From Halovivax cerinus (GTDB taxonomy: Archaea; Halobacteriota; Halobacteria; Halobacteriales; Natrialbaceae), in contig NZ_CP101824.1 of assembly GCF_024498195.1 (NCBI RefSeq), positions 3,534,001 through 3,598,000 of the forward strand: a stretch of DNA of 64,000 bases. Direction: 5' to 3'. The translations under genes were made by a program, and so were the position numbers. This document shows, piece after piece, positions 1 through 64,000 of the stretch. Position 1 is the stretch's first letter, and each line of letters starts with the position of its first letter. The notes under the pieces are model-generated. The model was not told where the DNA came from, did not search any database, and was given only the letters and a program-made list of their open reading frames with translations.

Positions 1-2530
1 GTTCCGTCGTGCTCAATGCGCCCGGATTTCCGGACGACCCCGACCCACGAGCCGTTTCGATGACGACTCGATCCGGATGGTCGGCGTACCCGGAACGATC
101 GACCGGGGAATCGACCACGTCGCTGGCGTCTTCTACTGCGTCGAAATCGATCGATGCCGGTAGATCGCCGACCCGCTGTTCGATGTTTCGAATCAGGAGT
201 TCGACGTCGGGCTGCATAGTCGCTACCCCGACTCTGGTCTTGCGACTGTCCGCTTCGTACTCTATGCGATCCGTCTCCGTCTGGTACTCGTGGACGCGAA
301 GCGTAACGGTCCGAGTGACGGGTTCGTCGACTCCGTCGACGTCGAGGGTGGCCGTGATCGTCGCCTCGCCGCGCTGGGCGAACTGGACCGAGTCGTCTCC
401 GGTCGCCGCTCCCACGCCATCGACCTCGAGGGCGTCCAGAGTCGCTGTACCACCAGCCTCGACGGATACTGTCTCCTCGACGAGAACGTCCTCGTCGAAG
501 TAGAGATCAGCTTGCGGCGTCCCATCGACCGTCAACCCGATACCCACGTCGACGGGGACGATCTCGACGCTCGTCGTGTCGGTCTCGCCGACCTGATCCG
601 TGGCAGTGACGGACACCTCGACCGGCTGGTCGTCTTCGACGGCCACGTCGCAGGTTTCGCCACAATCGAGGGCCTCGCCGCTCCCGTCGGTCCACTCGAA
701 CTCGAGATCGCCCGTCCCGGAGCTGTTCGCCGCGGAGACCGTGACCGTCGTCGGCGTGGATTCGGGATACCGCTCGTCCGGTTCGAGGGATGCCACGACC
801 GGTTCGGTGACCGTCACGGACTCGACGTACCGCTGTGAGTCCGCGCCGTCGGGATCGGTGACGATCGAGACGTCTCGCGTCCCCGATCGCTCGAACGTGT
901 GCTCGACTGTCTCCCCGTACGCGTCCACCTCGCCGTCGTCGTCGAAGTCCCAGCCGAAGGTGGTGGCATCGACGGTGGCTTCGAACGTCGCCGGCTCGTC
1001 TATCGCGGGCATTTCCGGGTCGACATCGAAGCCGGATTCGGTCGGTCCGTCGAAAGTCAGCACCGACGCGTTTTGCCCGTCGTCGACGGTCACGACGGTC
1101 CCGTTCGCGACCGCGGTGATTCTGTCCGGCGTCCCGCCGCTCTCGTGAGCGACCGACTCGATGCGCTTCCCAGAGGACAGGTCGTGGGCGGCAACCTCGC
1201 CTCCCGCGACGCCGATGGCAACGTCGCCCACGACGAGCGGTTGCGCGTCGAACGGCAGGGAGGCTGTTTGATTGAACCCTGTCCGCGAGTACACGCCCTC
1301 GTTGGTGATCAACCGGGAAGAAGTGACGGCCTGTTTAGCCGCCGAATCTCCGGAATTGAAAGTTTCGTTGGCAAGTACCTCACCGGTCACCGCGTCGAAT
1401 TGGACGATGTCGGTGTCTGCAGAGTAGTCGACTGAGACGTATAGAGATCCGTCGGCAACGACCGGAATCGGTGGGTCGGAACGTGACATGAACCGGTGGG
1501 TTGTGACCTCGACCCATCGAACGGTTCCGGTCGCTCTATCGACTGCGACTGCGCACCCGGTTTGCGTGCCCGATTCCGGAACCTCACAGTCAGCCACGGA
1601 GAAGACTGTGTCGTTGGTGAGGGCAAGAGGCCCGTTTGTGGCAGAAAACGTGGCTCGTTCTTCCTCCGGGGCTGCAGTCCACTCGGTCTCACCGGTCTCC
1701 GTGTCGAGAGCGTGAACGGAAGACCTCGTCTGGAAGTAAACCGTCTCATTAAGGGCCGTAACGCCCCATCTTGTGAATTCAATTCGTTCCTTCTGCCAGC
1801 GCTTCTCCCCGGTTTCTACGTCAAGTCCAACAAGTTCGCGGTTGGACGCGTTGGTTGGTTCGACATAGACGATGACTGCGGTGTCACCAGTTATCTGGAT
1901 GTCAGTTACATGTCGCTCACTGGAACCGCGATCGATCGACTCCCATCGAGTCTCACCGGTCTCGCGGTCGATGCCGAAGACGATCGATCCATCGTAGACT
2001 TCTTCGCCCTCGGTGTGGCCCACTCCGGCGACCACCACGTCGTCAGTTCCGAGGGCCGTCTCGACCGGCATCGATCCATTGCCGTCACGGCGTTCTACGT
2101 CGAAGCGCCACCCGGAATCGATCGGTCTCGGTGGCGTCGCATTCTCTGCAGCGCCGGTGTTCGCTGTATCGAACCGTTCGTCGGGCCAGTATCCCGTCGG
2201 TGGCTTCGGAACGCCGAGATCGACGGAAGCGTTTGGTGGTTCGGACTCGTCGACGGTCCCGTTCGCTTGCACCCGCTGGGCCCCATCGACGACTGGGTAC
2301 GTTCCACCGGGAGCGAACGTCTGGGTGTCGTCCGGTGAGATGGACGCCGACTGTTCGAGCGTTCCGACAGATTGCGTCGAGGACGGTTCGCTCCCACCGA
2401 CGCCGACCACGACCAGTGAGGAAAACAGCAACAATGCGACGACAGCCGCCATCAGAACGACCGGGCCGGAGGTGTGGACCGGTCTATCCACGACGATCAG
2501 CTCCGGATAGTGCCGATCCGTGCCGCGCAC
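1..2530 (-). CDS. PQQ-like beta-propeller protein with PKD domain (3' end outside window)
   Basis: Exported or membrane-anchored protein of unknown ligand. The frame is open on the minus strand from a GTG at 2530 (a GTG at 2491 is equally possible) and runs off the left edge, leaving about 843 codons. A hydrophobic segment near the N-terminus looks like an uncleaved anchor or signal. It is followed by propeller blades with the PQQ-like pattern TGxxxW (TGETRWES, TGEKRWQK, TGETEWTA, TGTVRWVE). Around residue 505-560 comes a PKD-type Ig fold (GWDFDDDGEVDAYG, then a FERSGTRDVSIV strand), then further beta-rich Ig-like sequence. In haloarchaea, BamB-like propellers of this kind are usually surface proteins; the binding role here is inference. 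There are no frameshifts in the visible part. Confidence 0.85.
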   Translation of the reverse strand, partial: MRGTDRHYPELIVVDRPVHTSGPVVLMAAVVALLLFSSLVVVGVGGSEPSSTQSVGTLEQSASISPDDTQTFAPGGTYPVVDGAQRVQANGTVDESEPPNASVDLGVPKPPTGYWPDERFDTANTGAAENATPPRPIDSGWRFDVERRDGNGSMPVETALGTDDVVVAGVGHTEGEEVYDGSIVFGIDRETGETRWESIDRGSSERHVTDIQITGDTAVIVYVEPTNASNRELVGLDVETGEKRWQKERIEFTRWGVTALNETVYFQTRSSVHALDTETGETEWTAAPEEERATFSATNGPLALTNDTVFSVADCEVPESGTQTGCAVAVDRATGTVRWVEVTTHRFMSRSDPPIPVVADGSLYVSVDYSADTDIVQFDAVTGEVLANETFNSGDSAAKQAVTSSRLITNEGVYSRTGFNQTASLPFDAQPLVVGDVAIGVAGGEVAAHDLSSGKRIESVAHESGGTPDRITAVANGTVVTVDDGQNASVLTFDGPTESGFDVDPEMPAIDEPATFEATVDATTFGWDFDDDGEVDAYGETVEHTFERSGTRDVSIVTDPDGADSQRYVESVTVTEPVVASLEPDERYPESTPTTVTVSAANSSGTGDLEFEWTDGSGEALDCGETCDVAVEDDQPVEVSVTATDQVGETDTTSVEIVPVDVGIGLTVDGTPQADLYFDEDVLVEETVSVEAGGTATLDALEVDGVGAATGDDSVQFAQRGEATITATLDVDGVDEPVTRTVTLRVHEYQTETDRIEYEADSRKTRVGVATMQPDVELLIRNIEQRVGDLPASIDFDAVEDASDVVDSPVDRSGYADHPDRVVIETARGSGSSGNPGALSTTE

Positions 2531-2974
2531 ACACCGAAACCGGAATCGATCCCCCCAACCGTTTCAGCCAGTTTGTAATATTCGAAATGAAAGCCATCGT
2601 GACCTCGCAATAGCAAAGAAAGTTAGCCCATAACGTATGAATTTACCGACCAGATTGTGGCGGCTGTCGGAGCCGAGTGGAAAGAATGGAGACGGGACCA
2701 AAATGCCCGTCCCGCACTCGGGCCGACGAAGGCGTGTGCGTCTTCTGGTGATACGTCCGTTCGAACTCGATACTCCGGAACTGAAAACAAATGGTGGAGG
2801 ATCAGTTCACGAGACGGACCGATCACGTCTCGTATCCGGTCCGAACGAGCAGGAGAACAATCTGAGTCCGGGCTCGCACACTGCGTGTCGATCGTTCTGT
2901 AATCGAGCGAGACCGAGAACGGCTCTTCGCGGGTGGCATCCGCAGGCGGTGGCCGGAGCCCCCACTCGAGTGAT
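2531..2974. other. Intergenic stretch with a possible decayed coding fragment
   Basis: No convincing complete gene. The part near 2575-2660 is AT-richer than its surroundings. From 2627 to 2902 one plus-strand frame is open and begins with protein-like sequence (YEFTDQIVAAVGAEWKEW), but it has no good start codon and the later residues look random. This could be the tail of a lost gene. I do not recognise a family. Confidence 0.3.
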
Positions 2975-3631
2975 CTAGTACCCGAGTTGGGCGCGGATCA
3001 GCACGACGGTCGTCCGCCCCTCCTCGAGTTCCTGTCGGAAGATGAGCTGTTTGGCCATCGCCGAGTCGACACCGTAGGTTTCCTTGGCGCGTTCGTTTTC
3101 GAGCGGATAGGCCACCGACTCGAGGCGGTCGAGGGCATCGTCCAGCGTCGGGACGATCTTGTTCACGCCGCTGACGATGACGACGTTGCTCGCGGCGAAG
3201 GGGTAGGCGCCGATCCGACTGCCCGAGCGGTCGGCGGCGACGAGTTCACCCGTTTCCGCGATCGCGTTGATACCGCCGAGGAAGTAGTCGGCCGTCTGCG
3301 ACGCGCGCCGAGCCGCCTGGCGCTCGGCGTCGTCCTCGATACTCCAGATCTCGTCGGGGAGGCTCTCCCACTCGTGGTCGCCCTCGGAGAGGTACTCGAC
3401 GAAGCCGATCTCTTCGAGCGTCGTCGAGTGACCGTTCATTACCGTTGCGCCATGGGGGACGTGTGACTGTATCGCCTCCAGGGCGTGTTCGGCCGAGTCG
3501 ACGACTACCACGTCGAAACCGTTCGATTCGAGGGTGTCGACGGTCTCCTCGATCGTTTCGTCGGCCGGAAGGTCGTCGAGCGAAGCGTCGATATCCGTCT
3601 CGGGTGCGTAGTCTGATTTCTGTTGAGACAT
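2975..3631 (-). CDS. LUD domain protein (LutC/YkgG-like lactate utilisation)
   Basis: 218-residue cytoplasmic protein of the LUD superfamily, whose members accompany LutA/LutB in lactate oxidation or act alone. The start at the ATG at 3631 (MSQQKSDYAPE) is preferred over an upstream extension with no family resemblance. Family features: HALEAIQSHVPHGATVMNGHSTTLEEIGF in the first half, and ASNVVIVSGVNKIVPTLDDA in the C-terminal half, the nucleotide-binding-like core of this fold. No LutA or LutB genes lie beside it, so a lactate role is inference only. It is a single gene, divergent from the methyltransferase at 4026. Confidence 0.85.
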   Translation of the reverse strand: MSQQKSDYAPETDIDASLDDLPADETIEETVDTLESNGFDVVVVDSAEHALEAIQSHVPHGATVMNGHSTTLEEIGFVEYLSEGDHEWESLPDEIWSIEDDAERQAARRASQTADYFLGGINAIAETGELVAADRSGSRIGAYPFAASNVVIVSGVNKIVPTLDDALDRLESVAYPLENERAKETYGVDSAMAKQLIFRQELEEGRTTVVLIRAQLGY

Positions 3632-4025
3632 GCCGGATAACCGTACCAGGAGTAGCCGCGAGACCCTCATAAGCGCTCGCGGACACGCCCGTCGGGAAGT
3701 TGCATCGGTGATACCGGTATCGTCGAGACGATCTCCCACGTGGCCGGGGATCACAGGGTCTTCTTCGTCAGTCCACTTCTTCGATCCAGCCGAACCACGG
3801 CAGGTGGCCACCCACTCGAAGGAAGTACCCTCGGCCGTCCGGGGTGAGACCAATCGCTCGTATCACATCACGATGGCAGACGGCCCGTCACATACGGATC
3901 GCCGAACACGACGCGGCGTTCGACGACCCGCTCGCTGGCCAGCGGCGACGGGAGCAACCGCTATCGCCTGGACACGGTCCATCGAACCACCCCACTCTAA
4001 ACCCCTGTCGTTCAGACACGTTCAC
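3632..4025. promoter_or_regulatory. Divergent intergenic region
   Basis: No gene is seen. A TATA-like ACTCTAAAC at 3994-4002 lies about 27 bases before the methyltransferase ATG at 4026 and fits a leaderless transcript, which supports that start. Apparent upstream frame extensions on both strands lack family resemblance. Confidence 0.5.
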
Positions 4026-4841
4026 ATGGACGAGATCCGATCAGCGAACCGTCGGCTCTGGGACGAGTGGAGCGACGACTTCCAGGCGCTGTGGAACGCG
4101 AACACCGCCGACGGCGAACACCCGCCGGCGCCGAATCCGTTCGCCGACGATGCGCCCGGCGGAAGCCAGCCCGACCTCCTGCCGACCGTCGAGGGACTCG
4201 ACGTCGTCGAACTGGGTTGCGGGGGTGGGCAGGGGAGCGTCGGCGCCGCGATTGACGGCGCCGACACCGTCGTCGGTGTGGACTTCTCCGCGGCGCAGCT
4301 CGAACACGCGCGACACCTTCGGAACCACTACGGCGTGGACGCGCGGTTCGTCCGCGGCGACGTGACGGCCCTGCCGCTGCCCGACGATTCGTTCGACGCC
4401 GCGTTCTCCGGTTGGGTCTTCCAGATGGTTCCCAATCTCGACGCGTGTCTGTCGGAGGCCCACCGGGTGCTTCGACCCGACGGCGTGCTGGTCTTCAGCG
4501 TGCCGCACCCGGTCTACGAGTGCTTCGACCCTGAGACGGGCCAATTCAGACGGAGCTACCACGCTGACCCCCGACGAACGATCACGATCGACGACGCGTA
4601 CGAGTCGGACCTGGTCGTCTTCGACAGGGCGGTGGGCGAACTCCACGACGCGGCGGAAGCGGCGGGATTCGACGTACGTCGGGTCCTCGAACCCGAGGGT
4701 GACGACACCGGCTCCGACGATACAGCGGCCGACGACACCGGGTCTGACGACGAGGGCGACGACGGCCCGCCGGTGAGCGATCGCCAGGACCTGACGGCGC
4801 TGGTGCCGCAAACGCTTCGCTTCTGGGCGACGGTGCGCTGA
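4026..4841 (+). CDS. Class I SAM-dependent methyltransferase
   Basis: 271-residue cytoplasmic methyltransferase; substrate unknown. Rossmann-fold motif I is VVELGCGGGQGSVG, with the acidic end of strand 2 in VVGVDFS and a post-motif GDVTALPLPDDSFDAAF typical of the UbiE/Methyltransf_11 group. An insert near residues 223-245 is made of acidic GSDD/ADD repeats (EGDDTGSDDTAADDTG), a low-complexity expansion within the C-terminal part. The start is supported by a TATA-like box 27 bases upstream. The family is certain; the acceptor cannot be read from sequence. Confidence 0.9.
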   Translation: MDEIRSANRRLWDEWSDDFQALWNANTADGEHPPAPNPFADDAPGGSQPDLLPTVEGLDVVELGCGGGQGSVGAAIDGADTVVGVDFSAAQLEHARHLRNHYGVDARFVRGDVTALPLPDDSFDAAFSGWVFQMVPNLDACLSEAHRVLRPDGVLVFSVPHPVYECFDPETGQFRRSYHADPRRTITIDDAYESDLVVFDRAVGELHDAAEAAGFDVRRVLEPEGDDTGSDDTAADDTGSDDEGDDGPPVSDRQDLTALVPQTLRFWATVR

Positions 4842-4964
4842 TCAACGGACCCGGATGCGTCTGGAGGTCACCACGAGACCGCGACGACGACCGCCCCGCT
4901 GCCGAGATCGACGAGGAGCCACGGACGCGGCTCGCGTCTGGTTCTCGATTCGAAAGCGGCGTGC

Positions 4965-5660
4965 TCACTCCATCGCGAGCGTCCACTCGCCGTCCGCTCG
5001 CACGCCGACCCAGCCGATCCCCTCGTACTGGAACGCCGTCTCGATCCCATCGACCGCGCCGATCTCGTTGAACACCAGCTCGCTGAACCCGCCGAACTGG
5101 CCCACCTCCATGGGAACGACTTCGACGATGAAGTTGCCCTCGCCGGTGTGTGACCCGGTCGCAACGTGAGTGCCGCCGAACTCGTACGGGCCGAAGACGC
5201 GATCGGTCTCGCCCGACACTTCCACCGGCGGCGAGTTACCCGACTCTGCCCGCGGCTGGTAGACCGCGAGCGACCACTCGCCATCTGCCTCGACGTCGAC
5301 GACGTACGTCCCGGCCTCGACCGCCGCCGCGCGCTCGCCCTCGTAGGGTTCGAGCTGGTTCTGAAAGAGGTCGCCGACGTCACCCTCCTCGGGAACGAAC
5401 TCGACGATGAAGGTGCCGATTTCGGGACCATCGTACGCGGCCCGGACGACGGTCAGGCCGCCGTCGATCTCGATGCCCTCGCGAATCTCCGACCCCTCGC
5501 CCTCGAACTCGAACGGATCGGGCTCGAAGTCGTCCGGAACGAACGGTGGCCACTCCGATTCGTCGCTCTCCTCGTCGCCGGACCCCTCCTGCGCCCCGGC
5601 GGAGCCGAGCGCGAGGAGCGTCGTACCACTCGTCGCGACGATGTACTGTCGCCTTTTCAT
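4965..5660 (-). CDS. Secreted protein with two copies of a beta-rich domain
   Basis: 231 residues. The start MKRRQYIVATSGTTLLALGSAGAQ gives a short signal-like N-terminus, followed by a very acidic spacer (EGSGDEESDESEW). The rest is an internal duplication. Unit 1 has GTFIVEFVPEEGDVGDLF and ends with DGEWSLAV; unit 2 has GNFIVEVVPMEVGQFGGF and ends with DGEWTLAM. Each unit also has a GxHV/GLTVV strand at its start. I recognise no named family; a jellyroll-like surface domain is possible. The upstream GTG-type extension was rejected because it lies before the signal peptide. Confidence 0.8.
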   Translation of the reverse strand: MKRRQYIVATSGTTLLALGSAGAQEGSGDEESDESEWPPFVPDDFEPDPFEFEGEGSEIREGIEIDGGLTVVRAAYDGPEIGTFIVEFVPEEGDVGDLFQNQLEPYEGERAAAVEAGTYVVDVEADGEWSLAVYQPRAESGNSPPVEVSGETDRVFGPYEFGGTHVATGSHTGEGNFIVEVVPMEVGQFGGFSELVFNEIGAVDGIETAFQYEGIGWVGVRADGEWTLAME

Positions 5661-5803
5661 GTTGTATGCTAGCACGCCAAAAGACGTAACGTTTCCCCGC
5701 AACGCACGTGAGCGTCAGGCATTCCTGGTAGTGTCGTCCGACAAACACCGGATCCGTTCGGCGGATCCAAAGTCGATTCGGCGGGTGCGCGAGTCGGGAC
5801 GGA

Positions 5804-6268
5804 TCAGTCCCGGGGCGAATTCGTCGACCGGCGCTCGAAGAGGACGTTGTTGACGGCCTCGAAGACCACCGCGTCGGCCCCATCGACGACGGTCCGCTCC
5901 GTCGTGACGATGCCGCGGGACGGATCGCTCTCGGAGACACGCCGGTCGAGTACCTCGATGTGGGTCGTCAGTCTGTCACCCGGCCGGACGGGGCGCGGAA
6001 AGCGGACCGACTCGAACCCGAGACTGCCGATGATGTGCGATCGGCCGTAGAGGCCGTCGACCACCTGACTCTGTGAGAGCGCCATCGTCTGGATCCCGCT
6101 GGCGATGAGTCCGCCGTAGCGCGACTCGCTCGCGGCGCCGGCGTCCGTGTGAAACGAGAGCGGGTCGTACCGCGTTGCGAACTCGACGATGTCGTCTTCG
6201 TCGACGCGGACCGGGTCGAACTCGTACGTCTCCCCGACGCGGAAGTCCTCGTACCACAACTCGTCCAT
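5804..6268 (-). CDS. MaoC-like (hot-dog fold) dehydratase
   Basis: 154-residue protein of the MaoC/(R)-hydratase hot-dog family, which hydrates enoyl-CoA or related thioesters. Visible features: YEDFRVGETYEF at the N-terminus; DIVEFATRYDPLSFHTD, the D/H catalytic region of R-hydratases; GLIASGIQTMAL; and GFESVRFPRPVRPGDRL, the typical closing motif. The start is the ATG at 6268. It lies 53 bases downstream of the small membrane protein gene on the same strand. The thioester substrate is not predictable. Confidence 0.9.
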   Translation of the reverse strand: MDELWYEDFRVGETYEFDPVRVDEDDIVEFATRYDPLSFHTDAGAASESRYGGLIASGIQTMALSQSQVVDGLYGRSHIIGSLGFESVRFPRPVRPGDRLTTHIEVLDRRVSESDPSRGIVTTERTVVDGADAVVFEAVNNVLFERRSTNSPRD

Positions 6269-6321
6269 ATACTCCGATTGCCAGTACCGGCACATAGGTC
6301 TTCGCCACCCTCGGCCGCCGG

Positions 6322-6639
6322 TCACAGCCACACGCCGACGAAATACAGCGGGACGTAACTGGCGAGGGCCCACCAGGGCTCGTGGCGGACCGTCCGGAGG
6401 CCGATCGATCGCGAGTAGTCGGCGTGATCGTGCGCCAGCGCGTGGAATCGCGGTCGACCGAGGACGGCGTACAGCGGCAGAAGTGGACCGAGCACCGGAA
6501 CACTGTAGCCGATCAACACTCCGACCGTTCCGAGGAGCGCGGCGTGGACCTCGTTGATCGTGATCGGGTGGCCGAACAGCCGGGCCAGCGCCTCGTCACC
6601 CTCGTCCAGACGGTTCTCGGCGGTCGCGGGCTGGCTCAC
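6322..6639 (-). CDS. Small membrane protein
   Basis: 105 residues with a GTG start at 6639. Two hydrophobic segments are visible: AALLGTVGVLIGYSVPVLG, and LPLYAVLG with a final LASYVPLYFVGVWL. A central histidine-rich stretch (RFHALAHDHADYSR) lies between membrane segments and could bind metal, but that is speculation. The AT-rich sequence upstream (6670-6700) probably holds its promoter. No family is recognised. Confidence 0.65.
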   Translation of the reverse strand: MSQPATAENRLDEGDEALARLFGHPITINEVHAALLGTVGVLIGYSVPVLGPLLPLYAVLGRPRFHALAHDHADYSRSIGLRTVRHEPWWALASYVPLYFVGVWL

Positions 6640-6723
6640 GCTCGTTCTGGCGTTCGCCCGCGTCCGGATAAATAATTACCGTTATATGTCGTTTCGTGAT
6701 ATTTCCGACCAGGCGGCGGATAC

Positions 6724-6780
6724 CGGTCCTTTCACGGGTCAACGGTCCGTTCACGAATCAGCAGTCTTTCACGAGTCGGT
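6724..6780. repeat. 19-base tandem repeat, three copies, overlapping a gene end
   Basis: Copies at 6724-6742, 6743-6761 and 6762-6780 follow the pattern CGGTCC-TTCACGRRTCA. The third copy contains the last two codons and the stop (6769-6771) of the DUF1508 gene. Read in that gene's direction, every copy carries a TCG/CCG-TGA-like end. Confidence 0.75.
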
Positions 6781-7062
6781 CAGGACGACCCGCGCGCCCG
6801 GCGCGTTTCGCTTCACACTCTCTAGACCCCTCCTGGCTCCGTCTTTTCGGTCGTAGCCCTCGCCGCTGTCGGCGATGATGTTGCCGTTGTCGTGGACGAG
6901 TCGCCAGCGCCACTCGCCGACGCCGTCGCGGTAGAGTTCGAAACGAGCCTTGCTCTCGGTATCGCCACCGTCCGCGACGATCGACTCGTCGACCTGAACG
7001 CCACCCGATCCGGAACGGTGTTCGCCGTCCTCGTCGGGAATCGTGCATCGGTCACGCACCAT
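6769..7062 (-). CDS. DUF1508 (YegP-type) protein
   Basis: 97 residues. The core FELYRDGVGEWRWRLVH, DNGNIIADSGEGY and RRGLESVKRNAPGA matches the DUF1508 module found in E. coli YegP and in single-copy haloarchaeal homologues; the molecular role is unknown. The ATG at 7062 is used; a GTG at 7083 is also in frame. The N-terminal 35 residues are poorly conserved and acidic. The stop codon lies inside the 19-base tandem repeat. Confidence 0.9.
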   Translation of the reverse strand: MVRDRCTIPDEDGEHRSGSGGVQVDESIVADGGDTESKARFELYRDGVGEWRWRLVHDNGNIIADSGEGYDRKDGARRGLESVKRNAPGARVVLTDS

Positions 7063-7185
7063 ACCGGTACGACGTGCCGACACCCGAAAGAACCCGGCCT
7101 TCCGGAATCAGGCCGCCGCGACCGTCCTATCCGCACTCGTCGAGCGCTCGGGTCTGAGCCCTCGGGCGAACCGAGGTCGGGCGAA

Positions 7186-7470
7186 TCAGCCGTCCGCCGA
7201 CATGGACGCACCGTCCCCTACCGACCACTCGAGTTCGACCTCGAGTTCCGCCTCGCCCTCGGCGACCTCGTACTCGACCTCGAGTTCGAAACGGTCCGGG
7301 ATCGTCGCCGTGAAGCCGTTCTCCCCCTCGATGGCGATCTCGCCGTCCTCGACGCCGGCGGCGACCTCTCGCAGAATCGCGGCGCCGTCAGCGCGATTCA
7401 TCACGCGCTCGCCTTCGTGTTCGGTCTCCTCGGACGCTTCGATCTCGGTGTCGGCTTCGTCGTCTGGCAT
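7186..7470 (-). CDS. Amphi-Trp domain protein (copy 1)
   Basis: 94 residues. After an acidic N-terminus the protein shows AAILREVAAGVEDGEIAIEG, a strand region FELEVEYEVAEGEAELEVEL and a closing EWSVGD, the layout of the amphi-Trp family (alternating hydrophobic/charged strands ending in Trp). The function of the family is unknown. The start is the ATG at 7470 (MPDDEADTE). A second, divergent member is at 24280-24627. Confidence 0.85.
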   Translation of the reverse strand: MPDDEADTEIEASEETEHEGERVMNRADGAAILREVAAGVEDGEIAIEGENGFTATIPDRFELEVEYEVAEGEAELEVELEWSVGDGASMSADG

Positions 7471-7939
7471 ACCGCGGAATCCGACCCGCTCGTACAAAAT
7501 ACCACACGTCAGGACCCTCCGTCAGTATCCCAGCCTCGTGGCGTGTCGGTGCGATCCGTCCGGCTGCTAGTGTCGGTCTGGAAGGAGCCGTTCGAGTTTG
7601 TGGATCGTCTATTCTACGGAACGTCCGTGCCAGAACAGTCGAACCAGGCTCGGTCACAGTCGAATCACGCCAGATCACAGTCGAACCAGGCTCGATCACT
7701 ATCGAACCTGGCCCGATCGACGTCCGATTTCGCGACCCGATGAACGTGGTCGGATCGCACTCCCGCTGCTCGTCGGCCTGTATTCGGCCAGGGAGTCGAC
7801 CTCCCGTCGGACACGACGGCCGTGATGAACGCACCCGGTTCCAGCTTGCGCACCATGTCGCCGCCTGATCCACGTCGGTCTCGACCATCGAACCCGCCGC
7901 AACGTGGTACTAACCATCGGTTCGTGGTTGGTGGAGACG
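7471..7939. other. Intergenic region holding a 21-base tandem repeat
   Basis: No gene. Open frames crossing this space read through the tandem repeat (7636-7740) and have unrealistic composition. The flanking genes diverge from it: the amphi-Trp gene on minus and the DUF389 gene on plus. Confidence 0.6.
7636..7740. repeat. 21-base imperfect tandem repeat, about five copies
   Basis: Copies start at 7636, 7657, 7678, 7699 and 7720. The consensus is close to CAGTCGAACCAGGCTCGATC plus A. The first and third copies differ at one base; the last is strongly degenerate. Confidence 0.8.
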
Positions 7940-9277
7940 ATGCGATACGTCGAAATCGCGATCCCCGAGGGGCGGCGCGGGGCCGTCCTCAGCGTCCTCG
8001 ACGATGCGGGAATCAACTACGTCATGAGCGACGAGACCAGCGGGGCCCAGTACAGTTCTGTCGTCCGGTTTCCCCTCCCGACGAACGCGGTCGAACCGGT
8101 GCTCGACGATCTGGCGCAGGTGGACCTCGAAGACGCCCACGTCGTCGTGGTCAACGCCGAGACGGTCGTCTCCGAGGCGTTCGACGAGGTCCGCGACCAG
8201 TACAGCGGGAGCGGTGCAGGCGGGGCGCGCACGTCCCGACAGGTGCTGCGGACGAAGGCCGACGAGTTCACACCTGCGCTGTCGATCTACCTCGTCATGC
8301 TGTTGATCAGCGCCGTGGTCGCGACAGCGGGGCTACTGGCCGACTCTCCGGCAGTCGTCGTCGGCTCGATGGTCATCGCGCCCTTACTCGGTCCATCGCT
8401 CGCGGCCAGCGTCGGTATCGTCACAGGCGACGACGCCCTTCGACGCGGCGGCTTTCGCTACCAGGCCCTCGGCGTGAGTGTCGTCGTCTTCGCCTCTATC
8501 GGCCTCGCGACGCTCGCTCGTCTGGCCGGTCTCGAGCCCGCCGGCGTGGACATCGTCCTCGTCGCGGAGTTAGAAGAGCGCGTCTCGCCGAACCTGTTCT
8601 CGGTACTGGTCGCCCTGGGGGCCGGCGTCGCCGGCATCCTGAGTCTCACCCGCGGGTTCTCCGAGGCCATCGTCGGCGTGATGATCGCCGCCGCGCTCAT
8701 CCCACCCGCGGCGGCCGTCGGCATCACGACCGCCTGGGGGATGAACGGCGCCGCGCTCGGCGCCCTGATCCTCGTCACGGTGAACCTGCTCTCGATCAAC
8801 CTGGCGGCGCTGGTGACCCTCTGGGTCGCCGGCTACCGGCCCCAGGGCCTCTTCGAGGTGGCGCCGACCCGAGGGGCGACGATGCGGTACATCGCCGTCT
8901 TCGCGGTCGGCCTGTTGGTGCTGGCGGTACCCCTCGCCGGATTGACGCTGAACGACTTCCAGACGACGGAACTCGAGGCGACCGCCCAGGACGAAGTCGA
9001 GCAGCTCCTCGACGACCCGCAGTACAACGAGGTGACGAACGACGACGTGACGGTCGTACTAGACGACGATTACCCAGCCCGATCGGTCGAGCGCGTGATC
9101 GTCGTGGTCAAGGGGTTCGATCCCGGGCCGGACCCGCAACTCAGTGACCGGATCTACGAGGCCATCAGCGAGGAGACGGACGCGGCGTTCCTCGTGGAAG
9201 TGCAGTACGTCGTCGCCGAGGAACGTGGTGAGGCGAGTGCGGAGCGGAACGTTCGGACGGTAGCGGTTGACGAGTGA
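7940..9277 (+). CDS. DUF389 (TIGR00341-type) membrane protein
   Basis: 445 residues. An N-terminal ferredoxin-like soluble part (MRYVEIAIPEGRRGAVLSVL) is followed by the membrane core with SIYLVMLLISAVVATAGLLADSPAVVVG, SMVIAPLLGPSLA and FSEAIVGVMIAAALIPPAAAVG, the signatures of DUF389. About seven membrane helices are visible, with a C-terminal soluble domain from about residue 360. The ATG at 7940 begins the conserved part. No transport substrate is established for the family. Confidence 0.92.
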   Translation: MRYVEIAIPEGRRGAVLSVLDDAGINYVMSDETSGAQYSSVVRFPLPTNAVEPVLDDLAQVDLEDAHVVVVNAETVVSEAFDEVRDQYSGSGAGGARTSRQVLRTKADEFTPALSIYLVMLLISAVVATAGLLADSPAVVVGSMVIAPLLGPSLAASVGIVTGDDALRRGGFRYQALGVSVVVFASIGLATLARLAGLEPAGVDIVLVAELEERVSPNLFSVLVALGAGVAGILSLTRGFSEAIVGVMIAAALIPPAAAVGITTAWGMNGAALGALILVTVNLLSINLAALVTLWVAGYRPQGLFEVAPTRGATMRYIAVFAVGLLVLAVPLAGLTLNDFQTTELEATAQDEVEQLLDDPQYNEVTNDDVTVVLDDDYPARSVERVIVVVKGFDPGPDPQLSDRIYEAISEETDAAFLVEVQYVVAEERGEASAERNVRTVAVDE

Positions 9278-9438
9278 AGTTGGGGATACGTTCAGCCTGA
9301 CGGGAGGACAGCTCACGGCGTTCACCACGGGAAGAATCCGTACAGCCGACTCTCTACCGATACTCCCGGAGGCCAGGGTTCCGCCACGTCGGGTTCACTC
9401 CGGACGATAGCGAACCGTTGGTCCCCGCTGCTACTCGA

Positions 9439-11226
9439 TCACTCGCCGGACTCGTTACCCGCCGACTCGTTGCCGTCGTTGTCTTCGATCGATTCGTTGT
9501 CCGTCCCGTCGTCCACGGATTCGTTCCCGCCGTCTACCGTCTCGTTTCCGGCACCGTCCACGGACTCGTCGTCGGTTTCGTTGTCACCTCCATCGTCGTC
9601 GGCTGCGTCGTCGTCCATCTCGTCGTCTTCCTCGCCGTCGGAGTCCTCGTCATCTGCTTCTTCTTCGCTCCCGACCGCGTCCTCGTGCGGTTCGATGGTC
9701 TCGCCTTCACCCTCGGGGACGATGCGCCAGACTTCGCCGGTCTCGCCGTCGGTGTAGCGCGCGGTGGTCAGGACGTAGAGTTCGTCGTCGTGGTCGCGAC
9801 CGAACGCGAGGACGAAGCGGTTGATCCGATCGTTCGGCGCATCCGAGACCGAGAGCTCTTGAATCTCCCAGAGATCGTCCTCGGATCGGTCGGCGGACGG
9901 TTCGTACTCTGCGACCGGGGAGGCGAACAGTGACCCGTCAGGCGACCCGAACCCTCGGCTCCAGTCGCCGTAGACGTACATGTCCTGCAATTCCGAGGCG
10001 GCCTCGCCCTCGTAGACGTAGCCGCCGGTGATCGAGATCCCGAACGACTCGCCGTCGACGAGGTGTGGGTACTGGATCACCGGGTCGAGCAGGTCCTCGC
10101 CGCCGCGGACGTCTTCGGGTGTCGCGTTCGGACAGTCCTCGCCGGGTTCGCCCGGGTTCTCGGTGCTGAAGCACTCGATCCCCTCCTTGACGTTCCAGCC
10201 GTAGTTGCCGCCGTTCTCGACGATGTTGACTTCCTCGAAGAGGTTCTGCCCCACGTCGGCGACGTAGAAGTTCCCCTCGCTGTCGAAGGAGAGGCGCCAC
10301 GGGTTGCGCAGCCCCCACGCGTAGTACTCGTCGAACCCCGCGTCGCTTTCGACGAACGGGTTGTCGTCGGGGATGCCGTACGGCCGGTCACCGTCGCCAT
10401 CGGCGTCGACGTCGATCCGGTGGATTCCACCGAGGAGGGTGTCCGTCGTGTTCTGGGCGTTCCCGCCGTCGTTCTCGTCGTACCAGTCCTCGACGTGACC
10501 GAGGCCGACGTCGTCGGCGTTCCCCCCGTCGCCCAGAGGAACGTAGAGGTAGCCATCCGGCCCGAAGAGCACGGCCCCGGCGTTGTGGTTGAACTGCGGT
10601 TCCGGCACTTCGAGCAGTCTCTCTTCGGACTCCGGGTCCGCGGTCGAGTGCTCGTCGTCCGCGGTAGTGAACTCCGCCAGGACGGCCGTGTGGTCGTAGT
10701 CCTCCGGCGTGTCATCGGTCGGCGGCGCGCTGTACCGGACGAAGAACCGTCCGTTCTCCTGAAAGTCCGGGTGGAACGCGAGTCCGAGCAACCCCCGCTC
10801 GTCGAACTCGCCCGTGCCGCCACTCACCTCCACCATCCGATCGCTCACGTCGAGGAACGGTTCGTCCCGACGCTGGAGTGGACCGCCGTCGCCGTTCGAG
10901 GCTCCTTCCAGTACGTGGATCTGGCCGAGTTGATCGACGACGAAGTATCGGTCGTCGTCACCTGGTGCGACCTCGAATCCGACAGGCGAAGTGAAACCCT
11001 CGCCGACGAGTTCGAGGCCGATCGTCGGTCCGTCGGTCACGACGTCCCCCCATTGCTCGTCGCTCCCGTCGCTGTCGTCCGTCTCGTTGTCCTCGTCGTC
11101 CTGCGCGACGCTGACGCCCGAGAGACTCGCGACCGCTCCGGTTGCGGCAGTCACTTGCAGGAAGCGCCGTCGCGACGAATTCCTGCGCCGTCGCTGTCCG
11201 TCTCGCCCGGGTGGTGAGTGGGTCAT
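9439..11226 (-). CDS. Tat-exported PQQ-dependent sugar dehydrogenase family protein
   Basis: 595 residues. The twin-arginine signal is at residues 17-42 (SSRRRFLQVTAATG, cleavage near SVAQ). The six-blade glucose/sorbosone dehydrogenase propeller follows: GLAFHPDF, FNHNAGAVLFGPDGYLYV, PLGDGG, LRNPWRLSFD, VADVGQN and YGWNVKEG. The family oxidises sugars or aldoses outside the cell with PQQ; the substrate and the presence of PQQ here are inferred. The last 90 or so residues are a low-complexity D/E/N/S tail (repeated DDES, GGNESVD, NETVDG) with no membrane anchor visible. The ATG at 11226 gives a normal Tat signal; the upstream extension was rejected. Confidence 0.9.
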   Translation of the reverse strand: MTHSPPGRDGQRRRRNSSRRRFLQVTAATGAVASLSGVSVAQDDEDNETDDSDGSDEQWGDVVTDGPTIGLELVGEGFTSPVGFEVAPGDDDRYFVVDQLGQIHVLEGASNGDGGPLQRRDEPFLDVSDRMVEVSGGTGEFDERGLLGLAFHPDFQENGRFFVRYSAPPTDDTPEDYDHTAVLAEFTTADDEHSTADPESEERLLEVPEPQFNHNAGAVLFGPDGYLYVPLGDGGNADDVGLGHVEDWYDENDGGNAQNTTDTLLGGIHRIDVDADGDGDRPYGIPDDNPFVESDAGFDEYYAWGLRNPWRLSFDSEGNFYVADVGQNLFEEVNIVENGGNYGWNVKEGIECFSTENPGEPGEDCPNATPEDVRGGEDLLDPVIQYPHLVDGESFGISITGGYVYEGEAASELQDMYVYGDWSRGFGSPDGSLFASPVAEYEPSADRSEDDLWEIQELSVSDAPNDRINRFVLAFGRDHDDELYVLTTARYTDGETGEVWRIVPEGEGETIEPHEDAVGSEEEADDEDSDGEEDDEMDDDAADDDGGDNETDDESVDGAGNETVDGGNESVDDGTDNESIEDNDGNESAGNESGE

Positions 11227-11733
11227 GTCTCTCTCACGTCCCGGGCGAGACGTGTCCATAAATGGACGATACCGTTCCACGCGAAATACGGGTTTTCCGC
11301 TCGTCCGTCCCCGGTAATGACGGCTTCGTCCCGTCGAACGTCGGTTGGACGACGTCGCTCGAAGGTTCAGAAACCCACCCAGCCCGTTGGCCGCGCCCGT
11401 AACGGTTGCCTACGGACGGGAGCTCGGGGCCAGCTCCCGGATCGAACGTCGGTCGGTCCAGCGGTAGCCTCGCCGAGACAAGCGGCGATTTTGGCACGCC
11501 GCTCACTCGATTGCCAGTGTGAAGAGACGTGGTGATCGAAGCGCGACCGATCGGAGACCAACGGACGGGTCGGGTTCGGCGACAGTCGTGCATCCAAACT
11601 GTTTTGGGGACCCGCGAGCACCGTCTCCTGTGCGTTCGTTCGATCGTCGTCCAGAATCGAAGCGCCCGCAATCCCGTCCGATCCCGACGCCGTCCCGGGA
11701 CGTTGAGGGGCGTCGATCGGTGGGTCCGGACCG
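11227..11733. other. Intergenic region upstream of the SLC13 gene
   Basis: No convincing gene. A TATA-like CGATTTTGG at 11487-11495 would give a transcript starting near 11519, where a GTG opens a 72-codon frame ending at 11737 with an ATGA overlap with the SLC13 start. That peptide is Arg/Ser/Pro-rich, not acidic, so it is more likely an accidental frame or a leader than a protein. Confidence 0.4.
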
Positions 11734-13770
11734 ATGACCGATCCCGTTCTCTCGACCGGTGCCCTCGTCGTCTTTACCCTGATCGCTGTCACACTGATCC
11801 TGTTCGTCACGGAAGTCATCCCGACCGACGCGACCGCGATCGGCGTGCTGGTCTCGCTCGCCGTCCTCGAACCGGTGACGGGTGTGTCCGCCGGCGACGC
11901 CATCTCCGGCTTCGCCAGCACGGCGACGATAACCATCGTCGCGATGTACATGCTGAGTGCGGGTATCCAGCGGACGGGGCTCGTCCAGCGGCTGGGCCTG
12001 TCGCTCGCACGGTTCGCCCGCGGCAGCGAGACGCGGGCACTCGCTGCGACCATCGTGACTGCCGGCCCGCTCGCGGGGTTCGTCAACAACACACCGATCG
12101 TGGCCGTCTTCATCCCGATGATCTCGGAACTCGCACAGAAGACGGGAGTGTCGCCCTCGAAACTCTTGCTCCCGCTCTCGTACGCGGCCATTCTCGGGGG
12201 CACGTTGACGCTCATCGGGACGTCCACCAACCTGCTCGCGAGCGAGTTCGCGGTCGAACTCGTCGGCCGCGACCCCATCGGGTTGTTCGAGTTCAGCGCG
12301 CTGGGCGTCGTGATCCTCGTGGTCGGACTCGCCTACCTCATGACGGTCGGCCGCTGGTTGACACCCGGGCGAGCGCCCGTCGAAGGGGACCTCGTCGACG
12401 AGTTCGACCTCCAGGATCACCTCACCCAGGTTCGGGTGCGCCCCGACGCATCGGCCATCGGGTCGACCGTGGGCGAGCTCGAATCACGATCGACGGCCAA
12501 GGTTCGCATTCTCCAGTTGCGACGCGAGGACGGCCCAGAACTGACGTACGACGAGGAGAGTACGAGCGGAGCGGCCACAACCGAGCCACCGATCGAACAC
12601 TCAACGACGGCGTCCAATATAGCAGGAGACACCCACACGGTCGACCGTCGCGAAGGCGACGGGGACACCACGGACCGTTCCGACGTGACGCCGGCTTCGT
12701 CGGATGCAGGTGCCGACGGCGTGGTCTCGTTCGCGTCTGTCAGCCCGGAAACGCGGATTCAGGCGGACGACGTCCTCACGGTTCACGGAACGCTGCAGGC
12801 GGTCAATCGTTTCGTCGGTACACAGGGACTCTCACAACTGCTCCGCCGATCGGTCACGGATGAGACGTTCGACGGGGCTGCGAGCGACGACGTGCTCGCG
12901 AAGGCCGTCGTCTCGCCGGAGTCGTCGTTCGCCGGTGAGCGCCTGGCCGACTCACACCTCCGGGAGGTCTACCGGACGACGGTGCTCGCGATCCGTCGAG
13001 ACGGCGAATTGCTCCGCACCGATCTGGGCGAGCGGCGTCTCGAACCAGGTGACCTGCTGTTGATCCAGACCGTCCCCGAAACCATCGAGTATTTCGCCGA
13101 CGGGACAGACCTGGTCGTCGTCGACGAGGACACGCTCGACCGATTGCTCGCGGACGAGTCGACCGAACGGGCGTCACTCTCGTCGAAAACGCCACTCGCG
13201 GTGGCGATCATGGCGGGCGTGATCGGCGTGGCCGCGCTCGGACTGGCGCCGATCGTCATCTCGGCACTCGCCGGCGTCTTCTGCATGGTCGTCACCGGCT
13301 GTCTCTCGACGAGCGACGCCTACGATGCGGTCTCCTGGAACGTGGTATTTCTCCTCGCGGGTGTCCTGCCGCTTGGGATCGCCCTCGAGGCGACGGGCGG
13401 GTCGGCAGTCATCGCCGAGGCGCTGGGCGGGACGGAATCCTTCCTGCCGCACGCTGGGATCCTGTTACTCTGTTACCTCGTGACGGGAATTCTCTCGAAC
13501 GTCATCACCCCAGTCGCGACGATCGTGTTGATGGCGCCGATCGCCGTCGATACCGCGACGAGACTCGGCGCCGATCCGTTTTCGTTCCTGCTCGCGGTCA
13601 CGTTCGCCGCGGCGACGTCGTTCTCGACGCCGGTCGGGTACCAGACCAACCTGATGGTCTACGGGCCCGGACAGTACGAGTTCACCGACTTCCTTCGGGT
13701 CGGCGGCCCGCTCCAGTTGTTGCTCTCGGTCGTCACGTCGATCGGTATCGTCGCCCTCTGGGGCGTGTAA
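11734..13770 (+). CDS. SLC13/DASS-type anion permease with RCK_C (TrkA-C) domains
   Basis: 678-residue inner-membrane transporter. The two halves of the membrane core are residues 1-215 and about 490-678. They contain GFVNNTPIVAVFIPM and GTSTNLLAS in the first, and GILSNVITPVATIVLMAPIA and ATSFSTPVGYQTNLMVYGPG in the second, matching the inverted-repeat loops of the SLC13 group. Between them are two RCK_C-like regulatory domains (TVGELESRSTAKVRILQL; DSHLREVYRTTVLAIRRDGE). The first carries a 60-residue disordered insert rich in Thr/Ser/Asp. Such SLC13-RCK proteins move divalent anions such as sulfate or carboxylates; which one is unknown. Confidence 0.9.
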   Translation: MTDPVLSTGALVVFTLIAVTLILFVTEVIPTDATAIGVLVSLAVLEPVTGVSAGDAISGFASTATITIVAMYMLSAGIQRTGLVQRLGLSLARFARGSETRALAATIVTAGPLAGFVNNTPIVAVFIPMISELAQKTGVSPSKLLLPLSYAAILGGTLTLIGTSTNLLASEFAVELVGRDPIGLFEFSALGVVILVVGLAYLMTVGRWLTPGRAPVEGDLVDEFDLQDHLTQVRVRPDASAIGSTVGELESRSTAKVRILQLRREDGPELTYDEESTSGAATTEPPIEHSTTASNIAGDTHTVDRREGDGDTTDRSDVTPASSDAGADGVVSFASVSPETRIQADDVLTVHGTLQAVNRFVGTQGLSQLLRRSVTDETFDGAASDDVLAKAVVSPESSFAGERLADSHLREVYRTTVLAIRRDGELLRTDLGERRLEPGDLLLIQTVPETIEYFADGTDLVVVDEDTLDRLLADESTERASLSSKTPLAVAIMAGVIGVAALGLAPIVISALAGVFCMVVTGCLSTSDAYDAVSWNVVFLLAGVLPLGIALEATGGSAVIAEALGGTESFLPHAGILLLCYLVTGILSNVITPVATIVLMAPIAVDTATRLGADPFSFLLAVTFAAATSFSTPVGYQTNLMVYGPGQYEFTDFLRVGGPLQLLLSVVTSIGIVALWGV

Positions 13771-14020
13771 CGTCGTCGCCACGGTGCGAAACGGTGCCCG
13801 GGGCCGATGTCGTCGATAGCTGTCGTCGGTAGACGCGCTCGGCTCCCGATAGGAACCCGAACCCGGTGTCACGAGCGTCGACGGAACCCCCTACCGTGCT
13901 CGACCGACGCCGCGGACGAGGCTCGCTGAACGACGCGTGGCCAGCCCGGGGGTTCCGGGACGTGTGCGCCGCGTTCGACGGGGTCGGCGAGTCGGTCGCA
14001 TCGGTCCCGATAGCCGGCGC

Positions 14021-14746
14021 TCAGATCGGCAGGAGCGAGACCCCGACGACGTACTCCGCCGCGATATCCAGCGCGAAGACGAGGAAGACCGCGGCGGCGA
14101 CACGGTGGAGCCACCCGCCGTCGAGGCGAGCTGCGCTTCGGTCGACGACGAGGGCCGTCGCCAGGCTCACTGGGACGATGGCGAGCATCTCTCCCGCCCA
14201 GATCGCTGCGGACGCACCGTACTGGGCCGCCAGTCCGATCGTGACGAGTTGTGTCTTGTCGCCGAATTCGCCGACGACCATCATCGAGAAGGCGGGGACG
14301 AACCCGCGGTAGGCGGGGGAGACGTGTGAGTCGAGGTGCGACGAGCGGGTCGAATCGACCGCCGTTGCACCGCCGTCCGTCGTCGCACTCCCCGGCGCCA
14401 CCGGCCCGGCGTCGGCGGCCGCTCCGGAAGGTGTGCGCTCCGATCCCCCACGATCGGTCGAGTCGCCGGCTCCGAGAGACCCGTACAGGAGCCACGCGGC
14501 GAAGACGACGAACAGTCCGGCGGTCACGGCGTCCAGCGCGGCGACGGGGAGCGCCCCCTTGAGCGCGTTCCCGAGGAGGATCTCGACGGCCGTCCAGCCG
14601 CCGAACGCCGTGGCCGCGCCAGCGACGACCATGTACGGGTTGTAGCGCGTCGCGAGGCTCGCGATCACGAGCTGGCCCTTCTCCCCCGGAAGGGCCAGAA
14701 GTTGCGCGACGAACGCCGTGACGAGGATTTCGACGAACGCACTCAT
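14021..14746 (-). CDS. GDT1/TMEM165 (UPF0016) cation transporter family protein
   Basis: 241 residues, about six membrane helices in two repeats. The second repeat has the canonical family motif GEFGDKTQLV; the first has the altered version LPGEKGQLVIAS. Family members move Mn2+ or Ca2+ through the two motifs. The haloarchaeal members I know of share the altered first motif, so it is not a local lesion. A 40-residue acidic, Ala/Thr/Ser-rich loop separates the repeats. The start ATG is at 14746. Confidence 0.88.
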   Translation of the reverse strand: MSAFVEILVTAFVAQLLALPGEKGQLVIASLATRYNPYMVVAGAATAFGGWTAVEILLGNALKGALPVAALDAVTAGLFVVFAAWLLYGSLGAGDSTDRGGSERTPSGAAADAGPVAPGSATTDGGATAVDSTRSSHLDSHVSPAYRGFVPAFSMMVVGEFGDKTQLVTIGLAAQYGASAAIWAGEMLAIVPVSLATALVVDRSAARLDGGWLHRVAAAVFLVFALDIAAEYVVGVSLLPI

Positions 14747-14937
14747 CCTCGTCCACCCGCAGACCGACGTCGGTACGGAGAGCGTCTCCCGACGGCCAAC
14801 GTGCGGCTACGTTCACGACACCCGTCGACGATCTCGTCCATCCGTGCGAACGGATTAGACGCAGCTAACAAAGAGGGTTGTGGTAGCTAACCCCGTCCTC
14901 GCTCGGTCCCAGCCGACGCGCCGGAACGAGTGAGGCC

Positions 14938-15034
14938 CACGACAGTAGCGCGGTCACACGGAGTTGTCCAGTCGCACGACAGTAGCGCGGTCACACGGAG
15001 TTGTCCAGTCGCACGACAGTAGCGCGGTCACACG
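14938..15034. repeat. 37-base tandem repeat, 2.6 copies
   Basis: Two full 37-base copies (14938-14974 and 14975-15011) that I read as identical, plus 23 bases of a third to 15034. The unit begins CACGACAGTAGCGCGGTCAC. The 3' end of the adjacent minus-strand gene (stop 15047-15049) resembles a degenerate further copy. Confidence 0.9.
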
Positions 15035-15046
15035 ATAATTTCGCAG

Positions 15047-15421
15047 TCACTCGTTCAGGTGAGACCGGTAGCCTTTGGGTTCGAATCCGCGACGGCAGAT
15101 TATGTCCTGGCGCCCGACGGTGATGGCGCTGACCTGGTCGTCGTCTTCCATCTCGGAGACGACGTCGTCGAGGCGGTCGTGCGACCACCCGGTCTTCTCG
15201 AGAACGGTCCCGCGGTCGACCCGCCCGCCACGTTTGACGAGCAATCTGAGGATGCGATCCTCGTCGGCGAGATCACGTTCGTCGACGCCGTATTCGACCT
15301 GCTCGGCGTAGCTCAGCGTCTCTTCGTCGTCCCCGCTCGCGTCCGTCGGTCCTGCGTCGGCCTCCTCGACAGGTTCCCCAAACCTGGCGGACAGCTGGGA
15401 CCAGAGGTTTTTGAGTACCAT
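15047..15421 (-). CDS. Winged-helix DNA-binding protein
   Basis: 124 residues. An acidic spacer (residues 15-50) is followed by a winged-helix domain: DRILRLLVKRGGRVDRGTVL, EKTGWSHDRLDDVVSEMEDD and the wing QVSAITVGRQDIICRRG. Related haloarchaeal proteins are small MarR-like regulators; the target is unknown. The start is the ATG at 15421. It stands alone, with the 37-base tandem repeat directly downstream. Confidence 0.8.
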   Translation of the reverse strand: MVLKNLWSQLSARFGEPVEEADAGPTDASGDDEETLSYAEQVEYGVDERDLADEDRILRLLVKRGGRVDRGTVLEKTGWSHDRLDDVVSEMEDDDQVSAITVGRQDIICRRGFEPKGYRSHLNE

Positions 15422-15629
15422 GTGTTGATCACCGTTCGCAATTGGTCGTCCTTCGACGCCCTCCTACCTTGTCCTTTTCCCCGGACTCACATATCGGTGG
15501 CGGACGTCGCCCGTCGGTGGAGACGACTCCCCTCCACGGAATGAACGCCCTGCTTGCGAAGACAGGTCGCATCCAGGGACCCGGGACGGCCAGCTGACGC
15601 GGGATCGGCCGGTTCGGACGACGAGGCGA

Positions 15630-16427
15630 TCACCGACGGTCGCTCTCCGGGTAGGCGGCCGCGATCGACTCCAGGGCGTCGAGTGACCCCGTCGTGTGCG
15701 GCGCGACGAGGGGAGAGACACTGATTCGTCCCTCCGCGACCGACCGCCGATCGGTACCCGGCGGATCCGGAATAGTCTCGGGATCCATCGACTCCCAGAC
15801 GCGGTCCTCGACCGTGATGGTCGTTCCGTCGCGCTCGGCGGTCATCTCGTAGCGCGTCGAGGGATACGTGACGTCCATCGGGAGGCCCTCACCGGCGTCC
15901 TTCGGGACGTTGACGTTCAGATACGAGGCCTCGTCGAAGACGCCACCTGCTATCGACTGCTCGATCAGGTGCCGCGTCGCCCTGACCGGTTCGGCGAAGT
16001 CCGCGGCCGTCGTCTCGACGTCGGCGAGCGTCCCATCGCCTACGGGGATGTACATCGACGTGGCGATCGCCGGCGCACCGAAGAACGCAGCTTCGACGGC
16101 GGCACTGATCGTCCCGGAGCGCCCGAGGACGTACGCGCCCAGGTTCGCCCCCTCGTTGCAGCCCGCGACCACCAGGTCCGGATCCGGGACCAGTTCGGAG
16201 AAGCCGGCGACGACACAGTCTGCGGGCGTCCCACTCACGGCGTAGCCGTCCGAGCGTTCTTCGACCGTCACCTCGTCGGAGAGGCGTCGACCCACGGCGC
16301 TCTGGTCGTCGGCCGGCGCGACGACCGTGACGTCGCCGACGGCCGCAAGCCCGTCCGCCATGGCCCGGATCCCCGGCGCGTCGATGCCGTCGTCGTTCGT
16401 CACCAGGATCTCCAGCTCGTCGTCCAT
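15630..16427 (-). CDS. surE: 5'-nucleotidase SurE
   Basis: 265-residue survival protein SurE, a metal-dependent nucleoside-monophosphate phosphatase. The N-terminus ILVTNDDGIDAPGIRAM carries the metal-binding Asp pair. VVAPADDQSAVGRRL and VVAGCNEGANLGAYVLGRSGTISAA are family motifs (the usual SGxNxGxN is here AGCNEGANLG). A later segment reads YLNVNVP. The ATG at 16427 starts the conserved part; the upstream frame was rejected. Cytoplasmic. Confidence 0.95.
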   Translation of the reverse strand: MDDELEILVTNDDGIDAPGIRAMADGLAAVGDVTVVAPADDQSAVGRRLSDEVTVEERSDGYAVSGTPADCVVAGFSELVPDPDLVVAGCNEGANLGAYVLGRSGTISAAVEAAFFGAPAIATSMYIPVGDGTLADVETTAADFAEPVRATRHLIEQSIAGGVFDEASYLNVNVPKDAGEGLPMDVTYPSTRYEMTAERDGTTITVEDRVWESMDPETIPDPPGTDRRSVAEGRISVSPLVAPHTTGSLDALESIAAAYPESDRR

Positions 16428-16477
16428 ACGGGTGTCGTTACGGCGAACGGCGAAAAACACGTCGGAGTCTCGATTCA

Positions 16478-16570
16478 CCGGAGTGGCTGGCCAGGCGCCG
16501 AACCCGTCGCCGGAGTGGCTGGCCAGGTGCCGAGCCGGTCTCCGAATTAGCTGGTCACCCGCTCGATCGG
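16478..16570. repeat. 32-base tandem repeat, about three copies
   Basis: Copies at 16478-16509, 16510-16541 and a degenerate 16542-16570. The unit begins CCGGAGTGGCTGGCCAGG. It fills most of the gap between the surE start and the Rsm22-like stop (16572). Confidence 0.85.
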
Positions 16571-16571
16571 G

Positions 16572-18104
16572 TCACGCGAGCGGATCGACGACCGTCTCCT
16601 CGTCGACGACGAGGTTGTACGCCCCCTCGTCGTCGTTCCACAGCGCCAGGGCCGACTCGAACGCGAGCAGATCGCCGTAGTCGGCCTCGAGCAGCGGCCG
16701 GTTGAGTGCCGTCTCCTTCGTCACGACGGCGTAGTGGTCGCGCGCCTCGCTACCGTCCGAGATCTTGTAGAGCGGATTCGGGTCGTCGGCCGGACCGCTC
16801 TGCGGGTTCGTAGCGGTCCGGCTGCCGGGTCCCGACGCCTCGCCGGCCTCGCTCAGCGATCGACTCACTTTGGCCGCGACGAGGTCGATGCGGTTCGAGA
16901 CGTGGCGGTCCATCTCGGCCATCTTCGCCCAGCGATCCGTATCGAGCGAGACATCGTAGTATCGCGTCCCGTCCGTTCGCAGGACGCTGTAGGCGAACTG
17001 CACGTCGACGTTGACGAACTCGCCTCGTGCGTGGTCGGGATCGTCGGCGGCCTCGTCGAGACGCGATTGGACAGAGGGGACGGCGAGGTCGGGACGGACG
17101 TCGAACGACCAGCCGCGGTCGGACGGGCGCTCACCCGGCCAGAGACGAACCATGGGACCGTAGACGGTGGCCCCACGGCGTTCGTCGGCGTCGTCGAGTG
17201 CGTCTTCGGCCGCACCACCTGAATCCGCCCCTTCCAGGGCGCGCTCCACCTCGCGCAGACCGATGGCCGTCTCGCGGTCGGCGGGCGCCATCGCGAGTAG
17301 CGAGCCGTCGTCGGCGAGGCTGTCTACGTATCGCCGGGCGACCGCGACCGGCTCGTCGAGTTCGCTGAGGACGTTACACGCCAGAATCAGATCGTACGTC
17401 CCGTCGTCGGTGCCGTCGGTCGGCTCGAAGGCCTCCGCCGTCGTCCGGTGGACCGTGGCGTGCACGTTGCGGCCGGTCTCTTCGAGCATCGCCTCGAGGA
17501 CATCTGCCGCGGCACTGGGTTCGACGGCGTGGTACTCGACGAGGGCATCGTCGGGAAGATACTCGAACAGGCCGAGAGCAGGTCCACCGACGCCGGCGCC
17601 CACGTCGAGCACCCGAAGGTGGCGATCGAGGAGGGCCCGTTCGGCGAGGTCGTCGAGCGCGTACTGGATCGCCGCGTAGTAGCCTGGCAGGTGGTAGATC
17701 GCGTAGCTCGCCGCGACGTCTTCGCCGTAGGTGACGGCGCCACCCTCCAGGTACTGTGCCTTCGTCCGGCGGAGCGTCGAACGCAGGAGGTCGCCCGAGG
17801 CACCCTCGTGCCAGTTCGGTCCGTAGCGCTCTGCCAGCCAGTCGTCGAGGCGTTCGGCGTACCGGGCCGGAAACTCGCGAATCGAGTCCGTGCGCCGGGG
17901 AACCGGTTCGTCGGAGACGGGGACGAAGGTGCCGTCGTCGCGCTCGACCAGGCCGAGGTCGAGCGCCTCCTCGCGAAGGAGCTGGCGGACGACAGCCGGA
18001 TGCGGCTGGCCCGCGACGTACTCGACGATCTCGTCGGGGTCGATCGGCCTGACGTTCCGGAGATACAACGCGTTCTGCCGAACCGCTTCGCGGTGATCCG
18101 TCAC
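16572..18104 (-). CDS. Rsm22-like (METTL17 family) methyltransferase
   Basis: 510 residues. An N-terminal helical part is followed by a Rossmann methyltransferase core: VLDVGAGVGGPALGLFEYL as motif I, YHAVEPSAAA, and DLILACNVLSEL, which is typical of Rsm22 proteins. Then YGPMVRLWPGE and a beta-rich C-terminal part. Family members act in small-subunit rRNA/ribosome assembly; methylation itself is unproven for many. The Cys-rich Fe-S motif of mitochondrial Rsm22/METTL17 is not seen here. The start ATG at 18104 overlaps the tyrA stop by four bases, so the two are translationally coupled. Confidence 0.85.
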   Translation of the reverse strand: MTDHREAVRQNALYLRNVRPIDPDEIVEYVAGQPHPAVVRQLLREEALDLGLVERDDGTFVPVSDEPVPRRTDSIREFPARYAERLDDWLAERYGPNWHEGASGDLLRSTLRRTKAQYLEGGAVTYGEDVAASYAIYHLPGYYAAIQYALDDLAERALLDRHLRVLDVGAGVGGPALGLFEYLPDDALVEYHAVEPSAAADVLEAMLEETGRNVHATVHRTTAEAFEPTDGTDDGTYDLILACNVLSELDEPVAVARRYVDSLADDGSLLAMAPADRETAIGLREVERALEGADSGGAAEDALDDADERRGATVYGPMVRLWPGERPSDRGWSFDVRPDLAVPSVQSRLDEAADDPDHARGEFVNVDVQFAYSVLRTDGTRYYDVSLDTDRWAKMAEMDRHVSNRIDLVAAKVSRSLSEAGEASGPGSRTATNPQSGPADDPNPLYKISDGSEARDHYAVVTKETALNRPLLEADYGDLLAFESALALWNDDEGAYNLVVDEETVVDPLA

Positions 18105-18898
18105 GCGCCGTCACCTCCGTCGGCTCCCCATCGGTCACGGAGTCCGGCGAGGATCACGTCGAGTTCGTCGTGATCGGCGCTCGCCACCCGTTCGGCGGCC
18201 GCGGCCACCGCGGCTGCCCCGTCGAAGCGCGCCTGGACGTCCGCGTAGACGCGCGGCGTCCCACCGGCCATCCGCTCGACCTGCTCACGCAAGGCGGCGT
18301 AGACTGGCGTCTCGAACTCTTGCGGAACCGGATCGGCCGTCAGTCCGAACGCGAGTACCGCCGCGTGGGTCGCCGCCTGGACGGATTCCATCGTCGCGTC
18401 GTGCTCGGCGGCGGTCGTCTCGACGAGGTCGTTCCCGGCGGCTTCGAGGTCGGTCAGGATCGCGTCGATCAGGGGCCCTCCTTCGTCGGTGACCACGGCG
18501 ACGGAGCCGGGCGCTCGCTCCGGCGCGAAGAGCGGATGTAAACTGCACCGTTCCAGATCGGGAGCGTGTTCGGTCATCGCGTCGAGTGCCGGCGCCATCA
18601 CGCCGGTTACGTCGACGATTGCACCGCGAGCACGGTCGGCATGAGCGACGACCGCCTCCTCCACCAGTGGCATCGGGACGGCGAGACAGACCACGTCGAA
18701 ATCGGCCGATGGCCCATCCGCGTCGCCGGCAGCCTCGCCGATGCCGGTGGCCGGGTCGAGTGGTACTACCCGGGCGTCGACGGCCGCGGCCGTCTCACGT
18801 GCCACGGCCTCGTCGACGTCGGCCACGGCGACGTCCGCGTCGAGCACGTCGGCGATCCAGCGGCCCATCGCACCGGCCCCGACGACGAGTACCTCCAT
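18101..18898 (-). CDS. tyrA: Prephenate dehydrogenase
   Basis: 265-residue NAD(P)-dependent enzyme of tyrosine synthesis that decarboxylates prephenate to 4-hydroxyphenylpyruvate. Visible: the Rossmann motif VLVVGAGAMGRWIADVL at the N-terminus, FDVVCLAVPMPLVEE, IVDVTGVMAPALDAM, and CSLHPLFAPERAPGSVAVV with the family His. The ATG at 18898 is chosen because the dinucleotide fold begins at residue 3. First gene of a pair with the Rsm22-like gene. aroA of the same pathway lies 4 kb away at 22815. Confidence 0.92.
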   Translation of the reverse strand: MEVLVVGAGAMGRWIADVLDADVAVADVDEAVARETAAAVDARVVPLDPATGIGEAAGDADGPSADFDVVCLAVPMPLVEEAVVAHADRARGAIVDVTGVMAPALDAMTEHAPDLERCSLHPLFAPERAPGSVAVVTDEGGPLIDAILTDLEAAGNDLVETTAAEHDATMESVQAATHAAVLAFGLTADPVPQEFETPVYAALREQVERMAGGTPRVYADVQARFDGAAAVAAAAERVASADHDELDVILAGLRDRWGADGGDGA

Positions 18899-19022
18899 TG
18901 GCGGGTGGTATCCGGCGGTTCCGCAAAAGGGGTTCGGTCGGTCACCCGTCCCGGCGTCGATCGCGGACCCAGCGGACACCGAGAGCACGGTCGACTCCCG
19001 GAGACTGGGACCACGCTAGATG

Positions 19023-19076
19023 CCTGAATCACGTCGGAGGCTCGAATCACGCCGAAGATCCAAAACACGACGGAGA
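19023..19076. repeat. 18-base degenerate tandem repeat, three copies
   Basis: Copies at 19023-19040, 19041-19058 and 19059-19076 with the pattern CTCGAATCACGYCGRAGR. It lies just after the M24 peptidase stop on the opposite strand. Confidence 0.6.
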
Positions 19077-19080
19077 CGGG

Positions 19081-20265
19081 TTAGCGCCGGTCTTCGGGTT
19101 CGACGTCGATCGGGTAGTCCGTGAGATTCTCGTACCCGTCCTCGGTGACGACGACGAGGTCCTCGATGCGGACGCCGCCGACCTCGGGGTCGTAGATTCC
19201 AGGTTCGACCGTGACGACGTGTCCGGGTTCGAGTTCTTCGCCGCCGAACGAGAGACGCGGGCCCTCGTGGATGTCGAGACCGACGCCGTGGCCGGTGCCG
19301 TGGATGTAGCCGGTGTCGGTCTCGGGGTCGCTTCGCAGCGTGGCGTAGCCGGCGTCCTCGATCACGTCGCAGACGATTTCGTGGACCTCGTCGCCCGTGA
19401 CGCCGGGTTCGATGGCGTCGAGGGCGGCCTCGAACGCTTCGTACGTGACGTCGTAGCGTCGCCGGAGCTCGTCCGACGGCTCGCCGCGGACGAAGGTCCG
19501 GGTCATGTCGCCGAAGTAGCCCGTCTCCTTGTCGCGCGGGAAGATGTCGATCACGATCGACTCGCCCGCTTTCAGCGGGCCGCTCCCGCGGTCGTGTGGG
19601 TCCGCGGCGTCGGCGCCGCAGGCGACGATCGTCTCGTCTAACGCGCAGCCCTCGCGCAGGAGCGTGATCTCGATCTCGGTCGTCACGCGCTCGCTCGTCA
19701 ACGGCTCACCCTCGTAGTAGAGGACGCCGTCGCGCACCGCTGCGCTCGCGATCAACCCTTCGGCGACGGCCATCGCCCGCTGGTTCGCTGCCTGCGTCTC
19801 GTGGATGGCGTCGATCTCGGCACCGGTCTTCGTCGCCCGAATCTCGCCGACGACGTCGTCGGTCTCGACGGTGACGTCGATCCCGTGCTCGCGTAACCCG
19901 TCGGCCGTCCCGACGGGGCAGTGCTCGGGTACCGCGATCGACGAAACGTCGTGGGTATCGAGAAAGGCCGCGATCGTCCGGAGCGTGCCCTCGCGGGGGC
20001 CGTACTCCGAACGGAGTTCCTGCGCGTCGTAGGCTGCCATGTTGGTCACGGTGTCGGCAGCGGCCTCGCTCTCGGCGCGCCCGTACTCGAGGCCGGAGAC
20101 GAGGAGGTGGACGCCGTCCTCGGTGACGAGCGTCTGGTACGGATCCGGCGCGTCGAACCCGGAGACGTAGCGCTGGTCTGCATCCTCGCCAGCAGCGTCG
20201 ACGAGGTACCCGTCCAGGTCGTTCGTCGCGAGGTAGTCTGCTAGTGCCGTCAGATCGTTGCCCAT
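19081..20265 (-). CDS. M24 family aminopeptidase (Xaa-Pro type)
   Basis: 394-residue cytoplasmic metallopeptidase. The creatinase-like N-terminal domain spans about 1-160. The pita-bread catalytic domain has all five expected metal ligands: Asp in [10 protein letters not shown], Asp in GDMTRTF, His in [16 protein letters not shown], Glu in [10 protein letters not shown] and Glu in VRIEDLVVV. This is the Xaa-Pro aminopeptidase/dipeptidase group. The ATG at 20265 is supported by a TATA-like GTTATGG on the minus strand at 20289-20295. Confidence 0.93.
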
Positions 20266-20575
20266 GGACTCGCTCGGTGCGGATGCACCATAACGGTCGG
20301 GATTGTGCGCGCACGGGTAGACTCTCGTCGCTCCACACGGGTCGACGACCGCGCCGCTCGGAACGATCTGACGACCCTCGTCGCTCCACACGGGTTGTCG
20401 ACCACGGTGCTCAGACGACCTGACGTCTCCGGATCCTCGTCGGGTCGCGTTTCTGTGGAGCACGACCCGTCGAATCGACCGGAGAACCAGACAGATTATA
20501 TAAACGTTCCGGCGGCTTTCCACCTCGCACGGTCGAGGATCCGTTATAGGATGCGGCGTTCGTCTGTCGGAGTAG
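20266..20575. promoter_or_regulatory. Divergent promoter region with a 53-base repeat
   Basis: No gene. TATA-like boxes: minus strand near 20289-20295 for the M24 gene; CCGTTATAGG at 20541-20550, about 27 bases before the plus-strand lipoprotein ATG at 20576; and a strong symmetrical ATTATATAAAC near 20495-20505 that could serve either direction. Confidence 0.55.
20324..20429. repeat. 53-base direct repeat, two copies
   Basis: Copies at 20324-20376 and 20377-20429. Each starts CTCGTCGCTCCACACGGGT and continues with related but diverged sequence. It sits between the two divergent promoters. Confidence 0.75.
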
Positions 20576-21829
20576 ATGCCATCCCAGGAGACACGGTTCG
20601 ACCGCCGGTCGCTCCTTCGCCGGGTGAGCGGCGTGACGGCGCTCGGTACGAGTCTCGGACTCGCCGGGTGTCTCTCGTCGCTACCGACGATGGGGCAACG
20701 AATTACCTACGCGGACGTCGACGTTCCAGCGCCCGGAGAGCCGGTCTACCGCGAGTGGATTCCGGCCCCACTCGAGACGGACGAGTACGAGTGGGACGAA
20801 CTGATCGACCTGTATCTCACCCCGCCCACGCTGACCGACGGCCAGGTCGACGCTCGCTCACTCCTCCACCTTCAGGACCGGGTCATCCGCCCGCGAGTGG
20901 CGTACGTCGGCGTCGGGTTCGAAAACTACGAGAGGACGTTTACGATCGGGCCGGTTACCGTCGCGCTCGGTGCATTCGATCCGGCGGACGTCCACGAGAC
21001 AGTTCTCGGGATGGGCTACGAACGCCTCGAATCCGACAGGTACGACCTGTTCGGCAGAACGGATACAGGGGGCGTCCTCTGCGTCCTCGACGGGGCGATC
21101 GTCTCCGGTCGCGACCCCGATTCGCGACCGGCGGTCGAGGCCGTCGCCGATGCCGGGACGGGCCGGCGAAATCGCCTCCACGAGGTCGACGACGGGTTCG
21201 ACGCGATCTCGTCGACCGTCGGGTCCCAGCCGGGCATCATGTTCGTCACCGACGTCGGGGAGATGCACGTCCTCGGGTTGGACGGTGCCGATGTACAGAA
21301 AGCGGCCGCGGCGACTACCTTCGACGACGAGTACGTCTACTACCAGTACGTCCAGACGTTCGCCGAGAAGATCGACCTCACCGAACGGCGCGTCCGGGAT
21401 CGCATCGAGCACGAAGATGAGACGCTCGACGCCTCACAGGTCGACGTCGTGATTCGGGGGAACCTGGCCACGATCTCGATGAAACACGCCATCGACGACC
21501 TGTCCGTGGACACCCCAGAGACGGTGTCACCACCTCAGATCTCCTGGTGGTTCGACCACGATCCGGACGACGAGACGCTGACAATCGACCATCGCGGGGG
21601 CGAGACGGTCGACGCGGACGAGCTCGTCGTGGGGTACGGTAGTGGAGCCAACATTCGAGAGCCCTTCGACCGGCAATTTTCGTCCGTCACCGGGACCGTC
21701 GCTCCCGGCGACTCGATCACGGTCGACGTGAGCGGACGGGGAGATAGGGACCGGGTATCCCTGGTCTTTCACCCTGGGAATCGTAGATCGCGGGTCCGAA
21801 TCGGCGTATACAGACTCGATACACCGTGA
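20576..21829 (+). CDS. Tat lipoprotein of unknown function
   Basis: 417 residues. A twin-arginine motif (DRRSLLRRVSG) and lipobox LAGC near residue 33 mark an exported, lipid-anchored protein. The mature part has a repeated alpha/beta look (YVGVGFENYERTF, DPADVHETVLGMGYERLES). The C-terminal 90 residues (PQISWWFDHDPDDETLTIDHRGGE to the end) form an Ig-like beta domain resembling those at the C-termini of haloarchaeal pilin-like proteins. No enzyme motif is recognised. A TATA-like box 27 bases upstream supports the start. Confidence 0.8.
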   Translation: MPSQETRFDRRSLLRRVSGVTALGTSLGLAGCLSSLPTMGQRITYADVDVPAPGEPVYREWIPAPLETDEYEWDELIDLYLTPPTLTDGQVDARSLLHLQDRVIRPRVAYVGVGFENYERTFTIGPVTVALGAFDPADVHETVLGMGYERLESDRYDLFGRTDTGGVLCVLDGAIVSGRDPDSRPAVEAVADAGTGRRNRLHEVDDGFDAISSTVGSQPGIMFVTDVGEMHVLGLDGADVQKAAAATTFDDEYVYYQYVQTFAEKIDLTERRVRDRIEHEDETLDASQVDVVIRGNLATISMKHAIDDLSVDTPETVSPPQISWWFDHDPDDETLTIDHRGGETVDADELVVGYGSGANIREPFDRQFSSVTGTVAPGDSITVDVSGRGDRDRVSLVFHPGNRRSRVRIGVYRLDTP

Positions 21830-21975
21830 GCACGTCCTCGACAGACGTACAGATGGCACCGGTAGACCGGCGAGAAACTACTGCCCAGGGAACGCCCGTA
21901 GAGGGCGCCCCCGGGTGCCGTTTCCGGCCCGGCCTCCAGGTCGACGGACGATCGACCGACACCTTCACGTTACAG

Positions 21976-22338
21976 ATGTCCGATGAGAAACCCGTGAGTG
22001 AGGATCCGCCGCTGGAGGTGCTCGTCTCGGTTCTCGACGACGAGTACGCCCGTTCGATCCTCGTAGCCACGTGTACCGAACCCATGTCAGCGACAGAACT
22101 CGCCGACCACTGCGACGCCTCGCTGTCGACGATCAGTCGTCGACTCGATCGACTCGAAACGGCGGACCTCGTCCACGAACGCACACGACCACGAGCCGAC
22201 GGTCACCACGATACGATCTACACGGCGACGCTCGCGGAGATCCGACTCAGACTCGAGGCTGACGGGTTCGAGTTCGACCTCCGTCGACGCGACGAAGACG
22301 CGATCGATCGCCTCCAGCGCCTTTGGGGTGATCTCTGA
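21976..22338 (+). CDS. ArsR-type helix-turn-helix regulator
   Basis: 120 residues with a winged-helix domain: LEVLVSVLDDEYARSILVAT, then MSATELADHCDASLSTISRRLDRLETADLV as the recognition region, and the wing RADGHHDTIYTA. The start at the ATG at 21976 (MSDEKPVSE) is favoured. A GTG at 21826 would overlap the lipoprotein stop but adds 50 non-conserved residues. Its stop overlaps by one base the ATG of the DUF7521 membrane protein, a pairing common in haloarchaea, so the two probably act together in membrane signalling or autoregulation (inference). Confidence 0.85.
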   Translation: MSDEKPVSEDPPLEVLVSVLDDEYARSILVATCTEPMSATELADHCDASLSTISRRLDRLETADLVHERTRPRADGHHDTIYTATLAEIRLRLEADGFEFDLRRRDEDAIDRLQRLWGDL

Positions 22339-22649
22339 TGGTCCTAGACGTTCCGCCGATCCAGTTCGCGGTCGGTGTACTCGCCGTCGGAGCGACGCTG
22401 CTGGGCCTCTACATCGGCTACCTCGCCTATCGCGCGATGCGACGACACGAGGATCCGTCGATGTGGTACCTCGCCGTCGGGCTGATCCTCCTGACCGCCG
22501 TCACCTACACGACGTCGTTCGTCGGGACGGTGTTGATCAGTCTCCGACTACTCACGCTCCCACAGCAAGACTGGTTCTGGCTCGCCGTTCACGTGTTCCA
22601 GTTCGCCGGGCTCGGACTCATCGCGTACGCCCTCCATCGCCGGCCCTGA
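22338..22649 (+). CDS. DUF7521-type small membrane protein
   Basis: 103 residues, three hydrophobic helices: QFAVGVLAVGATLLGLYIGY, then LAVGLILLTAVTYTTSFVG, then FWLAVHVFQFAGLGLIAYAL. It is coupled to the ArsR-type regulator (one-base overlap). In haloarchaea such proteins usually follow an HTH gene. The function is unknown. Confidence 0.75.
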   Translation: MVLDVPPIQFAVGVLAVGATLLGLYIGYLAYRAMRRHEDPSMWYLAVGLILLTAVTYTTSFVGTVLISLRLLTLPQQDWFWLAVHVFQFAGLGLIAYALHRRP

Positions 22650-22814
22650 CGGCCTCACAGGAGGGTAAAAACGTCGCATTCTCCCGACAACAGTCGACGG
22701 CAGCAGTCGTCCGTCTGGACGCCAACTGAACCGGTATCCGAACGAGCGGCACGCCAAAGCGGCCGGCACCCACCGACATACTCATTTCTCCGGCTCGTGA
22801 GTGGCGACGTACGG

Positions 22815-24143
22815 ATGGACGTCACGATCTCGCCGGGGCCGGTCGAGGGTACGGTACGCGCGCCGCCGTCGAAGAGCTATACGCACCGGGCGATCCTCGC
22901 CGCCGGCTGTGGCGAGCGCGCCGTCGTCGCGAACCCGCTCTGGAGTGCCGATACCCGGGCCACCGCCCGCGCCGTCGAAGCCTTCGGCGGGAGCGTCGAG
23001 CGACGGACGGACGGTGACCTCACGATCGACGGGTTCGACGGAGACCTCGAGGTTCCCGCGGACGTGATCGACTGTGCGAACTCTGGCACGACGATGCGTC
23101 TGGTCACCGCCCTCGCGGCCCTCGCCGACGGGACGACGGTCCTGACCGGTGACGAATCGCTCCGATCCAGGCCGCAGGGACCGCTCCTCGACGCGCTCTC
23201 CGAACTCGATGCGACGGCCCGTAGTACCCGCGGGAACGGCCAGGCGCCGCTCGTCGTCGACGGGCCGATGGCGGGCGGGACGGTCTCGATCCCGGGCGAC
23301 GTCTCCTCACAGTACGTGACGGCGCTGCTCGTCGCGGGTAGCCTCACCGCCGCCGGCGTCGACCTGCGCCTCGAAACCGACCTGAAGTCCGCCCCCTACG
23401 TCGACGTGACGCGGGAGGTGCTCACCGACTTCGACGTGGAGACGCGCGAGACGGCCGACGGTTTCGCGGTTTCGGGCGGGCAGTCGTACCGCCCAGCCGA
23501 CGGCACGTACGCCGTCCCGGGCGACTTCTCCTCGATCTCGTACCTCCTCGCGGCGGGCGCCGTGGCCGGCGGGGACGCGGGCGGAGGTACCGCGAGAGCC
23601 GAGGGGACGACGCTCGAAATAGCGGGCGCACGGCCGAGCGCCCAGGGCGACACGGCCATCGTCGAGCACGTCGCCGACTTCGGCGCTCCGGTCGAGTGGG
23701 ATCGCGACGCCGGGACGCTAACCGTCGAACACGCGCCGCTCTCCGGGACCGAGATCTCGGTCGCCGACACGCCGGACTTGCTCCCGACGCTCGCCGTCCT
23801 CGGATCGGTCGCCGACGGCGAGACCAGTATCGTCGACGCCGAACACGTCCGATTCAAGGAGACCGATCGGATCGCCGCGATGGCGACCGAACTCGCGAAA
23901 TTCGGTGTCGAGACGACCGAGGAGCGTGACTCGCTGACCGTCCACGGCGGCGAGTCGACGCTCACCGGGGCGACGGTCGACGGCCACGGCGACCACCGAA
24001 TCGTCATGGCACTCGCCGTCGCTGCACTGGTCGCAGACGGTGAGACGACGATACACGGCGCCGAGCACGTCGACGTCTCCTTCCCGACCTTCTTCGACGT
24101 GCTCGAATCCATCGGTGCAACAGCTGTCGTGGCCGAGATGTGA
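22815..24143 (+). CDS. aroA: 3-phosphoshikimate 1-carboxyvinyltransferase (EPSP synthase)
   Basis: 442-residue shikimate-pathway enzyme that joins phosphoenolpyruvate to shikimate-3-phosphate. Signatures: [16 protein letters not shown] at the N-terminus, [17 protein letters not shown], the [10 protein letters not shown] region, and [19 protein letters not shown] near the C-terminus, then [20 protein letters not shown]. The ATG at 22815 is preferred to an upstream GTG. The final codons and stop form the first unit of a 22-base tandem repeat. Confidence 0.96.
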
Positions 24144-24194
24144 GCGTGTCGTGGCCGAGATGTGAGCGTGTCGTGGCCGAGACGTGAGCGCCAC
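24129..24194. repeat. 22-base tandem repeat, three copies, starting inside aroA
   Basis: Copies at 24129-24150, 24151-24172 and 24173-24194. The unit is GTGGCCGAGATGTGAGCGTG plus TC. The first copy encodes the last four residues and the stop of aroA; the others repeat that sequence, TGA included, downstream. Confidence 0.9.
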
Positions 24195-24279
24195 GTGACG
24201 GGCCGGGGCACGTTCAGCTGGACGACTGCCCGTCACACTCACCCTGTACCATTTTACCCGAGAAGCCCGTCCTAGGGCT

Positions 24280-24627
24280 ATGGTCGTACGAACCGACGAC
24301 AGCCGGGAACTCGGGCGCACGGACGTCGCGGCGCTCTTTCGCGAACTCGCGGACGAGTTCGAGCGGGGCGGTGAGACGGTGTCGATCCCCGTTGGGAACA
24401 AGACCGTCGCCTTGCGGCCGCCCGACGAGGTGACGACGGAGGTCGAAGTACTGGAGCGGTCGGGAATGGTCCGCGGCGACCAGGAGCGTCTCCGGCTCGA
24501 CGTCCGATGGTCGCCCGCCGCGAAAGAGGAGCCCCAACCGGTCGGCGAGGCCGGCGAGCATCGGAACGCTGGCTCGCAACCGAACCGCTCCGATCGGGGC
24601 GAATCGGTTGACCACCGCGAGTCCTGA
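24280..24627 (+). CDS. Amphi-Trp domain protein (copy 2)
   Basis: 115 residues. The domain occupies about residues 10-80: DVAALFRELADEFERGGETVSIPVG, then EVTTEVEVLERSG and the closing RLRLDVRWSP with the conserved Trp. The last 35 residues are a disordered polar tail. The family function is unknown. A TATA-like ATTTTACC near 24251 lies 27 bases before the ATG. It is a paralogue of the 7186-7470 protein but clearly diverged. Confidence 0.8.
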   Translation: MVVRTDDSRELGRTDVAALFRELADEFERGGETVSIPVGNKTVALRPPDEVTTEVEVLERSGMVRGDQERLRLDVRWSPAAKEEPQPVGEAGEHRNAGSQPNRSDRGESVDHRES

Positions 24628-24836
24628 TCGACTGGTGCCGTTCGGTCCCGAGCGGGCGACATCCAGCGAGACACTCCCGACGACCGGATCGCGATCACGG
24701 AACGTGTCGCACTCAGCCCCTCCCGACACCGTCGACGCCGTCGCGATCTATCGGTCGATGGGGCACGCGGACGCGGAGCCCGACGACGGGGTGGCGACCA
24801 GTAGCCTTTTTGGGTCACCGGACCGACGTGCCTCCA

Positions 24837-25937
24837 ATGGTCCCCGAGGCGGCCGAAGCGTACACCCGCGCCGAGCAGTCGGCACCCGAGTCGTCGTCCG
24901 ACGTTCCACGGTCGTCGGTGTGCGTCCTCATCCCGACGCTCGACGAAGCGTCGACGATCGGCGACATCGTGACCGACTTTCGAGACCGGGGGTTCGACAA
25001 CGTGCTCGTGATCGACGGCGGATCGAGCGATCGAACGCAGGATATCGCCCGCGACGCGGGCGCTCGCGTCGTCGAACAGTCTGGCGCCGGGAAAGGGCAG
25101 GCGATCCGCGAAGCGATGACGTACGTGGAGGTGCCGTACGTCCTCATGCTCGACGGCGACGGGACGTATGATCCGGAGGACGCGAAACGCATGCTAGAGC
25201 CGCTCGGAGACGGCTACGAACACGTCATCGGCAACAGGTTCGCCGACATGGAGTCAGGTGCGATGACGCGGCTCAACCGTGTCGGAAACGGGCTCATCAA
25301 CCGGGCGTTTACGACCATCCACGGGGCGGCGTTCGTCGACATCCTCTCCGGCTACCGGGCCTTCACGGCCGACTCGTTCGAACGCTGTGCCCCCTCGTCC
25401 GACGGCTTCACGATCGAGACGGAACTCGCCGTCGAGTGCGTCAAGCAGGGCATCGACACGACCGTCGTCCCGATCAGCTACGCGCCGCGCCCGGACGACT
25501 CCGAGACGAACCTCCGGCCCGTTCGAGACGGCGGACGCATCATCGCGTCGATGTACTCCCTCGCGAAGACGAATAACCCCCTCTTTTACTTCGGGAGTCT
25601 CGGACTTGCCGGGGTCATCTCCGGCGGGGCGGTCGCGACATTCGTCCTGTACCGGTGGTTCGTCCACGGGATCGGCCACAACATCCTGGCGCTCGTCGGC
25701 GCGGCGGCGATCCTGCTCGGCGTCCAGCTCCTGATGTTCGGCGTCCTCTCGGACATGATCGTCTCGTTACACCGCGATCACCGCCGCCGACTCGAGCGGC
25801 TCAACCGCCTCGAGACCGCACACGGAACCGATCGGGAACGCTCCGGAGACGAGACGCGGAATAGCCGACACTCCGCGACCGACGCCAGTCAGCGAGACCG
25901 ATCGAAGCCGACGCGGCCCGGTCGCGATGGCGAGTGA
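24837..25937 (+). CDS. aglJ: S-layer glycoprotein N-glycosyltransferase AglJ
   Basis: 366-residue GT2 glycosyltransferase. In Haloferax, AglJ adds the first sugar to dolichol phosphate for S-layer N-glycosylation. The GT-A domain has SVCVLIPTLDEASTIGDIV, VIDGGSSDRTQDIA, LMLDGDGTYDPEDA (DxD-type metal site) and FVDILSGYRAFTADSFE. Two membrane helices follow (LFYFGSLGLAGVISGGAV and ILALVGAAAILLGVQLLMFG), then a basic, charged tail of about 50 residues. The ATG at 24837 begins the protein. No other agl genes are in the window. Confidence 0.88.
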   Translation: MVPEAAEAYTRAEQSAPESSSDVPRSSVCVLIPTLDEASTIGDIVTDFRDRGFDNVLVIDGGSSDRTQDIARDAGARVVEQSGAGKGQAIREAMTYVEVPYVLMLDGDGTYDPEDAKRMLEPLGDGYEHVIGNRFADMESGAMTRLNRVGNGLINRAFTTIHGAAFVDILSGYRAFTADSFERCAPSSDGFTIETELAVECVKQGIDTTVVPISYAPRPDDSETNLRPVRDGGRIIASMYSLAKTNNPLFYFGSLGLAGVISGGAVATFVLYRWFVHGIGHNILALVGAAAILLGVQLLMFGVLSDMIVSLHRDHRRRLERLNRLETAHGTDRERSGDETRNSRHSATDASQRDRSKPTRPGRDGE

Positions 25938-26038
25938 ACGCCAGCACACGAGGGAACGCCCGTAGGGGCGAGGTGGTTCATAGTGTCACGTACCGGGACG
26001 GTTCGCCTCGTCGCGATAACGCGGGTGTCGCACGGCCG

Positions 26039-26368
26039 TTAGAAGGGGAGAAGGCTGCGAAGCTGCCCGACGAGCGACGCGCTCCGGTTGGCTCGATACG
26101 CCTCGAACACCGGGTGCAACTCGTTCATGAGGTCCTGACGGGAGTCGAAGGCGTCGGCGTCCGTCTCTGCAAGGGCCTCGGAGAACTGGACGGTCGACCC
26201 GGAGGCGTCGAACGGGATGGCGGACCCGCCGAGTGCGCGCTCGACCGTCTCCGCCGACGCCGGAAAGTCGAGTTCGGACTCGCGCAGTCGCGCGTCGACG
26301 GCCGCGATACCGAATTCGATCGTCTCTGGCTCCCTGTCGTCGCCTCCCTGTGGCGGCCGAACTCCCAT
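26039..26368 (-). CDS. DUF5789-like small protein
   Basis: 109 residues. Core EFGIAAVDARLRESELDFPASAETVERALG, then PFDASGSTVQFSEALAET and ELHPVFEAYR, resembling haloarchaeal DUF5789 proteins (helical, with a predicted DNA-binding-like fold). The start ATG at 26368 is preferred because the upstream extension lacks resemblance. It is divergent from the CopG-like gene at 26494. The function is unknown. Confidence 0.65.
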   Translation of the reverse strand: MGVRPPQGGDDREPETIEFGIAAVDARLRESELDFPASAETVERALGGSAIPFDASGSTVQFSEALAETDADAFDSRQDLMNELHPVFEAYRANRSASLVGQLRSLLPF

Positions 26369-26493
26369 ACCCGGACGTAGGATCCTCCCGATAAAAAACG
26401 CCTGCGCTGCGGGAAGAGCGCACACTGGTTCAGTCGACGGTCGCGATCGCTCGCCGTCGACACGTCTTTGAGAATCGACGGCAATGTGTCGCC

Positions 26494-26703
26494 ATGACCG
26501 AGTACACCACGGTCTCGATCCCGAAAGAACTCGCAACGCGCGTCGACGAGACGATCGAGGGAACGAGCTTCACGTCGACGAGCGACCTCGTCCGATTCCT
26601 GCTGCGCAGTATCGTCATCCAGCACCAGCGCTCCGGCAAGCTCACCGAGTCGGAGTTCGAAGAGATCGCAGAACAGCTGCGTGGACTCGGCTACCTGGAG
26701 TGA
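26494..26703 (+). CDS. Ribbon-helix-helix (CopG-type) protein
   Basis: 69 residues. The N-terminal strand TEYTTVSIPKELATRVDE and two helices through TSTSDLVRFLLRSIV fit the MetJ/Arc/CopG ribbon-helix-helix fold; the C-terminus (KLTESEFEEIAEQLRGLGYL) is a helix typical of haloarchaeal members. A dimeric DNA binder is expected; the target is unknown. No toxin gene is adjacent. Confidence 0.85.
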   Translation: MTEYTTVSIPKELATRVDETIEGTSFTSTSDLVRFLLRSIVIQHQRSGKLTESEFEEIAEQLRGLGYLE

Positions 26704-26798
26704 GCGCACCGGAGGACCGGACGCCGGATCGGTCGGTGAGGCGTCGGTGACCGGCGTCCCGCCTCGCTCGCCTGTCCGGCCAGTCGACGACCGTCCGG

Positions 26799-27260
26799 TC
26801 AGGATTCGAACGGCCGTTCGGGCGGTTCGGCGTCGATCAGTTCGAGCGGGAGGCGCTCTCCGGATCGATCGAACGCGGCGAGTGAGTCGTCGGCCGGGTT
26901 CCACGGCGGGACGGCCACGATGACGACCGCTGCGAGGTCGTCCCGTAGCGTCAGGTCGAGCACGCCGTCCGGGTGGGAGAGAAACCGTCCCTGCGTGTTC
27001 CGGTTCGGCGTCGACAGCTCCACGCCGAAGACGTGCGTCAACGAGTTTCCCGGATCGGGTATCAGGTACTCGGCGAAGACGGGTGTCTCGGCCGGGAGTA
27101 CGGTGGCTTCCTCGCCCTCGAGGTCGCCAGCCGAAACCGTCGAAATCCCCGTCGAGACGCGGTCCGGTTGCGCTTCGCTGGCCAGGTCCAACAGCGCCTC
27201 GACCATCCCGGCCGTGGCGTAGACGGTCGGCTCCGTCCCGGTGGAGTCGTCGATTCCCAT
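26799..27260 (-). CDS. JAB/MPN-like protein with a degenerate metal site
   Basis: 153 residues. Not assigned to a named family with certainty. The central segment GRFLSHPDG is followed by seven residues after His96, then Thr104, two residues and Asp107: the JAMM spacing H-x7-S/T-x2-D. The first His of the H-x-H motif is Leu94, and no matching catalytic Glu is obvious. The flanking strands (VFGVELSTP, AAVVIVAVPPW, AFDRSGERLPLELID) fit a JAB fold. If so, this is probably an inactive or altered JAB-type domain. The start ATG is at 27260. Confidence 0.7.
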   Translation of the reverse strand: MGIDDSTGTEPTVYATAGMVEALLDLASEAQPDRVSTGISTVSAGDLEGEEATVLPAETPVFAEYLIPDPGNSLTHVFGVELSTPNRNTQGRFLSHPDGVLDLTLRDDLAAVVIVAVPPWNPADDSLAAFDRSGERLPLELIDAEPPERPFES

Positions 27261-27462
27261 GACTGTCTACCGTTCGGACCGGGAGACCGTAACCGTTCGC
27301 CCGGGACGGAAACCGCTCGCCCGAATCGTCGGTCGCGGTGGCCCGATACGCCTGGGGTACGTGATTCGATGTGGCGATACGTGCGACCGTCGGTCGATAG
27401 GCGCACGTGCGCACCCCCTGAGACGGCGTTCGTCGACGAGCGCGTGTCGATGGGTCCCACCC

Positions 27463-28443
27463 CTAGCCGCTCCACTCCTCGAACGATCGGTAGATTCCCT
27501 TCGAGAGATAGCGCTCCGCCGAGTCGGGGAAGACGGTGACGACGGAGTCAGACGGTGTGTCGAGTTCACCGTCGGCGATCCGCTGGGCGACGCGACGGGC
27601 GGCGACGCTCGCCGCACCCGAACTCGAGCCGACGAGGTGGCCCTCTTCCGCGGCGAGTCGTTTCAGCTCCTCGTGGGCACGGTCGTCGGAAACCGGGTGG
27701 ATATCGTCGACGAGATCGGGGTCGAAGAGCTCGTTCGTCGCGGTGTCGTGGGTACCGATCCCTTCGATCTTGTACTCCGCTTCCTCGCGGGGCTCGCCGA
27801 GGAACTCGCCGTAGAGCGACCCTTCCGGCTCGACGGCACCGACGTACGTGTCGGGATTTTCCTCGCGGGCGTACCGGGCGATGCCCATCAGCGTGCCCGC
27901 CGTACCGCACCCGGCGACGACCGCCCCCACCTCGCCGTCGAGCGCCTCGTAGATCTCCGGACCCGTCGTCTCGTAGTGCGTCTCCGCGTTGAGGGGGTTC
28001 GAGAACTGCTGGGGGACGACCGCGTCGTCGAGTTCGTCCGCGAGTTCGTGTGCGCGTTCGATCGCACCGCCCATGCCGTCGTCGGTGGGCGTGTTGATGA
28101 CTTCGGCGCCGAGCGCGCGCATGAGCTGTTGCTTCTCCACGCTGAACCGCTCGGGGACGACGAACACCGCGTCGAGACCGAGCTGTTCGGCGGCGATGGC
28201 GAAGCCGATTCCGGTGTTACCGGCGGTCGGCTCCACGACGGTCCCGCCCTCACCGACGTCCCCGCGCTCCAGCATCCGTTCGACCATGTACGCGCCGATG
28301 CGATCTTTGACGCTCGCGCCCGGATTGAACGACTCGAGCTTGGCGTAGATGGAGACCGAGGAGGGCCCGGCCTGGACTTCGACAAGCGGCGTCCGACCCA
28401 CGGCCTCGAGGACCGAGGACAGTGCGCGATCGTGTTCGGTCAT
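27463..28443 (-). CDS. PLP-dependent cysteine synthase family protein
   Basis: 326-residue fold-type II PLP enzyme (cysteine synthase/cystathionine beta-synthase catalytic domain, no CBS pair). The PLP lysine is Lys46 in NPGASVKDRIG. EPTAGNTGIGFAIAA is the Asn loop, GCGTAGTLMGIAR binds the PLP phosphate, and HLVGSSSGAASVAA closes the active site. It makes cysteine (or cystathionine) from an activated serine and sulfide (or homocysteine). The ATG at 28443 is supported by an upstream TATA-like ATAATAA and a dyad at 28449-28461. Confidence 0.9.
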   Translation of the reverse strand: MTEHDRALSSVLEAVGRTPLVEVQAGPSSVSIYAKLESFNPGASVKDRIGAYMVERMLERGDVGEGGTVVEPTAGNTGIGFAIAAEQLGLDAVFVVPERFSVEKQQLMRALGAEVINTPTDDGMGGAIERAHELADELDDAVVPQQFSNPLNAETHYETTGPEIYEALDGEVGAVVAGCGTAGTLMGIARYAREENPDTYVGAVEPEGSLYGEFLGEPREEAEYKIEGIGTHDTATNELFDPDLVDDIHPVSDDRAHEELKRLAAEEGHLVGSSSGAASVAARRVAQRIADGELDTPSDSVVTVFPDSAERYLSKGIYRSFEEWSG

Positions 28444-28448
28444 ATTGA

Positions 28449-28484
28449 GGCAACGTTTGCCCCGGGTGATAGCTGTTATTATCC
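28449..28484 (-). promoter_or_regulatory. Promoter and dyad before the cysteine synthase gene
   Basis: On the minus strand a TATA-like GGGATAATAAC lies about 27-40 bases before the ATG at 28443. Between it and the start is the near-palindrome GGCAAACGTTGCC (28449-28461). Its position over the likely transcription start is that of a repressor site. A close copy occurs at 37585-37597 upstream of the rhodanese gene. Confidence 0.5.
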
Positions 28485-28510
28485 CACCGGAATCACCGAC
28501 CCGACGCCGG

Positions 28511-28888
28511 TCAGGCGTTCGATTCTGACGTCGCGTGGGCGTCACCGGTCTCGCCCGCGCCGTCGCCAGACTCGTCCGCGTCGTCGCCAGACTCTCCCGC
28601 GTCGTCGCCGCTCTCGCTAGCCGTCGACCCGGTCTCCTCGTCGGCGTCCTCGATTGCCGCCTCCGTCAGAATGGCGTCGACGTCGAGGCCCCGATCCGCC
28701 GCGATGGCTTCGAGTAGCGCTCGCTGTTCGGCGACGTCGCCTTCGAGGTCGGTGACCGTGTCGTGCGTCTCGTCGACCGCACCTTCGAGGGTGACGATAC
28801 GACCCTGGAGTTCCTGGACCTGTTTGTACATCTGTTCGGCCTTCTCCGAGACGAGCTGGATCTTCTTCGCCGTCGAACCAAGTCCCAT
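28511..28888 (-). CDS. DUF5798 coiled-coil protein
   Basis: 125 residues. MGLGSTAKKIQLVSEKAEQMY leads into a continuous coiled coil (QELQGRIVTLEGAVDETHDTVTDLE) and the conserved EQRALLEAIAADRGLDVDAI of DUF5798. The last 40 residues are an acidic repeat of the GESGDDAD type. The family is haloarchaeal and its role unknown. The upstream frame extension is rejected: it runs into the SRP RNA promoter. Confidence 0.85.
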   Translation of the reverse strand: MGLGSTAKKIQLVSEKAEQMYKQVQELQGRIVTLEGAVDETHDTVTDLEGDVAEQRALLEAIAADRGLDVDAILTEAAIEDADEETGSTASESGDDAGESGDDADESGDGAGETGDAHATSESNA

Positions 28889-28998
28889 AGTCGGACGTCG
28901 GTCCACACGCAGTTGGTTCTTTCCACTCGCCGCGATGCCGGTTTCAGACGGTCGATCCCGATCGTACAGCCCGCCGAATCGCCGTCCAGACGAAAGGC

Positions 28999-29008
28999 CC
29001 TTAAGTCC
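28999..29008 (+). promoter_or_regulatory. Probable SRP RNA promoter
   Basis: A TATA-like CCCTTAAGTC lies about 25 bases before the inferred 5' end of the SRP RNA. Confidence 0.4.
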
Positions 29009-29025
29009 CTCCCGCCTACGTAAAT

Positions 29026-29345
29026 TCGGACTAGGTCGGGCAGTTAGGCCCTGCTCGTTACCCGCACTATGGCCTTCAGCGGGGACCGAATACCGTGGGC
29101 GTCCGGTCAGCCCGACCGGGGCCCCGGGAGCCAACGTGGAAGCCTCGTCCGTCGGGGACAGCGGTCCGCGATGATCGTCCGCAGGGACGTCCCATCGCGG
29201 TTAGCCGGCGACAGCCCATCAGGCGCGGAAGCGAGCAGTGGACCGTCGGACACCTGTCGCTCGCCGGGTCGCGGGGTGGAGGAGGCAACCGGGATTCCCC
29301 CGGTCGGAACGCCGGGCAATCGCGACCGTCCACTTCCAACCGAAT
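29026..29345 (+). ncRNA. ffs: Signal recognition particle (7S) RNA
   Basis: About 320 bases, the RNA core of the particle that targets membrane proteins during translation. The universal helix-8 signature CAGGCGCGGAAGCGAGCAG is at 29220-29238, with the GGAA tetraloop at 29227-29230, matching the family pattern CAGGnCnGGAAGnnAGCAG that binds SRP54. The 5' TTCGG (29026-29030) pairs with 3' CCGAA (29340-29344), closing helix 1 as in archaeal SRP RNAs. A TATA-like element lies 25 bases upstream. The ends are estimates from this pairing. Open frames over this stretch on both strands are spurious. Confidence 0.88.
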
Positions 29346-29740
29346 ATACTGCAGAGCGGTAGTTCTGTGCGCCGCGTTTCTCGGTGAAATTTTCACAAGA
29401 GCCGGAGGCTCTTTTGGACTGGGCGATTCCAGAGGAATCGCTTGCAGTCGGCGCGTAGCGCCGCCCGACGACAGCGGGGGACTGCGTTCTCTCGAGCAGA
29501 CGGCGCGCCGCGCCGACAGCCCCGCGAGAGCGGTGGTCCCGCGTCGGTTCGACGAAACGTACTCCTCTCACCGACAGCCGCGCGGTAGGAGTCCCGTCTC
29601 ACGGGTTCACCGCCCGACCTCCCGCGGCGCTATCGCGCCGCGCGTTCCAGGTCGGTCGTCGGCTCCGTCCGCCGCGTGTCGCTTGCGGTGAACGAGTCGA
29701 GCCGACAGTCGTGGGTGTTCTTGCGGCCAGAAGCGGGCGT
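29346..29740. other. Hairpin-rich island without a gene
   Basis: No protein gene is credible. At least five perfect short hairpins with 3-4 base loops are strung along it: 29397-29413, 29423-29441, 29450-29462, 29593-29605 and 29623-29642. A structured RNA or a relic element is possible. Confidence 0.55.
29397..29416 (+). terminator. Terminator-like hairpin after the SRP RNA
   Basis: Perfect 7-base stem AAGAGCC/GGCTCTT with loop GGA, followed by TTTGG, about 50 bases after the SRP RNA 3' end. The look is that of a stem plus short T-run; archaeal termination usually needs only T-runs, so the function is tentative. Confidence 0.4.
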
Positions 29741-29989
29741 CTACCGGTACACGACGGCGGTGTGTCCGCGCGTGTCGTGAACGGTTGCGTTCAGGTCCGC
29801 CGCCAGTTCACTCGCGAGTTCATCGGTGTCGGTTCCACCGCGGGCGGCGCGCAGGAACTTTACCTTCACCAGATCGCGGTCGTCGAGCTGGGTGTCGAGT
29901 TCGTCGACGACGGCGTCGACGCCGCCCTTGCCGACCCAGACGGTGACGTCGAGGTCGTGGGCGCGTTTCGTACGCTCGGTTTCGTCCAT
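29741..29989 (-). CDS. YhbY/CRM-domain RNA-binding protein
   Basis: 82 residues. The whole protein is one CRM domain: DLDVTVWVGKGGVDAVVDELD holds the GxxG-type loop (GKGG), and DLVKVKFLRAARGG follows. Bacterial YhbY binds pre-50S ribosomes. It lies downstream of rnp4 on the same strand, 86 bases away, a pairing often seen in haloarchaea and suggesting a shared role in RNA maturation. The start is the ATG at 29989. Confidence 0.88.
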   Translation of the reverse strand: MDETERTKRAHDLDVTVWVGKGGVDAVVDELDTQLDDRDLVKVKFLRAARGGTDTDELASELAADLNATVHDTRGHTAVVYR

Positions 29990-30075
29990 GGGTGTGAATT
30001 GGCGGCGAACGGTTTCAATGGACCGTCTCGTCGCTGCCACGGCGTTCGTCACTCCGGAACGGATCCGGGTGGCCG

Positions 30076-30363
30076 TCACGCAGTCTCGTAGGGGTAGCGC
30101 GCGTGGTGCCCACACGCACAGGTGATCACGACGTGGCCGTCCTGGAGACGGACGCGAGCGTTGTCGCCCGGTCGGAGGTAGGCGTCACAGGCGTCGCAGG
30201 TCGAGCGCGTGAACGAGCGCGGCAAGCGAAGACGATTGCGCTCGGCGATACGGCGTGCGAGGCGAACGTACTCCCGGGCGCGATCGACGTTCCCGTCGGC
30301 CGTCGCCTCGGCGGCGAGCGCTTCGAGGCGATCGATCCGTTCCTCGGCGATCGTCACAGCCAC
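30076..30363 (-). CDS. rnp4: Ribonuclease P protein component 4 (Rpp21/Rpr2)
   Basis: 95-residue subunit of archaeal RNase P, which trims tRNA 5' leaders. Helical part AREYVRLARRIAERNRLRLP, then the zinc ribbon: STCDACDAYLRPG and VITCACGHHARYP supply four Cys. The GTG at 30363 (alternatively 30357) is chosen because conserved family sequence begins there and a TATA-like GATTTACG lies 20-27 bases upstream. The frame stays open for a further 160 codons upstream without resemblance to anything. Confidence 0.9.
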   Translation of the reverse strand: MAVTIAEERIDRLEALAAEATADGNVDRAREYVRLARRIAERNRLRLPRSFTRSTCDACDAYLRPGDNARVRLQDGHVVITCACGHHARYPYETA

Positions 30364-30788
30364 ACTCGGCGGGGCACGTAAATCGGTGTTTCGTTCCGGC
30401 GCGGAGACGACGGCGATGGGCGTGTCTCCGAACGTCACGGCCGACGCGGATGCGACCTGGCCGAAACCACAAGACTCGTAGGTGCGTCGGGAGTAGTGAC
30501 CCCAATCAATGTCGTCCGACCGCAGGCCGTCAGGTTCACGCCCTCCCCGCGACGGTGAGTCCCGTCTGTGGCACCTGCGCGGACGCGGTCGGTCAGTTAG
30601 GGGCGACGAGTCGACGACGCGATCGGCCGGCGACCGGTCGATTCGATGGACGGGCCCGATCGCCGACGGACTGGCTGACGGTGGCCGACGGAGCCGAACC
30701 GTCTCGCCGTCTCCCTGTCCACTCGTGGCACGGATCAGTGCCTGTCGTAATGTAATTATAGGGCGAGAAACTTCACAGAGGTAAGAAA
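30364..30788. promoter_or_regulatory. Divergent region between rnp4 and the first binding protein
   Basis: No gene is recognised, although the rnp4 frame stays open through it. On the plus strand a TATA-like TAATTATAG (30753-30761) and a Shine-Dalgarno GAGGT (30778-30782) precede the ATG at 30789; a clear ribosome-binding site is unusual for this window, where leaderless starts dominate. Confidence 0.55.
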
Positions 30789-32531
30789 ATGACCGGGACC
30801 GGCGCGCCGTCGCGCGATCGTGTGAACCGGCGGTCGGTTCTCGCAACGGTGGGAACCGGGGCGTCACTGGCGACCGCCGGGTGCGCGGGGCTGTTCTCGC
30901 ACGTTTCGTCGCTGGACGATCAGCTCTCGGTGACGATAACCACGGTTCCGGACGACGACGATCGACAGAGCAACGGAATCTTCAAATACCTCGAAACGGC
31001 GCTGGAGGCCGCCGGCATCGACGTCGGCGTCGAACTGCGAACCACTGCGCAGCTCCAGCAGAAGGTGCTCGTAGACCAGGAGTTCGACATCTTCGTCGCC
31101 AGACACCCCGGCTTCAAACACCCGGACGGCCTCTACGAACTGCTTCACTCCCGGTTCGCCTCCGAACCCGGCTGGCAGAATCCGTACGGAGTGACGCATA
31201 TGGACCTGGACGAGCATCTCGAGGCACAGCGTCACCTCACCGGAGAGGAGCGGACGGCGGCGATCGGTGACGCGCTCGACATCGTTCTCAAAGAGAAACC
31301 GTTCGTCCCGGTCTGTGCCCCGTCGACGTATTACGCCGTCAACCCGGAGCAGTTCGGTGGGTGGGACCGACAGACGTTCCGGACGCGCCTGGGGTTCGTC
31401 GACCTCGATCCGGCCGACGGGGTCGACGCGTTCACCGGGCTCGTGACCGATTCGAGACCGACCGTGAACCTGAACCCGCTCGCCGTCCAGTACCGTCGAA
31501 CTGGCGTGTACACGTCGCTGCTGTACGACTCGCTGGCGACCGAGTCGAACGGCGATCTGATACCGTGGCTGGCGAGCGACTGGGAGTGGGCCGACGACCG
31601 CGTGACAGCCACCCTCAGGCCGGACGTCACGTTCCACGACGGCGAATCACTCACGGCCACCGACGTCGCGTTCACGTTCGACTTCCTCGAAGATCTCTCG
31701 CTCGGCCGGGCGGAGTCGCCGATACCGGCCTCTCGGTTCCGCAGGCACACGTCGACGGTGGAGACCGTCACTCCGGTCGACGACGAAACGGTCGAGATAA
31801 CCGTCAGCACGAACCGCACCGTCGGCGCGTCGGCTCTCACCGTCCCGATCCTTCCCGAACACGTGTGGCGCCCGATCGTGACGGAGTTAGAGCAAGAGAC
31901 CGCCTCGACCGGACCGTGGCTCAGAGAGGAACTGCACGCAGAGACGATCCCCCGGACCGGGAGCGGACCGTACCGATTCGACGGCTGGACGCAGGGAGAC
32001 CAGGTGACGTTCACGCGATTCGACGAGCACTTCGCGATCGACGACCCCGACCTTCCGTCGGCGCCCGTCGACCAGTTACAGGTACAATCGGCGCCCAACG
32101 GGTCGACCGCGATCGGACTCGTAGACCGAGGCGACGCCACCGCGCTCGTGACGCCGATCGAATCCCACGTCGTCGGGGAGACCGAATCGACCGAGACCGC
32201 CAAACGGATCTCTGATCCGAACTGGGCGTTTTACCAGGTGGGATTCAACACGAGGGAACCCCCGTTCAGCAACTTCAGGTTCAGGCAGGCGGTGGCGTCA
32301 CTGATCGACCGGGAGTGGCTCGCCTCGGAGGTCTTTCACGGACACGCCCGTCCGATCGCGGTACCCGATATGGAGTCGGCCGCGATCGACGACTACACGT
32401 GGAACGGTGCCGACCCGGAGACGCCGTTCGTCGGCACGGACGGCGAAGTCGACGTCGAGGCGGCCCGCGACCTGTTCGAAGTGGCGAGCTACCGATACAA
32501 CGACGAGGGAGAACTGGTGGTGAACGACTGA
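30789..32531 (+). CDS. Family-5 solute-binding lipoprotein with permuted domain order (copy A)
   Basis: 580 residues. Tat-type lipoprotein signal (RVNRRSVLAT, lipobox ATAGC near residue 32). Residues 45-205 look like the C-terminal lobe of SBP_bac_5 proteins (VEQ-type strand SVTITTV, EFDIFVARHPGF, EERTAAIGDALDIVLKEKPFVPV). Residues 225-580 then look like the normal N-terminal and middle parts: NLNPLAVQY, LYDSLA, LASDWEW, FHDGESLTATDVAFTF, GSGPYRF, GFNTREPPFSNFRFRQAVASLIDR, ending at YNDEGELVVND. The order is thus circularly permuted. No permease genes are adjacent. The stop overlaps the PAP2 start by one base. The ligand is unknown. Confidence 0.85.
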   Translation: MTGTGAPSRDRVNRRSVLATVGTGASLATAGCAGLFSHVSSLDDQLSVTITTVPDDDDRQSNGIFKYLETALEAAGIDVGVELRTTAQLQQKVLVDQEFDIFVARHPGFKHPDGLYELLHSRFASEPGWQNPYGVTHMDLDEHLEAQRHLTGEERTAAIGDALDIVLKEKPFVPVCAPSTYYAVNPEQFGGWDRQTFRTRLGFVDLDPADGVDAFTGLVTDSRPTVNLNPLAVQYRRTGVYTSLLYDSLATESNGDLIPWLASDWEWADDRVTATLRPDVTFHDGESLTATDVAFTFDFLEDLSLGRAESPIPASRFRRHTSTVETVTPVDDETVEITVSTNRTVGASALTVPILPEHVWRPIVTELEQETASTGPWLREELHAETIPRTGSGPYRFDGWTQGDQVTFTRFDEHFAIDDPDLPSAPVDQLQVQSAPNGSTAIGLVDRGDATALVTPIESHVVGETESTETAKRISDPNWAFYQVGFNTREPPFSNFRFRQAVASLIDREWLASEVFHGHARPIAVPDMESAAIDDYTWNGADPETPFVGTDGEVDVEAARDLFEVASYRYNDEGELVVND

Positions 32532-33385
32532 TGTTCGTGTCGATCCTGGGCCGGGTGTCTCTGGTCGTGACCGCCCTGCTGGTGCTCGGTATCTGGAGAG
32601 TCATCGGTTTCGAGACACTGCACCAGGCGCTTCGGGATTGGCGGCCACGGATTCGGTCAGTCCTGCCCGTAACCATCGCTCTCGCACCCGTGTTGATCGT
32701 GAACAAACTTGCACGCCAGTCACTCGTCACCATCTCCCAGGAGTACGGACTCCGCGTTGGTGATCTCTTCTACGAGATCGAAGGCGGGTTCATCCTCGTC
32801 TTCGAAGTGATCTGGTCGCCGGCGACGACGCACTACTTCTCGTTTATCTACATCTACGGGTACGCGTTCTTGCTCGTGTTCCCGATCGTGATGTACTTCA
32901 CGCTGCGGGATACGACCACTTTGCGCCGGCTCCTGGGCGCGTACGCACTCAACTACGCGATCGGCGTCACCCTCTACGTGGTCTTTCACGCGTTCGGTCC
33001 CCGTCAGTACCTCGGGGGAGAGATCGAGACGATGCTCTATCAGGTCCAGCCGAACGTACAGTACCTGACCAGGGAGATCAATCACTACACGAACGTCTTC
33101 CCCTCGTTACACACGTCGCTTTCGGCGACGGTCATGTTGTTCGCCATCGAGTCGCGGTCGGAGTTTCCGGCCTGGACGCCGGTCGCGATCGTCCTCGCAG
33201 TCAGCGTCTGGCTCTCGACGATGTACCTCGGGATTCACTGGGCGATCGACGTCCTCGCCGGACTGATACTCGCCGTCGTCTGCGTCGACCTGTCTCACAG
33301 GCTGATCGGCCGATTCGACGTCGATCGTCGGCTCGAATCGGTCTACGACTGGATCGCGTCGATCCGCGGCCGCATCGGGGCGTGA
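32531..33385 (+). CDS. PAP2-superfamily membrane phosphatase or phosphotransferase
   Basis: 284 residues, about six membrane helices. PAP2 core motifs: PSLHTSLSATVM (motif 2, with its His) and STMYLGIHWAIDVLAG (motif 3, with His and Asp). The Arg usual in motif 3 is Thr, and the K-x6-RP motif 1 is not seen clearly (NKLARQ). This pattern is nearest to the PAP2_3/inositol phosphotransferase branch. Members act on lipid phosphates or transfer head groups at the membrane. The ATG overlaps the stop of binding protein A by one base (TGATG), so expression is coupled. Confidence 0.85.
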   Translation: MFVSILGRVSLVVTALLVLGIWRVIGFETLHQALRDWRPRIRSVLPVTIALAPVLIVNKLARQSLVTISQEYGLRVGDLFYEIEGGFILVFEVIWSPATTHYFSFIYIYGYAFLLVFPIVMYFTLRDTTTLRRLLGAYALNYAIGVTLYVVFHAFGPRQYLGGEIETMLYQVQPNVQYLTREINHYTNVFPSLHTSLSATVMLFAIESRSEFPAWTPVAIVLAVSVWLSTMYLGIHWAIDVLAGLILAVVCVDLSHRLIGRFDVDRRLESVYDWIASIRGRIGA

Positions 33386-33502
33386 GTCGAGAGTGGGACG
33401 ACCGATCTGGCCGAAGTTCCGGACGAGCGGGTATCGGTTCGCAGTCGCGGGGCAGAGCGGCGGAGACCACCTACCGGCCGACGAGCCGCGTGCGTAATAC
33501 CC

Positions 33503-33510
33503 TTATATCT
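33503..33510 (+). promoter_or_regulatory. TATA box of binding protein B
   Basis: TTATATCT, centred about 30 bases before the ATG at 33537, fits a leaderless transcript. Gene B therefore has its own promoter although it follows the A-PAP2 pair. Confidence 0.6.
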
Positions 33511-33536
33511 CTCCTGTCGAACGGCAAACGAACTGA

Positions 33537-35276
33537 ATGGATCCCGTAGTTCCCGATACCCCGCTCTCCAGACGGGCACTCCTCGGCGCGGTGACGGCCG
33601 GAACGGTGGCGGCCGGTGCCGGCTGTCTGAGCGGCGTCCGAACGTTCCTCAGAGGCGAACCGGTCGACGAGTTCACGTTGTCGGTCGCGAGCGTCGACGA
33701 GTCCAGCGATCCACAGGCTGCCTCGGTGGCGGCGATTCTCGAACGCGCCCTCGAAACGGCGGGAATGACCGTCGACCGGACGACCCACTCGCGCGAGGAG
33801 TTCTTCCGCCGGATCCTCGTCGACCACGAGTTCGATCTCTTCGTCTGGCGGACGCCGCCCGTTCGCGATCCGGCAGTCCTCTACGAGGCGCTGCACACGC
33901 GTTTCGCAGACGAAGCCGGCCTGCAGAATCCGTACGGGTTCACGAACGCCACGTTCGAGTCCACGCTCGATCGACTGCGCGCAGCGTCGGACGGCGACCG
34001 CCGACGGGAGACCAGGCGAACGCTCGAATCGTTCGCCGACAACCAACCGTTCACGCCATTGTGTCGCCCGACCGCTAGTCACCTGTCGAACACCGATCGG
34101 TTCGCCGGCGTCGGTCGGTACCCACTCGAGGAGCGCTACGCGTACCTCGATATCGAACCCGTCGACGACGCGGAGACGCTCACCATGGTAACGACCGACC
34201 CGGACGTGACCCGTTCGTTCAATCCGCTGGGAATCGACCGGCCGCACTGGAACTATCCGACCGAGACGTTGCTCTACGACTCCCTCGCGACGGCGGCTGA
34301 CGACACGCTCGTTCCGTGGCTGGCAGCGGAGTGGAACTGGTCCGACGGCGCCGCCACCGTCACGTTACGTGCGACTGACTGGCACGATGGCGACACCGTC
34401 ACCGCGTCCGACGTGGCATTTACCTACGACTTTCTCACGGACACGACCGCTGGAACGGGCGACGTACCGATTCCCGCACCCATCCACAGGGGACTGGCGT
34501 CTGCGATCGAAGCCGTCGACGTACTCGATGACCGCCGCCTTCGAATCGTCCCCGCGGGCGGTGCGGCCGCCGCCGAACGAGCGTTCACCGTCCCGATCCT
34601 GCCGGAACACATCTGGAGCGAGCGGACGGACCGAACCGGCTTCTTCGAGGTGGATTCGCCCGGCGGGACGACGCGGGCGATCGCCACCGACAACGTGGCG
34701 CCGGTCGGCAGCGGGCTCTTCGAGTACGTGTCTCACACCGCAGGACAACGCCTCGAACTCCGGCGAAACGACGAGCACTTTTCGACGACCGAGACGGACC
34801 AATCGGCGTCGATCGCGAGGATCGTGGTGACGGTCGCGGACGATTCTGGGGCCGCGATCGACGACGTTCGATCCGGGCGTGCGGACGTGACGCTCTCGGC
34901 GCTGGCACCGACGTTCGCCGATTCCTACGCGCCGGCTGACCCGTTCGTCGTCCACAGGCGTCCGAGCGGGTCGATCTATGCCGTCGGATACAACACACGG
35001 AGCGCACCCCTCTCGAGCCCGTACGTCCGACGGACGGTCGCGCGATTGCTCGACAAGGCGTGGCTGGTCGAGACCGTCTTCGAGGGAGCCGCCGAACCGA
35101 TCGCGTCCCCGATCGGCGACCCCTGGCAACCGTCCACACTGGCGTGGGAGTCCGAGGATCCAGTGACGCCGTACCTGGGCGAAGACGGAGAGCTTGACGT
35201 TCCGTCGGTCAGGCGAGCGTTCGAGGAACTGGGATACGGCTACGACGACGAGGGCAATCTGCTCGTCGAGGGCTGA
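33537..35276 (+). CDS. Family-5 solute-binding lipoprotein with permuted domain order (copy B)
   Basis: 579 residues, paralogue of copy A with the same unusual order. Tat lipoprotein signal (SRRALLGAVTAG, lipobox GAGC near residue 30). Residues 44-205 resemble the family's C-terminal lobe (EFTLSVASVDES, EFDLFVWRTPP, LQNPYGFTNATFE, PFTPLCRPTA). Then come SFNPLGIDR, LLYDSLATA, LAAEWNWSDG, WHDGDTVTASDVAFTYDF, GYNTRSAPLSSPYVRRTVARLLDK, and an end at YDDEGNLLVEG. The GxGPY motif is altered to GSGLF. The two copies are alignable over their full length, so permutation preceded duplication. Extracytoplasmic, ligand unknown. Confidence 0.85.
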   Translation: MDPVVPDTPLSRRALLGAVTAGTVAAGAGCLSGVRTFLRGEPVDEFTLSVASVDESSDPQAASVAAILERALETAGMTVDRTTHSREEFFRRILVDHEFDLFVWRTPPVRDPAVLYEALHTRFADEAGLQNPYGFTNATFESTLDRLRAASDGDRRRETRRTLESFADNQPFTPLCRPTASHLSNTDRFAGVGRYPLEERYAYLDIEPVDDAETLTMVTTDPDVTRSFNPLGIDRPHWNYPTETLLYDSLATAADDTLVPWLAAEWNWSDGAATVTLRATDWHDGDTVTASDVAFTYDFLTDTTAGTGDVPIPAPIHRGLASAIEAVDVLDDRRLRIVPAGGAAAAERAFTVPILPEHIWSERTDRTGFFEVDSPGGTTRAIATDNVAPVGSGLFEYVSHTAGQRLELRRNDEHFSTTETDQSASIARIVVTVADDSGAAIDDVRSGRADVTLSALAPTFADSYAPADPFVVHRRPSGSIYAVGYNTRSAPLSSPYVRRTVARLLDKAWLVETVFEGAAEPIASPIGDPWQPSTLAWESEDPVTPYLGEDGELDVPSVRRAFEELGYGYDDEGNLLVEG

Positions 35277-35479
35277 GCAGCGGTATCGAGCGTCCCGGCA
35301 GTCGACGTCGCACACGCTTGCAGGATCGGCCGGCATCCGCCCACAGAGACGGCCTTCGACTGCGGGACCGTGGCGGCAGGGTCGAGTATCGATGCGTCAC
35401 GACCGGCCACGATCGACGATACACACCTGCTCGCTGAAAAAACAGCACAGACCGTCCGGCACAGGGCTGACAGCGCCGG

Positions 35480-35842
35480 TCAGTCGTCTTCGAGCGCGTC
35501 AGCGATGCGCTGGAGCTGGCGTGTCGCGTCTCTGACCTCGTCACGAAGCTGTCTGACTTCGCGGACGAGTTCCTCGTCGCCGGCCTCCCCGCCCCGACCA
35601 CCGCCGCCGGGACCGCCGCCCATCATGCCACCCATCATCTGCGCGAAGGGATTTCCACCGCCCATGCCGCCGCCCATCCCGGGGCCGCCGCCACCGCCGA
35701 ACGGGCTCTCGGGCGCCTCGCCCTCACCGCCTTCCTGTTCTCGCTTCTCGCGGATCTCTTCGACGCGCTCGCGGAACGACTTCTCTTCGCCGTCGTCGTC
35801 AGACTGCTCGTCCGGTGCGTCATCGGGGGAATCGTCCGTCAT
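35480..35842 (-). CDS. Glycine/methionine-rich protein between two charged helices
   Basis: 120 residues. Acidic N-terminus, then a charged helix (EKSFRERVEEIREKREQEGG). A central 45-residue Gly/Met block follows (GGGGGPGMGGGMGGGNPF, MMGGMMGGGPGGGG). It ends with a C-terminal coiled coil (DEELVREVRQLRDEVRDATRQL). Start at the ATG at 35842. I do not recognise a family; the helix-flexible block-coiled coil plan suggests an oligomeric scaffold or chaperone-like role, but that is conjecture. Confidence 0.75.
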   Translation of the reverse strand: MTDDSPDDAPDEQSDDDGEEKSFRERVEEIREKREQEGGEGEAPESPFGGGGGPGMGGGMGGGNPFAQMMGGMMGGGPGGGGRGGEAGDEELVREVRQLRDEVRDATRQLQRIADALEDD

Positions 35843-35929
35843 GTCCGCGGGTTCACTCGCGGGTCGGAAAAGGGTTGTCATGGCGACCGCCTCGTCCGAT
35901 GCGCAGCGGTAGCGGGCGCTACGGAACGG

Positions 35930-36694
35930 TCAGTCGGTGGCGAAGGCGCCGAGCGACGACTGCCGATCGGCCGGTTCGCCGTCTGGATCGAGGACGTGTC
36001 CGACGAGGTCGCGCAGGTCGACGGCGTACGCCGTTCCGCGTCGGTCGAGGACGAGGAGACGTCCCTTGACGCCGAGGACGGTGCCGGTCGCGATCGTCTC
36101 GGTCACCGGACGCGAGGCAAGCGAGAGGCCGTACTCGAACGAGAACCGCTCGATCGGGTCGAACGCCGCGAGCAGTGAGTCCCAGGCGGACTCGTCGACG
36201 CGTTCGGAGAGACCAGCGATCTTTCGACCGACGCGGACGCGGTCGGTGAGGTCGGTCGCCAGTTCCGCCTCGATTTCGCGGGCGATACGGCCGTTTCGAA
36301 CCGTTCGCACGTGGGCTCCGCGGTCCGCCCCTTGCTCTCTGAGGCGCGTTTCGAGGCGTTCGAGGCGTGTCACACCAACCTTGAACGTGTCTGGGGCGAA
36401 CGCGGCGAGATAGATCGCGTGCTCGTCGTAACAGTCCATCTCGTCCTTGAGGCAGGTACCGGTACACCGTGCGCACACCCACGTCGACGTGTGTGCCTCG
36501 CAGTACGGCGTTCCGGCGCGGGTACACGGCACGTGTCGTCCGGACTCGTGGTCGACGACACCCGCGCAATGGCGCTCGCCGAGGCCGAAGTCGATGGTCT
36601 CGCCGCGTTCGAGCGACGCCCGAGAGACAGCCCCGCCGTCGCTTACAAGCAGCGACGAGCCCCGGCCCGCCCGTTCGTAGCCCACGATCTGCAC
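35930..36694 (-). CDS. DUF2797 protein
   Basis: 254 residues. Zinc-binding-like start: ERHCAGVVDHESGRHVPC and HTSTWVCARCTGTCLKDEMDC (several Cys pairs). The conserved YLAAFAPDTFKVGVTRLERLETRLREQGA of DUF2797 follows, which resembles a GIY-YIG-like half-domain (KVGVT, REQGA). The C-terminal 60 residues form a beta-barrel-like domain. The GTG at 36694 (VQIVGYERAG) matches the usual family N-terminus. Function unknown; nucleic acid binding is plausible from the zinc motifs. Confidence 0.85.
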   Translation of the reverse strand: MQIVGYERAGRGSSLLVSDGGAVSRASLERGETIDFGLGERHCAGVVDHESGRHVPCTRAGTPYCEAHTSTWVCARCTGTCLKDEMDCYDEHAIYLAAFAPDTFKVGVTRLERLETRLREQGADRGAHVRTVRNGRIAREIEAELATDLTDRVRVGRKIAGLSERVDESAWDSLLAAFDPIERFSFEYGLSLASRPVTETIATGTVLGVKGRLLVLDRRGTAYAVDLRDLVGHVLDPDGEPADRQSSLGAFATD

Positions 36695-36793
36695 GCCGGA
36701 GGCTACGCGTCCGCGCGCCAAATGCGTGGCGCTCGGTACGGTTAGGGACAGCAGGAGCAAAGATTTAGGGGAAAGCGTGGCGAATGTCGATCG

Positions 36794-37126
36794 ATGACAC
36801 TCGAAGGATCACTCGACGCGGCGACAGACGACGACTCCGTCACGTTCACGCTGACCGTCGAGAACACGGGGAGTGAACCCACAACGGCCCAGTTCTCGGA
36901 CGGCTGTCGGGTTGACGTGGCCGTCTACGACGGTGAGACGGAGATCTGGCGGTACACGGACGGAATGATGTTCATGCAAGTTCTCGGACAGGAGCGGTTC
37001 GAGCCCGGCGACCCCCGAACGTTCGAGGTGACGTGGGACGACCCGACTGCCGGGACGTTCACCGCCGTTGGCGAACTCACCGCAACTGACCGTTCGTGTG
37101 AGGCGCGGACCGACGTCTCGATCTGA
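36794..37126 (+). CDS. BsuPI-type proteinase inhibitor domain protein
   Basis: 110 residues forming one Ig-like domain. VTFTLTVENTGSEPTTAQFSDGCRVDVAVYD, then EIWRYTDGMMFMQVLG and FEPGDPRTFEVTWD follow the BsuPI (intracellular proteinase inhibitor) pattern. No signal peptide, so it is cytoplasmic like the Bacillus inhibitor of the ISP protease. Inhibitory activity here is inference. Divergent from DUF2797. Confidence 0.8.
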   Translation: MTLEGSLDAATDDDSVTFTLTVENTGSEPTTAQFSDGCRVDVAVYDGETEIWRYTDGMMFMQVLGQERFEPGDPRTFEVTWDDPTAGTFTAVGELTATDRSCEARTDVSI

Positions 37127-37314
37127 GTCGCCGTCTCCCTCCTTCGAGACCCGGGTCTCGACTCCGTACGAACTCGATGGGCACGATTCCGTCCCCGGCA
37201 CGGCCGATCTGCGCGACGGGCGCCGGGGCCAACGATCGACCGCTGCACGTCATCGGCGAGCGACGACGGTGAGTGAGGAAAGCATATACGAATCCGGTCC
37301 CAGAAACCGGTGGA

Positions 37315-37515
37315 ATGGCGAACGGAATGACGGTCACTGACGTTCTCGAACGAGTTCGCGAGCGACGACGGTCGAAACAGTGCGCCGAGTGCGAGGGCGT
37401 CGTCGCGATTCAGGGAATTCGCGGCGAGTATCGATGGACCTGTCTCGAGTGCGAGGCGGTCGGGTTCGGCTACCGATCTCGAACGGCGGCCCGAGCGGCC
37501 GTCCGCTCGTCGTAA
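37315..37515 (+). CDS. Zinc-ribbon micro-protein
   Basis: 66 residues. CAECEGVVAIQGIRGEYRWTC followed by LECEAVGFGYRSR gives two CxxC knuckles, flanked by an Arg-rich helix (VLERVRERRRSKQ) and an Ala/Arg tail. Haloarchaea have many such one-domain zinc proteins of unknown role. The ATG at 37315 is used; an ATG at 37327 is also possible. Confidence 0.7.
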   Translation: MANGMTVTDVLERVRERRRSKQCAECEGVVAIQGIRGEYRWTCLECEAVGFGYRSRTAARAAVRSS

Positions 37516-37584
37516 CGGTCCTCACGCTCGGATACAATCGTTCGACGGTCACAGCGTCGGCCGTCGTCTTCGCGGCCTACAACA

Positions 37585-37597
37585 GGCAACGTTTGTC
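37585..37597. promoter_or_regulatory. Dyad copy upstream of the rhodanese gene
   Basis: GGCAACGTTTGTC, identical over 11 bases to the dyad before the cysteine synthase gene (28449-28461). It lies 156 bases before the rhodanese ATG. Confidence 0.35.
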
Positions 37598-37752
37598 GCT
37601 ATCCGCGAGGGCCCACAGGGGCGGTAGATCACGTTCAGGCCCGGCCCGTGAAACCGAACCGGACGCACGGCGACCGGGTCGACGTCATCGCCGACGGCCA
37701 AACCGGACGCCACTGTCAGCACTATTTGGCTGGAGGACGTTCGTCGACGTGC

Positions 37753-38640
37753 ATGACGGACCACGACACCGACGCGCTCGTCACAGCAGACTGGGTCGAA
37801 GCGCATCTCGACGACTTTCGATCGGACGATCCGGCGTATCGCCTGCTCGAAGTGAACAACCCGACGGTAACCGCCGATTCCGACTACACGCCCTACGAGG
37901 ACGGCCACATCCCCGGCGCGACCTTCTTCGACTGGGATGCGGACCTGAGCGATGCAGTGACGCGTGACATCCTCGACAAAGACGCGTTCGAGGCGCTCAA
38001 CAGCGAAGCGGGCATCGCCGAGGACTCGACGGTCGTCTTCTACGGCGGCGGGCGCGTCCCGAACTGGTTCGCGCTCTTTGCCTACTGGGAGTACAAGTAC
38101 TTCGGCCACGACGACGTCCGCGTGATCGACGGCGGAAAGCCCTACTGGGTCGCAAACGACTACCCACTGACCACGGACGTCACCGAGTTCTCCTCGCAGG
38201 AGTACACCGCCTCCGGCCCGTACGAGCACATCCGCGCCTACCGCGAGGACGTCGAGCAGGTCGTCGACGCCGGCCTCCCGCTGGTCGACGTGCGCTCGCC
38301 CGAGGAGTTTACCGGCGAGGTCATCGCGCCCGAGGGACTCATGGAGACCGCCCAGCGCGGCGGCCACATCCCCGGCGCGCAGAACGTCCCCACGACGTCC
38401 GTGCTGAACGACGACGGCACGTTCAAGAGCCCCGACGAACTCCGCCAACTCTACGCTGACGTCGGCATCGACGAGGACCAGTCCGTCGTGACCTACTGCC
38501 GCGTCGGCGAGCGCTCCTCGATCGAGTGGTACGTCCTGGCCGAACTGCTCGGCTTCGACGACGTCCAGAACTACGACGGTTCCTGGACGGAGTGGGGCAA
38601 CCTCATCCGGCAGCCGATCGAGACCGGCGAGGCCGAATAA
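37753..38640 (+). CDS. Thiosulfate sulfurtransferase (two rhodanese domains)
   Basis: 295 residues. The inactive N-terminal rhodanese domain (YRLLEVNNP, YEDGHIPGATFFDWDADLS) and the catalytic C-terminal domain (PLVDVRSPEEFTGEVI, GHIPGAQNVPTTSVL) are followed by the active-site loop TYCRVGERSS, in which the Cys carries the persulfide. CRxGxR-type loops are typical of thiosulfate rather than mercaptopyruvate sulfurtransferases. The ATG at 37753 is supported by a TATA-like CTATTTGG about 27 bases upstream. Confidence 0.93.
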   Translation: MTDHDTDALVTADWVEAHLDDFRSDDPAYRLLEVNNPTVTADSDYTPYEDGHIPGATFFDWDADLSDAVTRDILDKDAFEALNSEAGIAEDSTVVFYGGGRVPNWFALFAYWEYKYFGHDDVRVIDGGKPYWVANDYPLTTDVTEFSSQEYTASGPYEHIRAYREDVEQVVDAGLPLVDVRSPEEFTGEVIAPEGLMETAQRGGHIPGAQNVPTTSVLNDDGTFKSPDELRQLYADVGIDEDQSVVTYCRVGERSSIEWYVLAELLGFDDVQNYDGSWTEWGNLIRQPIETGEAE

Positions 38641-38963
38641 CGGAACGGTCGCCGGTCGAGTCCGTACTGGCGGTCTGTCCACGCTCTTTGCTCTCTGACG
38701 CTCGGTCTCTTGCGCTCACACCCGACGCTGTCGACCGGCTACCGATCGGCCACGCCGAGAGGTGAAATCCCGATCCGGTACTAGACGCCTGCTGCGTCTT
38801 CGACGGGTGTCACTGACACGCTTCTACCAGCTCACACGACGCCTCGGACGGGACCGTTCGCACGAACGAGCGGCGGTACCACACAGTACGGCCCGTGTCC
38901 CCACGAGTCGATGGCGCCTCGAGCCGAAAGGGGTTTTAGTGTTCCTGACCAACCAGTCAGTCA
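38641..38963. promoter_or_regulatory. Intergenic region upstream of the TetR-MATE operon
   Basis: No gene. It contains a perfect palindrome GTGTCACTGACAC at 38807-38819 and, at its right end, the TetR-MATE promoter and operator-like dyad. Confidence 0.5.
38931..38960 (+). promoter_or_regulatory. TetR-MATE promoter with operator-like dyad
   Basis: A TATA-like GGTTTTAGT (38932-38940) lies 27 bases before the GTG start at 38964. The inverted repeat CTGAC-N6-GTCAG (38945-38960) lies between the box and the start codon. The placement fits autorepression by the TetR-type protein. Confidence 0.6.
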
Positions 38964-39707
38964 GTGACCGACGACGCACGCGACGCGATCATGCGCGCGA
39001 CCTACGAGGCGCTCTGTGCGGAGGGCTACAGCGACCTCACCGCCCAGCGGATCGCCGACCGGACCGAGAAGAGCAAGGCGGCGCTGTTCTACCACTACGA
39101 CTCCGTCGACGGCCTCCTCGCATCGTTCATCGAATACCTTCTCACCGGCTACGAGCGTCGCGTCGAGGCCCTAGACGGCGTCCCACCGGAAGAGCGACTC
39201 GCCGCGTACGTGGAGTGGTGGGTCGACATCTCGCCGGACGAGGGGACCGGCCACCACACGGCGATGCTCGAACTGCGCGCGCAGGCGCCGTACAACGAAC
39301 TGTTTCAGGAGAGGTTGCGAGAGAGCGACGAGGCGCTGCGGGATACCCTGGTCGATATCCTGACCGACGGCGTCGAGAGCGGTGCCTTCTCCGAGCACGA
39401 CCCGGAGACTGCGGCCGACTTCCTGCTTGGCGCCTTCGTCGGCGCGAGGATCCGCCACTTCACGCTCGGGCGCGCGGCCTACAGCGAGCGCGCCTACGAG
39501 GCCGCCCGAGCGTACATCGAGACCGAAATCCTCGCCCCGGAGACGACGTACCCCGACGAACCGGCCGTCACGTTTCCGCCGGACGAGCGGTTCACGGACG
39601 CGGCCGACGGGGACGTATCGGAGGACGGTGAGGACGTGACAGAGAGCGACGACCGACGAGAGACCGCGACGGTCGACTCGGCGGACGACCACGAGGGCAC
39701 CGAATGA
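38964..39707 (+). CDS. TetR/AcrR family regulator
   Basis: 247 residues. The N-terminal TetR HTH is DAIMRATYEALCAEGYSDLTAQRIADRTEKSKAALFYHYDS; the ligand domain follows to about residue 195, and the last 50 residues are an acidic disordered tail. A leaderless GTG start fits the TATA-like box. Its stop overlaps the MATE ATG by four bases. It probably represses its own operon through the dyad at 38945-38960 and is released by a drug or metabolite. Confidence 0.92.
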   Translation: MTDDARDAIMRATYEALCAEGYSDLTAQRIADRTEKSKAALFYHYDSVDGLLASFIEYLLTGYERRVEALDGVPPEERLAAYVEWWVDISPDEGTGHHTAMLELRAQAPYNELFQERLRESDEALRDTLVDILTDGVESGAFSEHDPETAADFLLGAFVGARIRHFTLGRAAYSERAYEAARAYIETEILAPETTYPDEPAVTFPPDERFTDAADGDVSEDGEDVTESDDRRETATVDSADDHEGTE

Positions 39708-41182
39708 GTTCGGCGACGGATCGCTCGGTCAACGTCACCGACGGCGACCTGTTCAAGCCGCTGATGGTCCTGTCCGCGCCCATCGTCGGCTCACAGGTAC
39801 TGAACGTCGGCTACAACATGGCCGACACGTTCTGGGTCGGTCGGCTGGGCGGCGACGCGATCGCTGCCCTGTCGTACTCCTGGGCCGTCGTCTTCCTGAT
39901 GATCAGCGTCGGCGGCGGCCTCACCGTCGCGGGCACGGTCCTCATCGCCCAGAACAAGGGCGCGGGCAACACGGAGCGCGCGAGTCACATCGCCGGCCAG
40001 ACGCTCGCGTTCGTCACCGTCGTCGCACTGGCGTTCGCGACGGTCGGGTACCTCCTGACGCCGTGGCTCATGCGAATGGTGGGGGCGGACCCGGGCGGCG
40101 ACGCGTACGCCTACGCCGTCGGGTACACCCGGATCATGTTCGTCGGGATCGCCTTCATGTTCTGGTTCTTCATCTTCGACGCGCTCTCACGGGGCTGGGG
40201 CGACACCCGGACGCCGCTGTACCTGATGGCGATCAGCGTCGGACTCAACGTCGTGATCGATCCCATCCTGATCCTCGGGTTCGACGGAAACCCGCTGTTC
40301 GCCTGGCTCGGCATGACCGACCTCGAGGCGTCGCTGTACGCCGCGACCGGATTCACCGGCTGGGGCGTCGACGGCGCGGCGATCGCGACGATCGGTTCGC
40401 GAGCCGTCGCGGCGGTAATCGGCCTCTTCATGCTCTTCTCGGGGCGTGTCGGGCTCGATCCATCCCTCTCGGACCTGTGGCTCGAACGCGAGACCGTCCG
40501 GAAGATCCTGGACATCGGCGCGCCGACCGCCACCGAGCAGGGCGTTCGGGCGTTCGGGATCACCGTTCTGACGGCGATCATCGCGCTGGCCGGGACCGAG
40601 GCGGTGGCCGCCTACGGGATCGTCACACGACTCTCGTCGCTGCTGTTCATGCCCGCGCTCGGACTCGCCCGCGGGACCGAAACCGTGGTCGGACAGAACT
40701 TAGGGGCCGACCAGGTCGACCGCGCGAAGCGGGCCGTCACGCTGAGTACGATGGTCATCGTCGGTGTTTTCGTCGTGGTCATCGCGATCGCCTATCCCTA
40801 CGCCGAGGCCATCGCGGGCGTCTTCATCACACCCGACGCCGAGAACGCCGACGTCGTGATCGAGTACGCCGCTGCCTACGTCTTCATCGCCGGCCCGTCG
40901 TACGTCTTCCTCGGCGTCTTCCAGATCCTGCTCGGGGGATTACGCGGAAGCGGGTCGACGAAGGCGGCGATGGTCCTCTCCGTACAGGAACTGTGGGTCT
41001 GGCGGATCCCGATCGCGGTCGTCGCCGTCGTCGGGTTCCAGATGGGCGTCGTCGGCGTCTGGTACGCCGTCGCCGTCTCGTTCGTCGCCTCGGCGATCGT
41101 CACCGGCCTCTGGTTCCTCCGCGGAACCTGGACGGACAACGTCGTCACGGACGACGTCGCGACGCCGCTCGCCGGCGACTGA
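39704..41182 (+). CDS. MATE family efflux transporter
   Basis: 492 residues, twelve membrane helices in two related halves. Family features: LFKPLMVLSAPIVGSQVLNVGYNMADTFWVG at the start; ALSYSWAVVFLMISVGGGLTVAG; FGITVLTAIIALAGTEAVAAYGI in the second half; and GLARGTETVVGQNLGA. It exports cationic drugs or metabolites using an ion gradient; the substrate is unknown. Translationally coupled to the TetR-type regulator. Confidence 0.95.
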   Translation: MSSATDRSVNVTDGDLFKPLMVLSAPIVGSQVLNVGYNMADTFWVGRLGGDAIAALSYSWAVVFLMISVGGGLTVAGTVLIAQNKGAGNTERASHIAGQTLAFVTVVALAFATVGYLLTPWLMRMVGADPGGDAYAYAVGYTRIMFVGIAFMFWFFIFDALSRGWGDTRTPLYLMAISVGLNVVIDPILILGFDGNPLFAWLGMTDLEASLYAATGFTGWGVDGAAIATIGSRAVAAVIGLFMLFSGRVGLDPSLSDLWLERETVRKILDIGAPTATEQGVRAFGITVLTAIIALAGTEAVAAYGIVTRLSSLLFMPALGLARGTETVVGQNLGADQVDRAKRAVTLSTMVIVGVFVVVIAIAYPYAEAIAGVFITPDAENADVVIEYAAAYVFIAGPSYVFLGVFQILLGGLRGSGSTKAAMVLSVQELWVWRIPIAVVAVVGFQMGVVGVWYAVAVSFVASAIVTGLWFLRGTWTDNVVTDDVATPLAGD

Positions 41183-41209
41183 TCGCTTCTGCTGCTGATC
41201 CGTTCCCAC

Positions 41210-42490
41210 CTACCACGCAGCCAGTGCCCGTGGGCCGTGGAGCCAGACGAGGACGGTGAGGAAAGCCCCTGCGCCGGTCAGTGCGAACGCGCCGCCGACG
41301 TAGAAGACCGAGGCCATACTCACTTCGTACATGAGCCAGCCGCCGAGTAGGGGCGCGATCACGCTGCCGGGGCGCCAGACGAGTTCGCGGATACCGAAAC
41401 TGGAGGCGACGCCGCCGTCTTCGGTTCCCTCGTCGGCGAACAGCGCCATGCTCGCTGGTTCGCGAAAGCTGTCCGCGACGCCGAGGAGGGCGGAGAGGCA
41501 GACGAGCGGGACGAACGCCGGCGAGACCTCGCCGAAGATCACTACCTCTCCCGGGAGTCCAAGTGTCGCGCCGATCGCCGGCGAAAACGGGACGACCAGG
41601 GCCACGAGCCCGTACGCCGCCCCGCCGGCGAAGACGAACAGTGCGCGCCCGTGACTGTCCGAGAGACGCCCCGTAAACGGTTGACAGCACATGTTGGTGA
41701 ACTTCTCGCTCGTCACGGTGAGCGCGACGGCCAGGCCGCCCCCGTAGCCGAGTCCACCCTGCGCCGCGGCGACGCCGGCGAAGATCGGGATCCACGTTCG
41801 GACGAGCGTCACCGCGAACGCGTACTGAAAGCGGAAGGTCGAGAGGGTGACGATCCGGCGGTTGACCGCGAGATCGCTGAACGGAAACCCCTCGATGCGG
41901 GTTTCGTCGGGGTCGAGGAAGTGATAGACCACGAGCCAGGCGAGGCCCATGATGACCACGATGATCGCGAAGACGGGGCCGAAGCCGACGGCGTCGTAGA
42001 TCCCACCGGCACTCATCCCACCGACGATGGAGGCCGCGAAGCTCGCCGCGTTGGCCTTTCCGATGTGGTTTCCGCGGGTCTCGACCGAGGCGAGTTGGCC
42101 CACCAGGGAGAGGGTCATGAGACCGGCCCCGGTGACGGCGATCCCTTGCAGGGCCCGTACCGCGATGAACGACGCACTGGAATCGACGAACGGGAACGCA
42201 GCGTAGACGAGGACGCCGGCGCCGAGGACAGCGAGCAGGACGGATCGCTTGTCGAATCGATCACCGCCCCAGGCCAGCGGGATCACCGCGACCGTCTGTG
42301 CGAGGGTGAAGCCGGTCGTGTAGAGGCCGACGACGAGTCCCGCGCTGATCGTGAGTCCCAGCACGGAGAACCCCGACGGGTCGAGCTGGTTGATGTACGC
42401 TGGGAGTAACGTGATCAGCGTGATGAAACCGAAGCCCTCGGCGTATCGAGCGAGATACAGTGCGCGGAACTGGGTGCTGGACTCGGCCAC
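41210..42490 (-). CDS. Major facilitator superfamily transporter
   Basis: 426 residues, twelve predicted helices. The loop 2-3 motif is present as WGGDRFDKRSVLL, and FTGRLSDSHGRALFVF is the matching loop in the second half. No substrate-specific motif is recognised; FRALYLARYAEGFGFITLITLLP at the start resembles drug/sugar carriers. Single gene, convergent with MATE. A TATA-like sequence (minus strand near 42513-42523) supports the ATG at 42490. Confidence 0.92.
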   Translation of the reverse strand: MAESSTQFRALYLARYAEGFGFITLITLLPAYINQLDPSGFSVLGLTISAGLVVGLYTTGFTLAQTVAVIPLAWGGDRFDKRSVLLAVLGAGVLVYAAFPFVDSSASFIAVRALQGIAVTGAGLMTLSLVGQLASVETRGNHIGKANAASFAASIVGGMSAGGIYDAVGFGPVFAIIVVIMGLAWLVVYHFLDPDETRIEGFPFSDLAVNRRIVTLSTFRFQYAFAVTLVRTWIPIFAGVAAAQGGLGYGGGLAVALTVTSEKFTNMCCQPFTGRLSDSHGRALFVFAGGAAYGLVALVVPFSPAIGATLGLPGEVVIFGEVSPAFVPLVCLSALLGVADSFREPASMALFADEGTEDGGVASSFGIRELVWRPGSVIAPLLGGWLMYEVSMASVFYVGGAFALTGAGAFLTVLVWLHGPRALAAW

Positions 42491-42906
42491 GCTGGGAGGT
42501 TCGACCGGTCGGTAGAATAGGTTTCGAATCGTAACGCCTGAGGCCCCGGCGTCAGACGTGCGTCTGCCGAACCTTTTTCAACTATTACCACCGACCATAG
42601 CACGGCCGCAACGCTCCAGGTTCGCATCCCATTCCCGTGTCCCTCCTGGGCGTCGGCCCCTTTTCAGACGCGACGCGCCCCGCACTCTGGCGGTCTCACG
42701 CCGTCGGGGTCGATTCCACCGAACCGTCGATCAGTTGGAAGCACCCAGATCGTCCGTCAGGGATCGGTGAGACTCTCGAACGGAACAGCGGGTACGCGTG
42801 CAACGTCGGGCGCGACGACGAAACGGGACGGTTGGCTCCGGATCGGCACTACCCAATCGGAGACGGGTACAGGTCTCTGACCGTGAAACCCACGCGCTCG
42901 TAGTCG
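42491..42906. other. Intergenic region without a clear gene
   Basis: It contains the MFS promoter at its left end and an AT-rich patch (AACCTTTTTCAACTATTACC, near 42570-42590) that could be a promoter or a T-run terminator. Open frames here have random composition. Confidence 0.4.
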
Positions 42907-43107
42907 GTGCAGGCGACGGACGGCGCGACGGTGAACCCGCCCCGCCACGTACGCACCACCGTGACCGAGTCGATCGTCGGAGAAACGCGGCCGTTCTTCG
43001 CCTGCGAAGCGTGCGGAGCGGTGTACGCGCGACGCGAGGAACCGCAACTGTGTCGCCTGTGCGAGGCGACGCTGTTCGTCGTCGTATATCCCGACCGATA
43101 CGCCTGA
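42907..43107 (+). CDS. Small CxxC zinc-finger protein
   Basis: 66 residues from a GTG at 42907, or 48 from a GTG at 42961 (VTESIVGET). FFACEACGAVYARREEPQLCRLCEATLFVVV gives two CxxC knuckles in a rubredoxin-like spacing. It is a single-domain zinc protein of unknown role, convergent with the GNAT gene and only 18 bases from its stop. Confidence 0.65.
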   Translation: MQATDGATVNPPRHVRTTVTESIVGETRPFFACEACGAVYARREEPQLCRLCEATLFVVVYPDRYA

Positions 43108-43125
43108 ACCTGTCACAGGCGACCG

Positions 43126-44835
43126 TTACGCGACGGACTTCTCCATGACGACCTCGTCGTACTCGCGATCGTCGAGCGAGGCTTCCTCGGTCCGTTCGTA
43201 CCCGTGATCGCGATAGAACGCCGGGAGGTACGGGTGGTCCTCGGGGATGGTCAACCAGATCGTCTCCGCGCTCCCAGCCGCGACGGCGGCCTCGGCGGCC
43301 GCGAGCAGCTTCGATCCGATCCCTCGTCGCTTCCAGTCTGGGGCCACGCCGAGCCGGCTGACCTCGACGCGATCCGGTGTCGTCGCCGCCAGTCTGAGCC
43401 CGCCGACGACGGTATCCTCGGCGGCCGCGACGATGACCGCCTTCTCGTCGATCCACGCGCGAACCATCGTGGACGTCACCGATTCGGCAGACGCGGGGAA
43501 CCCGAGTTCCCGGTTCTCTGCGTACGCGTTCCGGTAGACGGCCGCGAGGCGTTCCGCGTCGTCGGAGCTGGCTTCTCGAATACGGACGTGCGCGGTTCGA
43601 TCCCCTCGATCGGTCGTGTCGGTGGCCTCACGTGCCGATCCATCCGATTTCTCGTCGGTTTCCAGGTCGCTCGATCGACGGGCGTGTGTCGACGGGTGCT
43701 CGCGCTCGCTCCCGTCTGCAGACACCCCATCACCGTCGTCCGGTTCTATCTCGTCACTGTCGTCCGAGTCCGTCCCCTCATCGTCCAGCGCTTCGTCCTC
43801 GCCGTCGTCCGAGTCCGTCCCCTCATCGTCCAGCGCCTCGTCCTCGCCGTCGTCCGAGTCCGTCCTCTCATCGTCCAGCGCTTCGTCCTCGCCGTCGTCC
43901 GAGTCCGTCCTCTCACCGTCCAGCGCTTCGTCCTCGCCGTCGTCCGAGTTCGCCCCCTCATCGTCCGGTTCCGCGTCGGTGGCGGGTTCGCCCGCTCCGA
44001 CCGGAACATCCGGTTCGGTGCGAGCAGTGTCGGTCGTCGATTCGGCTACCCGTCGTTCAGACCGATCGGAGGAGTCGACGGGCTCGTCGGCCGTCACTGA
44101 CCTCGATCGGTCACCCGGCGAGTCGCTCGATCGGTCCGCGCCACCAGTAGCCGCGGACACGGCCTCTCCGGCCTCGTTCGAATCCGCCGACGCGTCTGTC
44201 GACGTCACTTCAGGTGTGGTCGCATCAGTCGAGGTGGCAGTCGGTTCACCCGCCGGGGTGGGCGAGCCGGCGACGGTCTCCTCCGCCGACGACTCCGACG
44301 TGTTCGGGGCGTCACGTTCGAGGACGGAAGCGGCCGCTCCGCCCTGTCCAGTCGCCCGGTCCGGAGTGGGATTCGTCGCATCGGCGGTCGCAGAATCGGT
44401 CGTGGTGGACTCGGCGCGACCAACGGTGTGTCCGACCGCGGGAGTCGACTCGTCGGCGTCGGCCCCGGTCGTCTCGGACTGGCGTTCGGAGGCTGGCAGG
44501 TCGCCCCCGTGGCCGGTACCGGTTGCCGGTTCCGCAGACGATTCGGCGTCGGGCTCGACCCCGTCGTCGCCGGTCGACACCCCTGTCGCCCCCCGTCGAA
44601 ACCGGTAGGTGAACCCGTCGAGCACCTCCCAGAGGTGCTCCTCGTCGATGATCTCCCAGCCGTGGTCGGCCAGACGGCCGTCCGTCCCGGGGTCGTCGAC
44701 GGTGAATCGCCACTCGTCCACCTCCGGCGCCCGCCGCGTCGTCGCGTCGTCCACGCGCGTCGCGGCCAGGACGAGCCCGTCGTCGCGTCGGAGGGAGACG
44801 GCGGCGTCCTCCAGCTCCTCCAGATCCCAGGTCAT
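43126..44835 (-). CDS. GNAT acetyltransferase with a long acidic repeat linker
   Basis: 569 residues in three parts. An N-terminal domain of about 80 residues (MTWDLEELEDAAVSLRRDD to EHLWEVLDGFTYRF) has no recognised family. A disordered linker of about 330 residues rich in Thr, Ser, Glu and Asp includes four tandem 15-residue units (DSDDGEDEALDDE type). The C-terminal GNAT domain is about 415-569, with VEVSRLGVAPDWKRRGIGSKLLAAAEAA as the acetyl-CoA loop and YLPAFYRDHGYE. The substrate is unknown. The linker is encoded by exact DNA-level repeats, suggesting recent slippage. Confidence 0.88.
   Translation of the reverse strand: MTWDLEELEDAAVSLRRDDGLVLAATRVDDATTRRAPEVDEWRFTVDDPGTDGRLADHGWEIIDEEHLWEVLDGFTYRFRRGATGVSTGDDGVEPDAESSAEPATGTGHGGDLPASERQSETTGADADESTPAVGHTVGRAESTTTDSATADATNPTPDRATGQGGAAASVLERDAPNTSESSAEETVAGSPTPAGEPTATSTDATTPEVTSTDASADSNEAGEAVSAATGGADRSSDSPGDRSRSVTADEPVDSSDRSERRVAESTTDTARTEPDVPVGAGEPATDAEPDDEGANSDDGEDEALDGERTDSDDGEDEALDDERTDSDDGEDEALDDEGTDSDDGEDEALDDEGTDSDDSDEIEPDDGDGVSADGSEREHPSTHARRSSDLETDEKSDGSAREATDTTDRGDRTAHVRIREASSDDAERLAAVYRNAYAENRELGFPASAESVTSTMVRAWIDEKAVIVAAAEDTVVGGLRLAATTPDRVEVSRLGVAPDWKRRGIGSKLLAAAEAAVAAGSAETIWLTIPEDHPYLPAFYRDHGYERTEEASLDDREYDEVVMEKSVA
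43762..43965. repeat. 45-base coding tandem repeat, four copies and a partial
   Basis: Units start at 43762, 43807, 43852 and 43897, with a partial fifth from 43942. Each unit encodes 15 acidic residues in the linker of the GNAT protein; the DNA copies differ at only a few bases. Confidence 0.9.
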
Positions 44836-45059
44836 CGCCTACCCATTCTAACTCACCAGTGAAAACGGTCGCGGTGCACAGAGTGTCAGTTCGAACGAGC
44901 ACACACCGCATCACCGAACAGGACAGTCGTCGCTATCGGCGACGTGGCACTAGCATCTGGTCAAGCGGGGCGGTTCCGTGTCACGATTCCCGCCGACGGG
45001 CCCGTCCCCCGTACTACGGCACCCAGGTCGACCGCACCAGCAGCGGTCACTCGCAGGAA

Positions 45060-45068
45060 CGTTTTTGG
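45060..45068 (+). promoter_or_regulatory. TATA-like box of the APC permease gene
   Basis: CGTTTTTGG, about 27 bases before the GTG at 45092, fits a leaderless start and supports that start choice. Confidence 0.5.
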
Positions 45069-45091
45069 GTGCACACTTCGAGAGAGGTACC

Positions 45092-46426
45092 GTGTCGAGT
45101 GAATCGGGTGGGCGTTCGGGCGATATCGGGCTCTTCGACGCGGTCGCCATCGAGGTCGGCCTCATCGTCGGCGGTGCCCTGTTCAGCCTGACTGGCGTCG
45201 CCGTGGCTATCACAGGACCAGGGGTGGTAGTCGCGTTCGCCATCGCGTTCTCGATCGCCATCCTCGGGCTCGTCCCGACGGCGATGCTCGGTTCCGTCTA
45301 CCCGACGACGGGCGGAAACTACCGCTACCCTGCCCGGTTCGTCTCCCCCGCACTCGCGTTCCTGGCCGCCTGGGGACTCGCGATCAGCATGTTCGGGGGC
45401 GGCCTCCCGCTGTACGCCCTGACGGCCGGGCAGTACGTCGACGCCATCGTCGCGGTCGACCCGACCGCGGTCGGCCTGGCGATGCTGACCGGCTTCTTCC
45501 TCGTGAACCTGCGAGGTATTCGGCCGGCGGCCCAGGTTCAGACACTCATGTTCGTCGCCCTCGTCGCCGCGCTCGGGGCGTTCGTCGTCTTCGGCGTCCC
45601 TGCCGTCGAGGTGGCGAACCTGCGGCCGACGTTCACGGGGGGTCCCGTCGGCCTCGTGACGGCCGCCGGCGTGCTGTACTTCGTCTGTCTGGGGGCCAAC
45701 TTCGTCGTCGACATCGGCGGCGAGGTCCGCGACGCGACGCTGACAATTCCGCGCTCGTTCGCCGTCAGCGTGCCGCTCGTCCTCGGACTGTACGCGCTGC
45801 TGGGGTTCGTCGCGGTGGGGTCGGTCGGGGCCGAGGCGATGGCCGGCGAGACCCTCGCGGTTGCGGCCGAGGCGTTCCTCCCGGCGTCGCTCCGCGCTAC
45901 GTTCATCGTCGGCGGCGCCCTGTTCGCCATCGCCACCAGTGTGAACGCCGTCTTCATCATCGCGCCGAAGTACGTAGCGGTGCTCGCAGCCGACGGCCTC
46001 GTTCCGCCGGCACTGGCCCGTCGGAACGAGCGGTTCGGAACGCCGCACTGGGGCCTCGCACTCGTCTACGTCGTCTCGGTCGCGGCGCTGGTCTCGCCGA
46101 TTCCCGTCGATCAGTTGGGCTCCCTGCTCGGCTTCGGCGGGGCGTTCCTCGTCGTGCCGGTGATGGCCGCCGCGATCCACGTCGTTCGCCACCGCCCGTC
46201 CGGATTCGACCCGGCCGCGTTCCCGCTCTCGCCGCGACTGGTGGGAGGGATGGCCGCCTTCGCGATTCCGCTCAACCTCTGCCTGCTCGTCCTGCTGGCC
46301 ACCACTGCGCCGCGTGTGTTCGCCGGGTGGCTCGCCCTCCTCGCGATCGGCGGCGTCTACTACGTCGCCCGGTCGCGACTTCGACCGCAACCGGAGACGC
46401 CGCCGGCTCTTCGACCAGAACCATGA
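45092..46426 (+). CDS. APC superfamily amino acid permease
   Basis: 444 residues, twelve hydrophobic helices. The N-terminal IGLFDAVAIEVGLIVGGALFSLTG matches the first helix of APC carriers (GxG break), then GSVYPTTGGNYRYPARFVSP and GPGVVVAF. GTG start at 45092. The stop overlaps by four bases the ATG of the hydroxyacyl-CoA dehydrogenase, so uptake and a beta-oxidation-type step may be linked. The substrate is not readable. Confidence 0.9.
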   Translation: MSSESGGRSGDIGLFDAVAIEVGLIVGGALFSLTGVAVAITGPGVVVAFAIAFSIAILGLVPTAMLGSVYPTTGGNYRYPARFVSPALAFLAAWGLAISMFGGGLPLYALTAGQYVDAIVAVDPTAVGLAMLTGFFLVNLRGIRPAAQVQTLMFVALVAALGAFVVFGVPAVEVANLRPTFTGGPVGLVTAAGVLYFVCLGANFVVDIGGEVRDATLTIPRSFAVSVPLVLGLYALLGFVAVGSVGAEAMAGETLAVAAEAFLPASLRATFIVGGALFAIATSVNAVFIIAPKYVAVLAADGLVPPALARRNERFGTPHWGLALVYVVSVAALVSPIPVDQLGSLLGFGGAFLVVPVMAAAIHVVRHRPSGFDPAAFPLSPRLVGGMAAFAIPLNLCLLVLLATTAPRVFAGWLALLAIGGVYYVARSRLRPQPETPPALRPEP

Positions 46427-47559
46427 CGCTAGATACCAACAGACACGAAGACGCTCCCGATATCGACCGCACCGGTGTCGTCGGCGCGGGCGTGATGGGC
46501 CGCGACATCGCGGCGCTACTCGCCTCGGCGGGCTATCGCGTTACGCTCGTCGATGTCGACGCCGACGCATTGACCGACGCGGAGACGTACCACAGCGGCG
46601 CCGTCGCCGGCGCGCTCGCCGACGCGGGCTACGAACCGCCGGACGACTTCGCCGCCCGAATCACCTACGACACGGACCTCGACGCGCTCGCGGACGCCGC
46701 GTTCGTCGTCGAGGCCGTCCCGGAGGACCTCGGGCTGAAGCGCGACCTCGTCGGCTCCCTCGCCGACGTTCTCGGCGACGAGGCGATCCTGGCGACCAAC
46801 ACCTCCTCGCTCACGCCGGGCGAGATCGCGGCCGACGTCGTCGACCCATCCCGCGTCGTGCTCTTTCACTTCGCGAACCCGGCGATTCCGCGCGACCTGG
46901 TCGAGGTCGCCGGCGACGAAGCCGCCGACCGGGTGTTGGAGACGGCCGCCGCGATGGCGGCCGCGATCGGCAAGCGTCCGATCCGCCTCGCGCGAGAGTA
47001 CCGCGCGAACGGCCTCTCGCGACTCTCAGCGAGCATCAAGTGCGCGGCGACCTGGGAACTGCGCGAGGCGACGCCGGCGGCCATCGACACCGCCGCGACG
47101 GCGGTCGGCTTCGCGCAAGGCCCGCTGGAACTGATCGATCGCATCGGGCTGGACGTCCACCTCGCGACGGTCGAGAACCTCGAAGTCGCCTACGGCGACC
47201 GGTACGCGCCCCCGACTCCCGTCCGCGACCGAATGGCGTCGATGATCGAGGACGGTCGACTGGGCCAGAAGTCCGGTGAGGGCTTCTTCGAGTGGGTCGA
47301 CGGCGAGGCGGTCGTCCCCGACCCCGAGGAGTCACACGACGTGACGCCGATCCTCGCCGCGCTGGTCAACGAGGGCCACCGGCTCGTCGACGACGGCGTC
47401 GCCAATGCGGACACAGTCGACGAGATCCTCAGGCGCGGCTCGGCCGGCGACGTCGGTCCGTTCGACGTGGAGTCGATGCTCGGGCGCGACTTCTTGCGCG
47501 ACACGCTGGCGGAGCGCTACGCGGAGACGGGCGCGGGCGTCTACGAGCCGGTGTTCTGA
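46423..47559 (+). CDS. 3-hydroxyacyl-CoA dehydrogenase
   Basis: 378 residues. NAD-binding fold GVVGAGVMGRDIAALLASAGYRVTLVDVD, then VVEAVPEDLGLKRDL, ILATNTSSLTPGEIA and HFANPAIPRDLVEVAGD. The usual HFFNPVxxMxLVE is altered to HFANPAIPRDL. The helical C-terminal domain appears twice (GPLELIDRIGLDVHLATVENL; VNEGHRLVDDGVANADTVDEI), as in single-chain forms. It oxidises 3-hydroxyacyl-CoA or a related hydroxyacid CoA ester. Coupled to the APC permease gene. Confidence 0.9.
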   Translation: MTLDTNRHEDAPDIDRTGVVGAGVMGRDIAALLASAGYRVTLVDVDADALTDAETYHSGAVAGALADAGYEPPDDFAARITYDTDLDALADAAFVVEAVPEDLGLKRDLVGSLADVLGDEAILATNTSSLTPGEIAADVVDPSRVVLFHFANPAIPRDLVEVAGDEAADRVLETAAAMAAAIGKRPIRLAREYRANGLSRLSASIKCAATWELREATPAAIDTAATAVGFAQGPLELIDRIGLDVHLATVENLEVAYGDRYAPPTPVRDRMASMIEDGRLGQKSGEGFFEWVDGEAVVPDPEESHDVTPILAALVNEGHRLVDDGVANADTVDEILRRGSAGDVGPFDVESMLGRDFLRDTLAERYAETGAGVYEPVF

Positions 47560-47882
47560 GAAATTGGGGAGTTGCGAGGCGCTATTGAAGCCCTCAGCAG
47601 GTTACAAACCCTGACCCGGATGTGGTCTATACAGACGAACCTCTTTTCGCCTCGGGTGCGCTTCGCGCACCACTCGGCGAAAACCCGTTCATGCCAAAAG
47701 GCCGGTCTCGCTCCGCTCGACCGGTGAATCGCGCTCACTACCGGGTCCGTCGGACCGCTCGTTCGCGCGAATGCTCGTGTTCAACTCGCAGCTCTCATCG
47801 ACCGGCTGTTTCATGCGATACCATGTCTAAACAACATCAATTCAACGGGTACGGGTGTGAACGCGTCTCCGGTTCGTCTCGA
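47560..47882. other. Hairpin-rich island between convergent genes
   Basis: No gene. 47646-47681 folds as TTCGCC/GGCGAA around GGTGCGC-TTC-GCGCACC, and 47702-47724 has the stem CCGGTC/GACCGG. The AT-richer stretch 47800-47840 follows. The apparent plus-strand frame over this island is not credible as protein. Confidence 0.5.
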
Positions 47883-49562
47883 TCACACGAGCAGCGGCGG
47901 CGCGGCGTAGGGGTCCACGTACACGTCGAGCAGCGTGGGTTCGTCGCTCTCGATCGCGGCTGCGACGGCGTCCGGCAACGCGGCCGGATCCTCGATCACT
48001 TCTCCGGCACACCCGAAGCCGCGAGCGACCTGCGCGTAGTCGATGCCCGGTTCGAAGTCCGTCGACTGGTCGACGTTGTAGCTCCCCATCTGGCTCATCT
48101 TCGAGGAGCCGAGCGACTCGTTGTTCGTCACGATCACGGTGAGCGGGAGGTCCTCGCGAGCGGCCGTCTCCAGGTCCGCGATGTGGTAGCCGATGCCGCC
48201 GTCGCCCGAGAGCGCGACGACCGGGACGTCGGGGCGGGCGAGTTGCACGCCGATCGCCTGCGGCAGACAGGCGTTGATGCCGTCGCTGCCGCGAGCCTGC
48301 AGGTAGCGGAGTCCGGGCTCGGCCGGTTCGTAGAACGCGCCGGAGAAGAAGCCGGGGAAGCTCGTCGCGCTCACCAGCACGCCGTCGGCGGGAAGCGTTC
48401 GGTTCAGTTCCGCGATCACTCGCTGGGGTGTGATCGGGGACGCGTCGCTCTCGAACTCGTCGGCGTGTGACTCGCGCCATGCGTCGCGGGCGGCGGCCAG
48501 TTCGTCGATCAGATCTGCGCGGTCGGCGAACGCCGCCTCGTCGGCGAGCCCGGATTCTTCGCCCGCTTCGATCCGTTCGTTCAGCGCGTCTATCGTCGCC
48601 CGAAGGTCGGCCCCGATCGGGACGTCGGCCTCGTAGTTCCGGCCCAGCCACGCGGGGTCGCGGTCGACGTGGACGACGGCGGCGTCCTCGGGGACCAGCG
48701 ACCAGCCCACGGTCGTGAGGTCGCCGAAGCGGGTCCCGAGGCCGATCACGAGGTCGGCGTCCGCGACGGCGTCGTTCGCGACCTGGCAGAACCCCCAGCG
48801 CCCGACCACGCCCAGGGCGTACGGGGCGGTCTCGGCGACGGCGCCTTTCCCGTTCATCGACGTGACGACCGGCGTGTTCGTCCGTTTGGCGAACGCGCTC
48901 AGTTCGTCGGCGGCGTTGGCGCGAACGATCCCTTCGCCGGCGAGTATCACTGGCCGGTCGGCGTCGGAGAGGTTCTCGAGGACGGCGTCGATCTCGGCCG
49001 GCGACGGTCGCGGACGCGCCGCGGGGAACGTCGCGTCGAGGTCGTCGCGGGGTTCGTGATCGGTCTCCGCGCGGACGACGTCCTCCGGGAGGTTGACGTG
49101 GGCCGGCCCGGGAACGCCGCCGGTCGCCTCGCGCATCGCCGCTTCGACGGCCTCGACGGCGCGGCCAGGTGTCTCGGCGTCGGCCGTGGTCTTCGTGAAC
49201 GGGTCGAGGATTGCCTCGTTGTCCGCGTCCTGGATGACGCCCTTGCCGCGCGTCTCGCGGTCGTTCCCGCCAGTGAGCGCAAGGACGGGACTCGAAGCCC
49301 CGGCCGCCTCGCAGAGTCCGGCCCCGATGTACGCGGCGCCAGGCCCGCTCACACCGTCGACGATCCCGATCGAACGGCTCGCCCGCGCGTAGCCGTCGGC
49401 CATCAGCGCGGCACTGGCCTCGCTACGGGCGAGCACGTGCCGGAGATCCGAATCGGCCAGACTCGCGTAGTAGGGATCCAGCTGCTCGCAGGGAAAGCCG
49501 AACACGGTCTCAACGCCGGCGCGTTCGAAGCAATCGACGATACGGTCGGTGACGCGAGTCAT
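47883..49562 (-). CDS. Thiamine diphosphate-binding enzyme (acetolactate synthase-like)
   Basis: 559 residues with the three domains of the ALS/benzoylformate decarboxylase group. The N-terminal PYR domain has the activating Glu in HVLARSEASAALMADGYARAS. The central domain contains PVILAGEGIVRANA. The C-terminal PP domain has the ThDP/metal motif GDGGIGYHIADLE ending at TNNES. The substrate channel sequence does not identify the reaction, so it could be a synthase, decarboxylase or lyase. No regulatory small subunit gene is adjacent, arguing against canonical IlvB. Start ATG at 49562. Confidence 0.88.
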   Translation of the reverse strand: MTRVTDRIVDCFERAGVETVFGFPCEQLDPYYASLADSDLRHVLARSEASAALMADGYARASRSIGIVDGVSGPGAAYIGAGLCEAAGASSPVLALTGGNDRETRGKGVIQDADNEAILDPFTKTTADAETPGRAVEAVEAAMREATGGVPGPAHVNLPEDVVRAETDHEPRDDLDATFPAARPRPSPAEIDAVLENLSDADRPVILAGEGIVRANAADELSAFAKRTNTPVVTSMNGKGAVAETAPYALGVVGRWGFCQVANDAVADADLVIGLGTRFGDLTTVGWSLVPEDAAVVHVDRDPAWLGRNYEADVPIGADLRATIDALNERIEAGEESGLADEAAFADRADLIDELAAARDAWRESHADEFESDASPITPQRVIAELNRTLPADGVLVSATSFPGFFSGAFYEPAEPGLRYLQARGSDGINACLPQAIGVQLARPDVPVVALSGDGGIGYHIADLETAAREDLPLTVIVTNNESLGSSKMSQMGSYNVDQSTDFEPGIDYAQVARGFGCAGEVIEDPAALPDAVAAAIESDEPTLLDVYVDPYAAPPLLV

Positions 49563-49727
49563 CGGACCACCGCCCGTGGTGAGGATGCACTCGCCGTCGC
49601 ACCTGTCGACGCTCGTCCCGTGATATCGTGTATCACTCGATCCATGCGGTGACACGTGGGCTACGGCGCAAAAAGCTTGCGCAGCCTGTCGGACGGCGCC
49701 GATTCGGTTCGAATCCGGAGCCGCCGG

Positions 49728-51719
49728 TTACACGTGCTCGTCGAGGAAGTCGACGATGCGCTCGAACTGCTCGATGCGGTTCTCGCGCGAGGTGGTGTGG
49801 TGGCCTTCGTCGTCGAAGATGCAGGTCTCGACGGGAATTCCCTGATCCGCGACCGCCTCGGCGATCTGGCGCGCTTCCTCGACCGGCACACGCGGGTCGT
49901 TCTCGCCGTGCTGGACGAAGAGCGGACATTCGATTCGATCGACCTGGTGAATCGGCGAGATGGATTCGAGGAAGTCGCGGTCCTCGGCGAGCGAGCCGTA
50001 CTCTGCTTCGCGGTGCGATCGTCGCCACGCCCCGGTGTTCTCGAGGAAGGTAACCCAGTTCGCGATCCCGACGAAGTCGACCGCGGCCGCCCAGTGGCCC
50101 GGATACTCGGTGATGGCCGCGAGAACCATGAATCCGCCGTAGGACCGGCCGTAGCAGACGATCTTCTCGGGATCGATCGCGGGGTGGTCGGCGAGCCACT
50201 CGACCGCGGCGTCGATATCGCGGACCGAGTCCATCCGCTTCTCGACGTCGTCCAGGCTCGCGTACTCGGCGCCGTAGCCCGCGGAGCCACGGACGTTCGG
50301 CTCGAAGAGCGCGTAACCCGCGTCGAGGAAGTACTGCCGGATCGGACGGTTGCGCCAGGACGGCCGTCGCTGAGCGGCGGGTCCACCGTGGATGTCGACG
50401 ATGACGGGCGTTTCGCCGGGTTCGTACTCGTCGGGCAGGGTGATGAACGCCGGAATTTCCCTCCCAGCGCGAGACTCCGTCTCGCGAGCAGACGGGCGTC
50501 GCTCGTCGACGTCGAACGTCTCGTAGCGGATCAGTTCGGGTTCGTGATAGCGGTCGAGCGTGACGCCACCGGGTGACGGTCGCGTCCACCGCGTGGCCTC
50601 GGGGCCGGCGACGCCCCCGTCCGCGAGGTCGATCGCGTAGATCGAGTAATTCAGGTTCGTCGCCGAGAGGGTCATCGCGGCGCGCTCGCCGCCGGCGCCG
50701 ATCGTCACCTCGGAGACGACGCCGGTGGGGTGGTCGACCGGGACGGCGGCCACGTCGGTCGCACTGGCCAGCCGGCCGGCGGCCGTCACCGAGTAGCCCT
50801 CGACGTTCCACGTGTAGACGAGTCGGCCCGAGTCGGCGTCGAGGGCGAACCCGTCGATGCTCCAGTCGCGGTCGTGCGCGCCGGCCGTGACGGTGTCGTC
50901 GTCCGGGAGTGCGGCGTCCCCAGCCGCGGCGGCCTCGAGAATGTCGTCGTCAATCCCCACGACCGTCTCGATCTCACAGATCTCGAGGTCGATGCGGACG
51001 AGTTCCATCGTGTCGGCGTTCGCGTCGCTCAGGCAGTAGACGTCGCCGTTCGGGCCGAACGTGGCGTGCGTGTACCGGACGTCGCCATCGTGAGGCGTGA
51101 CGTGCTCGCGCTCGCCAGTCTCGACGTCGACGACGAAGAGGTCCGTGTCCGAACTGGCGTTGGCGGTACTCGTGAGGAGGGACGCGCCGTCCCGACTCCA
51201 GTCGTCGACGGCGTAGAACCCCGTGCCCTCGCAGACGAGTCGCGGCTCCGGGACGTCGGTCGAGCCGTCTGCGGTGGCCTCGTCGGCGTCACGCTCTCCA
51301 GGCACGAGGTCACCGACGTCCATCACGTAGACGTCGAAGTCGGCGCCATCGCGGCGGTTCGCCGTGAAGGCGATCCGATCGCCCGTGGGACTCCAGCCGC
51401 CCCACAGGTGGATCGCGTCGGGTCGATCGGTCAGTCGAGCGATCTCGTTCGTCTCGGGGTCCACGACGAAGAGTTGATCGTGTTCGTCGGCCCCGCTGTC
51501 CTTTCCGAACGCGATCGCCCCGCCATCCGTCGACCAGTCTGCGACGGAGACGCGATCCTCGTAGAACGTTCGCTGGGTGGGCCAGGCGCCCGCCTCGTCG
51601 CTCGTCCAGACCTGCATCGTCCCGGTCGCGTCGGAGAGAAACCCGATGCGGCCGTCCGGTCCGACGGTCGGAGCCTGCGTCTCCCGTGCCGATAGATAGT
51701 CACGAAGCGCTCGTGGCAT
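49728..51719 (-). CDS. S9 family prolyl oligopeptidase-like peptidase
   Basis: 663 residues. The N-terminal beta-propeller (about 1-400) has TolB/WD-like blades (HLWGGWSPTGDRIAFTANR and similar). The C-terminal alpha/beta-hydrolase has the nucleophile in CYGRSYGGFM (Ser near residue 527), Asp in GENDPRVPVEE (near 605) and His in EGHHTTSREN (near 640). No signal peptide, so probably cytoplasmic peptide turnover (acylaminoacyl-peptidase/DPP branch). Confidence 0.93.
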   Translation of the reverse strand: MPRALRDYLSARETQAPTVGPDGRIGFLSDATGTMQVWTSDEAGAWPTQRTFYEDRVSVADWSTDGGAIAFGKDSGADEHDQLFVVDPETNEIARLTDRPDAIHLWGGWSPTGDRIAFTANRRDGADFDVYVMDVGDLVPGERDADEATADGSTDVPEPRLVCEGTGFYAVDDWSRDGASLLTSTANASSDTDLFVVDVETGEREHVTPHDGDVRYTHATFGPNGDVYCLSDANADTMELVRIDLEICEIETVVGIDDDILEAAAAGDAALPDDDTVTAGAHDRDWSIDGFALDADSGRLVYTWNVEGYSVTAAGRLASATDVAAVPVDHPTGVVSEVTIGAGGERAAMTLSATNLNYSIYAIDLADGGVAGPEATRWTRPSPGGVTLDRYHEPELIRYETFDVDERRPSARETESRAGREIPAFITLPDEYEPGETPVIVDIHGGPAAQRRPSWRNRPIRQYFLDAGYALFEPNVRGSAGYGAEYASLDDVEKRMDSVRDIDAAVEWLADHPAIDPEKIVCYGRSYGGFMVLAAITEYPGHWAAAVDFVGIANWVTFLENTGAWRRSHREAEYGSLAEDRDFLESISPIHQVDRIECPLFVQHGENDPRVPVEEARQIAEAVADQGIPVETCIFDDEGHHTTSRENRIEQFERIVDFLDEHV

Positions 51720-51917
51720 GGCTCCAGTGGCGAACCGGGGCCGGTTTATCCTTTGGGTCTCGGCATCGTCTCGCCCTGGCGTCTCTCCAGATACCTGCAG
51801 TAGTAAACCGGCGATACCACGGGCAACATGGAGTCCAACGTAGCCGACGATGGAACGCAGCGTCGCTGTACGGGCCGCACGTTCGAATCAACTCGTCGAG
51901 GAGGCCGTTCGCCCTCC

Positions 51918-52640
51918 TCAGTGGACCATGTCGAGGAGGAAGATGAGGAGAAATCCGACGAAAAACAGCGTCGTCGACGTCGGCGTCTCCGGCACTTTCT
52001 GGGCCTTCACGAGGAGTTCCTCCGTCACCAGATAGAGGAGTGCGGCAGACCCGAACGCGAGCACGAGCGCGATCGGCGTTCCCGAGACGCCGCCGAGGGC
52101 GAACACGCCGACGAGCACGCCGACGAGCAACAAGACGCCGAAACTGCCCGGCACGGCGAGCTTCCTGAACGTCCCCATCTCCTCGGGCAACGCGATGACG
52201 CCGGTGACGCCGAGGAAGAGGACCTCGATGGCGAGTGCGACCGCGACGAGGACGCCTGTGGCCGGTTCCGTCAGGAACGCCACCCCGATGAGCACGCCGT
52301 CGATCACCATGTCGATGGCGACGGTGACGAGCAGGCTGGCCGCGCCCGCGATCTTCCCGCCGATGCCTCGCTTCTCGACGTACGTTCCGAGCCGGTGGAC
52401 GCCGAGCATCGTCACGACGCCGATCGCGAACCCCACGACGACCACGCTCGGGGCACGAGTGTGGACATCAGGCAGGAGTTCGGCGGCGACGGCGGCGAAC
52501 ACGACTCCGGCCGCAAAGTGCTGGACGTTGCTCTCCATCTGCGCCGTTGGCGGCCGATAGATAGCGATCACGCCACCGACGAGTGCGGCGACGACCGCCA
52601 GCATCGTGTACGAAACCGCCTGAACAAGTGTTTCGGTCAT
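51918..52640 (-). CDS. ZIP family metal transporter
   Basis: 240 residues, about eight membrane helices. The helix-4 metal motif is HFAAGVVFAAVAAELLPD, and the helix-5 motif has DMVIDGVLIGVAF in place of the usual HNxxEG, a common prokaryotic variant. It probably moves zinc or a related divalent ion. It lacks the His-rich loop of some ZIPs. Confidence 0.85.
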   Translation of the reverse strand: MTETLVQAVSYTMLAVVAALVGGVIAIYRPPTAQMESNVQHFAAGVVFAAVAAELLPDVHTRAPSVVVVGFAIGVVTMLGVHRLGTYVEKRGIGGKIAGAASLLVTVAIDMVIDGVLIGVAFLTEPATGVLVAVALAIEVLFLGVTGVIALPEEMGTFRKLAVPGSFGVLLLVGVLVGVFALGGVSGTPIALVLAFGSAALLYLVTEELLVKAQKVPETPTSTTLFFVGFLLIFLLDMVH

Positions 52641-52857
52641 CCCCTCCTCGTACCTCGTCCAGCTAGTTGAGTGCTGTCGCAGAAACGCCCGGTCGCGCAG
52701 TCGTCGGATCGACTCGTTACCGGATAGGTGAGAGCCGTCGATGCCTGAGCCTGCCGTGAGCCCCTGCCGGCGGCGGATCCCTCGCGAGTCGGCGCGGTCG
52801 CCTGTCAGTCACCGATCGCCCGCCAGCCATGGCGACGACCCGCGGCTGTGCAGTCGG

Positions 52858-53319
52858 TCACTCCTGTTCCGGCTGGGGGCCGCCCCCGGTCTGGGCCTCC
52901 TGGGCGTCACTCCACCCGCCCGCGTCGACGACTTCGAACAACTTTCGCCAGTTCCCCGTGTTCTCGCTCTCGGGCAGTTGGTTTCGAAGCTGTTCGAAGT
53001 CCGAGCCGGGCACCTGCTCGCGGACCAGATCGACGATCACACGCGTGTGATAGGCGACGGTCGCCTTGTCCCGTCCTTCGATCTCGCTCGCTCGGTCGAG
53101 GAACTCCGCCCAGTCGAAGCGCTGGCCGTGTTCGTCGACGGCGCCGGTCAGGTACCACTTGATCTCCATCGGGAGCGACGCGGCCAGGTCCGCGGCGTTC
53201 TCGGCGGGAATGCGCTGGCCGAGCGGGTACAGCGTCGCCCGGATCGCGCGCACGGTCTCGCCAGTACCGGGGAGTTCGAGTCGGTGCTGCACCTCGCCAG
53301 TGAACTCGTTGAAGTTCAT
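52858..53319 (-). CDS. DUF2267 domain protein
   Basis: 153 residues. MNFNEFTGEVQHRLELPGTGETVRAIRATLYPLGQRIPAENAADLAASLPMEIKWYL is the DUF2267 signature; a second helical half follows, then a short polar tail. Family function unknown; a helical bundle of about 130 residues is typical. The start ATG at 53319 is chosen over a longer frame lacking conservation. Confidence 0.88.
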   Translation of the reverse strand: MNFNEFTGEVQHRLELPGTGETVRAIRATLYPLGQRIPAENAADLAASLPMEIKWYLTGAVDEHGQRFDWAEFLDRASEIEGRDKATVAYHTRVIVDLVREQVPGSDFEQLRNQLPESENTGNWRKLFEVVDAGGWSDAQEAQTGGGPQPEQE

Positions 53320-53500
53320 ACCCGAATCGCCCACGACCACGGTCGTCAATGTTGGTGGCGCCTGCAGGCGCGGGTGAGAGTCGCCATCGTTGTCAGACGC
53401 CGCCACCATGGCGCGTGGGATGCAGACTGCACGAGGTGCGGGGTCACGGCTCACCGCTCCTGTCGCTCGGCCGGGTCACTGCCAGTCGGCATCGACGACA

Positions 53501-53650
53501 TCACTCGGAGTAGCCTTCCTGGAGGAACGCGCCCTCCGTCTCGTAGATCGACACCAGCTCGGCGATGAACTCCTCGTAGGTCTCGTCCGCCTCGGTGTGC
53601 TCGTCCAGCCGTTCTCTGAGGTCGTCGCTGATTTCGAGTGTGTAGGTCAT
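53501..53650 (-). CDS. DUF7557-like mini-protein (copy 1)
   Basis: 49 residues. A short strand (TYTLEISDDLRERL) then a helix (TYEEFIAELVSIYE) resemble ribbon-helix-helix or antitoxin-like haloarchaeal mini-proteins. It matches the mini-protein at 54404-54547 at 30 of the first 47 positions, including the ending FLQEG. ATG at 53650. It is followed by no toxin-like gene. Role unknown. Confidence 0.7.
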   Translation of the reverse strand: MTYTLEISDDLRERLDEHTEADETYEEFIAELVSIYETEGAFLQEGYSE

Positions 53651-53909
53651 GGTGACCACCGGATCGTCCGGACCGGAAACACGGTACCGAGCGGCAAAAT
53701 ACCCTGGCCGATCCGACACCGCTCTCCGCCTGCACGGTGCGTCGGACTCGGTACCTGTGCATCGAACCGGTACCGGTGTTTCGGATACGGGACAGCTCTC
53801 GAAATCGCTCTCGATGCCGACATCGTCGTATACCGAATCGATGCCTGACCGATGACGTGCGCGTCGGCGCCTGAGGCGATTCTGTGGAGACTCGCGCAGT
53901 GGAACGTCC

Positions 53910-54407
53910 CTACGGCGCGTACGTCCCCGTGGTCTGCGTCTGGGCGAGCACGTGGTCCGCAATCGAGTCACCGAGTGCGCCCGCCGTTGCACCCGCTGGC
54001 AGTTCGAGGTCCGCGTCGAGGGCGTACAGCTTGAACCGGTACGTGTGTTCGCCGTCTGGCGGTTTCGGGCCGCCGTAGCCCACCTCGCCGAAGTCGTTCT
54101 CGCCCTCGGCGGCGTCGGTCGGTTCCCAGTCGCGCGGAACGCGGTCCGTCGACGGGTCGGCGTTCCAGACGAGCCAGTGGACCCAGATCTTGCCGGCGGG
54201 CCCGACGGCGTCGGGGTCGTCGACGACGAGGACGAGCGACGCGGCGTCGTCGGGGACGCCGGAGATCTCGAGCGGTGGGTTGACGTTCGCGCCGTCGTAC
54301 GCGTGAGCGTCCGGTATCGGGTCGCCATCGTCGAAGGCGGGGCTCGACAGCCGCAGCTCGCCCCGCTGGTCGGCGACCGACAGCGCGTGGTTGTACGCGT
54401 CGGTCAC
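53910..54407 (-). CDS. YbhB/YbcL (PEBP family) Raf-kinase-inhibitor-like protein
   Basis: 165 residues. PEBP signatures: SPAFDDGDPIPDAHAYDG, NVNPPLEISGVPDDAASLVLVVDDPDA, then WVHWLVWNADP, and a conserved GYGGPKPPDGEHTYRFKLYALD. PEBPs bind phosphate or lipid head groups; bacterial and archaeal roles are poorly known. A GTG start at 54407 overlaps the stop of the preceding mini-protein gene by four bases, so the two are coupled. Confidence 0.92.
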   Translation of the reverse strand: MTDAYNHALSVADQRGELRLSSPAFDDGDPIPDAHAYDGANVNPPLEISGVPDDAASLVLVVDDPDAVGPAGKIWVHWLVWNADPSTDRVPRDWEPTDAAEGENDFGEVGYGGPKPPDGEHTYRFKLYALDADLELPAGATAGALGDSIADHVLAQTQTTGTYAP

Positions 54408-54547
54408 GCTCCCTCCTGGAGAAACCTACCCTCCTGTTCGTAGATCGCCACCAGCTCGGTGAGGAACTCCTCGATCGTCTCGTCGGCCTCGAGGTGGCCC
54501 TCGATGCGCGCGACCAGGTCGTCGTCGAGTTCGATCGTTCGGGTCAT
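54404..54547 (-). CDS. DUF7557-like mini-protein (copy 2), coupled to PEBP
   Basis: 47 residues: MTRTIELDDDLVARIEGHLE to GRFLQEGA. Same fold pattern as copy 1 at 53501-53650 (30 of 47 identical). Its stop (54404-54406) overlaps the GTG start of the PEBP gene. The conserved layout strand-helix-helix suggests a small dimer, possibly DNA-binding or a partner of the PEBP protein (inference). Confidence 0.75.
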   Translation of the reverse strand: MTRTIELDDDLVARIEGHLEADETIEEFLTELVAIYEQEGRFLQEGA

Positions 54548-54764
54548 CCGAGCGGCCTACACCAACCAGGCGAATAAAGGCGGGGCCCTCGCGTTCCGAG
54601 GTCCTGGCGAAACCGTGACCGTCAGTCGATAGTAGCGTGTCACTCGGGCCGTCTCGAAGAGCCTGCGTTCTGCACGAAGCGTGAGACGAGCGAGTCACGC
54701 CGTTTCAGTTGCGAGGGCGCGTCCACCCGCCCGTTTAACCTGCCCCGACGGTGTACGACGGGCG

Positions 54765-55451
54765 ATGGACGACTCGAATCCGTCGCCGACCGGTTCAGAC
54801 TCACTCGTCACCATCGACGTCGGCGATGTCGAACTCGAGGGAGATCTCCGCGTGCCCGAGGGGGCGAGTGGTCTCGTGCTGTTCGCCCACGGTAGCGGGA
54901 GCAGTCGGCACAGCCCGCGGAACAACTTCGTCGCCGAGCGCCTGCGTGAGCGCGGCGTCGGCACGCTCCTGTTCGACCTGCTGACGGAGACGGAGGATCG
55001 CGACCCCGACGCGCGGTTCGACATCGATCTCCTCACGGACCGGCTGGTCGGTGCGGCCGAATGGGTCCGCGGCCAGTCGGACGTCGGTGACCTCGCAGTC
55101 GGCTACTTCGGGTCGAGCACCGGCGCGGCGGCCGCCCTCCGCGCGGCGGCCCGTCCGGAGACCGACGCCGCCGCCGTCGTCTCGCGCGGCGGGCGCGTCG
55201 ATCTGGCCGAGTCCGTCCTCGGGGACGTCACGGCGCCGACGCTGTTCGTCGTGGGCGGGAACGACCACCCCGTCCGCCAGTGGAACGAAACGGCCTCCGA
55301 GCACCTCGGGGGCGACCGGTCGCTCGAGGTCGTCCCCGGTGCGGGCCACCTATTCGAGGGGGAGGGGCAACTCGAAACGGTCGCGGATCACGCCGCCGAC
55401 TGGTTCGCCGACCACCTCGATCGAACCGAACTCGATCGACGCGATCTCTGA
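54765..55451 (+). CDS. Alpha/beta hydrolase (dienelactone hydrolase-like)
   Basis: 228 residues. VLFAHGSGSSRHSPRN forms the oxyanion loop; the nucleophile elbow is GYFGSSTGAAAAL (GSSTG, Ser central). Asp is in VVGGNDHPVRQWN and His in GAGHLFEGEG. This group acts on esters or lactones; the substrate is unknown. A TATA-like CGTTTAACC at 54732-54740 precedes the ATG at 54765 by about 27 bases. Confidence 0.88.
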   Translation: MDDSNPSPTGSDSLVTIDVGDVELEGDLRVPEGASGLVLFAHGSGSSRHSPRNNFVAERLRERGVGTLLFDLLTETEDRDPDARFDIDLLTDRLVGAAEWVRGQSDVGDLAVGYFGSSTGAAAALRAAARPETDAAAVVSRGGRVDLAESVLGDVTAPTLFVVGGNDHPVRQWNETASEHLGGDRSLEVVPGAGHLFEGEGQLETVADHAADWFADHLDRTELDRRDL

Positions 55452-55542
55452 CGTGACCGGCGGAATATCGCCAACTCGAACGGACGGCTGCGGACGCCGC
55501 CAGTGAGACGCGTCTGTCGCTCGGTCCACGGAGACAGATTCG

Positions 55543-56418
55543 TCACGACACCGTGGGATCGTAGACCCAGACGGGTTCGCCGTCGGATCCCTCCTCCAGG
55601 TCGATGCCGGGGACGGATTCGAGGACGGCCAGCCGGTCCGCGGACGTGTCGGTCGCGTCACTACGTTTGCCGCGGCCGTGCGCGACCGCCGCGCGGAGTT
55701 CGTCCGTCGACGCCCGGCCGCGCCTGGCGAGGGCGGCGAACGCCGCACGCGCGTACGCACGGTCGTCTTCGTCGAGCGGCGTCGTTTCGACGGCGTGGCG
55801 AGCGCTCGCGAACCGCGGTTCGTCCACCGGGTCAGCGATTGATCGTCCATCTCGGTCGTCTCGCTCGACGACCGGGGTTCCGTCGTACGTCCACCGATCG
55901 TACCACTCGATCGACTCCTCGACGACCACCTGGACGTCCGGGAGTGCCGCGAGACGGTCGCGAACGCAGTCGTCCCACCACCGATCGGCCGTCTCGTAGC
56001 CGGCGGGCTCCTCGCTGTAGGCGGCGTCGACTATCTCGGCCGACGTCGCGTCGCCCCAGAACCGGAGGAACCAGAACGCGTTCCGGACCGCCGCGTCCTC
56101 GTCCGGCCGGAGGTCGAAGTCGGCGATCGTTCGATCGACGGTCGCCGGCGTGTCCACGCGGTTGGCTCTCGGAGCGACGGGCCTCGAATCGAGCAGCCGC
56201 AGGCCGTTTTCAGTCACCTCGTAACCCGTCGTCCCGCCTCCGCGTCCCGTCTCGGCGTCCTCGCGTATCAGTCCGTTGTCCACCAGCTGCGCCAGCCTGT
56301 CCGCGACGGCCGGACCGTCGGCGTCGAGATCGGATTCGAGCGACCCGTCGACAGCTCGCCCGCTCTCAATCGCCTCCAGGATCGCCCTGCCTAGCGCGTC
56401 CAGCGTGTTCGAGCCCAC
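55543..56418 (-). CDS. Winged-helix-like haloarchaeal protein
   Basis: 291 residues with a GTG start. N-terminal wHTH: LDALGRAILEAIESGRAVDG, then ADRLAQLVDNGLIRED and a GTTGYEVTENGLRLLD wing. The remainder has two further helical repeats (AVRNAFWFLRFWGDATSAEIVDAAY; AYARAAFAALARRGRASTDELRAAV), each resembling an HTH-like helical pair, separated by WYDRWTYDGTPVVERDD. I do not recognise a named family; a regulator is likely. Confidence 0.7.
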   Translation of the reverse strand: MGSNTLDALGRAILEAIESGRAVDGSLESDLDADGPAVADRLAQLVDNGLIREDAETGRGGGTTGYEVTENGLRLLDSRPVAPRANRVDTPATVDRTIADFDLRPDEDAAVRNAFWFLRFWGDATSAEIVDAAYSEEPAGYETADRWWDDCVRDRLAALPDVQVVVEESIEWYDRWTYDGTPVVERDDRDGRSIADPVDEPRFASARHAVETTPLDEDDRAYARAAFAALARRGRASTDELRAAVAHGRGKRSDATDTSADRLAVLESVPGIDLEEGSDGEPVWVYDPTVS

Positions 56419-56621
56419 GAATCCTAGGCCATCGTGAGGCGACTTAATTCGAACTGGGCGTTTCGGGTGCAGTCCCGTACACCACGTCGTTCGCGTCGGT
56501 CGCCGGGCTGAGAGTCTCGTATCGATGTCTTTCAGGCCGATTGTGGACTCTCTCCGGCGATACGCACCCGGTTCGTAACTACTGAGACGGTACTACCACG
56601 TATCACTGCTGATGGAGTGTG

Positions 56622-57096
56622 ATGTTCTTCCACGAAAGCGAGTAGCAGTACGCGGTCACCGTTTACGACCCGGACCCTCACTTCGCGACATCGCTCCAGC
56701 AGGCCATCGGCGGAGCGGAGGGCGAGATGCGTGTCGCCATGCAGTACCATTTCCAGGCCTGGGCCGTGCCCGCAGAGCACGAAGAATACCGAAACCTGTT
56801 GCTTCGAGACCGCGACGGAGGAGCTCGGCCACGTCGAGGTGCGGGCCCGTGCGGGAAGGAAAAACGTGCGCGACTCGCCGAAGTCGATCGACAACTAGAC
56901 GCAGGCCGAGGCCGACGCGCCGAAGTCGATCACCGGCTAGAACCCTAGACAGTTCCACTCAGCGGGAAGTTCGGCGATGCCGATCGATAGCAACCGTGTG
57001 CCCGTTTCCGGCGGCTACCTGGTGACGCCGGGTACCATCTCAAGAGACCGCTACGCTGACGGGATGGCCGAGTCGACCGACGACGAGCCGAACTGA
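56622..57096 (+). pseudogene. Decayed manganese catalase
   Basis: The sequence starts MFFHESE, then a stop, then QYAVTVYDPDPHFATSLQ and QAIGGAEGEMRVAMQYHFQAW, closely resembling the N-terminus of manganese catalases. A one-base shift near 56800 moves to ETATEELGHVEV, the second part of the metal-site helix (E...H). Later fragments AMPIDSNRVPVSGGYLV match the middle of the protein. Between them a large part is missing and more stops occur. The gene is non-functional. Confidence 0.85.
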
Positions 57097-57333
57097 TCGC
57101 GTGGCGTTCGGCCTACGGACTCGCCAATCAACTGGCGATGGCGACCGGCGTTCGAGGCGACCGACGGCGATACGCTGTTGCGACTACCGGTCGTCGCCTG
57201 TACTCGAGACAGTGCGCCCACGAGAACGCCGAAGTGTTCTGGGTGTTTCTGAAGGCGAAACTAGCGAATCGCCCCGACTACGACCTATCGATGTTTCACT
57301 GTATTTATGTACGATTTCTCGTAACGCGTTCTC
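57097..57333. other. Region after the catalase pseudogene
   Basis: No intact gene. Sequence such as WRSAYGLANQLAMATG followed in another frame by EATDGDTLLRLPVV may be another frameshifted remnant. The right end holds a TATA-like GTATTTATG (near 57299-57307), about 27 bases before the ATG at 57334. Confidence 0.4.
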
Positions 57334-58245
57334 ATGCAGTTCGACGCATCCGCCGCTCGGTTGTTTCGCTCCTACGCAACCGGGCAAGCCCCGGTCGAGG
57401 ACCTCGTCGCCCATCCTGCGTACGTGGTGGCCCGTCAACACGCGGCGCTCCTCGGACGGACGCTCGATGCGAACCTCGTGGCCGAGGCCGTTGCAGGTGA
57501 GGCCGACGCGTTTCCCGACAGCGACACACTGCAGTCGCGGTGGGAGGCGATCGATCGGCTCCTCGACACCGTCGATGACCGCGCTACCGACTGGATCGCC
57601 GACTGTACCACACAGCTCACGCACGTCATCCCAGGGGCCGAAACTGGTGATCTACCGCTTTATCTGGGGATCGGATACGAGACGGGGATCGGTCTGGCCG
57701 ACGGAGCCTATCTCGACGTCGCGAGACCGTTCTACCGCGAGAACCCGGCCCGGGTACGGTACGTGGCGCTTCACGAGAGTACCCACGTCTGTTACGACCG
57801 ACGGCACGATTTGCAGGCCACGATGGCTGCCCTCGATCTCGACGAACCAACCGGCCAGCGCCGGTTTTTCGAGACGTTGCTGCACACCGAGGCGTACGCG
57901 GTGTACACCGCCGGCATCCCGTGGCGTGCGGACGACGGCGTCGCCGACGTCGATCACCCCATGTGTTGTGATTACCACGCGGTGGCCGACGACTCCTGGG
58001 TCCACGATCTGGTCGACCAGTACGATAGCCTTCGCGAATCGTTCGACCGGGGCGAGACGCTCTCACACGAGGCGCTCATGCGCCGGACGTTCGGCGGTCT
58101 GCGCCTCCCGTATCGAATCGGTTGTGCGCTGCTCGACAGGGTCGAATCCGAGCACGGGATGGCGGCCGTCAGGGATGGGTTCGCTATGGACGCCGTTTCC
58201 TTCTGCGAAAAGTTCGATACCGTTCTCGATCGCTATCGCCAGTGA
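57334..58245 (+). CDS. Putative HExxH zinc metalloprotease
   Basis: 303 residues with no signal peptide and no recognised family. The zinc motif HESTH is at about residues 146-150 (VALHESTHVCYDRRHD). About 40 residues later LLHTEAYAVYTAG offers a Glu as third ligand, as in gluzincins. The N-terminal half has a conserved-looking LPLYLGIGYETGIGLADGAYLDVARPFY. The cytoplasmic location is unusual for a protease of this type; substrate unknown. A TATA-like box 27 bases upstream supports the start. Confidence 0.75.
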   Translation: MQFDASAARLFRSYATGQAPVEDLVAHPAYVVARQHAALLGRTLDANLVAEAVAGEADAFPDSDTLQSRWEAIDRLLDTVDDRATDWIADCTTQLTHVIPGAETGDLPLYLGIGYETGIGLADGAYLDVARPFYRENPARVRYVALHESTHVCYDRRHDLQATMAALDLDEPTGQRRFFETLLHTEAYAVYTAGIPWRADDGVADVDHPMCCDYHAVADDSWVHDLVDQYDSLRESFDRGETLSHEALMRRTFGGLRLPYRIGCALLDRVESEHGMAAVRDGFAMDAVSFCEKFDTVLDRYRQ

Positions 58246-58327
58246 GGCATCGACAGAAGATAACGCACTGGCGGGGGCGAGTATCGGCGGAAACAGCAGT
58301 TCCCCTCGTGTCGAAAAAGTAGCGCTC

Positions 58328-58918
58328 TCAGACGCCGCGAGAGGTGTCCGAGGGCGCCGAAAACTCTCCCTCCATGCCGCGCACGCTGAACGCGATGGCG
58401 ATCATCGACACGCCGGTCATGACGAGGCTCACGCCGATCGCGAAGCCGACGAGCCAGAGCGCATCGGCGGGGAAGCCGACCCAGAGAAATCCGGCCAGTA
58501 CCAGCGAAAGCGCGCCGCTGGCGGCGATCCAGCCACGTCCCGTTCCGCTTTCCATCCGGACACTCGCCAGGAGTTCCGCGATGCCGTCGACGAGTAGGTA
58601 CGCGATGGCCAGCAAGGTGAGACTCACCAACCCGAGGAGGGGATTGGCGAGGATGAGAATCCCCGCAACCGCCGTGACCACCGCGAGGAGGACTTGCCAG
58701 AGCGATCCAGTCCACCCGTCGGCCGCGATGGCCTGGCCAGCGTGGACGAGCCCGGCGACGAGGAGGGCTGCGCCGACGATATAGGCTATGGCGATTCCCG
58801 TCCCGAACGGCAACGCGATGGCGAGAACTCCCAGTATCCCGACGAGCCCCCCGGTAACGGCGAGTGGGCGCCAGTTCGTTCCGATCGTTTCCGCGCCGCG
58901 TGGGGTGATTGTACTCAT
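58328..58918 (-). CDS. HdeD-like membrane protein
   Basis: 196 residues, six membrane helices in three similar pairs: GGLVGILGVLAIALPFGTGI, ILILANPLLGLVSLTLLAIAY and ALSLVLAGFLWVGFPADAL. The family is named from the E. coli acid-resistance membrane protein HdeD; its role in haloarchaea is unknown. Start ATG at 58918; convergent with the HExxH gene. Confidence 0.85.
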   Translation of the reverse strand: MSTITPRGAETIGTNWRPLAVTGGLVGILGVLAIALPFGTGIAIAYIVGAALLVAGLVHAGQAIAADGWTGSLWQVLLAVVTAVAGILILANPLLGLVSLTLLAIAYLLVDGIAELLASVRMESGTGRGWIAASGALSLVLAGFLWVGFPADALWLVGFAIGVSLVMTGVSMIAIAFSVRGMEGEFSAPSDTSRGV

Positions 58919-59246
58919 ACTGCTACCTCCGCTCGAACGTACGTCGCGGACGAACGTAAAGACATAGTCGGTCTGACAATGGAACAGATCTGACGATATC
59001 CGAGTGAGTCGGGGATCTGGCGTATCGAACCGGCTGGTAAATCGGACGGTCGGGCGGGTCGAACCCGTCCATCCCCGCCCTGAGGACGCCGAAGCATCGA
59101 TTTGCGGGCGTTATTCGACTGACCGGATCGCCGTCAGGCGATCGATTGGCGGACTTCTTGGTCTCCTTGAAGAACCCACAACCTGATAAAACAGTGCGGA
59201 CGATGCGTTCTTTTTTAGTGTCTCAGTCGCTCGATCGAATACGATC
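58919..59246. other. Divergent intergenic region
   Basis: No gene is seen. A T-rich TTCTTTTTTAGTG near 59208-59220 acts as a TATA-like element about 27-35 bases before the ATG at 59247. The left half presumably carries the HdeD promoter. Confidence 0.4.
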
Positions 59247-59771
59247 ATGAGCGACGTCAGAACCGACTCCCTCGAAATAGAGCGAGAGACGATCAGACGG
59301 GCGGGGAAACTCTTGCTCGCTGCCCTGGCGCTGGCAGTGCTGTTATCGCTCGTCTCGGTGCTGCCGGGTATCGACCGGCTAGTGCCAGGGTCGCCGGTGA
59401 CGGTCATCGCGCTCGTCGGCGCCGCGGTGACGATCGTCATCGTCGCCCTCCTCGTGTCGCTGGCACCCGCTGTCGCGACGCTGGTTCGAACGGCGGTCGA
59501 CGGGCCCGATCCGATCGTCGAGGACGCGGCAACGAGCGCACAGTTGCTCGTCGTGTTCGTAGCGATCATCGTCGGCCACCGCGGACTGGCACCGGCGGTC
59601 GTTCCGCTACTGGACGACCTTGCGTGGGCGTACGACCTGCTGTTCCTCGTTCTCGCCCTGCCGCCGCTCGCGGTCCTCGCCGTCCACGTCTACACCTCGC
59701 TCGATCCCGTGGCCGACGTCCTGGCAGAGAGAGTGACCGACGCCAAGCGCGATGATTTCGAGGAGAGCTAG
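59247..59771 (+). CDS. Small haloarchaeal membrane protein
   Basis: 174 residues, four hydrophobic helices: LLLAALALAVLLSLVSVLPG, VTVIALVGAAVTIVIVALLV, AQLLVVFVAIIVGHRGLAPAV and LLFLVLALPPLAVLAVHVYT. N-terminal acidic/basic amphipathic start, polar C-terminus. No family is recognised beyond a general haloarchaeal membrane protein. Followed by the 23-base tandem repeat. Confidence 0.75.
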   Translation: MSDVRTDSLEIERETIRRAGKLLLAALALAVLLSLVSVLPGIDRLVPGSPVTVIALVGAAVTIVIVALLVSLAPAVATLVRTAVDGPDPIVEDAATSAQLLVVFVAIIVGHRGLAPAVVPLLDDLAWAYDLLFLVLALPPLAVLAVHVYTSLDPVADVLAERVTDAKRDDFEES

Positions 59772-59790
59772 GCCCACGGTCGAACGACTC

Positions 59791-59880
59791 AGTCCCACCA
59801 CCGCACGACCCACAGTTCCACCATCGCACGACCCACAGTTCCACCATCGCACCACCCACAGTCCCACCACAGCACGACCC
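59791..59880. repeat. 23-base tandem repeat, four copies
   Basis: Copies at 59791-59813, 59814-59836, 59837-59859 and 59860-59880. The unit is near AGTTCCACCATCGCACGACC plus CAC. It lies between the membrane protein gene and the thiolase gene. Confidence 0.85.
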
Positions 59881-59970
59881 CCGTCAGTGTCTGATGCGTT
59901 CTCGCCCCACGACCGAATCGCTTCGTGAGGCGGATCGGAAGGAGACCGCTCGAATCGGGGCCGACTCCGT

Positions 59971-61152
59971 CTAGACCCGCTCTATCAGCGTCGCGATTCC
60001 TTGTCCAAAACCGATGCACATCGTCGAGAGTCCGTACCGGCCGTCGCAGTCGTCGAGCTGGTAGGGAAGCTTGCCGACCAGCGCCGCCCCGGTCGCGCCG
60101 AGCGGGTGGCCGTGGGCGATGGCACCACCCCAGACGTTCGTCCGCTGCCAGTCGGCGCCCGTCTCGGCGAGCCACGCGGCGACGACGGAGGCGAAGGCCT
60201 CGTTGACCTCGAAGCGGTCGACGTCGTCGACCGAGAGGTCGTTCTGCTCGAGGATATCGTTCGTCGCCGGGATGGGGCCCGTGAGCATCGTGATCGGATC
60301 GACGCCGACGACCTGGGTGTCGACGACGCGCGCGAGGGGGTCCCAGCCGTAGCGCTCGCAGGCCTCACCGGAGGCGATCAGCGTGGCTGCCGCCCCGTCG
60401 ACGATACCAGAGGCGTTTCCGGCGTGCACGACGCCCTCGCCCGCCTCGCGGAAGGCCAGAGGGAGTTCCTCCAGCGTCTCGCGGTCGGTCTCCGGGCGCG
60501 GGTGTTCGTCGCGATCGACGATGCGCTCCTCTCCGTCGACCGTGACCTCGACTGCAATCAGCTGCTCGTCGTAGTGGCCCGCCTCGTCCGCCTGGCCCCA
60601 TCGGCGCTGGGAGTCCACGGCGAGTCCGTCGAGTTCGTCGCGCGTACAGTCCCACTGTTCGGCGATGCGTTCGGCTCCCTCGCCCTGTGTCGTGAGTTCG
60701 TCGACGTGTTCGAAGTAGGTCTCAGTCACGCTCGTCTCGGCGGCGTACGTGTCGGCGTCGGCCGCAGAGTCGGCACCCATCGGCACGCGAGTCATGTGTT
60801 CGACGCCGCCAGCGACGAGCACGTCGGCCAGCCCGCCCCTGATCTGACCCGCGGCGAAGTTGATCGCCTGCTGGCCGGAGCCACACATCCGATTCAGCTG
60901 GACGCCGGGGATCTCCTCGCCCCAGCCAGCAACGAGAGGGGCAAGCCGTCCAATGTTCATCCCCTGCTCGCCGATCGGCGTCACGCAGCCGTAGACGACG
61001 TCCTCGGGGTACCCGCTTCGTGAGAAGTCGGTCCGCTCTTCGATCGCTTCGAGCGGCTTCGCAGCGAGATCCTGGGCGTGCAGGTCCCGAAACGACCCGC
61101 CGCGTTTGCCGAAGGGGGTGCGAACGGCGTCGACGATGTAGGCGTCGCGCAT
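59971..61152 (-). CDS. Thiolase (acetyl-CoA acetyltransferase type)
   Basis: 393 residues. The nucleophile Cys90 lies in QLNRMCGSGQQAIN; VNEAFASVVAAWL supplies the Asn-Glu pair; GGAIAHGHPLGATGA has the catalytic His; CIGFGQGIATL has the final Cys (usual CxGGGxG with one Gly changed to Phe). It may break or form beta-ketoacyl-CoA. The ATG at 61152 starts the fold (MRDAYIVDAVRTPFGKRGG). Confidence 0.95.
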   Translation of the reverse strand: MRDAYIVDAVRTPFGKRGGSFRDLHAQDLAAKPLEAIEERTDFSRSGYPEDVVYGCVTPIGEQGMNIGRLAPLVAGWGEEIPGVQLNRMCGSGQQAINFAAGQIRGGLADVLVAGGVEHMTRVPMGADSAADADTYAAETSVTETYFEHVDELTTQGEGAERIAEQWDCTRDELDGLAVDSQRRWGQADEAGHYDEQLIAVEVTVDGEERIVDRDEHPRPETDRETLEELPLAFREAGEGVVHAGNASGIVDGAAATLIASGEACERYGWDPLARVVDTQVVGVDPITMLTGPIPATNDILEQNDLSVDDVDRFEVNEAFASVVAAWLAETGADWQRTNVWGGAIAHGHPLGATGAALVGKLPYQLDDCDGRYGLSTMCIGFGQGIATLIERV

Positions 61153-61342
61153 GATCGAGCGTCGGTCCAGGCCGGATTTACACTTTCGGCCCAGCGAACG
61201 GGCGATCACAGCTGCGGCCCCGTCTACGACCACCTCGCCGACCAGATTGGCGATATCGAGGACGAACACGCCGATGGCCGTAGAACCCGTCAGGCTCTCC
61301 GATCGCGGCGGATTTCAGGATCGGCGCTCGTATCGGCAGGGA

Positions 61343-61350
61343 ATACGAAT
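61343..61350 (+). promoter_or_regulatory. TATA-like box of the DUF7344-DICT pair
   Basis: ACGAATTT, about 27 bases before the ATG at 61378; supports a leaderless start there rather than at later in-frame ATGs (61420, 61438). Confidence 0.45.
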
Positions 61351-61377
61351 TTGCGGTTCGAACCCGTAGCGATCAGG

Positions 61378-61740
61378 ATGGACTGGCACCGGTTCGAGAC
61401 GACGCTGGCGAGACAAACCATGGCGGGGGGCGAGTCGATGTCGAGTGAGATGTTCGAAGCGATTACCACAGAAAACGCTCGCTACGCCGTGTACGCGCTC
61501 GCTCACCGGCCGGACCGGACCCTCTCGGAGCTCGCGGACTTCGTCGTCGGATTCGGCGCCATGCGCTCGGGCACGATCGCGACGCCGGCCGATCACGAGA
61601 ACGTCCGCATTCGCCTCCATCACGTCGTGATGCCCAAGCTGGACGCGGCCGGGTACGTCGCCTACGATCGGGACGAGCGGACGATCGACGCGGCGCACCG
61701 ATACGGAACGGTAAACGAGACGCTCGGGCTGAATGGGTGA
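61378..61740 (+). CDS. DUF7344 winged-helix protein
   Basis: 120 residues. EMFEAITTENARYAVYALAH and RPDRTLSELADFVVGFG form the HTH; RIRLHHVVMPKLDAAGYVAYDRDERTI is the second helix pair and wing of the DUF7344 family. These occur in haloarchaea next to sensory genes; here the DICT gene starts six bases after its stop. Expected to be a DNA-binding output of that sensor pair (inference). Confidence 0.8.
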   Translation: MDWHRFETTLARQTMAGGESMSSEMFEAITTENARYAVYALAHRPDRTLSELADFVVGFGAMRSGTIATPADHENVRIRLHHVVMPKLDAAGYVAYDRDERTIDAAHRYGTVNETLGLNG

Positions 61741-61746
61741 CCCACC

Positions 61747-62490
61747 GTGGAATCTCTCACCGACGCCGTGGCCTCGGTCCAAGCGCGGCGGCAGACGCTA
61801 GACGTCTACGCCCAGTCGCCGTCGGTCGCGACAGTGTTGGCCGAGCAGTTTTCGACCCGGAACGTCAGTGTCAGACACCGGCCGATGCCGGCGAGGGACG
61901 AACCCGGATTCGTGCTCGTCCGCGACGCGGCCGGCGAGTTCCGCGGTGCGATCGGACTCGATCGACTGGACGCGCTCCTCTCACCGGACCGTCACCCGCC
62001 GTGGGAACTGGACGCCGGCGTCGACACCGCCGCAGTCTTCACATTCCTCGACAACACGCTCTTCACGTCGGCGAGTCGACGACAGCTCCTCGCGGTGACC
62101 CGTGAGATAGAGGAGCGGGCGTGGCGAATCGCCACCGGGCACCTCGTCGCCGGATTCCAGACCGGCGCCGCACTCGCGGCGCAATCGGGCGTCTACGACC
62201 GGCTGGCGACCGAGACCGATCTGACCGTACGGGTCCTCGTCGCGGACGAGTGGGACGGCGACCTGTCGTCGGCCATCGACGTCCTCGACGGAGTCACCGG
62301 CGAGATCGGCGATTTCTGGGTCGTCTGTTTCGACGGCGAAGAGACCCGCCTGAACACGTCCGCGATCGTCGCCGAGGAACGCGATTCCGGTCGGTTCCGC
62401 GGGTTCTGGACCGACGATCCCGACCGCGTCGCGGAGATCGCGACGTATCTCGACGCGACGTACGTCGGCGAGACGGACGACCGCCAGTGA
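61747..62490 (+). CDS. DICT sensory domain protein
   Basis: 247 residues with a GTG start. The DICT module covers the first half: RRQTLDVYAQSPSVATVLA, FVLVRDAAGEFRGAIGLDRLDALL and TFLDNTLFTSASRRQLLAVTREIEERAW. A second alpha/beta region follows (TDLTVRVLVADEWDGD; FWVVCFDGEETRLNTSAIV). DICT domains are proposed light or redox sensors linked to transcription. Follows the DUF7344 gene by six bases. Confidence 0.88.
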   Translation: MESLTDAVASVQARRQTLDVYAQSPSVATVLAEQFSTRNVSVRHRPMPARDEPGFVLVRDAAGEFRGAIGLDRLDALLSPDRHPPWELDAGVDTAAVFTFLDNTLFTSASRRQLLAVTREIEERAWRIATGHLVAGFQTGAALAAQSGVYDRLATETDLTVRVLVADEWDGDLSSAIDVLDGVTGEIGDFWVVCFDGEETRLNTSAIVAEERDSGRFRGFWTDDPDRVAEIATYLDATYVGETDDRQ

Positions 62491-62562
62491 ACTAGTCTCC
62501 GGTCTCGGCGCATCGATCGGTCCGTCCCGGGCCTTCATCGGGCTGGATCGCGAACAGCCACC

Positions 62563-63246
62563 ATGCGACCACGCTCGAAAGCCGCGCTCGTCGGCGGCCT
62601 CGCACTCGCGGGCTGGATGGCCTGGGGAGCCTACACGACCCGTTCGACTGAATCGGTCCCGTACGCACACCGCCGGTCCGTAGACGGCCTGGAGATTCGA
62701 ACGTACCCGCGAACGGTTCGCGTCGAGACGACGGCATCGAACCAGCGGACCGCGTTCCGTCGGCTCTACCGATACATCACCGGGGAGAACGAGGGCACGT
62801 CGACGGTATCGATGACGCGCCCAGTCGAAACCAGAGACGAACAGTCGTTCGGGGGCGAGCAGTCGTTCGAGATGACCACACCCGTGCGATCAGACGTGAG
62901 CGACGACGCAGGGCGGCGGGAACACGACACACCCACGGCAGCTACCGGCCGCGTTCGGCTCTCGTTCTACCTGCCCTCGTCCGTCGATCCGGAGTCGGCA
63001 CCGGACCCGACGGATCCGTCCGTCTCGCTGGCGGTCGATCCACCGAGAACGGTCGCCGTGAAACGCTTCTCGTGGTTCACACCTGCCTGGCGCGTCGACC
63101 GGCTGGAACGCGCCCTGCTACGAACGGTCGACCGTGCGGGGTACGAACCCGTCGACGGCCCGTTCCTGTTGCGCTACAACGATCCGTGGACGCCGCCGTT
63201 CATGCGACGCAACGAAGTGGCCGTCGAGATCGAGGTGTCCAGCTAA
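62563..63246 (+). CDS. SOUL heme-binding family protein
   Basis: 227 residues. An N-terminal hydrophobic segment (ALVGGLALAGWMAWGAY) anchors it in the membrane. The SOUL domain follows: GLEIRTYPRTVRVETTAS, TGENEGTSTVSMTRPVET, FEMTTPVRSD, RLSFYLPSSVDPESAP and RTVAVKRFSWF. The His used for heme in some SOUL proteins is not clear here. The family binds heme or porphyrin; function in haloarchaea is unknown. The central loop (residues 105-125) is acidic and variable. Confidence 0.88.
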   Translation: MRPRSKAALVGGLALAGWMAWGAYTTRSTESVPYAHRRSVDGLEIRTYPRTVRVETTASNQRTAFRRLYRYITGENEGTSTVSMTRPVETRDEQSFGGEQSFEMTTPVRSDVSDDAGRREHDTPTAATGRVRLSFYLPSSVDPESAPDPTDPSVSLAVDPPRTVAVKRFSWFTPAWRVDRLERALLRTVDRAGYEPVDGPFLLRYNDPWTPPFMRRNEVAVEIEVSS

Positions 63247-63565
63247 GAGATTTCTGTGCGGTGAGGTGGAAGAGAAAGAGAGAGAGTGTGTGAGAGTGAA
63301 AGAGAGAGAGAGTGTGTGAGAGTGAAAGAGAGAGAGAGTGTGTGAGAGTGAAAGAGAGAGAGAGTGTGTGTGAGAGTGAAAGAGAGAGAGAGTGTGTGAG
63401 AGTGAAAGAGAGAGAGAGAGTGTGTGAGAGTGTGTGAGAGCCGGCTGCGGACGTATTCACAGGGGGTGTCACGCCGGTCGCGGGAGTTCGCCCGGACGCC
63501 ATCGGAGCGCAACCGCCCGGTGTCCTGATGCGTAGCTTGATACTATTCGATTCACGACTGTCGGT
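63247..63565. other. Intergenic region with a purine-rich repeat
   Basis: No gene. 63270-63440 is a tandem repeat of AGAGAGAGAGTGTGTGAGAG-type sequence, listed separately. A TATA-like GATACTATT at 63539-63547 lies about 25 bases before the next ATG. Confidence 0.5.
63270..63440. repeat. 26-base purine-rich tandem repeat, about six copies
   Basis: Each unit is AGAGAGAGAGAGTGTGTGAG plus AGTGAA, with small length changes (63361-63387 has an extra TG). The strand is almost wholly G and A with GT steps, unlike the rest of this GC-rich genome. Confidence 0.92.
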
Positions 63566-64000
63566 ATGGTCTGGGAAGTGGCCTCGACCGGGTCAGTGCT
63601 CGCCGTGACTCCGGAGTACGGCGGCGGATCGGTCCTCCACGTCGTCGCCTTCGCCTTGGCGACGGTCATCGGCGCGTACGCCGTCTGGAACGGCACGTCG
63701 AACCTCGTCGCTGGATATCGCCTCTGGGCGGCGGAGCCGACGCCGGTCGCGGCCGTCGGCGACGCGGAGGGGACCGTCGAAATCCGGGGGACGGCCGAAC
63801 CGCTCGACGAGACCCTCTCCGGTCACTTCTCTACCCTCCCCGTACTGGTCCAGGAGTGGGAGACGAGGCGCGTGCCGGACGAACCCGATGGAACGGTCCC
63901 GTCGAACCGTCGGCCGATGACCGACGGACGAGCGGACGTGCCGTTCGTCGTCCGGGACGACAGCGGAACGGTCGCAGTCGACCCCACGCACGCGACGCTC
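63566..64000 (+). CDS. GIDE-domain-like membrane protein (3' end outside window)
   Basis: 145 residues visible from the ATG at 63566; the frame continues beyond the right edge. One membrane helix (VLHVVAFALATVIGAYAVW), then VGDAEGTVEIRGTAEPLDETLSGHFSTLPVLVQEWE, the pattern of haloarchaeal GIDE-like domains (G-x-A then a barrel strand), and VPFVVRDDSGTVAVDP. The closest named family is the GIDE domain of E3 ligase-like proteins; archaeal function unknown. A TATA-like box lies upstream. Confidence 0.65.
   Translation, partial: MVWEVASTGSVLAVTPEYGGGSVLHVVAFALATVIGAYAVWNGTSNLVAGYRLWAAEPTPVAAVGDAEGTVEIRGTAEPLDETLSGHFSTLPVLVQEWETRRVPDEPDGTVPSNRRPMTDGRADVPFVVRDDSGTVAVDPTHATL

Follow-up and report, generated by a model that had tools for sequence, protein, structure and literature searches.

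Two binding lipoproteins encoded in the analysed window, a stretch of 64,000 nucleotides from Halovivax cerinus, are almost certainly circularly permuted members of family 5 (SBP_bac_5, cluster C). Comparisons at the level of sequence establish circular permutation in both proteins, P0001 and P0002, and in about 159 distinct relatives. The best explanation as a whole, to which we give a little less than an even chance, is that these clade-A proteins were permuted once, carry their lipid anchor on domain III and are paired with a PAP2 enzyme independently of any ABC importer. The PAP2 gene lies between P0001 and P0002 (Table 1) and was absent from an earlier note on this DNA, although it falls inside the interval that the note covered; the lack of ABC genes and the independent permutations elsewhere in this genome likewise had no place in it. 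The recurrence of the permutation and the coupling to PAP2 are the surprising parts of the finding.

Table 1. Features of the P0001–PAP2–P0002 cluster, in positions of the window
Feature	Position	Strand	Basis or remark
TATA-like box TTATAG	30756..30761	+	about 30 bp 5´ of P0001 start codon; read from sequence
P0001, permuted family-5 binding lipoprotein, clade A, 580 aa	30789..32531	+	profiles, model
P0001 Tat signal with lipobox, residues 1–32 (Cys32)	30789..30884	+	sequence
P0001 residues 42–214, counterpart of the C-terminal portion of normal-order family-5 proteins (DppA 346–487, AppA 355–498)	30912..31430	+	profile matches
P0001 residues 215–580, counterpart of the N-terminal and middle portions of normal-order family-5 proteins (Pfam profile 2–285)	31431..32528	+	profile matches
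PAP2_3 (PF14378) polytopic membrane enzyme, 284 aa	32531..33385	+	ATG overlaps P0001 stop codon by one base
TATA-like box CTTATAT	33502..33508	+	about 30 bp 5´ of P0002 start; read from sequence
P0002, second permuted family-5 binding lipoprotein, clade A, 579 aa	33537..35276	+	35% identical to P0001

Swapped order of the family-5 parts

Both open reading frames were confirmed at the positions in Table 1. The TATA-like box upstream of P0001 is consistent with a predicted leaderless transcript, and that upstream of P0002 suggests a separate predicted promoter. Each protein has a twin-arginine motif and a lipobox (NRRSVLA...ATAGC in P0001, SRRALLG...GAGC in P0002), a Tat lipoprotein signal like that of the other family-5 proteins encoded in this genome. 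In an alignment of relatives (A1), Arg14-Arg15 is invariant and Cys32 nearly so, from which clade-A proteins are predicted to be exported and membrane-anchored.

The Pfam SBP_bac_5 profile (PF00496) aligns through its positions 2–285 to P0001 residues 257–575 and through positions 1–283 to P0002 residues 257–572, with 160.8 and 128 bits, respectively, against a gathering cut-off of 32.4. When the N-terminal 220 residues of P0001 are searched alone against all of Pfam, residues 41–114 match profile positions 287–355 (E 0.0078). The parts of PF00496 are thus present in swapped rather than canonical collinear order, and P0001 and P0002 are therefore described as a permuted derivative of family 5. 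Profile libraries see the collinear part only, so that annotation hides the permutation.

Separate HMMs for the tail (residues 42–213) and main (residues 218–578) parts were made from a 62-row alignment (A2). The tail HMM matches the C-terminal part (approximately residues 360–555) of eight of the nine ordinary family-5 proteins that this genome encodes, with the eighth matched weakly, and the main HMM matches the front of such proteins; in one of them, L001, the tail profile (7–147) is found at residues 377–534 and the main profile at 59–373. Nine reversed decoys gave no significant match to the part HMMs. Single solved chains give the same picture. In AppA (1XOC), query residues 225–523 correspond to chain 39–313 and query 33–180 to chain 355–498, 5ISU also matches both parts in swapped order, and the tail profile by itself falls on DppA 346–487. 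The earlier note had likened the N-terminal segment to the C-terminal lobe of family-5 proteins and had placed the start of the usual N-terminal landmarks late in the chain. Both observations hold: about 170 folded residues at the start correspond to the last third of ordinary family-5 proteins from the same genome and the PDB, and the remaining 360 or so match the front of ordinary ones.

A collinear SBP_bac_5 match and an unrelated N-terminal family, the two outcomes that the note had named as speaking against it, were looked for and neither was found. The N-terminal part of P0002 alone obtains just a weak OpuAC match in Pfam, as might be expected of an unrelated domain placed ahead of a truncated family-5 domain without any permutation. 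For clade A, such a domain is ruled out by the swapped-order matches to profiles of family-5 proteins from the same genome and to solved chains, and a clade-B protein (L183) aligns in swapped order to its normal-order counterpart (L205) at 64% and 72% identity. The probability left to this alternative is negligible.

An AlphaFold2 model, the structure prediction suggested in the earlier note, consists of one compact domain (pLDDT 89.1, pTM 0.86). Its 50 best matches in Foldseek, a sequential aligner, are all family-5 proteins, mostly over some 320–480 columns with TM 0.30–0.54 and, for those at the top, over about 380 columns with TM 0.37–0.54, and partial columns and low TM are what such an aligner is expected to return for a permutant. 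With respect to the three-domain fold of cluster C, the model combines a pLDDT of 89 and family-5 top matches with a TM of at most 0.54 under sequential alignment.

P0001 and P0002 share a sequence family and a predicted fold with DppA, AppA and NikA of family 5/cluster C (PF00496). Unlike these, clade A is circularly permuted and without a linked ABC importer. Natural circular permutation is already known among ABC-type binding proteins from TpMglB-2 of Treponema pallidum, for which a cluster Bc was proposed and an adaptation to anchoring suggested (PMC4990184). TpMglB-2 is also lipid-anchored, but it is a bacterial protein with a cluster B (type I) sugar-binding fold and another cut site, and is assigned to an ABC transporter. 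P0001 and P0002 are permuted, yet belong to cluster C and not cluster Bc by sequence and fold search. We found no precedent for a permuted family-5 protein in the open-access literature searched, outside which most subscription papers fall.

Clade A, its anchor and its genomic partner

The same order was sought in other haloarchaea, a check that the earlier note had put forward. At a threshold of E up to 1e-90, 246 of the 392 Halobacteriales genomes sampled contain matches to the permuted profile, representing 68 of 95 genera, and all 159 distinct clade-A genes read are permuted. In a 247-genome sample of the phylum, no member of the permuted clade occurred outside Halobacteriales, and the matches listed there cover the collinear part only. 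In a tree that includes 23 clade-A genes, both window copies among them, clade A forms a group with support of 100. Since this group is monophyletic and all its members are permuted, the permutation is older than the split of P0001 and P0002, in line with the proposal of one permutation before their duplication.

The new N-terminus of clade A maps to about DppA residue 346, which we take to lie in domain III and not in domain I. From this position it follows that the lipid anchor does move to a different lobe, as had been anticipated. In the mechanism that we propose, the chain would have been opened in the loop before a domain-III strand, the old C- and N-termini would have been fused, and a Tat lipoprotein signal would have come to head the new N-terminus, thereby moving the anchor from domain I to domain III. 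This would have occurred once, in an early haloarchaeon, the probable route being tandem duplication with partial deletion. No full tandem duplicate, the intermediate of such a permutation, was noticed in an unsystematic look, and outside haloarchaea no ancestor of clade A with normal order was found next to a PAP2 gene.

The clade-A gene is followed directly, on the same strand, by a PAP2 gene in 74 of 75 named loci. The exception is L122 of Halorussus amylolyticus, with no detectable PAP2 downstream; another clade-A locus of the same strain, L127, has one. Counted by genes, PAP2 comes directly after 130 of the 159 distinct clade-A genes, and in 77 of these cases the stop codon of the first overlaps the start codon of the second. 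Almost all of the remaining genes encode the second SBP in an sbp1-pap2-sbp2 cluster, as in the window. We read this as near-invariant translational coupling. We consider the conserved SBP–PAP2 unit very well established. Genes for a DUF2797 protein (35930–36760 in the window) and a BsuPI-domain protein (36794–37126) recur beside the cluster in Natrialbaceae.

The partner gene matches PF14378 with 58.9 bits against a cut-off of 27. Among 114 PAP2s, the catalytic motifs GPR, FPSLHTS and TMYLGIHWxxDVxAG are 92–100% conserved, and PSLH, HW and D are each at 100%. The closest solved relative is Aur1 inositol phosphorylceramide synthase, followed by the PgpB and LpxE types, with which the partner shares the PAP2_3 match and the histidine and aspartate motifs of PAP2. 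We know of no characterised enzyme of these types that is coupled to a binding protein, and nothing relevant on PAP2 paired with SBPs in haloarchaea was found in the open-access literature. A stand-alone close relative of the partner without an SBP is encoded in the same genome, at L280:7810-8667 (G000:C1:1937809-1938666); this paralog has no conserved neighbours in five genomes. In the stretches read, no SBP gene neighbours either the stand-alone haloarchaeal paralog or the PAP2 relatives of other classes.

In the flanks read of 73 of the 75 clade-A loci there is no Dpp-like ABC gene; cognate permease and ATPase genes are present for P0003 of clade B.

Possible roles of the binding protein–PAP2 pair

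The active site of the PAP2 superfamily usually faces outward. The combination of an anchored SBP, a membrane enzyme of this outward-facing type and no importer favors a substrate-presenting or regulatory role. The pair would then need no ABC importer for its work outside the membrane: the anchored protein would capture or sense a solute or lipid head group and would deliver it to, or regulate, the Aur1/PgpB-like enzyme, similarly to LpqW with mycobacterial membrane glycosyltransferases. Such ABC-independent service of PAP2 is put forward tentatively, as a possibility somewhat below even. Clade A in any case represents a widespread and uncharacterised pairing of a binding protein with PAP2; it suggests a non-transport role for archaeal family-5 proteins and offers a way into a step of envelope or lipid metabolism in archaea that is yet to be described.

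In mycobacteria, the family-5-like lipoprotein LpqW (PDB 2GRV) directs the synthesis of lipoglycans (PMC3229680; PMC7261415), and thus resembles the proposed system in controlling extracytoplasmic lipid-linked synthesis. It ranks fifth among the PDB matches of the clade-A tail profile (E 1.2e-5, with 65 residues aligned without gaps), and is not listed for the tail profile of the ABC-linked clade C despite the stronger matches of that profile overall. The matched tail of LpqW is found at chain 408–472, that is, in normal order, and its partners are the glycosyltransferases PimE and MptB, not PAP2. The likeness is short and could be due to convergence.

Some features argue against service of PAP2. 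The clade-A SBP may rely on an ABC importer from another locus; ten other family-5 SBPs are encoded in this genome, and dpp-type operons accompany at least some of them. Within a pair, the second SBP often lacks a PAP2 of its own. The anchor shift may also be neutral, since normal and permuted versions in clade B serve the same kind of operon. One alternative is scavenging: PAP2 would remove phosphate from an external organophosphate or lipid head group, and the permuted SBP would capture what is released and pass it to an ABC importer from another locus. In clade B, and in clade C at L061 and L064, the permuted proteins belong to dppBCDF operons, so that permutation is compatible with ABC delivery, and a few clade-A loci (L061, L064 and L108) lie beside a divergent dpp operon. 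We nevertheless consider scavenging less likely than not, given 73 of 75 clade-A loci with no ABC gene nearby, yet 74 with PAP2, and given that the closest PAP2 relatives of solved structure have membrane lipids, not soluble phosphates, as substrates.

Binding without transport has a parallel in the halobacterial chemotaxis binding proteins BasB and CosB, which work without import. By analogy, and in keeping with the lack of ABC genes at clade-A loci, the lipoprotein could be an orphan surface sensor, which on binding a solute would pass a signal to PAP2 or a transducer. The conserved neighbour is an enzyme, however, with no transducer, kinase or regulator conserved beside clade A, and we regard this explanation as improbable.

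Recurrent permutation in clades B and C

The genome of the window encodes a third permuted family-5 protein, P0003 of clade B (654 aa; L071:7740-9704, equal to G000:C1:3483739-3485703), in a dppBCDF operon. Sister genera hold normal-order relatives. Compared with normal-order L205, P0003 residues 236–647 correspond to 137–548 (57% identity) and 43–225 to 552–734 (58%). The neighbourhood is alike for either form, with coaBC-like and regulator-like genes upstream in most cases and DppB, C, D and F downstream, which makes this an in-place permutation of an orthologous gene. Clade C (of the L061:2344-3987 type) is also permuted and adjoins dppBCDF in L061 and L064; its N-terminus lies one helix earlier (AEELIQEGFEAxG...) than in clades A and B.

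In a tree of de-permuted sequences, order as a label needs at least three changes, forced by the starred branches, and separate trees of the main and tail parts also force at least three. A single origin of the clade-B and clade-C permutations, with B and C as one clade, was rejected (p-AU 1.4e-9). The simplest reading is that of at least three independent permutations with cuts within one short stretch, gain followed by reversal being the alternative; three gains are simplest because order is normal in the solved and the non-haloarchaeal proteins examined.

What the order itself contributes may be little. Permutation could be neutral drift, both versions doing the same job and recurring through a permissive loop and frequent duplication and deletion. 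Orthologous clade-B operons carry either form with similar permeases, the DppB of normal-order operons being 68–75% identical to that of the operon of P0003, and the cut sites cluster at one loop region. Clade A, on the other hand, is permuted throughout its 68 genera and has another genomic partner, which still does not prove a benefit from the order itself. We hold neutral drift to be a real possibility, short of probable; it is compatible with an ABC-independent role with PAP2 as well as with a shared importer. The boldest joint reading is that of a two-component, ABC-independent surface system of haloarchaea, in which the permuted lipoprotein presents substrate to, or regulates, an Aur1-like PAP2 acting on membrane lipids, together with at least three permutations fixed at one loop region, including one in place in a conserved operon. 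We judge this reading as a whole to be possible, but somewhat less likely than not.

To our knowledge, few natural circular permutants have close orthologs that are not permuted. The clade-B pairs, at 57–72% identity and with the same operon and importer, make the effect of anchor position and folding order on binding, stability and transport directly measurable, and render testable the idea raised for TpMglB-2 that binding proteins are adapted by permutation to tethering at the membrane. Normal and permuted clade-B orthologs both have lipoboxes in the same operon, so that anchoring alone does not explain the permutation. The distance from the lipobox cysteine to the fold is about 12 residues in permuted L071:7740-9704 and about 37–40 acidic residues in normal-order L205:1099-3303 and L206:1333-3315, as if linker length had changed along with the permutation.

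Different forms are also found close together. L249 (G022:C1:690000-709000) contains an operon with a permuted clade-B SBP and, some 10 kb on, a normal-order relative with Dpp genes of its own. At L061:2344-3987 and L064:16287-17936, a clade-C SBP with dppBCDF adjoins a clade-A SBP–PAP2 pair on the opposite strand.
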